From an uncultured Clostridia bacterium (GTDB taxonomy: Bacteria; Bacillota; Clostridia; Christensenellales; Aristaeellaceae), in NCBI GenBank assembly GCA_946536315.1, contig CAMNEH010000018.1, forward strand, positions 1 through 34,222: a stretch of 34,222 nucleotides of DNA, in the 5' to 3' direction. Made by a program: the position numbers and the translations under genes. The notes below the pieces were generated by a model. That model saw only the letters and a list, made by a program, of their open reading frames with translations. It was not told the DNA's origin and did no database searches. Position 1 is the first letter of the stretch; each line of letters opens with the position of its first letter. Below, one piece after another: positions 1 through 34,222 of this stretch.

Positions 1-126
1 GTTGCACTTGCCTTGGAGTCGCCTCCACCAGCCGTTAGCTGGCATCCTTGCTCTGCGATGCTCGGACTTTCCTCATCTTCTGCCTCGCGGCAGAATCCGC
101 GGCTGTCCAACCGCCTTCCCCCTTCG
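1..126 (-). ncRNA. rnpB: RNase P RNA, 5' portion (cut by window edge)
   Basis: This is the catalytic RNA of ribonuclease P, which trims the 5' leader from pre-tRNAs. Read on the minus strand, the universal P4/CR-I element GAGGAAAGTCCG lies at 74-63. It is followed by GAGC, a GCCAGCTAACGGCTGG hairpin, a GGCGAC element and an AAGTGCAAC segment near the edge, in the order expected of bacterial type A RNase P RNA. The 5' end is inferred from the promoter just upstream and is uncertain by a few bases. The 3' two thirds lie outside the window. Short ORFs reading across this stretch on the plus strand are not believable as genes. Confidence 0.9.
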
Positions 127-132
127 CCTGAT

Positions 133-161
133 ATTGTACACCATTCCCTGCGGTTCGTCAA
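133..161 (-). promoter_or_regulatory. Promoter of rnpB
   Basis: On the minus strand a -35 TTGACG (161-156) is separated by exactly 17 bases from a -10 TACAAT (138-133). This is a near-consensus housekeeping sigma-70/SigA promoter. It predicts a start near position 126, just before the conserved RNase P core, as expected for a strongly transcribed stable RNA. Confidence 0.8.
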
Positions 162-216
162 GATTGACACTTTTACAAAAAATAATTCTGAAAAAATAGC
201 CTTTTTGATTTTTTTA

Positions 217-225
217 TGGTATACT
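217..225 (+). promoter_or_regulatory. Extended -10 promoter of the envelope block
   Basis: TGG-TATACT forms an extended -10 element (TGnTATAAT-like) after an AT-rich stretch. No convincing -35 lies at the usual distance, which extended -10 promoters can tolerate. It would give a leader of roughly 30 bases before the ATG at 265 and is divergent from the rnpB promoter. A second TATACT lies at 251-256 but lacks the TGn extension. Confidence 0.45.
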
Positions 226-264
226 CCTTTTCGGTATGCCTGTTTCTGGGTATACTACGGAGGG

Positions 265-1743
265 ATGCGTCTGACGAAGAAACGGCAGAACCAGAAAACA
301 ACTGACTTTGGCAGAAGAGGTCTGATGATTGGATCAGCCGTGCTCCTTTGCGCGTGCTGCATCGTGTCGGGGTTACTGCTTGTTCGCGGAAAGGATGGTG
401 CTGCCGCGCCGTCGAAGCTTGTTTATCCTGATCAGCCTCTCCCCCAGTATCGTTTTCATTTGCGCTGGATCGAATCCGACCGCGAGGTCGCTGTCAGCGA
501 GGAGATCGCCTTCACGCTGAATGAGACCGAAGAACTGGACCGTCTCTGCCTTCGCTGCCATGCTTCCGCTTATTTGTCCCTGGCAACTTCTCCTGTGGCG
601 ACGGACGACCTTATTCAGACGGCCTATCCAGATGGATTTGATGAAGCGGCGCTCATCCTGGAGGGGTGCTGGGTCAATGACCGTTTGACAGAGGCGCATA
701 TAGATTCCGCACAGCCTGAATTACTGTGGCTGAGAGCATCCATCTCGCCTGAGGAATCTACAAATGTGCTTCTACGCTTCCGATTGAAGCTGCCCACCTG
801 CGCGTCTCTGTTTGGATATTCGACCGACGCGCTCAGGCTGGTTCAGGTATTTCCTGTACTGGCCAGACGGGATACTGACGCGTGGGACACCGGCGTTCTG
901 ATGCCATACGCATCGCCACAAGGGATGGAGGCTTCCGACGTACAGATCACGACGGATTTCCCTGATGCATGGCAAGTGATTGCCGGCGCTTGCCGCGGTA
1001 CATACGATGTTTCCGTGCTGGCAATGCCTGTCAATACCGCTTCTGTCAGCGGGCGTGCCGGACACATCCGGATCGATGCTTTCAGCGCAGGGGCAGGCCG
1101 CGCTCAACAACTGCTGATGGCAGCGCAACGCATTTTGCCGATCTATGAGCGTCATTATGGACACCTGCCCTGGGATGAGGTCAGGATTGTCGCCCTGTCC
1201 ATTCCTGACACTGGCTGTTCATTTCCTGGTCTGATTCTGATCAATGATGAACTGGCGGATTCACAGGTCGAGCATGAGCTGGCCTATTGGCTGGCCGGCC
1301 AATGGTTCGGCAGCGTCATGTATATTGATGAAGTCCAGGACGCATGGCTGGTCCACGCCGCCAGGCAATGGGCCCGTCTGAGATATATCCAGGACGCGTA
1401 TGGCGCTGAAGAGGAACAATACTATCGGCGCCTGTGGACAGCGCTCCCGATGCAGGAGAATCTTCACGCCGCCGTAACACCCGGCATGAGCGCGGATGCG
1501 TTCCCAGACCTGGCGACATACCGCAGCGTCATGGACGGTCGTGCTGCAGCGATGCTGTACGCCGTGGACCTGATGCTGGACGGTCGTTTGGACGCTTTCC
1601 TTTCACATCTTGTTGCGTATTATTCATTTCAACGTGTCGGCAGAGCAGAATTCATCTCACAGGCACAGCAACTGTATGCCATCGATTGTTCGCCGCTGCT
1701 GACCGACTGGCTGGATACCCTGATGACGACTGAATCATCGTAA
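265..1743 (+). CDS. Membrane-anchored M1-peptidase-like protein, catalytic residues lost
   Basis: A 492-residue protein with a basic N-terminus and one membrane segment (about 19-41), followed by a large extracytoplasmic part that resembles the gluzincin M1 (aminopeptidase N) family. The zinc region reads HELAY...GQWFGS around residues 337-350. H337 and E338 are present, but the second zinc histidine is Tyr341, with extra residues before QWFG. The region that normally supplies the third ligand (WLxEG) reads WLVHA at 361-365, and the GxMEN-like loop reads TGCSFPGL near 316-323. I infer a non-catalytic, scaffold-like relative. The reading frame is open far upstream, so the start is uncertain. 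I chose the ATG at 265 because it gives a normal N-in membrane anchor, but GGAGGG abuts it. The ATG at 325 has AGAGG at better spacing and would shorten the cytoplasmic tail. The next gene follows after 18 bases. Confidence 0.75.
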   Translation: MRLTKKRQNQKTTDFGRRGLMIGSAVLLCACCIVSGLLLVRGKDGAAAPSKLVYPDQPLPQYRFHLRWIESDREVAVSEEIAFTLNETEELDRLCLRCHASAYLSLATSPVATDDLIQTAYPDGFDEAALILEGCWVNDRLTEAHIDSAQPELLWLRASISPEESTNVLLRFRLKLPTCASLFGYSTDALRLVQVFPVLARRDTDAWDTGVLMPYASPQGMEASDVQITTDFPDAWQVIAGACRGTYDVSVLAMPVNTASVSGRAGHIRIDAFSAGAGRAQQLLMAAQRILPIYERHYGHLPWDEVRIVALSIPDTGCSFPGLILINDELADSQVEHELAYWLAGQWFGSVMYIDEVQDAWLVHAARQWARLRYIQDAYGAEEEQYYRRLWTALPMQENLHAAVTPGMSADAFPDLATYRSVMDGRAAAMLYAVDLMLDGRLDAFLSHLVAYYSFQRVGRAEFISQAQQLYAIDCSPLLTDWLDTLMTTESS

Positions 1744-1761
1744 AGGAGACTGATTTCCATT

Positions 1762-2874
1762 ATGAACAAGCGTGAATGCTGTGTGCTGATCCCGTCCCTT
1801 GACCCGGATGAAAAGCTGACTGCATATGTTGAGGATCTGATTGCAGCGCAGTATGGCCTGGTGTTGGTGATCGACGACGGATCGGGACCGGAATACCAGC
1901 GCATTTTTGAGGATATCGACGACAGGCCGGGCTGTAAAGTGCTGCATCACGAGGTCAACCGTGGAAAAGGCGCGGCGCTGCGCACAGGCTTTGCCTATGT
2001 TCTGGAACATACTGTGCTTTCAGGCGTCATCACGGCGGATTCGGACGGTCAGCATACCGTCAGTGACACTTTGCGGCTGACAGAACAGCTGAAACCGGAC
2101 GTGAAGGAGCTACTGCTCGGTTCACGGGATTTCTCCCGTCATTCCACGCAGGTTCCCCCACGCTCGAAGTTCGGCAACAGGACGACATCGGCCATTTTCG
2201 CCCTGCTGTATGGACGATATCTTCCGGACACGCAGACCGGTCTGCGCGGAATGAACCGCGCGATGCTGAAAGACTGTCTGGAAATTACCGGCGATCGTTT
2301 CGAGTATGAAATGAATCAGCTGATCTGGTGTTCGCGTCACCATGTGCCGATGACGGTCGTGCCCATAGAGACGATTTATCACGAAGAAAACAAAGGCACG
2401 CACTTTCATCCTCTGCGGGATTCATGGAGGATTTACAAGCTGATCCTTGGAAGCTTTCTCAAATTCACCTCGGCGTCCATCATCTGTTTTCTGGTGGACA
2501 TCATCCTGTTCAATTTGATGAAAAACATCCCCGCACTGGCGGAATTGGAGATGAACACGCCCTGGCTGCGCGCAATCAGCTGGAGTGAGGAACCGATTCT
2601 GCTGGCCACCGTCATCGCTCGTGTGATTTCCGCCTCGCTCAATTTTGTGCTGAATAAAAACCTGGTATTTGATATCAAAAACAGCCACGGCGCTGTGTGG
2701 CGGTACGTCGTGCTCTGCGTTGCCATCATGCTGATTTCCGGCGTTGCAGTCAGCGCGCTGCATGCGATGACAGGCGTGAATTCCGGTGTGATCAAGATCA
2801 TCGTTGACTTGCTGCTGTTTTTTCTCAACTACCGTATTCAGCGAAATTGGGTGTTCAAACAGGAAAACACCTGA
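1762..2874 (+). CDS. GT2 glycosyltransferase fused to a GtrA-like membrane domain
   Basis: A 370-residue two-domain protein. Residues 5-225 are a GT-A fold, family 2 transferase of the DPM1/polyprenyl-phosphate sugar synthase type, with the nucleotide-binding DDG at 38-40, DSDGQH at 93-98 (metal and sugar-nucleotide site) and a QTGLRG segment at 158-163. Residues 230-366 form a GtrA/DPMS-like domain with four predicted membrane helices and the family's NFxLNKxxVF motif near 294-303. Such proteins load a sugar from a nucleotide donor onto a lipid phosphate and may help flip it for cell-surface glycosylation. The sugar cannot be told from sequence. An AAAGGAG overlaps the preceding stop codon, so the gene is probably co-transcribed with the M1-like gene. 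Confidence 0.88.
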   Translation: MNKRECCVLIPSLDPDEKLTAYVEDLIAAQYGLVLVIDDGSGPEYQRIFEDIDDRPGCKVLHHEVNRGKGAALRTGFAYVLEHTVLSGVITADSDGQHTVSDTLRLTEQLKPDVKELLLGSRDFSRHSTQVPPRSKFGNRTTSAIFALLYGRYLPDTQTGLRGMNRAMLKDCLEITGDRFEYEMNQLIWCSRHHVPMTVVPIETIYHEENKGTHFHPLRDSWRIYKLILGSFLKFTSASIICFLVDIILFNLMKNIPALAELEMNTPWLRAISWSEEPILLATVIARVISASLNFVLNKNLVFDIKNSHGAVWRYVVLCVAIMLISGVAVSALHAMTGVNSGVIKIIVDLLLFFLNYRIQRNWVFKQENT

Positions 2875-2902
2875 TGGCGAACGCTTTAATTCTGCTCGAC
2901 CG

Positions 2903-2959
2903 GGAATGGGTAATCCCACGGCACCATTCCATACAACACTGCCGGCTGCCGTACCGGCA
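2903..2959 (+). other. Two tandem small hairpins between genes
   Basis: GGAATGG (2903-2909) pairs perfectly with CCATTCC (2924-2930), and TGCCGG (2940-2945) pairs with CCGGCA (2954-2959). Neither is followed by a T-run, so they are not classical terminators. They end two bases before the GGAGGT of the next gene and could affect its translation or mark a processing site. Confidence 0.3.
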
Positions 2960-2970
2960 TGGAGGTTAAT

Positions 2971-3975
2971 ATGAAACTGACGATCCGGATTGTCTTATGG
3001 ACGCTGTGCGCGCTCCTCGTGCTGCTGCTGCCCTTCACTATCTCCTCCCCGCAAATTCTGGAGGATGCCCGATGGGAATTCACCGATCGGCTGGACAGCG
3101 AAAGCGGAGCGTTCCGCTGGCTGAATACCGCCTATGCCGAAGACGAATGGGAAGACGCCGCCCCGGCCTATGAGCTGCCAATCGACCGTTCCCCCGGCAT
3201 GAAGCCTAATCCCGCATGCTTCACCGAGGATACATATGAAGATGAAAGCATCAGCGTACGCATGGAAACCATTGAAGAAGACGGCGTCATCTGGCGTGTT
3301 GCGTGGGTGAACATTGCGTCGCCGACGCAGCTGCGCACCGATTTCTACGCGAAGAATATTAAGAGTGATAAGGGCTATGGTTTTGTGACGAAAATGGCGC
3401 AAGAGCACAACGCCGTAGTCGCCATGAACGGCTCCGCCTTCACCCGCAGCGCCAGCCTGCATTCTTATGAGATTCGCATGGGCATCGTGCGTCAGACAAA
3501 AACCAACAAAAAATATGATATCCTGATGACGGATGAAAACGCCGACTTCCATGTGTTTGTGAAGTCAGAAGGCGCTGATTCGTTTGAAAAGGACACCGGA
3601 CACCAGATCATCAACGCTTTTATGTTCGGACCGGCGCTGGTCAAAGACGGCCAAGTGCTTGACATTCCGAAGGATTACGCAAATTACGCTTCTACATCGA
3701 AGAACCCACGCGCCGCGATCGGTCAGACTGACAGGCTGAGCTACGTGATGGTCGTGGCGGATGGGCGCGGCAATTCCGGCAGCACCGGTTGTACGCTTCA
3801 GGAGCTTGCGGATTTCATGGGACAATTGGGCTGTGAACAGGCTTATAACCTTGACGGCGGCAATTCCTCCATCCTGATTTTCAACAATGAAGTGTATAAC
3901 CATAAGGCCCAGGAAAGAGACATCAACGATTTTATTTATTTCGCGACCGCGGTGCCTGAGGAGGCCTGGCAATGA
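2971..3975 (+). CDS. Phosphodiester glycosidase (NAGPA domain) family exported protein
   Basis: A 334-residue protein with a hydrophobic N-terminal segment (about 5-26) that acts as a signal or anchor. The NAGPA-type domain spans about 95-328: AVVAMNGSAF at 148-157, GPALVKDG at 220-227, NPRAAIGQ at 245-252 and the family hallmark YNLDGGNSS at 292-300. The family includes the eukaryotic uncovering enzyme that removes GlcNAc from a mannose-6-phosphate diester, and bacterial exported proteins (YngK/NagPA type) acting on surface glycans or wall teichoic-type polymers. The true substrate is unknown. An in-frame ATG at 2959 exists, but GGAGGT at 2961-2966 sits 4 bases before the ATG at 2971, so I use that. 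Its stop overlaps the next start (ATGA). Confidence 0.87.
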   Translation: MKLTIRIVLWTLCALLVLLLPFTISSPQILEDARWEFTDRLDSESGAFRWLNTAYAEDEWEDAAPAYELPIDRSPGMKPNPACFTEDTYEDESISVRMETIEEDGVIWRVAWVNIASPTQLRTDFYAKNIKSDKGYGFVTKMAQEHNAVVAMNGSAFTRSASLHSYEIRMGIVRQTKTNKKYDILMTDENADFHVFVKSEGADSFEKDTGHQIINAFMFGPALVKDGQVLDIPKDYANYASTSKNPRAAIGQTDRLSYVMVVADGRGNSGSTGCTLQELADFMGQLGCEQAYNLDGGNSSILIFNNEVYNHKAQERDINDFIYFATAVPEEAWQ

Positions 3976-4934
3976 CCATTTTGCGTGAGGACGCTGCCAT
4001 CACCCAGGTATTCGGCGTCTCTGTATATCAGTTCGGTCTTTGGGTCGCGCTGGGCGCCTTGCTGGCCGTGGGGATTCTGGTTTTGCTTGCGCTGCACAGA
4101 AAAGCCCCCGCTTCCGAGGCCGCGCTGGAGGCGGTGCTTTGCCTTGGCCTTGGGCTGGTGATGTCCCGGCTCTTCTTTGGGGTGATGGACGCCACGCTGG
4201 GACAGGTGATGCCCCTCTGGGCGATGACACGGCTGAACACCGGCGGGTACTCACTTTATGGCGCGCTGGCCGGCGCTTGTCTCGGAATGTGGATCACCGC
4301 GCGGGTAACGCGCGGGAGTACGGCCGTTCATCTTGACGCGCTTGCGCCGGCGTTCATGATTTTCACGGCATTCGAGCGTTTCGCGGAGCAGTATATAGAG
4401 GAATTTGGCCTGAGCCGGGGTCTGGTCACATCGTTGTTTGCGCATCCCTGGATTGCGGTCGCCGATGACTATGACACCTGGTTCCTGATGACATGGCGCA
4501 TTGAATGCGCCATCGCGCTGATTCTGTTTGTGATCCTGCTGATCGACGCGTTCAGGAAGCATCGCCCCGGCCACACGTTTTTCAAGATGATGCTGCTGTT
4601 CGGCGGCACTCAAATCATCATGGAAAGTCTGCGGTATGACCAGCACATGACCATCCGAAGCTTTGTGCGCATGGAGCAGGTCCTTTCCATGGTGCTGCTC
4701 GGAACGGCGCTGATCATTCTGGCGGTTCGCAGATTGCGGTCCGCTGGCTCGAACCGCGCCCTGCCAATTGCCGCGCTCGTATCCATCCCGGTCGTTACCG
4801 GGCTGGCGGTCGCGATTGAATTTATGATCGACCGCACGGATATCAGCCGGATCCTGCTGTACATTGTGTTCATCGCGCTGGTAGCAGTGCCTGTGACGCT
4901 GGGATTCAGACTGCTGAAGGAGGACAGGGCATGA
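3972..4934 (+). CDS. Divergent prolipoprotein diacylglyceryl transferase (Lgt)-like membrane protein
   Basis: A 320-residue polytopic membrane protein with about seven to eight hydrophobic segments. Its order of motifs resembles Lgt: GGYSLYGALAG at 91-101 (Lgt GGxxxH/YGGLxG), then ERFAEQYIEE at 135-144 where Lgt has GRxGNFxNGE, and MESLRYDQ at 217-224 where Lgt has EFxRxxD. The Arg positions (R136, R221) are kept, but the signature Gly-Asn-Phe-x-Asn is gone. Lgt moves diacylglycerol from phosphatidylglycerol to the lipobox cysteine. Whether this relative does so is doubtful, and it could act on another lipid or polymer. The start overlaps the upstream stop (ATGA) with GAGGAGG 7 bases ahead, so it is made with the glycosidase. 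A standard lgt may exist elsewhere in the genome. Confidence 0.72.
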   Translation: MTILREDAAITQVFGVSVYQFGLWVALGALLAVGILVLLALHRKAPASEAALEAVLCLGLGLVMSRLFFGVMDATLGQVMPLWAMTRLNTGGYSLYGALAGACLGMWITARVTRGSTAVHLDALAPAFMIFTAFERFAEQYIEEFGLSRGLVTSLFAHPWIAVADDYDTWFLMTWRIECAIALILFVILLIDAFRKHRPGHTFFKMMLLFGGTQIIMESLRYDQHMTIRSFVRMEQVLSMVLLGTALIILAVRRLRSAGSNRALPIAALVSIPVVTGLAVAIEFMIDRTDISRILLYIVFIALVAVPVTLGFRLLKEDRA

Positions 4935-5137
4935 CGCAGGAGCAAATTGCGCGCATCAATGAGCTCGCGCGCCTTGGCAGAGAACGGCCGCTAACAGAAG
5001 CCGAGAGTGAAGAGCAGCGCGTCCTGAGGCGCCGGTATATCGACGAATTCAAAGCCAATGTGAAATCCGTTCTCGATCATACTTATATTCAGGAACCGGA
5101 CGGGAGCAAGCGCCCGCTGCGTCCAAGAAAACCATAA
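4931..5137 (+). CDS. DUF896 (YnzC/UPF0291) family small protein
   Basis: A 68-residue soluble, charged protein. The pattern I-x-RINELA, LTEAE, E-E-Q-x-x-L-R-x-x-Y and the run leading to a PDG near residues 56-58 are those of the DUF896 family (B. subtilis YnzC, YneB-region proteins), a short two-helix protein of Bacillota with no settled role. In B. subtilis some members belong to the SOS-linked yneA operon, but nothing here shows SOS control. It is translationally coupled to the Lgt-like gene (ATGA overlap) and has its own AAGGAGG 7 bases upstream. Confidence 0.88.
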   Translation: MTQEQIARINELARLGRERPLTEAESEEQRVLRRRYIDEFKANVKSVLDHTYIQEPDGSKRPLRPRKP

Positions 5138-5182
5138 TTTTTTTATCTGACCGGGATAAAATCGGAAGGGAACAACGTCAAT

Positions 5183-5698
5183 ATGAATGAGCGGGAATCC
5201 TATGAGGGGAACCGTCCGCCCATGTCCTATTACGACGGACTGTACCGGGATTACGCGACTCAGATGCTGAGGATGTGCCTGTACTATCTCGGCAACCGTG
5301 AACAGGCGGAAGACTGTGTGCAGGATGTGTTTGTACGGCTGATAACATCCGGCGTATTCATCACCCCTGGTAACGAGCAGAAGTACCTGCTGAAATCCTC
5401 CGTCAACCGATGCCGGGATATGTGGCGGAACAGCTGGCTGAAACGCACGGTGCTTGGCAGTCCTGCGCTGGAACTGATCCCTGCGCCGAACGAGATCGAC
5501 GACGCCGAGAAAAAGCTGGACCTCATGCGCTCCATCGGACATCTGAGGGTGGAATACCGCGAAGTGCTCCTGTTGTTCTACTATCAAAACTGTACCATCG
5601 AGCAGATCGCGGAGATACTGAGTATCCCGTGCGGAACGGTTTCCAGCCGCCTGACACGCGGAAGGGAAAAACTCAGACAAATGCTGGAAAGGAAGTGA
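5183..5698 (+). CDS. ECF-type RNA polymerase sigma factor
   Basis: A 171-residue sigma-70 family protein of the short extracytoplasmic-function class. Sigma region 2 lies at about 18-85 (Y-x-x-x-M-L-R, then QAEDCVQDVFVRL at 41-53, the -10 recognition helix). Sigma region 4 lies at about 113-168, with a helix-turn-helix TIEQIAEILSIPCGTVSSRLTRGREKL spread over 138-164. There is no region 1 or 3. It directs RNA polymerase to a small regulon under an extracytoplasmic or redox cue. The next gene, 8 bases downstream, is a membrane protein positioned like an anti-sigma factor. The ATG has GGAAGGG 12 bases upstream, a long spacing. The ATG at 5223 is an alternative that would keep region 2 intact. 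Confidence 0.9.
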   Translation: MNERESYEGNRPPMSYYDGLYRDYATQMLRMCLYYLGNREQAEDCVQDVFVRLITSGVFITPGNEQKYLLKSSVNRCRDMWRNSWLKRTVLGSPALELIPAPNEIDDAEKKLDLMRSIGHLRVEYREVLLLFYYQNCTIEQIAEILSIPCGTVSSRLTRGREKLRQMLERK

Positions 5699-5705
5699 AT
5701 CGCCC

Positions 5706-6620
5706 GTGACATTGGAAGAACAACTGAATCACCTGCCGGAAACCGCCAATGAACTGGCATCCGATGTCATTGCGGATGAGCACTTACTCACACGCATCCG
5801 GATGCGCGCCGCCGCGCCGCTTCAAAAACATCGGGTCACGTGGCGCGTCGCCGTGCCGGCGGTTGCGGCGGCCGCCGTTCTCCTTGTACTGCTGACAGTG
5901 CCACAGCGTGACTTCTCCGTCATGCCGCATATTGAAAACCTTTCGGCCGGCAACGCCGGGACCATTCCCCAGCCATCTACGAGGGCGGATCTGCCGGCGG
6001 GAAGTGTCACGCTCGAAAGCAGCGGCAATGTCCCCGCTTTCCGTAATATCTGGGCTGGGAACTCCGAAGCTTCGTTCCCCATGGTGCTCGATAACGGGAA
6101 ATATTATCGCCTTCTTTCCACCCCCAGGAACCTGAATGAAAAACAGCTCGGGAACGCCATCGGAACCGTCACGATGCTCACCTCTGAAATGAACGGACAG
6201 GGCCTCTGCTCCAATACGGTCCTGCAGGGAGAAAACGTTTGGCAGGTTCGCGGTATGGGCGACGCGGTCGTGGCTGCCAGAATCGACGGTTCACTGCGCG
6301 TTTTTCAGCGCGTCACCGCCGGAAACGCCGGACAGATTCCTGCGAGGCTGTCCGAATTCATGACCGCATCCAACGTCGCAGAATTAAGCCTGTCTGGGGT
6401 CGGACGCATTCAAAACGCGCAAAAAGCGCAGGAGCTCCTCAGTCTGCTGCTCAATTCTGCCAGCTATGTCAGCGGCAGCTGCGCGCGGTCGGGCCAGGTA
6501 CTCCACATTGTATATCAGAACGGTATCACGCTTCAGCTGTATGTCAGCGGCAACACCTGCTCCTCCTGCGGTACCTGGTCCTGCCCGGCGTTTTTCGATC
6601 AATTTCAACAATCCCTATGA
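5706..6620 (+). CDS. Probable membrane-anchored anti-sigma partner with C-terminal cysteine cluster
   Basis: A 304-residue protein starting at GTG, with AAAGGAAG 8 bases upstream. Residues 1-44 are cytoplasmic and charged, 46-66 form one Ala/Val/Leu-rich membrane helix, and the rest is predicted outside. That topology, and its position directly after an ECF sigma gene, suggest an anti-sigma factor, though no ZAS zinc motif (HxxxCxxC) is visible. The C-terminal part is a compact domain with Cys259 and a cluster C285-x2-C288-x4-C293, which could form disulfides or bind metal outside the cell. I do not recognise the C-terminal domain. It may instead be a lipid- or ligand-sensing partner rather than a direct sigma binder. 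Confidence 0.7.
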   Translation: MTLEEQLNHLPETANELASDVIADEHLLTRIRMRAAAPLQKHRVTWRVAVPAVAAAAVLLVLLTVPQRDFSVMPHIENLSAGNAGTIPQPSTRADLPAGSVTLESSGNVPAFRNIWAGNSEASFPMVLDNGKYYRLLSTPRNLNEKQLGNAIGTVTMLTSEMNGQGLCSNTVLQGENVWQVRGMGDAVVAARIDGSLRVFQRVTAGNAGQIPARLSEFMTASNVAELSLSGVGRIQNAQKAQELLSLLLNSASYVSGSCARSGQVLHIVYQNGITLQLYVSGNTCSSCGTWSCPAFFDQFQQSL

Positions 6621-6629
6621 GGAGAATGC

Positions 6630-7070
6630 ATGCGTAAAACGGTTTTACTATCGATCACCGGTTTCAGTAAGACGAACGGCATCCCGGACGATGTGATCCG
6701 GATGTTCACGACGGGCTTTCTGAGCGGCGACGGCGATACGTGGAAGCTGCGCTACAGCGAAACGTCCCCCGACGACGTCAAAGATAAAAACCACATCACG
6801 CTCACGCTGAGCAAGGGCACGATCACGATGACTAACAGCCAGGCCAAAGGCGCGGACATGGTTTTTGTGCGCGGCAGCCGCTATCAGGGGGTCTATCGGA
6901 CGCCGTACGGCAATCTGGATATGGCTGTTTTTCCCAGTGTGGTCAATTACCGCATCGGCCAGAATTCCGGTGAAATCAACCTGAGCTATCAGCTCGATTT
7001 CGACGGACAATACGCATCGGATCACGAGCTTCACATCATGTATGCGGATAAATCCGGCACGCGTCATTGA
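6630..7070 (+). CDS. DUF1934 (YwiB-like) beta-barrel protein
   Basis: A 146-residue protein whose features match DUF1934, a calycin-like small beta barrel common in Bacillota: an N-terminal strand (KTVLLSITG), an early TWKLRYSET segment, an ITLTLSKGTITMTN strand pair, a GxYxTPYGxLDMAVFP core (about 92-107) and a final INLSYQLDFDG strand. The function is unknown, and the fold suggests binding of a small hydrophobic ligand. A GAGGAG lies just ahead of the ATG. The 3' end overlaps the next gene by 29 bases. Confidence 0.85.
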   Translation: MRKTVLLSITGFSKTNGIPDDVIRMFTTGFLSGDGDTWKLRYSETSPDDVKDKNHITLTLSKGTITMTNSQAKGADMVFVRGSRYQGVYRTPYGNLDMAVFPSVVNYRIGQNSGEINLSYQLDFDGQYASDHELHIMYADKSGTRH

Positions 7071-7581
7071 GTCGCTCAGACAGGCTCTCTTCTTCGAATT
7101 GGGAGACGGCGTCATGCTGCGGCGCTCGAGAGATCACAGCGCGCTGTTTGTGACGGACGCGCTCCGGCGAACGGATACCCCACAGATTGTGATGGACCGC
7201 CTGATGTCCAACGGCCAGTGGCAATGCGCCTCTGTCGGCCGTCATATGCTGCTGATCGACCCTTCCCCCGCGCTTTGGCGGCGGATCATGGACATCGCGC
7301 CGCACGCGCATGATCTCCCGGATCATATCGTGCGCACGTATCCGTTTCTCGTCTCCTGCGCGCGGCGTGTCTGTCAGGTGCCCATCCCTTTCATGAATCA
7401 GCCTGTCACGGCGCTGCGGCATACGCTCATCCGCCTGGAGGAAAATGCGCTGGCGCAATTACAGGACGAGCTTCCAGAGATGGTCGCCGTTCTCCAGCGC
7501 CAGCACAAGCCGTTGCCTGAAGCGGCTGGGCACTATATTCTGTATCATCTTGAACAAATCAAGGAGTCGTCATCATGCTGA
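7042..7581 (+). CDS. Unrecognised 179-residue protein
   Basis: I cannot assign a family. The protein is soluble, Arg- and His-rich and mixed alpha/beta, with a helical N-terminus (ARVIESLRQALFF), a strand-rich middle around RHMLLIDPSPALW (69-81) and a helical C-terminus. Cys residues lie at about 63, 112, 116 and 179, with no obvious metal motif. Its frame is the only open one across 7070-7575, it sits between two clear genes in the same direction and overlaps both (29 bases upstream, 7 downstream), so it is likely real. The ATG at 7042 lacks a good ribosome site. An in-frame ATG at 7114 has GGGAG 8 bases upstream, but starting there would drop a conserved-looking helix. Confidence 0.7.
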   Translation: MRINPARVIESLRQALFFELGDGVMLRRSRDHSALFVTDALRRTDTPQIVMDRLMSNGQWQCASVGRHMLLIDPSPALWRRIMDIAPHAHDLPDHIVRTYPFLVSCARRVCQVPIPFMNQPVTALRHTLIRLEENALAQLQDELPEMVAVLQRQHKPLPEAAGHYILYHLEQIKESSSC

Positions 7582-8219
7582 TCTATTGGCACGGACATTC
7601 TGAGTTTCTGCTGGAAAGCGCCGATGGGTATCGTGTCCTCACGGACCCATTCGATGCGCATGTAGGCTATCCCATGCATACGACGTCAGCGGACGCGGTC
7701 ACAGTATCGCACGCGCATGGCGATCACAGCTATACTGACAAAGTGAACGGACATCCGATGATCCTTTCATCCGAAGGGACCACCCGGCTGTCACCCACAG
7801 TGACGGTTCAATCTGTCACCGCGCCGCACGACGGTGAAGGCGGCCAAAAACGCGGAATGACGCTGCTGACCGTCATCACCATGGACGGCCTCCGTATTGC
7901 CCACCTGGGCGACCTTGGCTGCGCGCTGAATGATACGCAGCAGGCCTTTCTTCGCGACACCGACATCCTGATGATTCCTGTAGGCGGTTTTTACACCATC
8001 GACGGGGAATCGGCCGCCGACATCGTGCAGCGGCTTTCGCCGCGCATTGTCATTCCTATGCACTTTAAGACGAAGTATAATCATGACTGGCCGATTTCGG
8101 ATGAAGAGCCCTTCTTCCGCGCGCTCGGTCTCCCCCGGCCTGAGCCGCTGCCGCTGCTTCGTGTTACCAGGGAGGATCTATCCTGCCAGCCGCAGTGCTG
8201 CATGTTTCAAATCGTTTGA
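7575..8219 (+). CDS. Metallo-beta-lactamase-fold hydrolase (YtkL/UlaG-like)
   Basis: A 214-residue MBL-fold protein of the single-domain UPF0173/UlaG-like group. The metal motif SHAHGDHSY (HxHxDH) lies at about 45-53, a later ligand HLGD at about 114-117, and PMHF at about 156-159 supplies the last histidine. Relatives hydrolyse lactones or phosphodiesters, but the group is broad and the substrate here is unknown. AAGGAG lies about 9 bases before the ATG, which overlaps the upstream stop, so the gene is likely co-translated with the unrecognised protein. A terminator follows, closing the block. Confidence 0.85.
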   Translation: MLIYWHGHSEFLLESADGYRVLTDPFDAHVGYPMHTTSADAVTVSHAHGDHSYTDKVNGHPMILSSEGTTRLSPTVTVQSVTAPHDGEGGQKRGMTLLTVITMDGLRIAHLGDLGCALNDTQQAFLRDTDILMIPVGGFYTIDGESAADIVQRLSPRIVIPMHFKTKYNHDWPISDEEPFFRALGLPRPEPLPLLRVTREDLSCQPQCCMFQIV

Positions 8220-8242
8220 CCGCATGGCTGCTTATGCTTCCG

Positions 8243-8268
8243 CTCCGGTCTATCCGCCGGAGTTTTTT
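8243..8268 (+). terminator. Rho-independent terminator after the MBL gene
   Basis: CTCCGG (8243-8248) pairs with CCGGAG (8257-8262) over an 8-base loop, followed at once by six T. It separates the envelope block from the nrdD promoter region. Confidence 0.75.
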
Positions 8269-8291
8269 AACATTCCTTTTTTGGTTTTGTA

Positions 8292-8338
8292 ATACAACAT
8301 ATAGATTTGTCACATATTTTTAATACAATATATTGACA
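8292..8338 (+). promoter_or_regulatory. Tandem NrdR boxes upstream of nrdD
   Basis: Two related 16-base sites, ATACAACATATAGATT (8292-8307) and ATACAATATATTGACA (8323-8338), fit the NrdR box (ACAC-A-TATAT-GTGT type). Their starts are 31 bases apart, close to three helical turns, as is typical for this ATP-cone repressor of ribonucleotide reductase genes. The second box overlaps the -35 TTGACA, so NrdR binding would block polymerase when dATP is high. The nrdR gene itself is not in the window. Confidence 0.82.
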
Positions 8339-8361
8339 AGCTGCGGGATATGTGTTAGTCT
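8333..8361 (+). promoter_or_regulatory. Promoter of nrdD-trxB
   Basis: TTGACA (8333-8338), a 17-base spacer and TAGTCT (8356-8361), preceded by TGTG. The -35 is perfect but the -10 is weak, and it is overlapped by the downstream NrdR box. Confidence 0.72.
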
Positions 8362-8372
8362 ATATCATGCTC

Positions 8373-8393
8373 TGGACCTGAGAGTCCGGTCCA
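8373..8393 (+). other. Hairpin in the nrdD leader
   Basis: TGGACC (8373-8378) pairs with GGTCCA (8388-8393), with a 9-base loop that itself contains a GTCC able to pair with GGAC as an alternative. It lies in the short leader between the promoter and the ribosome site (AAAGGAG at 8410-8416). There is no T-run, so it is not a terminator. Confidence 0.4.
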
Positions 8394-8422
8394 CAAAATG
8401 CAAGCTCTGAAAGGAGTCATAC

Positions 8423-10891
8423 ATGTACCAGGTGGTCAAGCGCGATGGGAAGGTCGTCGATTTTTCCATCAACAAAATTTCGTCTGCAATCACGAAGGCC
8501 TTTGACGCCATCGGAAAGCAGTACCATCCAAGCGTCATCGAATTGATTTCGCTGCGTGTTACGTCCAATTTTGACAACAAGATCAAAAACGACCGGATTA
8601 CTGTCGAAGAAATACAGGACAGCGTTGAGGAAGTGCTCTCCCAGTCCGGGTACGGCGATGTCGCGAAAGCCTATATCCTGTATCGCAAACAGCGCGAGAA
8701 GGTACGCAATATCAATTCAACCCTGCTCAATTACAAGGATCTGGTGGACAACTATCTCCAGATCCGCAATTGGCGCGTCAAGGAGAATTCGACTGTCTCA
8801 TATTCCGTCGGCGGCCTGATTCTTTCCAATTCTGGGGCCATTACCGCCAATTACTGGCTCAGCGAAGTGTATGATGAAGAGGTCACCAATGCGCATCGCA
8901 GCGCGGCCATTCATCTGCACGACCTTTCCATGCTGACCGGTTACTGCGCCGGCTGGAGCCTGAAGCAGCTGATTCAGGAGGGGTTGGGCGGCGTACCCGG
9001 CAAAATTACCTCTTCCCCTGCCAATCATCTTTCCACGCTGTGCAACCAGATGGTCAATTTCCTGGGGATCATGCAGAATGAATGGGCTGGCGCGCAGGCT
9101 TTCTCGTCCTTTGATACCTATCTTGCGCCGTTTGTCCGCGTGGACAACCTCTCGCAGAAGGAAGTCAAGCAGTGCATTCAATCCTTCATCTATGGCGTGA
9201 ATACGCCCAGCCGCTGGGGCACGCAGGCGCCGTTTTCCAACGTGACGCTGGACTGGGTGGTCCCGAATGACCTGAAGAACCTGCCGGCGATCATCGGTGG
9301 CAAAGAGATGGACTTCACCTATGGCGACTGCCAGCGCGAGATGGATATGGTCAACAAGGCCTTCATCGAGATCATGATCGAGGGCGACGCGAATGGCCGC
9401 GGATTCCAGTATCCGATCCCGACCTATTCGATTACGCGCGATTTTGACTGGTCCGAAACCGAAAACAACAAGCTGCTGTTTGAAATGACTGCCAAATATG
9501 GCACGCCATACTTTTCCAACTATATCAATTCCGACATGGAGCCCAGCGATGTACGGTCTATGTGCTGCCGTCTGCGGCTGGACCTTCGCGAGCTGCGGAA
9601 AAAATCGGGCGGCTTCTTTGGCTCCGGCGAATCGACCGGTTCTGTGGGCGTCGTGACGATCAATATGCCGCGCATCGGCTATCTGGCCGCTGACGAGAAG
9701 GATTTTTATCAGCGCCTGGACGCGCTGATGGACATTGCCGCCCGCAGCCTGAAAACCAAGAGGACCGTCATTACCAAGCTGCTGGATATGGGGCTTTATC
9801 CCTACACCAAGCGCTACCTGGGCACATTTGACAATCACTTTTCCACGATCGGCCTGGTGGGCATGAATGAGGCGTGTCTGAACGCCCGCTGGCTGAAGGC
9901 GGACCTGACAGACGCCAGGGCGCAGCGCTTTACCCGGGACGTGCTCAACCATATGCGTGAGCGTCTTTCTGATTATCAGGAGCAGTACGGCGATCTGTAC
10001 AATCTGGAGGCAACGCCGGCGGAATCGACGACCTACCGCTTCGCCAAACATGATAAGGAACAGTTCCCGGACATCATCACCGCCAACATGAATGGCACAC
10101 CCTACTACACCAACTCCTCCCATCTGCCGGTAGGCTACACGGAGGATGTGTATTCTGCGCTGGATATTCAGGATGATCTTCAGGTACTGTACACCTCCGG
10201 CACGGTGTTCCACGCCTTCCTGGGCGAAAAGCTGCCCGACTGGAAGGCAGCGGCGAATCTGGTGCGTAAGATCGCGGAAAACTACAAACTGCCATATTAC
10301 ACGCTTTCGCCGACCTATTCGGTCTGCGCGGATCATGGTTACCTGACCGGCGAGCAGTACACCTGCCCGATCTGCGGCAAGAAGACCGAGGTATACAGCC
10401 GCATTACCGGCTATTATCGTCCTGTGCAGAACTGGAATGACGGAAAGGTGCAGGAATTCAAGGACCGCCGTGTATACAATGTCGGTCGCTCAGTGCTGCG
10501 CCACACCGGTCCTCTCCAGGCGCCCGCTGTTCAAAATGACGCCGCTATCGAAGCGGCGATGGAGCCGGCGTGCTGCGCGCCTGAAACGCCGTACATCCAG
10601 CCCGATCCACCGGCGGAGTCCCCCAAACCTGTGATGCCCGAAAAGGTATTTGTCAGTCAGGCTGAAAAAATCCTGCTGTTCAAAACGCCGACTTGTCCCA
10701 ATTGTAAAGCTGCTTCTGCCCTGCTCGACCGCGCTGGCGTGCAATACCAGACGCTGAACGCCAACGAGGAGCGTGAGCTGGTGCAGCAATACGAAGTCAA
10801 GCAGGCCCCGACGCTGGTGCTGGTCGATGGGCAGCATGTGACAAAATATCGCGGTGTTTCGGACATCAAAGGTTGGCTGATGCATCGCTGA
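8423..10891 (+). CDS. nrdD: Anaerobic ribonucleoside-triphosphate reductase with C-terminal glutaredoxin-like domain
   Basis: An 822-residue class III ribonucleotide reductase that makes dNTPs from NTPs without oxygen. Domains: ATP-cone (about 3-90, VVKRDGKVVDFSINKI), catalytic ten-stranded barrel with Cys175 in GYCAGW and Cys381-Cys382 before the RLRLDLREL helix, a zinc site using the CADH and CPIC segments, and the glycyl-radical loop SRITGY with the radical Gly663. After a Pro-rich linker (about 705-745) comes a thioredoxin/glutaredoxin-type domain (about 747-822) with CPNC at 758-761 and a TLVLVDG strand. NrdD proteins are usually about 600-720 residues, so the redoxin is an added domain, presumably supplying electrons in place of formate. 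The radical activase NrdG is not encoded nearby. trxB follows after 14 bases. Confidence 0.95.
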   Translation: MYQVVKRDGKVVDFSINKISSAITKAFDAIGKQYHPSVIELISLRVTSNFDNKIKNDRITVEEIQDSVEEVLSQSGYGDVAKAYILYRKQREKVRNINSTLLNYKDLVDNYLQIRNWRVKENSTVSYSVGGLILSNSGAITANYWLSEVYDEEVTNAHRSAAIHLHDLSMLTGYCAGWSLKQLIQEGLGGVPGKITSSPANHLSTLCNQMVNFLGIMQNEWAGAQAFSSFDTYLAPFVRVDNLSQKEVKQCIQSFIYGVNTPSRWGTQAPFSNVTLDWVVPNDLKNLPAIIGGKEMDFTYGDCQREMDMVNKAFIEIMIEGDANGRGFQYPIPTYSITRDFDWSETENNKLLFEMTAKYGTPYFSNYINSDMEPSDVRSMCCRLRLDLRELRKKSGGFFGSGESTGSVGVVTINMPRIGYLAADEKDFYQRLDALMDIAARSLKTKRTVITKLLDMGLYPYTKRYLGTFDNHFSTIGLVGMNEACLNARWLKADLTDARAQRFTRDVLNHMRERLSDYQEQYGDLYNLEATPAESTTYRFAKHDKEQFPDIITANMNGTPYYTNSSHLPVGYTEDVYSALDIQDDLQVLYTSGTVFHAFLGEKLPDWKAAANLVRKIAENYKLPYYTLSPTYSVCADHGYLTGEQYTCPICGKKTEVYSRITGYYRPVQNWNDGKVQEFKDRRVYNVGRSVLRHTGPLQAPAVQNDAAIEAAMEPACCAPETPYIQPDPPAESPKPVMPEKVFVSQAEKILLFKTPTCPNCKAASALLDRAGVQYQTLNANEERELVQQYEVKQAPTLVLVDGQHVTKYRGVSDIKGWLMHR

Positions 10892-10905
10892 GAGGATGTT
10901 TTCCC

Positions 10906-11844
10906 ATGATTCATGATGTGATCATTATTGGCGGCGGTCCGGCAGGCATGACCGCCGCCCTTTATGCCCTGAGAAACGGAAAATCGGTGTGTGTGATCGA
11001 GCGTGAAGGCTTCGGGGGCCAGATCACGCATTCTCCCCGGGTCGAGAATTACCCTGGTATCGCCAGCATGAGCGGCAACGAATTCGCCGATACGCTGATG
11101 AGCCAGATCATGAATCTTGGCGCGGATATCGAGCTGGAAAACGCGCAGCAAGTCATTAAGACGGATCGTCTTTTTAACGTTCATACCGAAGAAGGCAGCG
11201 CACATCAGGGACGTTCCGTCATTCTGGCGACCGGCGTCAAGCATAGGCTTCTCGGCCTGGACGGGGAACAGGAGCTCACCGGTAACGGCGTTTCTTATTG
11301 CGCGGTGTGCGACGGCGATTTTTTCGCAGGCGAAAACGTTTGCGTGGTCGGCGGCGGCAACAGCGCGCTACAGGACGCGCTGCTGCTCAGCGCCAAATGT
11401 GCGTCAGTCACGGTCGTTCAGGACCTGCCGGCGCTAACGGCTGAACAAGTGCTGCAAAAGCAAGCGATGCATCGGGACAATATCAGTATTCAGACCAACG
11501 CGCGTGTCACGGCGCTTCTGCAGCAGGACGGGCAGCTGACCGGCATACGCGTACAGTCCGATCAGGGCGCTCCCAGGGATATCCCCTGCAGCGGGCTGTT
11601 CATCGCGATCGGTCTGGTGCCGGACAATGCGCCCTTCCGGAATCTCGCTGCGTTGACCCCTCAGGGCTATTTTGATGCCGACGAGCGGTGCTTGACCGGC
11701 ACACCGGGGGTTTTCACAGCGGGAGACTGCCGGAATAAAAATATCCGCCAGCTGACCACCGCCGTCGGAGACGGGGCTGTGGCTGCGCTGGCGGCCTGCA
11801 GGTATGTGGATGCCGTTATGGCAGATCATCCGGATGGATGCTGA
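10906..11844 (+). CDS. trxB: Thioredoxin reductase-like FAD/NADPH disulfide reductase
   Basis: A 312-residue low-molecular-weight thioredoxin reductase. FAD-binding GGGPAG lies at 9-14 with a glutamate ending the second strand, and the redox-active C132-AV-C135-DGDF follows. A second dinucleotide site (VVGGGNSALQDA) binds NADPH, and a final FTAGDCRNKNIRQL segment holds the flavin. It moves electrons from NADPH to a redoxin. Because it is directly downstream of a reductase that carries its own redoxin domain, the likely partner is that NrdD tail. An upstream in-frame ATG exists inside nrdD, but AGAGGA sits 9-10 bases before the ATG used here. Its last 29 bases overlap the end of convergent birA. 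Confidence 0.93.
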   Translation: MIHDVIIIGGGPAGMTAALYALRNGKSVCVIEREGFGGQITHSPRVENYPGIASMSGNEFADTLMSQIMNLGADIELENAQQVIKTDRLFNVHTEEGSAHQGRSVILATGVKHRLLGLDGEQELTGNGVSYCAVCDGDFFAGENVCVVGGGNSALQDALLLSAKCASVTVVQDLPALTAEQVLQKQAMHRDNISIQTNARVTALLQQDGQLTGIRVQSDQGAPRDIPCSGLFIAIGLVPDNAPFRNLAALTPQGYFDADERCLTGTPGVFTAGDCRNKNIRQLTTAVGDGAVAALAACRYVDAVMADHPDGC

Positions 11845-12799
11845 TTTCTCCGGAGGACAGCGTACAATCCGTGCCATCATCCAATTGGACGGTCAGGTGC
11901 CCCTGGTCGTCTATTTTTTTGCCCATCCCGTGGTAAGATTGGCCGTTTTTTGAAAATGACAGTGGACGGCCCAGCGCCATCGAGCGTTCCCGGTAGGCAT
12001 CCAGCCAGTGATCCGTACGGGGCAGCGCCGCGGACATACGCAGAAATGCCGCGGTAATGTCGGCAGCCAGTACATTGCGATTGATGGCGCCCAGGGACCC
12101 CGCCACCTCGGCGATCTCCGACGGAAACCGCTCTGTGGTCAGGTTGATCCCAATGCCGCATACAACCGCGCATATGGCCTGCTGTTCCGGATCAGCGACC
12201 GCTTCCGTCAGGATACCCGCTATCTTTTTTCTATTCAGGAACAGGTCATTCACCCACTTGATCATGGGCGACAGGCCGGAGCATTCTTCAATCACGGTGG
12301 CGGCAGCAACGGCCATCACCTGCGTGCACAGCGCGGCTGTGTCAAGTGAGAGGGCGGTCGGCCATACGACCGTCATGTACAGCCCGGTCGATGAAGGCGA
12401 ATAAAATGAATGCCCCTGCCGTCCGCGTCCGTTCAGCTGCTGATCCGCCACCAGCAGCAGCGGTCTTGCCAGATCATGGGCGCGGCGTTTCGCTTCATTA
12501 TTGGTGGAATCGATGATATCAAACACGTGCACGTCGGCGCTGACGCCGCCGGCCCTGAGCCGTTCAAGAATGGCCGCCTCAGACAACTGATCCGGCAACG
12601 CGCGCAGGCAGTATCCTCTGTTGCGGACAGACTCGATCTGATATCCTCGTGCAAGCAGCGCATGGACGGATTTCATCACCGCCGCCCGGGATACCCCAAA
12701 TCGGGAGGCCATCTGTTCACCGGAAACAAATTGATCCTCTGCCTGCGTCAGGGTCGTCAGTATGCCCTGCTGCACTGATGTCAAAGGTCTGTGATCCAT
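11816..12799 (-). CDS. birA: Biotin-[acetyl-CoA-carboxylase] ligase / biotin operon repressor
   Basis: A 327-residue bifunctional protein. A winged helix-turn-helix (about 8-66, FVSGEQMASRFGVSRAAVMK) would bind DNA. The ligase domain has DSTNNEA at 97-103, the biotinyl-AMP loop GRGRQG at 124-129, KWVNDL at 181-186 followed by KKIAGIL, and a C-terminal SH3-like part. It joins biotin to carboxylase carrier proteins and, when idle, represses biotin genes. The ATG overlaps the anmK stop (ATGA), so the long upstream extension of the open frame is rejected. Its own ribosome site is weak, suggesting coupling to anmK. No biotin operator is visible in the window. Confidence 0.93.
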   Translation of the reverse strand: MDHRPLTSVQQGILTTLTQAEDQFVSGEQMASRFGVSRAAVMKSVHALLARGYQIESVRNRGYCLRALPDQLSEAAILERLRAGGVSADVHVFDIIDSTNNEAKRRAHDLARPLLLVADQQLNGRGRQGHSFYSPSSTGLYMTVVWPTALSLDTAALCTQVMAVAAATVIEECSGLSPMIKWVNDLFLNRKKIAGILTEAVADPEQQAICAVVCGIGINLTTERFPSEIAEVAGSLGAINRNVLAADITAAFLRMSAALPRTDHWLDAYRERSMALGRPLSFSKNGQSYHGMGKKIDDQGHLTVQLDDGTDCTLSSGEISIHPDDLP

Positions 12800-13980
12800 C
12801 ACTGTGAGATTTTCCCCATCACCACGGGATGCCGCGCGCCTGTCACGCGGGGAACGTTGTTGTCGATCCCGTGAAGGCATTCGTTGGCGAGCACCGCGAA
12901 GGCTACTGCCTCTTTGGCGTCTCCGTTCATGCCAATATCTTCATTCGTCTTTACAGGGACCGGGAGCGCCTCGCGAAGCATCCGCATCAGCGTATGATTG
13001 TGCGCGCCGCCCCCGCCGACGATCAGCAGCTCCGGCCTGTCCGGGCAGTACCGCTCCCAGGACAGGAAAATGCTCTGCGCGGTCAGTTGAGTGGCTGTGG
13101 CGATGATATCGTTCCTACTCAGGCTCAGTTCATGCGCTCTTTGCAATACTTGTTTGACATACGAGTCACCAAAGTATTCTCTGCCAGTCGTCTTGGGCGG
13201 TATTTTCGCAAAATACGGGTCTGAAAGCATCCATTCGAGCAGCTCAGCGTTGACTTGGCCCTGCGCGGCGAAACGGCCGTCCTCATCCCAACGGCACTCT
13301 CCGCCGGTCAATTCAGCTACAAGCCGGTCAATGACCATGTTGCCGGGGCCTGTGTCAAATGCGTATACCTGATCGAGCGAGCAGCCCCGGGGAAGAACGG
13401 TCAGGTTGCCGATACCGCCGATATTCTGCAGACCGATGTGCTGCGTCTCGCTGCGGTACAGCAGATACTCCGAATATGGCACCAGCGGCGCCGCCTGGCC
13501 GCCCGCCGCCATGTCGCGGACGCGAAAGTCGCTGATGACCGGACAGCCGAGGCCTTCCGCGATGACGGAAGCTTCCCCCAGCTGCAATGTGGACGCGATC
13601 TGCATCCCCAGATAGGGTTCCGCTACCGGGATGTGGTACAGGGTCTGCCCGTGACTGCCCACCAAATCCACGTCATCATGGCTGAGCCCTGCCTGCTTGC
13701 ACACGGCATAACAAGCCGCCAGGCCCTGATAGCCCAGCCAAAAATTCATTTGGCTGAGGCTTTTCGAGCCGCCTTCCTCGCCCAGGGCGAGACGCAGGAT
13801 TTCCGCGCGTTCCTGTTCCGAATACTCGATCGTAGTAAAGCCGAGCAGTCTGGCGCTGGTCTTTGTGCCACAGCCCGTCAGCTGGACAAGCGCGGCATCC
13901 ATACCGTCCAGCGATGTCCCGCTCATCAGTCCGATGATGTTCAGGGACGGTTTTTGAAGTATTTCCCCCAGTGTTTTCAC
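12799..13980 (-). CDS. anmK: Anhydro-N-acetylmuramic acid kinase
   Basis: A 393-residue sugar kinase of the ASKHA fold. The N-terminal GLMSGTSLDGMD (17-28) binds ATP phosphates, and the central AFDTGPGNMVID, with a catalytic Asp, and the late VGGGGAHN adenosine loop are typical of AnmK. It opens and phosphorylates 1,6-anhydro-MurNAc, a product of lytic transglycosylases, feeding peptidoglycan recycling. I choose a GTG start at 13980 because GGGGGAG lies 7 bases upstream and the protein then begins right at the conserved region; an ATG at 14016 would add 12 basic residues with no clear ribosome site. MurQ etherase, the usual next enzyme, is not in the window. Confidence 0.92.
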   Translation of the reverse strand: MKTLGEILQKPSLNIIGLMSGTSLDGMDAALVQLTGCGTKTSARLLGFTTIEYSEQERAEILRLALGEEGGSKSLSQMNFWLGYQGLAACYAVCKQAGLSHDDVDLVGSHGQTLYHIPVAEPYLGMQIASTLQLGEASVIAEGLGCPVISDFRVRDMAAGGQAAPLVPYSEYLLYRSETQHIGLQNIGGIGNLTVLPRGCSLDQVYAFDTGPGNMVIDRLVAELTGGECRWDEDGRFAAQGQVNAELLEWMLSDPYFAKIPPKTTGREYFGDSYVKQVLQRAHELSLSRNDIIATATQLTAQSIFLSWERYCPDRPELLIVGGGGAHNHTLMRMLREALPVPVKTNEDIGMNGDAKEAVAFAVLANECLHGIDNNVPRVTGARHPVVMGKISQ

Positions 13981-14032
13981 ACTTCGTCTCCCCCGTCGTT
14001 TTGATAATCGATTCAACCGGTCCAGGACCGTG

Positions 14033-14875
14033 CTACAGGCGCTGCAAAATACTGTCCATCATGTGGTCCTGCTCTACTTTTCCCAGCACCCGGCCGATCA
14101 GCCGGACATCGTCGTCATCTGTCAGTTTCATGGCCCGGTAGGCTTTATTATGGGAAAACAGCCCGGTTTTGCGGTATTCCTTGATATAGGCGGCGCCTGA
14201 AACGATAAATATACCGATTTCTCCCTGCTCGATGCTGGGCGTATGCTGTACGTATACATAGTCGCCGCTGTGATATGTCGGTTCCATGCTGTTCCCGTTG
14301 ACGACGTAGATCGCGTCCGCCTGTCTCGCCAACCTGTTATCGAGTACAAAGGCGTTGTGCGGCTCCGGTGTCTCGTCGTTCGGAACACCGGTGCCGGCGG
14401 CGACACCCAGCGCCTGCACCGGCAAACAGACACACTGCCGGATCTGACGCACGGAATCCTGCATTTTGGCTTCCTGCTCCGCCAGCATGCGCAGCAGCTG
14501 TGCAGCCATCCTTCGGCGTTCCTGTCCGAGACTGCGGAAATCCTGAATCAGGCTGGATTCCTGCTCTGGCACGGCAGGGTCACATTCAATGTCAAAAAAA
14601 ACATGTAAGGGAATCTGAAGCAGCTCGCAGAGCTTGGGCACCGCGTCGATATCCGGCCTGGATACACCGTTTTCCCAATTGGAGATTGTATTGGTGCTGT
14701 AGCCCAGGGCTGCGCCGACGGAGCGCTGGTCGAGCCCCTGACGTTCCCTGTAGCGGCGGATGATATTGCCGTAATGTGTCGTGCGTTTCTCGGAGATCGG
14801 TACAGAATGCGATTTGCGTGTCCGCTCAAAGGACGATATCGCCTGTTCCTGGTCTTTTAAGCGGGCTTTCCTCAT
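14033..14875 (-). CDS. LexA-like XRE-family regulator with S24 self-cleavage domain
   Basis: A 280-residue regulator. After a charged tail, an XRE-type HTH spans about 36-92 (QRSVGAALGYSTNTISNWENG). A helical linker follows, then an S24/LexA-type peptidase domain: probable Ala160-Gly161 cleavage bond (LGVAAGTG), nucleophile Ser196 in GNSMEPT and Lys232 in AAYIKEY. The 35-residue gap from Gly to Ser and the 36-residue Ser-Lys gap nearly match LexA. Family members act as stress- or prophage-type repressors that cleave themselves, though some are ordinary regulators. AAGGAGG lies 7 bases before the ATG. It heads the anmK-birA operon and lies divergent to the cellobiose phosphorylase gene, so either could be its target. 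No phage genes are nearby. Confidence 0.88.
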   Translation of the reverse strand: MRKARLKDQEQAISSFERTRKSHSVPISEKRTTHYGNIIRRYRERQGLDQRSVGAALGYSTNTISNWENGVSRPDIDAVPKLCELLQIPLHVFFDIECDPAVPEQESSLIQDFRSLGQERRRMAAQLLRMLAEQEAKMQDSVRQIRQCVCLPVQALGVAAGTGVPNDETPEPHNAFVLDNRLARQADAIYVVNGNSMEPTYHSGDYVYVQHTPSIEQGEIGIFIVSGAAYIKEYRKTGLFSHNKAYRAMKLTDDDDVRLIGRVLGKVEQDHMMDSILQRL

Positions 14876-14905
14876 ACAGCGGCCTCCTTCGGATAACTCG
14901 CTCGC

Positions 14906-14934
14906 ATTATACCACCAAGTGGCTCACCCGGCAA
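14906..14934 (-). promoter_or_regulatory. Promoter of the XRE-S24/anmK/birA operon
   Basis: On the minus strand TTGCCG (14934-14929), a 17-base spacer and a perfect TATAAT (14911-14906). The ribosome site AAGGAGG follows about 20 bases downstream. Confidence 0.7.
14912..14922. promoter_or_regulatory. Palindrome inside the promoter, possible operator
   Basis: CCAC-CAA-GTGG is a perfect inverted repeat with a 3-base centre, sitting directly beside the -10 within the -10/-35 spacer of the regulator's own promoter. An S24 or XRE dimer bound here would block polymerase. I saw no second copy near the divergent promoter, so the assignment is an inference. Confidence 0.4.
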
Positions 14935-14980
14935 GTCATTCGCGGACGTTAGGATTTTTTTCTCTGTTGTGCAGAAATGA

Positions 14981-15009
14981 TTGACAAACAACCATGAAAA
15001 GTTTAAGAT
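14981..15009 (+). promoter_or_regulatory. Promoter of the cellobiose phosphorylase gene
   Basis: TTGACA (14981-14986), 17 bases, TAAGAT (15004-15009). A near-consensus SigA promoter about 50 bases ahead of the ATG, with a purine-rich GGCGAGG ribosome site. Confidence 0.75.
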
Positions 15010-15066
15010 AGCTTTGCCTGCATACAGGTAACATGATCAGATGATGAGAAAGGCGAGGAATCAGAA

Positions 15067-17508
15067 ATGCAGTATGGCTATTTTGATGACCAGCAGCGAG
15101 AGTTCGTCATCACAGTACCCAACACCCCGTATCCATGGATCAATTATCTGGGAAGCGAAGACTTTTTTTCTCTCTTCAGCAACACGTCCGGCGGCTACAG
15201 CTTCTATAAGGACGCAAGGCTCCTTCGGCTCACACGCTACCGCTACAATAACGTTCCGACAGACGCTGGCGGTAAATACTTTTACATCAAGGACGGCGAT
15301 ACCGTATGGAATCCCGGCTGGCAGCCTGTCAAGACCGCGCTGGACAGCTATGAGTGCCGTCACGGTCTCGGCTATTCCGTCATCACCGGTGTGAAAAACG
15401 GGCTGAAGGCGCAGCAAACCACCATGGTGCCCTTCGGCGCGCGCGCTGAAGTCACTCGCCTGACGCTGACCAATCAGAGCTCAGACACAAAGCACGTCAG
15501 CCTGTACAGCTTCGTGGAATTCTGCCTCTGGAATGCCTGGGACGACTGCACGAATTTCCAGCGCAATTATGCTCTGGCCGAAATGGAATTTGAATCCGGC
15601 GGCTCCGTCATTTATCATAAGAGCGAGTATCGCGAACGCCGCAATCATTATGCGGTGTACGCCGTCAATGCGCCTGTGGATGGATATGATACGGACAGGG
15701 AAAGCTTCCTGGGCCTGTATAACGGATTTGACCATCCGGACGCTGTGTTTGAAGACGCACCCCGCAACACCAACGCCAGGGGCTGGGCACCCATTGCCAG
15801 CCACTGCCTGCGCCGCAGCATCGCGCCCGGAGAGACGATCTCTTTTATCTTCGTTCTGGGCTATTGCGAATCACCGAAGGATCATAAGTTTATTGCGCCT
15901 GACGTCATCAACAAGGACGACGCCCATGCGCTGCTCGCGCAGTTTGCGACAGACGACCAGTTTGAAGCGCGCCTGCAGGAGCTGAAGAACTACTGGTCTC
16001 AGCTGCTCAGCCGGTACACTGTGCAGTCCGCCGATGAGAAGCTCAACCGCCAGGTGAATATCTGGAACCAGTACCAGTGCATGGTCACCTTTAATATGAG
16101 CCGGTCGGCATCTTACTTTGAATCCGGCATTGGACGCGGCATGGGCTTCCGTGACTCCAGCCAGGACCTGCTCGGCTTTGTGCACCTGATTCCGGACCGC
16201 GCCAGAGCCAGGATCCTCGATATCGCCGCGACACAGTTCCCGGACGGAAGCGCCTATCATCAGTACCAGCCGCTCACCAAACGCGGCAACCTGGGTGTCG
16301 GTTCCGGGTTTAACGATGACCCGCTCTGGCTGATATTCGCGGTCAGCGCCTATCTGAAAGAAACGGGAGACTTTACGATCCTGAACGAAATGGTCGACTT
16401 TGACAACGATCCGAAGCTGGCCGCGCCGCTGATCGAACACCTCCGCCGCAGCTACAGGTATATCGTGGAGCATAAAGGTCCGCATGGCTTGCCGCTGATC
16501 GGACGCGCGGACTGGAATGACTGTCTGAACCTGAACTGCTTCTCCAGCGAACCCGGCGAAAGCTTCCAGACGGTCACCAACAATGACACCGGCATCGCGG
16601 AATCCGTCTTTATTGCAGGCATGTTTGTCTGCGTCGCGGACGATTACGCGGAATTGCTTGAACTGGCTGGAGATCAGAAGGAAGCGGCGTTTGTCCGGGA
16701 GCAGAAGCAGCTGATGACCCAGGCGGTCGAAACTGCCGGCTGGGACGGCGAATGGTTCCTGCGCGCCTACGACGCTTACGGGGAGAAAGTCGGCTCTTCA
16801 GAAAATGATGAAGGCAAGATCTTCATCGAGCCGCAGGGCATGTGCGTCATGGCCGGCATCGGCAAAGAGACCGGCCTGGCGCAGAAATCGCTGGACGCCA
16901 CCCAGAAATATCTGGAATTCGAGCATGGCATTATGCTCAACTGGCCGTGCTACACCACCTACCGCCTGAACCTTGGCGAAATCTCCTCTTATCCGCCCGG
17001 ATATAAAGAAAACGGCTCCGTATTCTGCCATAACAACCCCTGGGTGATGATCGGCGAAACCGTGATGGGCCATGGCAACCGTGCGTTTGATCTCTACCGC
17101 AAGATTGCGCCAAGCTATATCACTGACCAGCAGCTTCATCGCACAGAGCCCTACGTCTACGCGCAGACCATCAACGGCGCGGACAGCGGCAAGCCTGGTG
17201 AAGCGCGCAACAGCTGGCTGACAGGCACCTCCGCCTGGAATTTCTACGCCATCAGCCAGTTTATTCTGGGTGTCAAGCCTGCGCTGACCGGCCTGAAGCT
17301 TGACCCCTGTCTCCCCGCTGAACTGAAGTCGCTGGACATCCGGCGTGAGTTCCGCGGAAATATCTACAATATCCACATTGATAATCACACCGCCGGCGAA
17401 AAAGGGAAAGTGACCGTGGCCGTCGACGGCAAGACGCTGGATGGTCAGGTGATTCCTGCGCCGGACACGAAGGGAAATACCTATCAGGTGACCGTCACTG
17501 TGGATTGA
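15067..17508 (+). CDS. Cellobiose phosphorylase (GH94)
   Basis: An 813-residue cytoplasmic GH94 phosphorylase, the family's usual length, with no signal peptide. It very closely resembles clostridial cellobiose phosphorylase from the first residues ([20 protein letters not shown]) on. An N-terminal beta-sandwich (about 1-290) is followed by a helical linker and an (alpha/alpha)6 barrel with [11 protein letters not shown] near 356-366 and RADWNDC at 480-486, where the general acid Asp485 lies, and finally a short beta domain. It splits cellobiose with phosphate to glucose and alpha-glucose 1-phosphate, saving ATP. Other beta-glucoside specificity within GH94 cannot be excluded. No sugar transporter is adjacent. 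The NUDIX gene follows after 15 bases. Confidence 0.95.
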
Positions 17509-17523
17509 CAGGAGAGATACAGC

Positions 17524-18081
17524 ATGAATGACGAACAATTAAAAGAGCACTATCTGTCCGGAGAAACGCTGTTTGACGGAAAGGTCGTGCATCTGGAACG
17601 GTGGCAGGTCAGTCTGCCCAACGGCAATACGGCGGTGCGTGAAGTGATCAAGCACATCGGCGCCGCCGCCGTAGTGCCGGTTGACAGCGAGGGCAACATT
17701 ACCCTTGTACGTCAGCACCGCGTCGCGATCGACGAAATGACCTGGGAAATCCCGGCGGGAAAGCTGGACCGGCCCGATGAAGACCCGCTCTGCTGTGCCA
17801 GGCGTGAGCTCGAGGAGGAAACCGGACTGAACGCCGAGCACTGGCAACTGCTGAGCAGGGTTGTGACCACCCCGGGCTTCTGCACAGAGCGCATTTCCAT
17901 TTATCTCGCTACCGGCCTGAGCCAGCACGAAGCGCATACCGACCCGGATGAATTTGTCCGCGTCAAGAAAATCCCCTTTGCGGAGGCGGTCCAGGAGGTG
18001 CTTGCAGGCAAGCTGTTTGATCAAAAGACTGCGTTAGGCATACTGCTGGCCAAAGCCGCTCTGGAGGCTGAGCCAGCATGA
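17524..18081 (+). CDS. NUDIX hydrolase, probable ADP-ribose pyrophosphatase
   Basis: A 185-residue protein of the NudF/ADP-ribose pyrophosphatase type. The NUDIX box runs over 79-101 (AGKLDRPDEDPLCCARRELEEETGL split around the REL-x-EET core), preceded by the WEIPAGK segment typical of ADP-ribose enzymes. The box has one extra residue between Gly and the first Glu, which I believe occurs in other clostridial members. It cleaves ADP-ribose to AMP and ribose 5-phosphate, limiting unwanted protein ADP-ribosylation. AGGAGAG lies ahead of the ATG. Its stop overlaps the next start. Confidence 0.88.
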   Translation: MNDEQLKEHYLSGETLFDGKVVHLERWQVSLPNGNTAVREVIKHIGAAAVVPVDSEGNITLVRQHRVAIDEMTWEIPAGKLDRPDEDPLCCARRELEEETGLNAEHWQLLSRVVTTPGFCTERISIYLATGLSQHEAHTDPDEFVRVKKIPFAEAVQEVLAGKLFDQKTALGILLAKAALEAEPA

Positions 18082-18683
18082 ATTCCGGCCGGGATCAGAC
18101 ATCCTTTCGGTATTGTTTCAGGCATATGCCAGAACTGACCACCGATCGGCTGCTCCTGCGTCCCGTCAGGCTGAGTGACGCCAGGGAAATGTTCACATAT
18201 TCCTGCGATCCCGAAGTATCCCGCTATGTTCTCTGGGAACCGCACAGGAGCATAGCGGATACTTATGAGGCGATATTTGAGCTGCGCCGCCAGTACCGAC
18301 GCGGAGAGCCTGCAACATTCGCCATTGTCCTCAGACACGAACGAATAATGATTGGCACGATCGGCTTCATGTGGCTCAACGCCGCGAGCAGATCTGCGGA
18401 AATTGGCTACAGTCTGAGCCGCAGATACTGGAATTGCGGTTACATGACCGAAGCGCTGACTGCAGTCCTTGGGTTTGCGTTTCAGACGCTCCATCTGCAC
18501 CGCGTGGAAGCGCAGCACGACATACAGAATCCTGCGTCCGGACGCGTGATGCAAAAAGCCGGTATGCGGCTGGAAGGGACGCTCCGCGACCGCCTGTACA
18601 TGAAAGGCCGCTTCGTTACGGTGTGCGTTTACTCGATACTTCAGAACGATTTGAATCAGGAGGATGGACATGTTTACCTATAA
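18078..18683 (+). CDS. GNAT-family N-acetyltransferase (RimJ/RimL-like)
   Basis: A 201-residue acetyltransferase of the ribosomal-protein/aminoglycoside-like subgroup. LTTDRLLLRPVRLSDA (20-35) begins the fold. IGYSLSRRYWNCGYMTEAL (about 112-130) carries the acetyl-CoA pyrophosphate loop in modified form, and HRVEAQHDIQNPASGRVMQKAG (about 153-174) is the classic last helix of RimJ/RimL-type enzymes. It probably acetylates a protein N-terminus or small amine, with unknown target. The first ATG overlaps the NUDIX stop and has GGAGG 10 bases upstream; the ATG at 18126 would fit the family's usual start better but lacks an obvious ribosome site. Confidence 0.87.
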   Translation: MNSGRDQTSFRYCFRHMPELTTDRLLLRPVRLSDAREMFTYSCDPEVSRYVLWEPHRSIADTYEAIFELRRQYRRGEPATFAIVLRHERIMIGTIGFMWLNAASRSAEIGYSLSRRYWNCGYMTEALTAVLGFAFQTLHLHRVEAQHDIQNPASGRVMQKAGMRLEGTLRDRLYMKGRFVTVCVYSILQNDLNQEDGHVYL

Positions 18684-18927
18684 GACCCGGGGAACATGCT
18701 CGACGGCCATCGATCTGGAAATTGACCGGAACAACCAGATTACCGCGTGCACGTTCCATAACGGCTGCAAAGGCAATACGGCAGGCCTGGCCAGGATGGT
18801 GATCGGGCGGGATGCTGACGAGGTGAAAGCACTTCTGCGCGGCATTCCGTGCCGTGGGAATACCTCCTGCCCGGATCAGCTGTCCCACGCCATCGAGGCT
18901 TATCAGGCCCAGGGAGGTGCGGCATGA
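18670..18927 (+). CDS. TIGR03905-family TSCPD domain protein
   Basis: An 85-residue protein with the hallmark GNTSCPDQL at 64-72, plus GTCS at 8-11 and the NGCKGNT motif at 31-37. The TSCPD domain is also found fused to some adenosylcobalamin-dependent ribonucleotide reductases, and stand-alone members are common in Clostridia with unproven roles, perhaps metal or redox related given four conserved Cys. AGGAGG at 18658-18663 sits 6 bases before this ATG, so the ATG two codons earlier is rejected. It overlaps the GNAT gene by 14 bases. Confidence 0.9.
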   Translation: MFTYKTRGTCSTAIDLEIDRNNQITACTFHNGCKGNTAGLARMVIGRDADEVKALLRGIPCRGNTSCPDQLSHAIEAYQAQGGAA

Positions 18928-19043
18928 CGACTAAACAGAACAAAAAGAATACGCGCAAAACGGCCGTGCGCGTACTCTGCATCATCATGGCTGCCTTGCT
19001 GGTGCTGTCCAGCGTGGCTGCGATATTCGGAGTCTTCGGATAA
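18924..19043 (+). CDS. 39-residue single-pass membrane peptide
   Basis: A short protein with a Lys/Arg/Asn-rich head (TTKQNKKNTRKT) and one hydrophobic helix (about 15-36) ending near the C-terminus, so the head should face the cytoplasm. The ATG overlaps the TSCPD stop (ATGA), and AGGGAGGTG lies 5-13 bases upstream, which supports translation. I do not recognise a family. Size and shape fit small membrane regulators or partners of larger membrane proteins. It ends four bases before the convergent recQ stop. Confidence 0.65.
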   Translation: MTTKQNKKNTRKTAVRVLCIIMAALLVLSSVAAIFGVFG

Positions 19044-19047
19044 CCCA

Positions 19048-20763
19048 TCAGCGGCTATTCAGCCATTCCTCGATGACGCTGACCGGCTGCCCCAGGATAA
19101 TGGACATCTGTTCTGTGGTCAGGCGGGCCTTCTCACATCTATTCAACAGCCCCCGCTCTTCCTCCGACAGGAGGATTTGCGGGCCTTTTTGCTGTGGTTC
19201 ACGCCCGGACTCCGGGGACGTTCCTGCCACCTCCGGATGGATCTGCAGCCATTTTTCGATCGCTTTCAGGAACTCCTCGCCGTATTTCTGGATTTTGATC
19301 TCGCCCATCCCCTTGACCTGCCGCAAATCATCCGGTGTTCGGGGAAGCCTTTGCGCCATATCCCGCAGCGTCTTGTCATCACAGATGATATAGACGGGCA
19401 TATGCGCGTCCCTGGCCAGGGACATACGGCATGCTTTCAGCCGGACCAGCAAATCCTCCAGCGCGTCGTCGCCAGGGTTGGACAGGGGCATCGGCAGCAT
19501 TCTGGGCGCAGAGACCGGCTGGCTGAGGTATTTCTCGACCCGCGAGCCCGCACAGCGTGAACAGGCACCACAGGGCCTGCCGCTGGCCTGCTGACCAAAG
19601 TAGCTCAACAGCTCCGCACGAATGCAGCCGGTTCCTTCGCACAGGTTGATCATCTGGTTGAGCCTTCGCCTGCTCTGCTGGAGCACGGCGGTCCGTTCTT
19701 CGTCCGTCAGCGCTTCATTTGGCGCCGTGTTATCCATCAGATACCTGGATACCATGATATCCTGACGGCTGTACAGCAGCAGGCATTCCGCCGGTTCACC
19801 ATCCCTGCCGGCACGGCCCGCCTCCTGATAATAGGCTTCGATGCTCATGGGCATCTGCGCATGCAGCACGTACCGCACATTGGATTTATCGATCCCCATG
19901 CCAAAGGCGTTGGTCGCGACCATCACCCTGGCCCTGTCGTACTGGAAATCTTCCTGATTGGCCCGGCGCTCCTCGTCCGAGAGTCCGGCATGGTATCTTG
20001 TCGCCTGAATGCCTGCGGCACGCAGTTTGACGGTCAGGTCTTCCACCTGTTTCCTTGAATTGCAATAGATGATGCCGCTGTCCTCTTTCCGGCCCTGCAC
20101 CAGCTTCAGAATGGCATCCGATCTTTTTTTCTGCTGAATGATCTCAAAAAACAGGTTGGGCCGGTCAAATCCGGTCGTCACCCTGCAGGGCGAACGAAGG
20201 TTCAGCAGTCTTTCGATGTCGGCGCAAACGCGTTTGGTCGCGGTGGCTGTAAACGCGCCAACCGGCGGACGTTTCGGCAGCTGGTTCAGGTAATCGGCAA
20301 TTCGCAGGTAGCTTGGGCGAAAATCCTGACCCCACTGGGAAACACAGTGCGCTTCGTCCACAGCGATCAGCGCGATCGGCACATTCTGACTGAACCTCAA
20401 AAAGGATGGCGCGGCCAGACGTTCCGGCGCTACATAGATAAAGCGATATTTTCCCTGGTACGCCAGCTGTATCGCTTTCTCCATCTGGCCCGGGCTCAAG
20501 GTGCTGTTGATGTACGCCGCGGGCATACCAGCCGCGTTGAGCGCGGAAACCTGATCCTTCATCAGGGATATCAAAGGGGAAATGACCAGCGTCAATCCCT
20601 CCAGCTGCATGCCAGGAACCTGATAGCATACGGATTTGCCTGCGCCCGTCGGCATGACCGCCAGCACATCGTTCCCGGACAGGAGCGCGTCCACGACGGT
20701 CTCCTGTCCGGGACGGAAGCTGTCATGCCCAAAGTAGCGCTTCAGGATCTCAAGCTTATCCAT
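19048..20763 (-). CDS. recQ: RecQ-family ATP-dependent DNA helicase lacking the usual winged helix
   Basis: A 571-residue 3'-5' helicase. Motifs: FRPGQ at 16-20, TGAGKS at 39-44, DEAH at 136-139, then motif VI QEAGRAGRDG at 313-322. The zinc-binding segment has Cys380, Cys398, Cys401 and Cys404. An HRDC domain spans about 431-506 and a short C-terminal helix-turn-helix-like part about 533-571. Between the zinc segment and HRDC only about 25 residues remain, too few for the roughly 100-residue RQC winged helix of standard RecQ. It would act in replication-fork repair and recombination. The start ATG shares one base with the secA stop (TAATG), so expression is tied to secA. Confidence 0.92.
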   Translation of the reverse strand: MDKLEILKRYFGHDSFRPGQETVVDALLSGNDVLAVMPTGAGKSVCYQVPGMQLEGLTLVISPLISLMKDQVSALNAAGMPAAYINSTLSPGQMEKAIQLAYQGKYRFIYVAPERLAAPSFLRFSQNVPIALIAVDEAHCVSQWGQDFRPSYLRIADYLNQLPKRPPVGAFTATATKRVCADIERLLNLRSPCRVTTGFDRPNLFFEIIQQKKRSDAILKLVQGRKEDSGIIYCNSRKQVEDLTVKLRAAGIQATRYHAGLSDEERRANQEDFQYDRARVMVATNAFGMGIDKSNVRYVLHAQMPMSIEAYYQEAGRAGRDGEPAECLLLYSRQDIMVSRYLMDNTAPNEALTDEERTAVLQQSRRRLNQMINLCEGTGCIRAELLSYFGQQASGRPCGACSRCAGSRVEKYLSQPVSAPRMLPMPLSNPGDDALEDLLVRLKACRMSLARDAHMPVYIICDDKTLRDMAQRLPRTPDDLRQVKGMGEIKIQKYGEEFLKAIEKWLQIHPEVAGTSPESGREPQQKGPQILLSEEERGLLNRCEKARLTTEQMSIILGQPVSVIEEWLNSR

Positions 20764-23462
20764 TATACGTTTTTCCCGCAGCAATTCTTATACTTTTTGC
20801 CGCTGCCGCACGGGCACGGATCATTCCTGCCGATTTTTTTGGCCACTTTGACCGGGGTCCTCGGCGTTTCCGGCGCAGCCGCACCGCCACCCTTGGCCGA
20901 TGTCGCCACCGCCACGGCGCGGCGCTCCTGTGGACGCTCGATCCGGGCCTGACACAGGCGCCGCACGGTGTCCTCCCGGATCAGGTGTACCATTTCCTCA
21001 AACATATCAAAGCTTTCCAGCTTGTACTCATTCACCGGGTCTTTCTGCCCATAAGCCCGCAGACCGATGCCGTCACGCAGCTGATCCATTGCGTCGATAT
21101 GGTCCATCCAACGGGAATCAACCGAGCGCAGCAGGATTGCGCGCTCCAGTTCGCGCATCTCGATCCCGATCTCGCCGATCTGCGCTTCCCGTTCCTCGTA
21201 GAAGCGTTCCGCTTCCCGCTTCAGGAACGACGTCAGGTCCTCCTTGGTGAATGAAGTCACCGCGCTCTGGTTGGCTGAGAGCGTGCCATGCTTGATGCAG
21301 AGGCGTTCCAGGTAGTCCGTCATTGCGTTCACGTCCCAGTCCGCCGCATGATCCGCCGCGCAGAAGCGACCGACTGCTTCGTCGATCAGGGCGTCCTCCA
21401 TCCCACGGATGACATCGCGCATGTTTTCTCCGCGCAGGACCTGCATACGCTGGCCATAGATGATTTCGCGCTGTTGATTCATCACGTCGTCAAACTGCAG
21501 GACGTTCTTTCTGATCTGGTAGTTGCGGGACTCGACGCGTTTTTGCGCGTTCTCGATCTGTTTGGTCAGCATGCCCGCCTCAAGCGGCGTATTCTCATCC
21601 ATGCCGAGTCGCTCGATCATCGGGGTGATTCTGTCCCCGCCAAACAGGCGCATCAGATCATCTTCAAGCGCAATATAGAACTGTGATGAGCCGGGATCGC
21701 CCTGGCGACCGGCGCGGCCGCGCAGCTGGTTATCGATTCGCCTGGATTCGTGGCGCTCAGTACCGATGATATGCAGACCACCCACCTTCACGACCTGCTC
21801 ATGCTCCTTGTCGGTCGTCTTTTGGAATGACGCTTTCAGGTCGCGATAGCGCTGGCGGATCTCGGCAATTTCATCAGATACGTCCTCCTGGAAGCCCGTC
21901 GCCGCTTCAATCAGCGCTTCGTCCACATTCTCCTGTCTGAGCGCGTTGCGCGCCATGAAATCCGGATTGCCGCCCAGAAGGATATCGGTACCGCGGCCAG
22001 CCATGTTGGTGGCGATCGTCACAGCCCCCAGGCGGCCCGCCTGGGCGACGATCTCCGCTTCGCGCGCATGGTGTTTCGCGTTCAGGACATTATGCTTGAC
22101 GCCGCGCAGGTCCAGCATCCTGGACAACAGTTCGCTGACTTCTACGGAAACCGTGCCAACCAGCACCGGCTGACCCGTTTCGTGACGGCGGATGATTTCC
22201 TCGATCACCGCCTGATATTTGCCCTTTTTGCCCCGGTATACCACATCGTTCAGGTCCTGGCGGATCATGGGCATATTTGTCGGGATCTGAACGACATCCA
22301 GACGATAGATGCCCTGAAACTCTTCTTCCTCAGTCTTAGCGGTGCCGGTCATGCCCGAAAGTTTTGAGTACATGCGGAAATAGTTCTGGAAGGTGATGGT
22401 AGCCAGCGTCTTGCTCTCGTGCTCCACCTTCACGCCTTCCTTGGCTTCGATCGCCTGGTGCAGGCCGTCCGAATACCGCCGTCCTATCATCAGGCGGCCG
22501 GTAAATTCATCGACGATAATGACCTGACCGTTCTGAACGACATAGTCGACGTCACGCTTCATCAGCGCATTGGCCTTCAGGGCCTGAATCAGGTAATGGT
22601 TCAGCTCGTTGTTTTCCGGGTCAGCGAGGTTTTCGACGCCGAAGGCCGACTCCGCTTTCTTAACGCCTTCATCCGTGAAGGTGACCGCTTTATCCTTCTC
22701 CTCGACGTGATAATCGGTTTCGGGCGTCAGGCGAATCACAAACCGGTTCGCCCGGTCGTACATATCGGTTGATTTTTCTCCCTGGCCGGAGATAATGAGC
22801 GGGGTGCGCGCTTCGTCGATCAGGATGGAGTCGACTTCGTCCACGATGGCAAAGTGATGCCCGCGCTGAACCATGTCACGCTCATACAGCACCATGTTAT
22901 CGCGCAGGTAATCGAAGCCCATCTCGTTATTGGTGCCATAGGTGATATCAGCGCGGTACGCGTCCCGCCGCTGCTGATTGTTCAGGTCGTGCACGATGAT
23001 GCCGACGCTCATTCCAAGGAAACGGTACAGCTTGCCCATTTCCTCGCCCTGAAAGCTGGCCAGGTAGTCGTTGACGGTCACGATATGAACGCCTTTGCCT
23101 GGGATGGCATTCAGATACGCCGGCAGCGTCGCTGTCAGTGTCTTGCCTTCACCGGTTTTCATTTCGGCAATTCGGCCCTGGTGCAGGACGATGCCACCGA
23201 TCAGCTGCACCTTGAACGGACGCAGCCCAAGGGTGCGTTTAGAGGCTTCCCTCACTGTCGCAAACGCTTCAGGGAGCAGCTGATCCAGCGTTTCTCCCTT
23301 TGCGTAGCGTTCTTTGAACTCGACGGTTTTATGCGCCAATTCCGCATCCGAAAGCTTTTCGAACTGCGGCTCGAGTTTTTCAATTTCATCAGCCTGGCGG
23401 ATGATCGGCTTCAGCTGAGCGTCATTGCCCAGGCCAAATATTTTTTTAACTTTTTCGAACAT
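20763..23462 (-). CDS. secA: Protein translocase motor ATPase SecA
   Basis: An 899-residue Sec-pathway motor that drives preproteins through SecYEG. Walker A GEGKT lies at 104-108, the [13 protein letters not shown] segment around 205-217 is Walker B, followed by the preprotein cross-linking domain and the second nucleotide-binding fold with [15 protein letters not shown]. The last 20 residues carry the SEC-C zinc motif with Cys883, Cys885, Cys894 and Cys895, which binds SecB or ribosomes. Length is near the usual 800-900. AAAGGAG precedes the ATG. It lies between a secreted SH3b protein and recQ, not next to prfB as is common. Confidence 0.97.
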
Positions 23463-23485
23463 TTTGGTCTCCTTTTACCCAAAGA

Positions 23486-24592
23486 TTATTTTAAGAAGCA
23501 TGACATCATATACCCGTCTGTCCCCTGATAGCGCACCTGGGACCATTCGTCCCCCGGAATGAGGATGGTGACCTTCTGACCCGAAGGGATCTTATACAGA
23601 ATGGTACCGCTGACGACGTTCGGCGATGCGCGGAGATTGACATAGGACTTCCCGTTCGAGACAGTTTTCACCGGTGTTCCCGGAAGGCCATAGACGGTTG
23701 TGAACCTGGTCATGATGTAGCCCGTCAAGCCGGACGCTTTGCCGTATACCTTGCACCATGTCAGACCGCCCTCCAGCACTTCCAGCCGAATCCCGCTGTC
23801 ATACTGCGTCAGGACCTTGGCCGTGGATGAAGGCTGCGCCCTCAGATTCACCTTGCCCGCGTTCGGGCTGGCGACAATCAGATATCCTTTCGCCGTTTCC
23901 GGCGCCGGCGGACTCGGATCAGCGCTTTCACTCAGGAAAGCGCTGGACATGTATCCCATGCTCTTTCCGTCGCTGATCTGCCAGAAACCGTTCCCCTTCA
24001 TGAGCACTGTCACCGCCGTACCAACAGGCAGGGAAGTCATGGCCGGATAATTCATGGATGGGCCGCTGCGCAGCTTGACAGGCTTGCCGTTCGATGCGGT
24101 CACGCGAGCGGTGGAGCCGCCGCTGACCTTCAGGTATTCCTCTCTGAAATAACCGGTCAGACCGTCGATTTCCACATGATACCATCCAGTCTCCTTCGAC
24201 AGGATCCGGCATACCGCGCTGTTGTAATAAATGCCAAGCACCTTGGACGCCAGCGACGGGTATTCCCGCAGGTTCAGGAAAGCGGTAGCTGTCGGATTGG
24301 CGACGACGCCGATGCTGCCCCCTTCTGACGCGCGTCTCAGGTAACTGTCCAGCATATAGCCGGATTTGCCGTTCCGGATGACCGTCACGTAGTCCCAGCC
24401 AGCGCCGGAGGAGATGATGTTCACCCATTCATTTCGGGCGGCTGTGGAGATCACCTCATAATCATAGCCAGGACCTGCGCGCAGATTCAGCGAGGAAGTA
24501 TCCGAAACAACGGCGAATTCCGCCTCAGCCCGGTCATATAATCCACAGCAAACCACCAGCCCGAGTATCACCGCGGGAATCCATCGTCTCAC
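23486..24592 (-). CDS. Secreted protein of five bacterial SH3 repeats
   Basis: A 368-residue protein with a signal peptide (about 1-24, AEA before the mature end) and nothing else but five SH3b domains at about 27-86, 95-155, 162-221, 237-298 and 308-368. Each repeat has the V/LNLRAGPS-type strand and a GY-x-x-S/R-x-L end. SH3b domains bind peptidoglycan cross-bridges or other wall polymers. With no enzyme domain visible, this is probably a wall-binding or wall-organising protein. It begins with GTG, with GAGGT 8 bases upstream. It lies 23 bases before secA, the motor that would export it. Confidence 0.87.
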   Translation of the reverse strand: MRRWIPAVILGLVVCCGLYDRAEAEFAVVSDTSSLNLRAGPGYDYEVISTAARNEWVNIISSGAGWDYVTVIRNGKSGYMLDSYLRRASEGGSIGVVANPTATAFLNLREYPSLASKVLGIYYNSAVCRILSKETGWYHVEIDGLTGYFREEYLKVSGGSTARVTASNGKPVKLRSGPSMNYPAMTSLPVGTAVTVLMKGNGFWQISDGKSMGYMSSAFLSESADPSPPAPETAKGYLIVASPNAGKVNLRAQPSSTAKVLTQYDSGIRLEVLEGGLTWCKVYGKASGLTGYIMTRFTTVYGLPGTPVKTVSNGKSYVNLRASPNVVSGTILYKIPSGQKVTILIPGDEWSQVRYQGTDGYMMSCFLK

Positions 24593-24630
24593 GCTTTATC
24601 ACCTCAATCCTTCATCCATTCCGAGGTCGG

Positions 24631-25749
24631 TTACATCAATTCTGTCAGTACCCTGTTCAGCAGGTCCATGCCCCGGCCGGTACAGCGCAGGCAATCACCG
24701 CACCATTCGAGCAGTCCCTGATCGATCTGCCGCCTGATGACTGGGCCGAACCTTTCCATGACCGATTCGCCGTGCATTTCCTGGTAGTGTGCGGCGGATA
24801 ATCCGTCCGTCAGCCTCAGCCCCAGCATTAATGATTCAAAACACGCGTCATCGTGAGAAATAACCTCCATCTGAGGCGCGCATCCGTTCAGATAGGCAGC
24901 GATCGTCGCCGGATTCCGCTTTCGGGTATTCCCTAAAAAGCTGGCGGCGCCGACCCCGATGCCGAGATATTCTCTGCGCATCCAGCAGTCCAGGTTATGT
25001 CGGCACCTGTAACCGTCTTTGGCATAATTGCTGACTTCATACCGGTGATATCCCCGCGCCTCGAGCCGCGAGGTGACCATCGACGCCATTTCATATGCCA
25101 GATCTTCGTCCGGAAGACGCAAACGGCCTTCGCTGACCTGCGTTTTCAGCGGCGTGCCGTCTTCCACGATCAGGCTGTAGCACGACAGATGCGTCGGTCC
25201 GTATGACAGAAACGTATCGAGCGTATCGACCGCCTGCTGGATTGTCTGCCCGGGAAGACCGAGCATCATGTCAAGATTAAAATTGGTCACACCGTACGCC
25301 TTGAGCATCCGGATCGTCCGGTTTATATCCCTGGCGTTATGAATGCGTCCAAGAAGCTTCAGCAGGCGATCATCAGCGCTCTGCGCGCCGATGGATACCC
25401 GGTTGACACCGCCCTCCAGCGCTGCCTGCAGAAACTCGGCAGTCACTGTGCCCGGATTCATCTCGATCGAAACCTCCGCCCGCGGCATCCATTGAAACGT
25501 TTCCCGCGCCGCGCGAAGAAGGTCGGTCAGCAGTTCGGGCTTCAGTACGCTGGGGGTGCCCCCGCCGATATAGACACTGCTGATCTCACGGGGGCCAAGT
25601 GCTTCGGAAGCCTCACGAAGCTCTGCGATCATCCGGTGAATCACCGCGTTCTGCCAGCGATCAAGCCCGGCAAAAGAAGGAAAGTCACAATACGCGCATT
25701 TGGAACGGCAAAACGGAATGTGCAGATACAGACCGATCGGCTCGCTCAT
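24631..25749 (-). CDS. hemW: HemW-like radical SAM protein
   Basis: A 372-residue radical SAM protein. The 4Fe-4S motif is C14-x3-C18-x2-C21 in the form IPFCRSKCAYCDF, followed by SVYIGGGTPSVL (about 64-75), a GLPGQT segment (about 171-176) and a HemN C-terminal domain with a winged helix-like end. It is annotated as coproporphyrinogen III oxidase in many genomes, but HemW proteins are heme-transfer chaperones and lack that oxidase activity in characterised cases. No other heme gene is nearby. The ATG overlaps the DUF5711 stop (ATGA); the long upstream extension of the frame is a shadow of that gene. Confidence 0.9.
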   Translation of the reverse strand: MSEPIGLYLHIPFCRSKCAYCDFPSFAGLDRWQNAVIHRMIAELREASEALGPREISSVYIGGGTPSVLKPELLTDLLRAARETFQWMPRAEVSIEMNPGTVTAEFLQAALEGGVNRVSIGAQSADDRLLKLLGRIHNARDINRTIRMLKAYGVTNFNLDMMLGLPGQTIQQAVDTLDTFLSYGPTHLSCYSLIVEDGTPLKTQVSEGRLRLPDEDLAYEMASMVTSRLEARGYHRYEVSNYAKDGYRCRHNLDCWMRREYLGIGVGAASFLGNTRKRNPATIAAYLNGCAPQMEVISHDDACFESLMLGLRLTDGLSAAHYQEMHGESVMERFGPVIRRQIDQGLLEWCGDCLRCTGRGMDLLNRVLTELM

Positions 25750-26876
25750 GGGATGGTCACCGCGTATACGTCCAGACCACTTTCCAGAATGGCCGTACCG
25801 TCTGACAGCATACAGATGTATCCTGTCACCGATCCGGGAATCGGCAGGGAAATCGCCGTAAACCGGCTGGAATTCAGGTCTGCTCTGTACATCGTGTCTT
25901 CTGAAAAAGCGTAGATCCGACGGCTGTACAGTCCGGCACCGACGCACTCTCCCGGCAGTGTCAGGCGTTTGTCCTGATTATTGTCGTACAGGCATCTCAG
26001 CTCCGTAATGCTGATCACGTCGTTCATCTGTCTCGTCGGCGCAAAGAGCATCATGGCCCGGTTATTCGTCACCTGAGAATCAATCAGCTTCCAGCCATAG
26101 ACCAGCACCGTCTGAGAATTGTCCTGTGTGCCGTTGTAGTCATATCGCCTCAGCTGCCGCGTTCCGACAACGTTCAGCGTATTTCCCGCATAAATGACCT
26201 TGTAGGTGATCGTGTCGCCAAGGTCCGCCGTACCGGTGGTCATGGAGTTCACGCGGAAGGTGTTCAGCGTTGTGGACGGCACCGTGCCGTACAGGTCCAT
26301 CGCCGTCGTCCACGCGTAATCGCCGTCCGCAAAAAAGCCGGCGTCCAGCACGAGCATATCCTGGTAAGCACTTGTTTCCGTATCCTGCTTCTCCCCTTCA
26401 GGATTATAAAACGTCACGGTAGTGGTGCCTTCACTGGTAGAATCGTCGCCATGCACGACCGCGATATATTTTTCGCCGGCGCGCGCGAACTGGATGACTT
26501 CGCCGATATTGTTATCATATGTAGAACGCCCGTTCCGGTTCAGAATGGACAGCTGTGAGCCGCGCCATATCACCACATAGCTGTTACCGGCATGAAAAGA
26601 CGCCCCGCCGCCGACCATATAATTCCACCGCTCGTTGCCGTTGGAACTGAGGCAAATCAGAGAGTCGCCGTCATAATACAGCAAATGATCGCCGAACGGC
26701 TGAATATCCTGTGTCGAAGCGCATCGGAGTTTGACCGCGCGCACATTCCGGACGACCCTGTTGAAGGCGCCCATCAGATACAGGACGCCCAGGGCCAGCA
26801 AAGCCAGGCTCACCACCAGAATCACCAGTCCGCGTCTGGAGCGATGCTCGTCCGACGTTCCGCTTCGCCGCTGCAT
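25746..26876 (-). CDS. DUF5711-family membrane-anchored beta-propeller-like protein
   Basis: A 376-residue protein with a basic head, one membrane helix (about 16-36) and a long extracytoplasmic part built of repeated strands such as GDHLLYYDGDSLICLSSNG and RSTYDNNIGEVIQF, which suggests a WD40/PQQ-like propeller. It matches DUF5711, a Bacillota family of unknown role. The reading frame is open further upstream, but the ATG used has GGGAGG 5 bases ahead and gives a normal anchor. It is the first gene of a run that continues through hemW, the SH3b protein, secA and recQ. Confidence 0.85.
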   Translation of the reverse strand: MQRRSGTSDEHRSRRGLVILVVSLALLALGVLYLMGAFNRVVRNVRAVKLRCASTQDIQPFGDHLLYYDGDSLICLSSNGNERWNYMVGGGASFHAGNSYVVIWRGSQLSILNRNGRSTYDNNIGEVIQFARAGEKYIAVVHGDDSTSEGTTTVTFYNPEGEKQDTETSAYQDMLVLDAGFFADGDYAWTTAMDLYGTVPSTTLNTFRVNSMTTGTADLGDTITYKVIYAGNTLNVVGTRQLRRYDYNGTQDNSQTVLVYGWKLIDSQVTNNRAMMLFAPTRQMNDVISITELRCLYDNNQDKRLTLPGECVGAGLYSRRIYAFSEDTMYRADLNSSRFTAISLPIPGSVTGYICMLSDGTAILESGLDVYAVTIP

Positions 26877-26907
26877 GAAAACCTCCCAATAAAAAGGTAA
26901 CAGTGCA

Positions 26908-26936
26908 ATTATAACGCATTTTTGTCTATCATGCAA
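26908..26936 (-). promoter_or_regulatory. Promoter of the DUF5711-hemW-SH3b-secA-recQ run
   Basis: On the minus strand TTGCAT (26936-26931), 17 bases, TATAAT (26913-26908), with a perfect -10. It is divergent to the rplS promoter. Confidence 0.65.
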
Positions 26937-26988
26937 CGGAATGGTGCGAGACTGGCAGATTTTTTATGAAAAAAAGATGAAAACCATC

Positions 26989-27018
26989 TTGCGCTGAATA
27001 TCGGTTTTGTGTTATTAT
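26989..27018 (+). promoter_or_regulatory. Promoter of rplS
   Basis: TTGCGC (26989-26994), 18 bases, TATTAT (27013-27018). The -10 matches five of six, the -35 only partly. It gives an about 100-base leader before rplS. Confidence 0.55.
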
Positions 27019-27052
27019 ACCTTTTGTGACAAACGGGCGGTCCGCTGCGGCT

Positions 27053-27093
27053 GGCAACCGGACGCCGGTTTCACAAACCGGTTTCGGTTGGCC
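27053..27093 (+). ncRNA. Structured leader of rplS, possible L19 autoregulatory leader
   Basis: Two nested stems form one rod. Outer GGCAACCG (27053-27060) pairs with CGGTTGGCC (27085-27093) with one bulge, and inner CCGGTTT (27065-27071) pairs perfectly with AAACCGG (27075-27081). It lies between promoter and the AAGGAGG of rplS with no T-run, so it is not a terminator. Ribosomal protein L19 mRNA leaders that bind L19 are known in Bacillota; the match to that motif is my inference from position and shape. Confidence 0.5.
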
Positions 27094-27127
27094 GTATGAA
27101 CGTCTATGAGGGAAGGAGGAAACTGAA

Positions 27128-27478
27128 ATGAGTGAGATTATCCGTTCGATCGAACGGCAGCAGCTCCGAACCGATCTGCCTGATTTCCGTGTTGGCGATA
27201 CCGTACGTGTGTTCGTCAAGGTTGTGGAAGGCAGCCGCGAACGCCTTCAGGCGTTTGAGGGAGTGGTGATTGCGAAGCGCAACGGTTCGAGCAGGGAAAC
27301 CTTTACGGTGCGCCGCGTCTCCTATGGCATCGGTGTTGAACGTACGTTCCCCATGCATTCTCCGCGTGTGGATTCCATCAAGATCATCCGCCGCGGCAGC
27401 GTGCGCCGGGCCAAGCTTTACTACCTGCGCAATCTGCAGGGCAAAGCCGCGAAGATCAAGGAAGCGGATCGCAGATAA
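27128..27478 (+). CDS. rplS: 50S ribosomal protein L19
   Basis: A 116-residue ribosomal protein. It shows the L19 signature: [15 protein letters not shown] near 17-31, [11 protein letters not shown] at 38-48, the family's [18 protein letters not shown] at 56-73, and RRAKLYYLR near the end. L19 sits at the 30S-50S interface. GGAAGGAGG precedes the ATG. It normally follows trmD, but here it stands alone between its own promoter and terminator. Confidence 0.97.
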
Positions 27479-27494
27479 GCGAAACGTTTTACGC

Positions 27495-27522
27495 AAAAAA
27501 GACTGCTCACGCAGTCTTTTTT
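27495..27522 (+). terminator. Terminator after rplS
   Basis: AAAAAAGACTGC (27495-27506), loop TCAC, GCAGTCTTTTTT (27511-27522). A perfect stem flanked by A- and T-runs, so it could also stop minus-strand transcripts. Confidence 0.85.
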
Positions 27523-27547
27523 GTCTGAAAGGGCTGAGGAGGGAAGC

Positions 27548-28459
27548 ATGCTGACAGTCACATTGCTCGGCACCGGCGGGATGATGCCGCTGAAGGATCG
27601 CGCGCTGACCAGCCTGTACGCGGCCTGGAACGGACATGCGCTGCTGATCGACTGCGGCGAGGGCACACAGGTCCAGCTCCGCAGCGCGGGGCTCTCATTC
27701 AAGGCGATCGACGCGATGCTTCTGACCCATTATCACGCCGATCACGTCAGCGGTCTCCCCGGCCTGCTGTTGTCTATGGGGAACAGCGGACGCACCGCCC
27801 CTGTCATCGTCGCCGGTCCGCCCAGATTGGAAGCTGTCATCAATGGGCTGCGCATCATTGCCCCGGAGCTTCCCTTCGAGCTCGAGCTGCGCACCATCGA
27901 TCCCGCGTCGCCGATCCCCTGGAACGCCTCCGGTCTGCGCATTGCCCCATTCGCGCTCAATCATGGCATTCCCTGCCTGGGGTATCAGCTGTTTCTCCCC
28001 CGCGCCGGCCTGTTCGATCCTGAAAAGGCCAGGCGCAATCATGTGCCGTTACGGTGCTGGGGAATACTTCAGCGGCAGTCTGAAGTTGAATACGAGGGTA
28101 TACAGTATAAGCAGGACATGGTCATGGGGCCGCCGCGCAAAGGCATCTGTATCGTTTACGCGACGGATACGCGGCCGGTCAGCGCGTTGACAGACGCTGC
28201 CCGCGGCGCGGATTTGCTGGTGGCGGAAGGCATGTACGGTGACGATGACAAGCGCGCCGCTGCCCATGCCAAGAACCATATGATGATGGACGAGGCGGCT
28301 GCCATCGCGGCGAATGCCGGGGTCAGGCGCCTGTGGCTGACCCATTTCAGCCCGGCCATGCCGGACCCGGAACTATGGCTGCCTGCGGTGCGGACCATTT
28401 TTCCCGCGGCGGAGCTTGGCGCTGACGGACGGCAGGAGGTTCTGCGATATGAAGACTGA
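27548..28459 (+). CDS. rnz: Ribonuclease Z (tRNA 3' processing), MBL fold
   Basis: A 303-residue MBL-fold nuclease of the RNase Z group. LLGTGGMMP opens the fold, the metal motif is THYHADHVSGLPGLL with HxHxDH at 61-66, and later THFSP supplies the last ligands. The middle part (about 150-200) contains a MGPPRKG segment typical of RNase Z. It cuts pre-tRNA after the discriminator base so CCA can be added. GAGGAGGG sits a few bases before the ATG, so the earlier in-frame ATG is not used. Other MBL hydrolases with broader specificity are possible, but the spacing fits RNase Z. Confidence 0.85.
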   Translation: MLTVTLLGTGGMMPLKDRALTSLYAAWNGHALLIDCGEGTQVQLRSAGLSFKAIDAMLLTHYHADHVSGLPGLLLSMGNSGRTAPVIVAGPPRLEAVINGLRIIAPELPFELELRTIDPASPIPWNASGLRIAPFALNHGIPCLGYQLFLPRAGLFDPEKARRNHVPLRCWGILQRQSEVEYEGIQYKQDMVMGPPRKGICIVYATDTRPVSALTDAARGADLLVAEGMYGDDDKRAAAHAKNHMMMDEAAAIAANAGVRRLWLTHFSPAMPDPELWLPAVRTIFPAAELGADGRQEVLRYED

Positions 28460-28496
28460 ATGGAAGCTGATTGTCCGGCCAACTTCACACGCAAGC

Positions 28497-28525
28497 TTGA
28501 AATAGGCATTAAAATATGATAAACT
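28497..28525 (+). promoter_or_regulatory. Promoter of plsX-acpP-rnc-smc
   Basis: TTGAAA (28497-28502), 17 bases, TAAACT (28520-28525), with a TGA extension directly before the -10. No FapR-like palindrome was seen around it. Confidence 0.65.
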
Positions 28526-28592
28526 ACTTTCGTTGGCCTGATAAGCCCGTCAGCCGACGATGTCTTTGCTGCAAGGAGGAAAAACCGCAGAA

Positions 28593-29594
28593 ATGTGCCA
28601 TGTCTATCTGGATGCCATGGGCGGCGACAATGCTCCGGACTGCACCGTCGCAGGCGCTTTGGAAGCGCTCAGGCAGAATGCCGGGCTGCGCGTCACGCTG
28701 GCCGGTACCGCTTCGCTGATCGAGCCGCTGCTCTCAGGGGCTGATGACGTCCGCGACAGGATCACCGTCGTGGATACCCCGGACATCATTACCAATCACG
28801 ACGCCCCTGTCATGGCTGTGCGGCAAAAGAAACAATCCGCCGTCGTACAGGGCATGCTGGCCGTACGCGAGGGAGCCGCGGACGCGTTCGTATCCGCAGG
28901 GTCCACCGGCGCGACGCTCGCCGGCGGGATGTTCCGCCTGGGCCGCATTCCCGGTATTGAGCGGCCCGCGTTAGCGCCTCTGCTGCCCAACGGAAAAGAT
29001 TATTTTTGCCTGATTGACTGCGGTGCCAACGTGGACAGCCTGCCTGAATACCTGCCCCAGTTTGGCATCATGGGTGACGCGTACATGCGCACGGTCCGCG
29101 GCATCACTTCGCCGAGGGTGGGACTGGTCAACATCGGGGCCGAATCCGAAAAAGGAAACGCGCTGGTCAAAGCGGCGTATCCATTGATGGAAAAGGCGCC
29201 ATTTCAATTCACCGGGAATCTGGAGGGCAGGGATATCACCGCGGACGTGGCGGATGTCGCCGTCACAGACGGATTCTACGGCAACCTGATCCTCAAGTTT
29301 ATGGAGGGTGTCGCGCAAACGCTGCTGGGCATCATCAAAACAGAGCTTCTGCGCGATACCAGGGGGAAAATCGGCGCGCTGATCGCGAAGCCGGCCTTCT
29401 CCCGTGTCAAGAAACAAATGGATTATTCCGAAGTAGGCGGCGCCCCCCTGCTGGGGGTCCAGGGTGCCGTGGTCAAGGCCCACGGCTCCAGCAACGCCCA
29501 CGCTATCGCCTGCGCCATCCGCCAGGCCGTTAACATGGTCGATCACCATCTGGTCGACGAAATCACCAAACAGCTGAATGCGCATTCAGCCTGA
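28593..29594 (+). CDS. plsX: Phosphate acyltransferase PlsX
   Basis: A 333-residue enzyme that converts acyl-ACP to acyl-phosphate, the first step of phospholipid synthesis in most Gram-positive bacteria. The start YLDAMGGDNAP, the SAGSTGATLAGG core (about 107-118), a NIGAES segment (about 183-188) and a GNLEGRD segment (about 208-214) are conserved PlsX motifs. The ATG at 28593 brings the family's DAMGGD to the N-terminus and has AAGGAGG 13 bases upstream, a long spacing; the ATG at 28560 has no ribosome site. It leads the cluster with the carrier protein, which supplies the acyl chain. Confidence 0.95.
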   Translation: MCHVYLDAMGGDNAPDCTVAGALEALRQNAGLRVTLAGTASLIEPLLSGADDVRDRITVVDTPDIITNHDAPVMAVRQKKQSAVVQGMLAVREGAADAFVSAGSTGATLAGGMFRLGRIPGIERPALAPLLPNGKDYFCLIDCGANVDSLPEYLPQFGIMGDAYMRTVRGITSPRVGLVNIGAESEKGNALVKAAYPLMEKAPFQFTGNLEGRDITADVADVAVTDGFYGNLILKFMEGVAQTLLGIIKTELLRDTRGKIGALIAKPAFSRVKKQMDYSEVGGAPLLGVQGAVVKAHGSSNAHAIACAIRQAVNMVDHHLVDEITKQLNAHSA

Positions 29595-29610
29595 AAAGGA
29601 GGAACCACCA

Positions 29611-29838
29611 ATGATTTATGAAACCGTAGCGAACATGATTGCGAAGCAGCTGAAGCTGAACGCCGCCGACATTACCCCCGACAAGCGCCTGATCGAAGAC
29701 CTGCACGCGGACAGCGCGAATATCATGGTCATGATCATGGACATGGAGGACAACTTCAACATCACCGTGGAAGACGACGCGATCAACAACCTGCGCACAG
29801 TGGGTGATGTGGTGAAGTATATCGAGGCGCATCAATAA
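29611..29838 (+). CDS. acpP: Acyl carrier protein
   Basis: A 75-residue acidic four-helix carrier. The phosphopantetheine Ser35 lies in DLHADSANI, where most ACPs have DSL or DSV; the hydrophobic residue after the serine is Ala here. The following helix MDMEDNFNITVEDD is typical. It carries growing acyl chains for fatty-acid synthesis and serves PlsX. AAGGAGG lies 8 bases before the ATG, so the upstream ATG inside plsX is not used. Confidence 0.93.
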   Translation: MIYETVANMIAKQLKLNAADITPDKRLIEDLHADSANIMVMIMDMEDNFNITVEDDAINNLRTVGDVVKYIEAHQ

Positions 29839-29858
29839 GCGAGCGGTCGGTTAGTTTC

Positions 29859-30521
29859 ATGGATCAAATCACACAGCTCATGGACGAGCTCGGCTACCGC
29901 TTCAAAAACACACAATTGCTTCAGCTCGCGCTCAGGCATCCGTCGCTGGGTCCAAACAACAATCAGCGCCTGGAGTTTTTGGGCGATGCCGTGCTGCAGC
30001 TGGCCATCAGTCAAAGACTCTATACCGGGCATCCGGAGCTGCACGAAGGCACGATGACGGTGATGCGTCAGCGCCTTGTCTGTGAGCAGGCGCTGGCGGA
30101 TGTGGCCCGTTCGATCCATCTGGGTCAATACCTGTCCATGGATCACGGAAGCGATGCCACCGGCGTGCGCAAACAGAGCGGCCCGCTGTCCGACGCGATG
30201 GAGGCTGTATTGGCCGCCGTCTATTTAGACGGCGGCTTTGAAAGTGCATACGGAATCGTGGCCCGGCTTTGGCCTGAGAAGATCTCGCTGGCTGAGGATT
30301 CGAAGAGCCAACTTCAGGAATACGAGCAGGCGAAGGGCAATCCCCCGCCGGCATATGCATTGATCGGAGAGGAAGGCCCGGACCACGCGCGCATATTCAC
30401 CGTTCGTGTCAGCACGTGCGACGGTTTCAGCGCCGTGGGCAGCGGACATACGAAAAAAAGCGCGGAGCAGTCGTCTGCCGCGAATCTGCTCTCCTCCCTT
30501 CAAAGGGAGCTCAACAAATGA
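29859..30521 (+). CDS. rnc: Ribonuclease III
   Basis: A 220-residue double-strand RNA endonuclease for rRNA and mRNA processing. Catalytic domain about 1-140 with the signature NQRLEFLGDAVL (35-46), where most members have NERLEFLGD, so Gln36 replaces a conserved Glu; the metal ligands Glu39, Asp43, Asp112 and Glu115 are all present. The dsRBD spans about 145-218 with the late GHTKKSAEQSSAANLL helix. The ribosome site is weak. Its stop overlaps smc. Confidence 0.93.
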   Translation: MDQITQLMDELGYRFKNTQLLQLALRHPSLGPNNNQRLEFLGDAVLQLAISQRLYTGHPELHEGTMTVMRQRLVCEQALADVARSIHLGQYLSMDHGSDATGVRKQSGPLSDAMEAVLAAVYLDGGFESAYGIVARLWPEKISLAEDSKSQLQEYEQAKGNPPPAYALIGEEGPDHARIFTVRVSTCDGFSAVGSGHTKKSAEQSSAANLLSSLQRELNK

Positions 30522-33500
30522 AGCTGAAAAAATTAGAGCTGAACGGCTTCAAATCATTCGCCGACAGAACAGAAATCGTATTCAACGACGGAATAACCGG
30601 CATTGTGGGGCCGAATGGCTCCGGGAAAAGCAATATCGGCGACGCCGTCCGCTGGGCGCTGGGCGAACAAAGCCCGAAGACGCTGCGCGGCGCAAAGATG
30701 GAGGACGTCATCTTTGGCGGGACGCAGAAGCGCAAGCGTTCTTCCTATTGCGAGGTATCGCTGCTGTTCGACAACGAAGACGGCAAGCTGAAGAGCGCTT
30801 TCTCCGAGGTGTGCGTTACCAGACGGGTCTACCGTGACGGAGACAGCGAGTATATGCTCAACCATGTCGCGTGCCGGCTGAAAGACATCCAGGAACTGTT
30901 CAGGGACACAGGCATCGGGCGCGAGGGCTACTCCCTGATCGGCCAGGGCCGCATCGATGAGATTCTCTCTCAAAAAAGTGAGGACCGGCGGCAGATTTTT
31001 GAGGAAGCCGCCGGTATCATGACCTACCGCGTGCGCAAGGAAGAGGCGGAACGCAAACTGAACCGCACCACGGAAAACCTGAGCCGGGTGTACGATATCA
31101 TTGACGAAATCGAAAAGCATCTTTCCCGGCTCGGGGCAGAAGCCGAAATCGCCAAGGAATACCGTACCCTGTTTGAGCGGATGCGTTTCCTCGAAGCCAA
31201 CTTATTTCTGGTCCGCTCTGACCGGCTGAATGAGCGTATCCAGCAGCTGACCGTTTCACTGGAAAGCTTGCGTGACGCTCAGCTGACCGACGAAGCGCGG
31301 CTTTCCACACTGAACGAGCAGCGGGAAACGATCGATCAGGAACTGACGGCAGCGGAGCAGTCTGTATCCGCGGCGCGGCTGACCTACAGCGCGCAGCTGC
31401 AGGAAACGCACGATGCCGAGCTGCGCGCGGAGCGGATCCAGCACGAGCTGGAGCAGGCGACCAACGACCGTGATCAGGCTATATCCCGCCAGGAAGCATT
31501 CAAGGCCGAGCTGCATCAGCTGTCAAACCAGCTGACGCGCGACCAGGAAGCGCACCAGCGGCTGACCCGGCAGGTCTCGCAGACCCATGCTGCGCTCGAT
31601 GTCCTGGTCCAGGCGTCCAGTCAGGCGCAGCAGCAGGCGGACAGCGCGGAGGACGCCCTCAACCAGCATAAATCAGCCATTCTCGCATCCGTCCGGCAAC
31701 AGGCGAACATCAGGGAAGCGCAGTCCCGTCAATCCGCGATTCGTGAGCAGATGGCGCGGCGCGTAGAGGAGCTCGATGCATCCATCGCATCGCTTCAGTC
31801 GCAGTACGCCCTGCTGACAGCGCAGACGGATCAGGACAATAGTGAATACGACGCCGCCGTCAGGGAGCTTTCTGCCATCCAGGAAAAGTACGACACGATC
31901 CTGGGCAGGCTGAAGAGCCTGGCACAGACTGCCGGTACCCTGAATTCGGAAGCGCAGAAGAAAAATGTCGCGCTTCAGGCTGACCGCAGCCGCCTCAGGC
32001 TGATGGAGGAAATGTCCCGCGATATGACGGGGTACCAGCAATCCGTCAAGAAGGCGCTGGACTACGCACAGCGCATGCCGGGTGTGCACGGCGTGCTGGC
32101 GCGCCTCATCGATGTCCCGGCTGAGCTGGAAACGGCCATTGATATGGCTCTCGGCGGCGCGCTTCAGAACATTGTCACGGACAACGAGAACACCGCGAAG
32201 CAGATCATCGATTACCTGCGCGTCAACCGGCTCGGCAGGGCGACGTTCCTGCCGGTATCAACGATCCGCAGCCGTGTTTTGAGCGCCGAAGAACGAAGAT
32301 TACTGACCATGCCCGGTTGCCTGGGTGCGGCGAGCGAGCTGATTTCCTTCAAAAACGAGTTCCGCGGCATCGTCGAAAACCTGCTCGGCAGGACGGTCAT
32401 CGCGGATACGCTGGATCATGGTATTCCGATCATGCGCGCAGGGCGTCACGCCTTCCGTCTGGTCACGCTGAACGGCGACGTGATGCATTCCGGCGGCTCC
32501 ATGACCGGCGGAACGACGCAGAGCCGGACGGTTTCGCTGCTCGGCCGCGAGCGCGAAATCAAAGAGCTGCGGGAAAGCATTGAGCTGCAGTCAGCCCGGC
32601 TCCGCCAGATGAATGAGGAGCTGTCCCTGCTCGGCGAGCAGAATAACCAGGCCAGCCAGGAACAGGCGGACACGCTCAAGGCCCTCCAGGAAGCGCAGAT
32701 TGCCGCCGCGCGCCTCAAGGAACGCCTGCAGGCAGACCGTCAGGACACAGAGCAGGTCCATGGCCGGCTGCAGGAAACCGAAGCCGCCCGCGCGCAATTA
32801 TCGGCCTCCATCGAAGAGATCGACGCAGATCTGCGTCAGTCCGCCATCAACGCCGAGCAATCCGAAAACCGGCAGGAGATGGAACAGCAGACCGATCGGC
32901 TGCAGGAGGAAATGCTGACAAAGCGTTCTGAGGCCGAGCGCGCCCGCAACGCCGTAACAGATGGGCAGCTGAAGCTGAATTCTCTGACACACGACACGGA
33001 TTCGCTGAGCCGCAACATACGGACGGCCCAGGCGAGGGCGGAGGACCATACCCGCCGCCTGAATGAGCTGCAGACGCGCCTTCAGACGCTGAGCGCCAGT
33101 ATTCAAACCCTGAGCGACAGCGCGCGGGAAGCCAGTGACAGCGTAACGAGGCTCAAGCAGCAGCATACCGCTTCCCTGACCGTCGTGGAAGACCTCGACC
33201 GTCATCGCGCGGACAGGCTCAACGCGCAGCGAGAGCTGATGAGGGCGCTAGAGGACGCGCACCGCCAGAGCGAAACGGATAATCAGCGTGTGCATAAGGC
33301 CGAGCTTTCGCTCAGCAAAGCGCAGAATGATCTGTCACAGATGACGGATCACCTGCTGAACGCCTATGATCTCAGCTATGCCGACGCCGTCCAGTACCGC
33401 TCCGAAACGCCATTGGAAATGGGAAAAGCGGACCAGGAGGTGGCCGCCCTGCGAACGAGGATCCGGGAAATGGGCAGCGCCAACACCGCCTCGATCGAGG

Positions 33501-34075
33501 CCTATGAGGCGGAGCTTGCTCGATACAATGAGCTGACCGCCCAGCGCGATGATCTTCTGAAGGCCAAATCGGACCTTGAAAGCCTGATCAAACGCCTGCT
33601 GCATCAGATGGAAGGCATATTCACTGCGGAATTTGCCAAGCTGGCGGCGTATTTCAAAGAAACCTTCGTCCGGCTATTCGGCGGAGGGCATGCAGAATTG
33701 ACACTGGCGGAGGCCGACGATCCTCTCAACTGCGGCATCGAGATCACCGCGCAGCCGCCCGGCAAAAAGCTGCAGCTGTTATCTCTGCTCTCCGGCGGCG
33801 AGCGCGCGCTGACAGCCATTGCGATCCTTTTCGCGATGCTGAAGCTGAAACCGACGCCGTTCTGTATTCTCGATGAGATCGAGGCAGCGCTGGATGATTC
33901 CAACATTTCCAATTTTGCCGATTATCTGAGCGAATACGCCAAAACGACCCAGTTCGTCGTCGTGACTCACCGCAAAGGGACGATGGAAAGCTGTGATACG
34001 CTCTATGGCGTAGCGATGGAAGAGCAGGGCATTTCACGAATGGTATCGGTCAATCTTGCGGACTATCCCAACTGA
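30518..34075 (+). CDS. smc: Chromosome segregation protein SMC
   Basis: A 1185-residue condensin subunit of normal length. N-terminal ATPase half with GPNGSGKSN at 31-39, long coiled coil, hinge at about 520-660 (GVHGVLARLIDV to MTGGTT), second coiled coil, then the C-terminal half with LSGGERALTA from 1091 and Walker B DEIEAALDD from 1119. It dimerises and works with ScpA and ScpB to organise and separate chromosomes. The ATG overlaps the rnc stop (ATGA); the longer frame reaching back into rnc is rejected. ftsY follows. Confidence 0.97.
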   Translation: MKLKKLELNGFKSFADRTEIVFNDGITGIVGPNGSGKSNIGDAVRWALGEQSPKTLRGAKMEDVIFGGTQKRKRSSYCEVSLLFDNEDGKLKSAFSEVCVTRRVYRDGDSEYMLNHVACRLKDIQELFRDTGIGREGYSLIGQGRIDEILSQKSEDRRQIFEEAAGIMTYRVRKEEAERKLNRTTENLSRVYDIIDEIEKHLSRLGAEAEIAKEYRTLFERMRFLEANLFLVRSDRLNERIQQLTVSLESLRDAQLTDEARLSTLNEQRETIDQELTAAEQSVSAARLTYSAQLQETHDAELRAERIQHELEQATNDRDQAISRQEAFKAELHQLSNQLTRDQEAHQRLTRQVSQTHAALDVLVQASSQAQQQADSAEDALNQHKSAILASVRQQANIREAQSRQSAIREQMARRVEELDASIASLQSQYALLTAQTDQDNSEYDAAVRELSAIQEKYDTILGRLKSLAQTAGTLNSEAQKKNVALQADRSRLRLMEEMSRDMTGYQQSVKKALDYAQRMPGVHGVLARLIDVPAELETAIDMALGGALQNIVTDNENTAKQIIDYLRVNRLGRATFLPVSTIRSRVLSAEERRLLTMPGCLGAASELISFKNEFRGIVENLLGRTVIADTLDHGIPIMRAGRHAFRLVTLNGDVMHSGGSMTGGTTQSRTVSLLGREREIKELRESIELQSARLRQMNEELSLLGEQNNQASQEQADTLKALQEAQIAAARLKERLQADRQDTEQVHGRLQETEAARAQLSASIEEIDADLRQSAINAEQSENRQEMEQQTDRLQEEMLTKRSEAERARNAVTDGQLKLNSLTHDTDSLSRNIRTAQARAEDHTRRLNELQTRLQTLSASIQTLSDSAREASDSVTRLKQQHTASLTVVEDLDRHRADRLNAQRELMRALEDAHRQSETDNQRVHKAELSLSKAQNDLSQMTDHLLNAYDLSYADAVQYRSETPLEMGKADQEVAALRTRIREMGSANTASIEAYEAELARYNELTAQRDDLLKAKSDLESLIKRLLHQMEGIFTAEFAKLAAYFKETFVRLFGGGHAELTLAEADDPLNCGIEITAQPPGKKLQLLSLLSGGERALTAIAILFAMLKLKPTPFCILDEIEAALDDSNISNFADYLSEYAKTTQFVVVTHRKGTMESCDTLYGVAMEEQGISRMVSVNLADYPN

Positions 34076-34089
34076 CAAGGAGGCAGCTC

Positions 34090-34222
34090 ATGGCTGGATT
34101 TTTTGCCCGGCTGAAGGACGGGCTCAAGAAAACCCGCGAACGCTTCACCAAGGATGTCGACACGCTGGTCGAAAACACGCCTGTGATCGATGAGGATTTT
34201 TATGAGGAACTGACGGATATCC
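34090..34222 (+). CDS. ftsY: Signal recognition particle receptor FtsY, N-terminal fragment
   Basis: Only the first 44 residues are in the window. The start MAGFFARLKDGLKKTRERF and the IDEDFYEEL segment match the membrane-targeting helix and N domain start of FtsY, which receives SRP-ribosome complexes at the membrane. AAGGAGG lies 5 bases before the ATG, 14 bases after the smc stop. The smc-ftsY order supports the call. The GTPase part lies beyond the edge. Confidence 0.9.
   Translation, partial: MAGFFARLKDGLKKTRERFTKDVDTLVENTPVIDEDFYEELTDI

Follow-up and report, generated by a model that had tools for sequence, protein, structure and literature searches.

Prolipoprotein diacylglyceryl transferase (Lgt) has been studied as a lipoprotein-lipidating enzyme and as a drug target (PMC13251419). 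As described in that source, the Escherichia coli enzyme requires Y26, H103, R143, N146, G154 and R239, tyrosine has been noted at the H103 position in Firmicutes Lgt, and divergent Lgt proteins without R143 and R239 are already known from other phyla; additionally, R239Q is reported as one of the E. coli Lgt mutants that fail to complement (PMC4728403). For the NAGPA family of phosphodiester glycosidases, the uncovering enzyme is described as hydrolysing UDP-GlcNAc as well as GlcNAc-P-mannose, and the characterised NAGPA as taking off an alpha-linked sugar (PMC12024695). UshA of Bacillus subtilis has been proposed to free the carrier from Und-P-sugar, which would be a precedent for such a release (PMC11898649). 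The locus described here brings an Lgt-like protein, a NAGPA-family protein and a predicted polyprenyl-phosphate-sugar synthase together in one run of genes.

Layout of the locus and its recurrence in public genomes

The window is the whole 34,222-nucleotide stretch that was analysed (contig CAMNEH010000018.1 of an uncultured Clostridia bacterium of the Aristaeellaceae). ORFs were called from the first ATG, GTG or TTG, so that N-termini are uncertain and the first residue is written as M even at a contig edge. The genes considered are as follows:

265..1743, + strand: M1-peptidase-like protein whose N-terminal part includes a hydrophobic segment (uncertain start codon; Pfam M1 below cut-off)
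1762..2874, + strand: GT2-GtrA fusion, 370 aa (PF00535 and PF04138), predicted polyprenyl-phosphate-sugar synthase with a GtrA-type membrane domain
2959..3975, + strand: NAGPA-family phosphodiester glycosidase, 338 aa (PF09992), exported or membrane-anchored
3972..4934, + strand: LGTL, an Lgt-like integral membrane protein, 320 aa (PF01790), built on the Lgt fold, to which a pair of C-terminal helices with an EFxIDR motif is added
4931..5137, + strand: DUF896 small protein (PF05979, 64.8 bits), a conserved neighbour of LGTL

A first-pass annotation had grouped the genes at 1762-2874, 2959-3975 and 3972-4934 as a trio on the forward strand, and both this placement and the three family assignments hold, with all Pfam matches above curated cut-offs (GtrA_DPMS_TM 45 bits and Glycos_transf_2 44.9 bits for GT2-GtrA, 107 bits for NAGPA, and 60.1 bits for LGTL against a gathering cut-off of 24.9). 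The translational coupling proposed for the last two genes agrees with the ATGA shared by their ORFs at 3972-3975; the start of the DUF896 gene overlaps the end of LGTL by ATGA in the same manner. The predicted NAGPA model (pLDDT 87.7) was matched by Foldseek to 3ohg (E 1.4e-13) and to the 6pk* NAGPA structures (E about 1e-13), and the core motif NLDGG is present. A promoter and terminator scan of positions 1-8500 gave 7 promoter-like hits (4.9 expected) and 19 terminator-like hits (7.7 expected) and was not used as evidence.

The three families co-occur in related genomes, which was the check proposed with the annotation. Among 64 LGTL loci in public genomes, NAGPA lies directly upstream of LGTL in 63, the sole exception beginning at a contig end, and GT2-GtrA is found near LGTL in 55; because the gene order recurs in relatives, it is not due to chance. 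The DUF896 gene is near LGTL in 61 of the 64 loci and the M1-like gene in 37. The M1-like gene, NAGPA, LGTL and DUF896 run together without GT2-GtrA in the examined stretch at seven of the 64 loci, and two more loci without GT2-GtrA are both cut by a contig end. GT2-GtrA and NAGPA are retained without LGTL in some operons (L086, L095 and L099), and 20 lower-ranked GT2-GtrA genes have NAGPA nearby in six cases and LGTL in none. The M1-like protein of the window scores 13.1 bits against Pfam M1, below the cut-off, with 56.8 bits for homologue L069; of 26 aligned homologues, 16 retain the complete HExxHxW motif, which is missing from the window protein, from its three relatives in the genus and from six others.

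Pairing and co-divergence of NAGPA and LGTL

Pairs were sought in 12 selected genomes of the family, a pair being an LGT-type match downstream of a PF09992 gene, on the same strand and within 1.25 kb. This applies to 49 of 63 LGT-type matches; the 14 unpaired matches comprise the 12 canonical lgt genes (one per genome), a further strong Lgt (G212:C18) and one LGTL. Non-canonical LGTL genes therefore follow a NAGPA gene in 49 of 50 cases, at two to six pairs per genome, and a canonical lgt is present alongside the pairs in 12/12 genomes. The genome of the window carries four further pairs (contigs 20, 31, 32 and 39). The gap between NAGPA and LGTL is at most 20 bases in 36 of the 49 pairs.

The divergence of NAGPA correlates with that of LGTL across the 49 pairs (r 0.77), a value reached by none of 5000 within-genome shuffles (maximum 0.38); with the 12 operon copies removed, r is 0.75 and the shuffle maximum 0.59. 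All 49 LGTL-linked NAGPAs fall into a single 56-row group of the NAGPA tree (support 100/98), the rest of which consists of three unpaired NAGPAs and four from two operons without LGTL; the rows outside this group represent part of the unpaired NAGPAs, those of contigs 6, 5, 26 and 105 being absent from the tree.

The pair is therefore the conserved core, since nearly every LGTL gene follows a NAGPA gene and the partners co-diverge, and NAGPA and LGTL very likely form a functional unit. The view of the trio as a unit is narrowed to these two genes, as GT2-GtrA accompanies only one NAGPA-LGTL copy per genome. The NAGPA-LGTL unit is well supported; the chemistry proposed for it below is inferred. 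LGTL was also considered as a dedicated lipidator of NAGPA and rejected, a simple motif search having found a lipobox in 1 of 49 paired NAGPAs.

Fold and conserved residues of LGTL

The predicted LGTL model (pLDDT 93.0) aligns with E. coli Lgt (5azb) over 238 residues (Z 17.1, rmsd 3.6); VIA-align matches that rank lower than 5azb (Z at most 8.8) were set aside as common helical arrangements. Against TIGR00544, the NCBIfam lgt equivalog, the window protein scores 36.7 bits, below the cut-off of 118.9, and it is therefore called Lgt-like and not Lgt.

Residues were compared between the 49 paired LGTLs and 34 canonical Lgt proteins, of which the family of the window contributes one (L048) and other families the remainder. 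The equivalent of R143 is R136 in the window LGTL and is arginine in 45/49 members. The equivalent of N146 is E139, with glutamate in 46/49 LGTLs vs asparagine in 34/34 canonical proteins, and that of R239 is Q214, with glutamine in 40/49 vs arginine in 34/34; the other nine LGTLs carry a different residue at the R239 position, arginine in two of them. Two positions that belong to a hydrogen-bond network in the E. coli enzyme largely keep their residue (E243 equivalent E in 45/49, R246 equivalent R in 47/49), and F284 is invariant (49/49). The polar residues R136, E139, E218, R221 and D223 are strongly retained, together with a new conserved EF motif. Loss of E. coli H103 was rejected as a diagnostic of LGTL, the canonical position being H in 24/34 and Y in 10/34.

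By predicted topology, the extra C-terminal helices would place the conserved EFxIDR motif on the outer side of the membrane. Among the matches listed for samples of 151 genomes from the order and 398 from the phylum, all those that extend into this C-terminal addition belong to the family of the window, and the others end at or before position 275 like canonical Lgt; in the phylum sample at most five candidates were scored per genome, so that exceptions may be missed.

The annotation had related LGTL to a phospholipid-using transferase. As far as fold and family are concerned this is correct, but diacylglyceryl transfer of the Lgt type is unlikely because most members have other residues at positions on which the E. 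coli reaction depends; LGTL is probably not a prolipoprotein diacylglyceryl transferase.

Candidate functions and comparison with known systems

As the most favoured reading, it is tentatively proposed that NAGPA-LGTL is an extracytoplasmic enzyme of two components that acts on glycosyl-phosphate lipids and receives a polyprenyl-phosphate-sugar at this locus; the choice of a glycosyl-phosphate lipid as substrate is by itself slightly more tentative. The action of the NAGPA-family uncovering enzyme on UDP-GlcNAc and the proposed UshA precedent speak for this substrate. NAGPA and LGTL would be two subunits, possibly in a physical complex, or two enzymes working as partners in a single extracytoplasmic envelope system, which would have been duplicated and diversified within each genome. 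LGTL keeps the Lgt fold and the phospholipid-binding arginine, while its active centre is re-wired, with E in place of N146 and Q in place of R239. Given also its extra helices, it would most likely bind a lipid phosphate and work with NAGPA, either presenting the lipid to NAGPA or completing the reaction that NAGPA began. NAGPA would break the sugar-C1-O-phosphate bond of the glycosyl-phosphate lipid. In the window copy, GT2-GtrA may make and flip a polyprenyl-phosphate-sugar bearing a bond of this type; the pair would therefore release the carrier lipid, the sugar being hydrolysed or passed to an outer-face acceptor. Since GT2-GtrA is found with only one pair per genome, the other copies would need another source of substrate.

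Several observations count against this proposal. A beta-linkage is the usual product of an inverting GT2 polyprenyl-phosphate synthase, whereas the characterised NAGPA removes an alpha-linked sugar. PMT_2-type GT-C genes are found elsewhere in 12/12 genomes, so that a GT-C acting in trans is possible and the polyprenyl-phosphate-sugar could be used by that enzyme instead. No GT-C was named among 20 proteins of the window, part of its genes, and the contig begins just upstream. YfhO was tried as the GT-C partner and dropped, being above cut-off in 1/12 genomes only, and a phmmer search of GT2-GtrA against PDB sequences gave no match. The restriction of GT2-GtrA to one pair per genome, the seven loci without GT2-GtrA, the GT2-GtrA and NAGPA operons without LGTL, the lower-ranked GT2-GtrA genes with no LGTL nearby, the LGTLs without glutamine at the R239 position and the known divergent Lgt proteins are counted on the same side.

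The annotation had suggested that the three proteins could build and trim a lipid-anchored surface glycopolymer. A specific form of that model, which we consider rather unlikely, casts LGTL as a diacylglyceryl transferase for glycans or glycolipids that would move diacylglycerol from phosphatidylglycerol to a surface-glycan hydroxyl, with NAGPA trimming a capping sugar-phosphate. Retention of the Lgt fold, of the arginine that contacts the phosphatidylglycerol phosphate and of the E243 and R246 equivalents is in keeping with it, as is the supply of a lipid-linked sugar by GT2-GtrA; the replacement of the required R239 and N146 in most members speaks against it, and a scan of 10 proteins between 265 and 8216 named no polymerase. 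The same two losses, combined with the tight pairing, could mean that LGTL is catalytically dead and does no more than anchor NAGPA in the membrane or act as its lipid-sensing scaffold, but this is improbable: the strong retention of polar residues and the newly conserved EF motif suggest selection on chemistry. Least probable is that LGTL is an additional prolipoprotein diacylglyceryl transferase, specialised or of low activity, with incidental neighbours. PF01790 membership and the fold would fit it, and a second Lgt with Y26H and N146C, presumed to be of low activity, is described for Mycobacterium smegmatis (PMC13251419); the canonical lgt in each of the 12 genomes, the residue swaps, the near-obligate and co-diverging NAGPA partner and the rarity of a lipobox in paired NAGPAs all oppose it.

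The pair could also be a surface-attachment or modification system with sortase-like logic, its dedicated exported clients being the adjacent M1-like, PGA_cap/DUF6273, RCC1-repeat or LRR protein, which NAGPA and LGTL would modify or anchor. Of 37 non-operon pairs, 18 lie next to a gene on the same strand whose product has a signal-peptide-like N-terminus (a raw count, by reading), and the family of the neighbour varies, with PGA_cap and/or DUF6273 beside at least eight pairs, RCC1-type proteins beside at least three and LRR proteins beside at least two; these neighbour counts are lower bounds, since genes overlapped by a longer spurious ORF, e.g. upstream of L260, are missed. Together with the frequent M1-like gene at operon loci, these differing exported-type neighbours favour the client idea. 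Nevertheless, about half of the pairs lack such a neighbour and no shared sorting motif was seen by eye among the C-termini inspected, and this reading is likewise improbable. A further, more novel reading is doubtful: the pair would represent a GT-C-independent outer-face use of polyprenyl-phosphate-sugars, the Lgt fold having been re-tooled from moving diacylglycerol to handling glycosyl-phosphate lipids, with NAGPA acting as a transglycosylase and each copy serving its own lipid or exported-protein acceptor.

The near-constant pairing and joint evolution of the partners suggest that a gut and rumen bacterial family has a cell-surface machine of two parts that is so far undescribed; no earlier description of the pair was found in the open-licence literature. 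PF01790 matches carry the name of lipoprotein lipidation, and for the multi-copy LGTL subfamily that name is probably wrong, because the required residues are mostly swapped and the NAGPA partner is near-obligate. With LGTL, a second chemistry of the Lgt fold becomes open to test, and the pair suggests a candidate substrate for bacterial NAGPA enzymes and could account for part of the envelope biology of gut and rumen Clostridia, which are little studied.

Compared with Lgt (PF01790, TIGR00544, 5azb), LGTL shares the fold, the family match and the R143, E243 and R246 equivalents, but differs in its sub-equivalog score, the N146 and R239 replacements of most members, the additional C-terminal helix pair that carries EFxIDR, a NAGPA partner and a coexisting canonical lgt. 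The window NAGPA resembles the NAGPA/DUF2233 phosphodiester glycosidases (PF09992; 3ohg, uncovering enzyme) in fold and NLDGG motif, and unlike the others it falls in the LGTL-linked group. Transmembrane glycosylation of the CsbB-GtcA-YfhO type, as presented in PMC8035078, likewise combines a GT-A polyprenyl-phosphate-sugar synthase with a GtrA-type flippase domain, whereas here GT2-GtrA is followed by NAGPA-LGTL, with no GT-C among the window proteins scanned. UshA (YqjL) of B. subtilis is similar in its proposed release of Und-P from Und-P-sugar, but is described as alpha-beta hydrolase-like, SigM-controlled and thought to act at the cytoplasmic face (PMC11898649).

The operon in the window and in relatives

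The first-pass annotation placed a GT2-GtrA gene, a phosphodiester glycosidase gene (NAGPA) and an Lgt-like gene (LGTL) in a single run, with the last two translationally coupled. The three open reading frames were recovered at those positions, with Pfam assigning each to the family named, as part of the following run:

265-1743, M1-like protein
1762-2874, GT2-GtrA, predicted polyprenyl-phosphate-sugar synthase with a GtrA membrane domain
2959-3975, NAGPA, phosphodiester glycosidase family protein (PF09992)
3972-4934, LGTL, Lgt-like membrane protein
4931-5137, DUF896 gene

In line with the coupling, NAGPA and LGTL overlap by ATGA, and a second ATGA overlap joins LGTL to the DUF896 gene next downstream. 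The source genome (2.87 Mb, 182 contigs, estimated 83% complete) contributes the start of contig 18 as the window; public contigs of its nearest relatives, many with titles pointing to ruminant samples, are labeled uncultured Clostridia, Clostridiales, Eubacteriales, Christensenella(ceae) or Bacillota.

A public-genome scan with LGTL as the query returned 64 loci, of which 63 carry NAGPA and 55 have GT2-GtrA nearby, confirming that the trio co-occurs in relatives. NAGPA lies immediately upstream of LGTL in all 63, with a gap of at most 10 bases in 53, and the sole locus without it begins at a contig end. DUF896 is near 61 of the 64 and M1-like near 37. Two of the nine loci without GT2-GtrA are cut by contig ends; the other seven have the M1-like, NAGPA, LGTL and DUF896 run, with GT2-GtrA absent from the available stretch.

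The survey from the GT2-GtrA side, which partially overlaps the LGTL scan (some contigs are identical), comprised 66 genes (ranks 2 to 67) from a 100-genome family sample. Of the best 46, 39 have NAGPA no more than 3 kb away and 33 have LGTL no more than 5.5 kb away; DUF896 accompanies 37 and M1-like 24. Four of the 13 loci without LGTL (L081, L100, L103, L104) are on contigs that stop no more than 1.4 kb further downstream. For the 20 genes ranked next, NAGPA was nearby in six and LGTL in none. Two operons, L095 (5890-7771) and L099 (3723-5523), hold two NAGPA copies beside GT2-GtrA and no LGTL, natural cases in which the partner was either lost or never gained.

Some relatives carry an additional, highly divergent LGT-like gene positioned between GT2-GtrA and DUF896; Pfam scarcely detects it (E 0.044 in L050):

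L050, 5303-6199
L146, 2626-3345
L147, 1234-1953
L168, 2998-3798
L176, 2992-3753

The M1-like protein of the window, like that of three genus relatives, has lost HExxH (HELAYW), and HExxHxW is retained in 16 of 26 aligned homologues; in an operon that is conserved in other respects, this peptidase may be degenerating or have acquired another role. Downstream of the operon (5183-7070) come genes for a sigma factor of the ECF type, a putative anti-sigma factor and DUF1934, arranged as in the closest relatives L065 (same contig as L130), L125 and L126; they may form a local regulator.

The NAGPA-LGTL pair as the conserved unit

The trio observation stands but is under-described; the conserved unit is the NAGPA-LGTL pair. 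In the window's own genome, a PF01790 search found one canonical lgt, on contig 114, together with weaker-scoring copies on contigs 18, 31, 32 and 39, and an LGTL profile search added a non-canonical copy on contig 20; a PF09992 gene adjoins all five non-canonical copies. This analysis was extended to 12 family genomes including the window's own, a set that is not random because members were chosen for multiple copies or closeness to the window's genus. Of their 63 LGT-type matches, 49 lie within 1.25 kb downstream of a same-strand NAGPA, 36 of these with a gap of at most 20 bases. The 14 unpaired matches comprise the strongest lgt match of each genome (12), one more strong Lgt (G212) and one LGTL (G079). 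The pairing is one-sided, with only 49 of 123 NAGPA genes having an LGTL partner. This lineage is rich in phosphodiester glycosidases; the window genome has 14 PF09992 genes, nine without an LGTL partner.

The partners have also diverged together. Across the 49 pairs, NAGPA distances correlate with LGTL distances at 0.77, compared with at most 0.38 in 5000 trials of within-genome partner exchange; with the 12 operon copies removed, the correlation was 0.75 (shuffle maximum 0.59). For 36 of the 49 pairs, NAGPA and LGTL point to the same nearest relative. A maximum-likelihood tree was built from 69 NAGPAs and places all 49 paired proteins inside one 56-member group (support 100/98); the rows outside it represent a portion of the unpaired NAGPAs. 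The seven other members of the group are three NAGPAs unpaired by the distance rule, two of which share a cluster with a pair (L278), and four from the two doubled-NAGPA operons without LGTL.

By manual reading, 18 of the 37 non-operon pairs (a raw count) have a directly neighboring gene on the same strand whose N-terminus resembles a signal peptide. One related gene group adjoins eight pairs; six of these neighbors were scanned, giving PGA_cap in five and DUF6273 only in one. Exported DUF6273-like and PGA_cap fusions lie directly upstream of pairs at L046 (1826-3664), L252 (5747-7738) and L268 (1869-3935). An RCC1-type group (one scanned) is beside three pairs, LRR genes (both scanned) beside two, and one pair has a Big_2 gene at a distance of 1.4 kb.

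Fold and residue substitutions

The LGTL model (pLDDT 93.0) has one clear structural match, E. coli Lgt (Foldseek E 4.2e-6; VIA-align Z 17.1, rmsd 3.6, 238 residues). Profile alignment relates E. coli positions to the window protein as R143 to R136, N146 to E139, R239 to Q214, E243 to E218, R246 to R221 and H103 to Y96. In a comparison of 49 LGTL with 34 canonical sequences, E replaces N146 in 46 LGTL and Q replaces R239 in 40 (two have R), whereas all 34 canonical proteins have N and R at these positions; R143 is retained in 45 of 49 LGTL. Mao et al. describe R239A/E/H/K/Q and R143A/E/K mutants as non-working in E. coli (PMC4728403). Divergent Lgt proteins of other phyla are described as having neither R143 nor R239 (PMC13251419), whereas LGTL mostly keeps R143. 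Two extra helices (263-288 and 293-319) carry an E283-F284 motif (E in 42 and F in 49 of 49), which Lgt topology would place at the outer face; D287 is present in 12/12 operon copies and 26/37 others.

Structural matches to the NAGPA model (pLDDT 87.7) are a bacterial DUF2233 protein (3ohg) and vertebrate NAGPA. In paired NAGPAs a hydrophobic segment precedes the domain, and a lipobox was found in one of 49.

Proposed reaction and known systems

The sugar-1-phosphate bond, the type that NAGPA-family enzymes cleave, is also the type that GT2-GtrA is predicted to form. The data show the families, the fold, the pairing, the co-divergence and the residue swaps; we infer physical contact between NAGPA and LGTL, a glycosyl-phosphate lipid as their substrate, and likewise the nature of the product. 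UDP-GlcNAc is reported to be accepted by the uncovering enzyme (PMC12024695). In known systems, the sugar is described as being spent by a GT-C enzyme (PMC8035078). A scan of 20 window proteins identified no GT-C, a result that is only suggestive because PMT_2 genes occur elsewhere in 12/12 family genomes. Each of the 12 has one site where a PMT_2 GT-C domain sits in an open frame of exceptional length (1381-1500 codons), in the window genome at:

Contig 84, 5370-5807, PMT_2 domain

No description of the pair was found in the open-license literature, and it constitutes a variant of known parts whose reaction we infer. A proposed precedent for carrier release from Und-P-sugars is the putative enzyme UshA of B. 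subtilis, although UshA is thought to work on the cytoplasmic face (PMC11898649).
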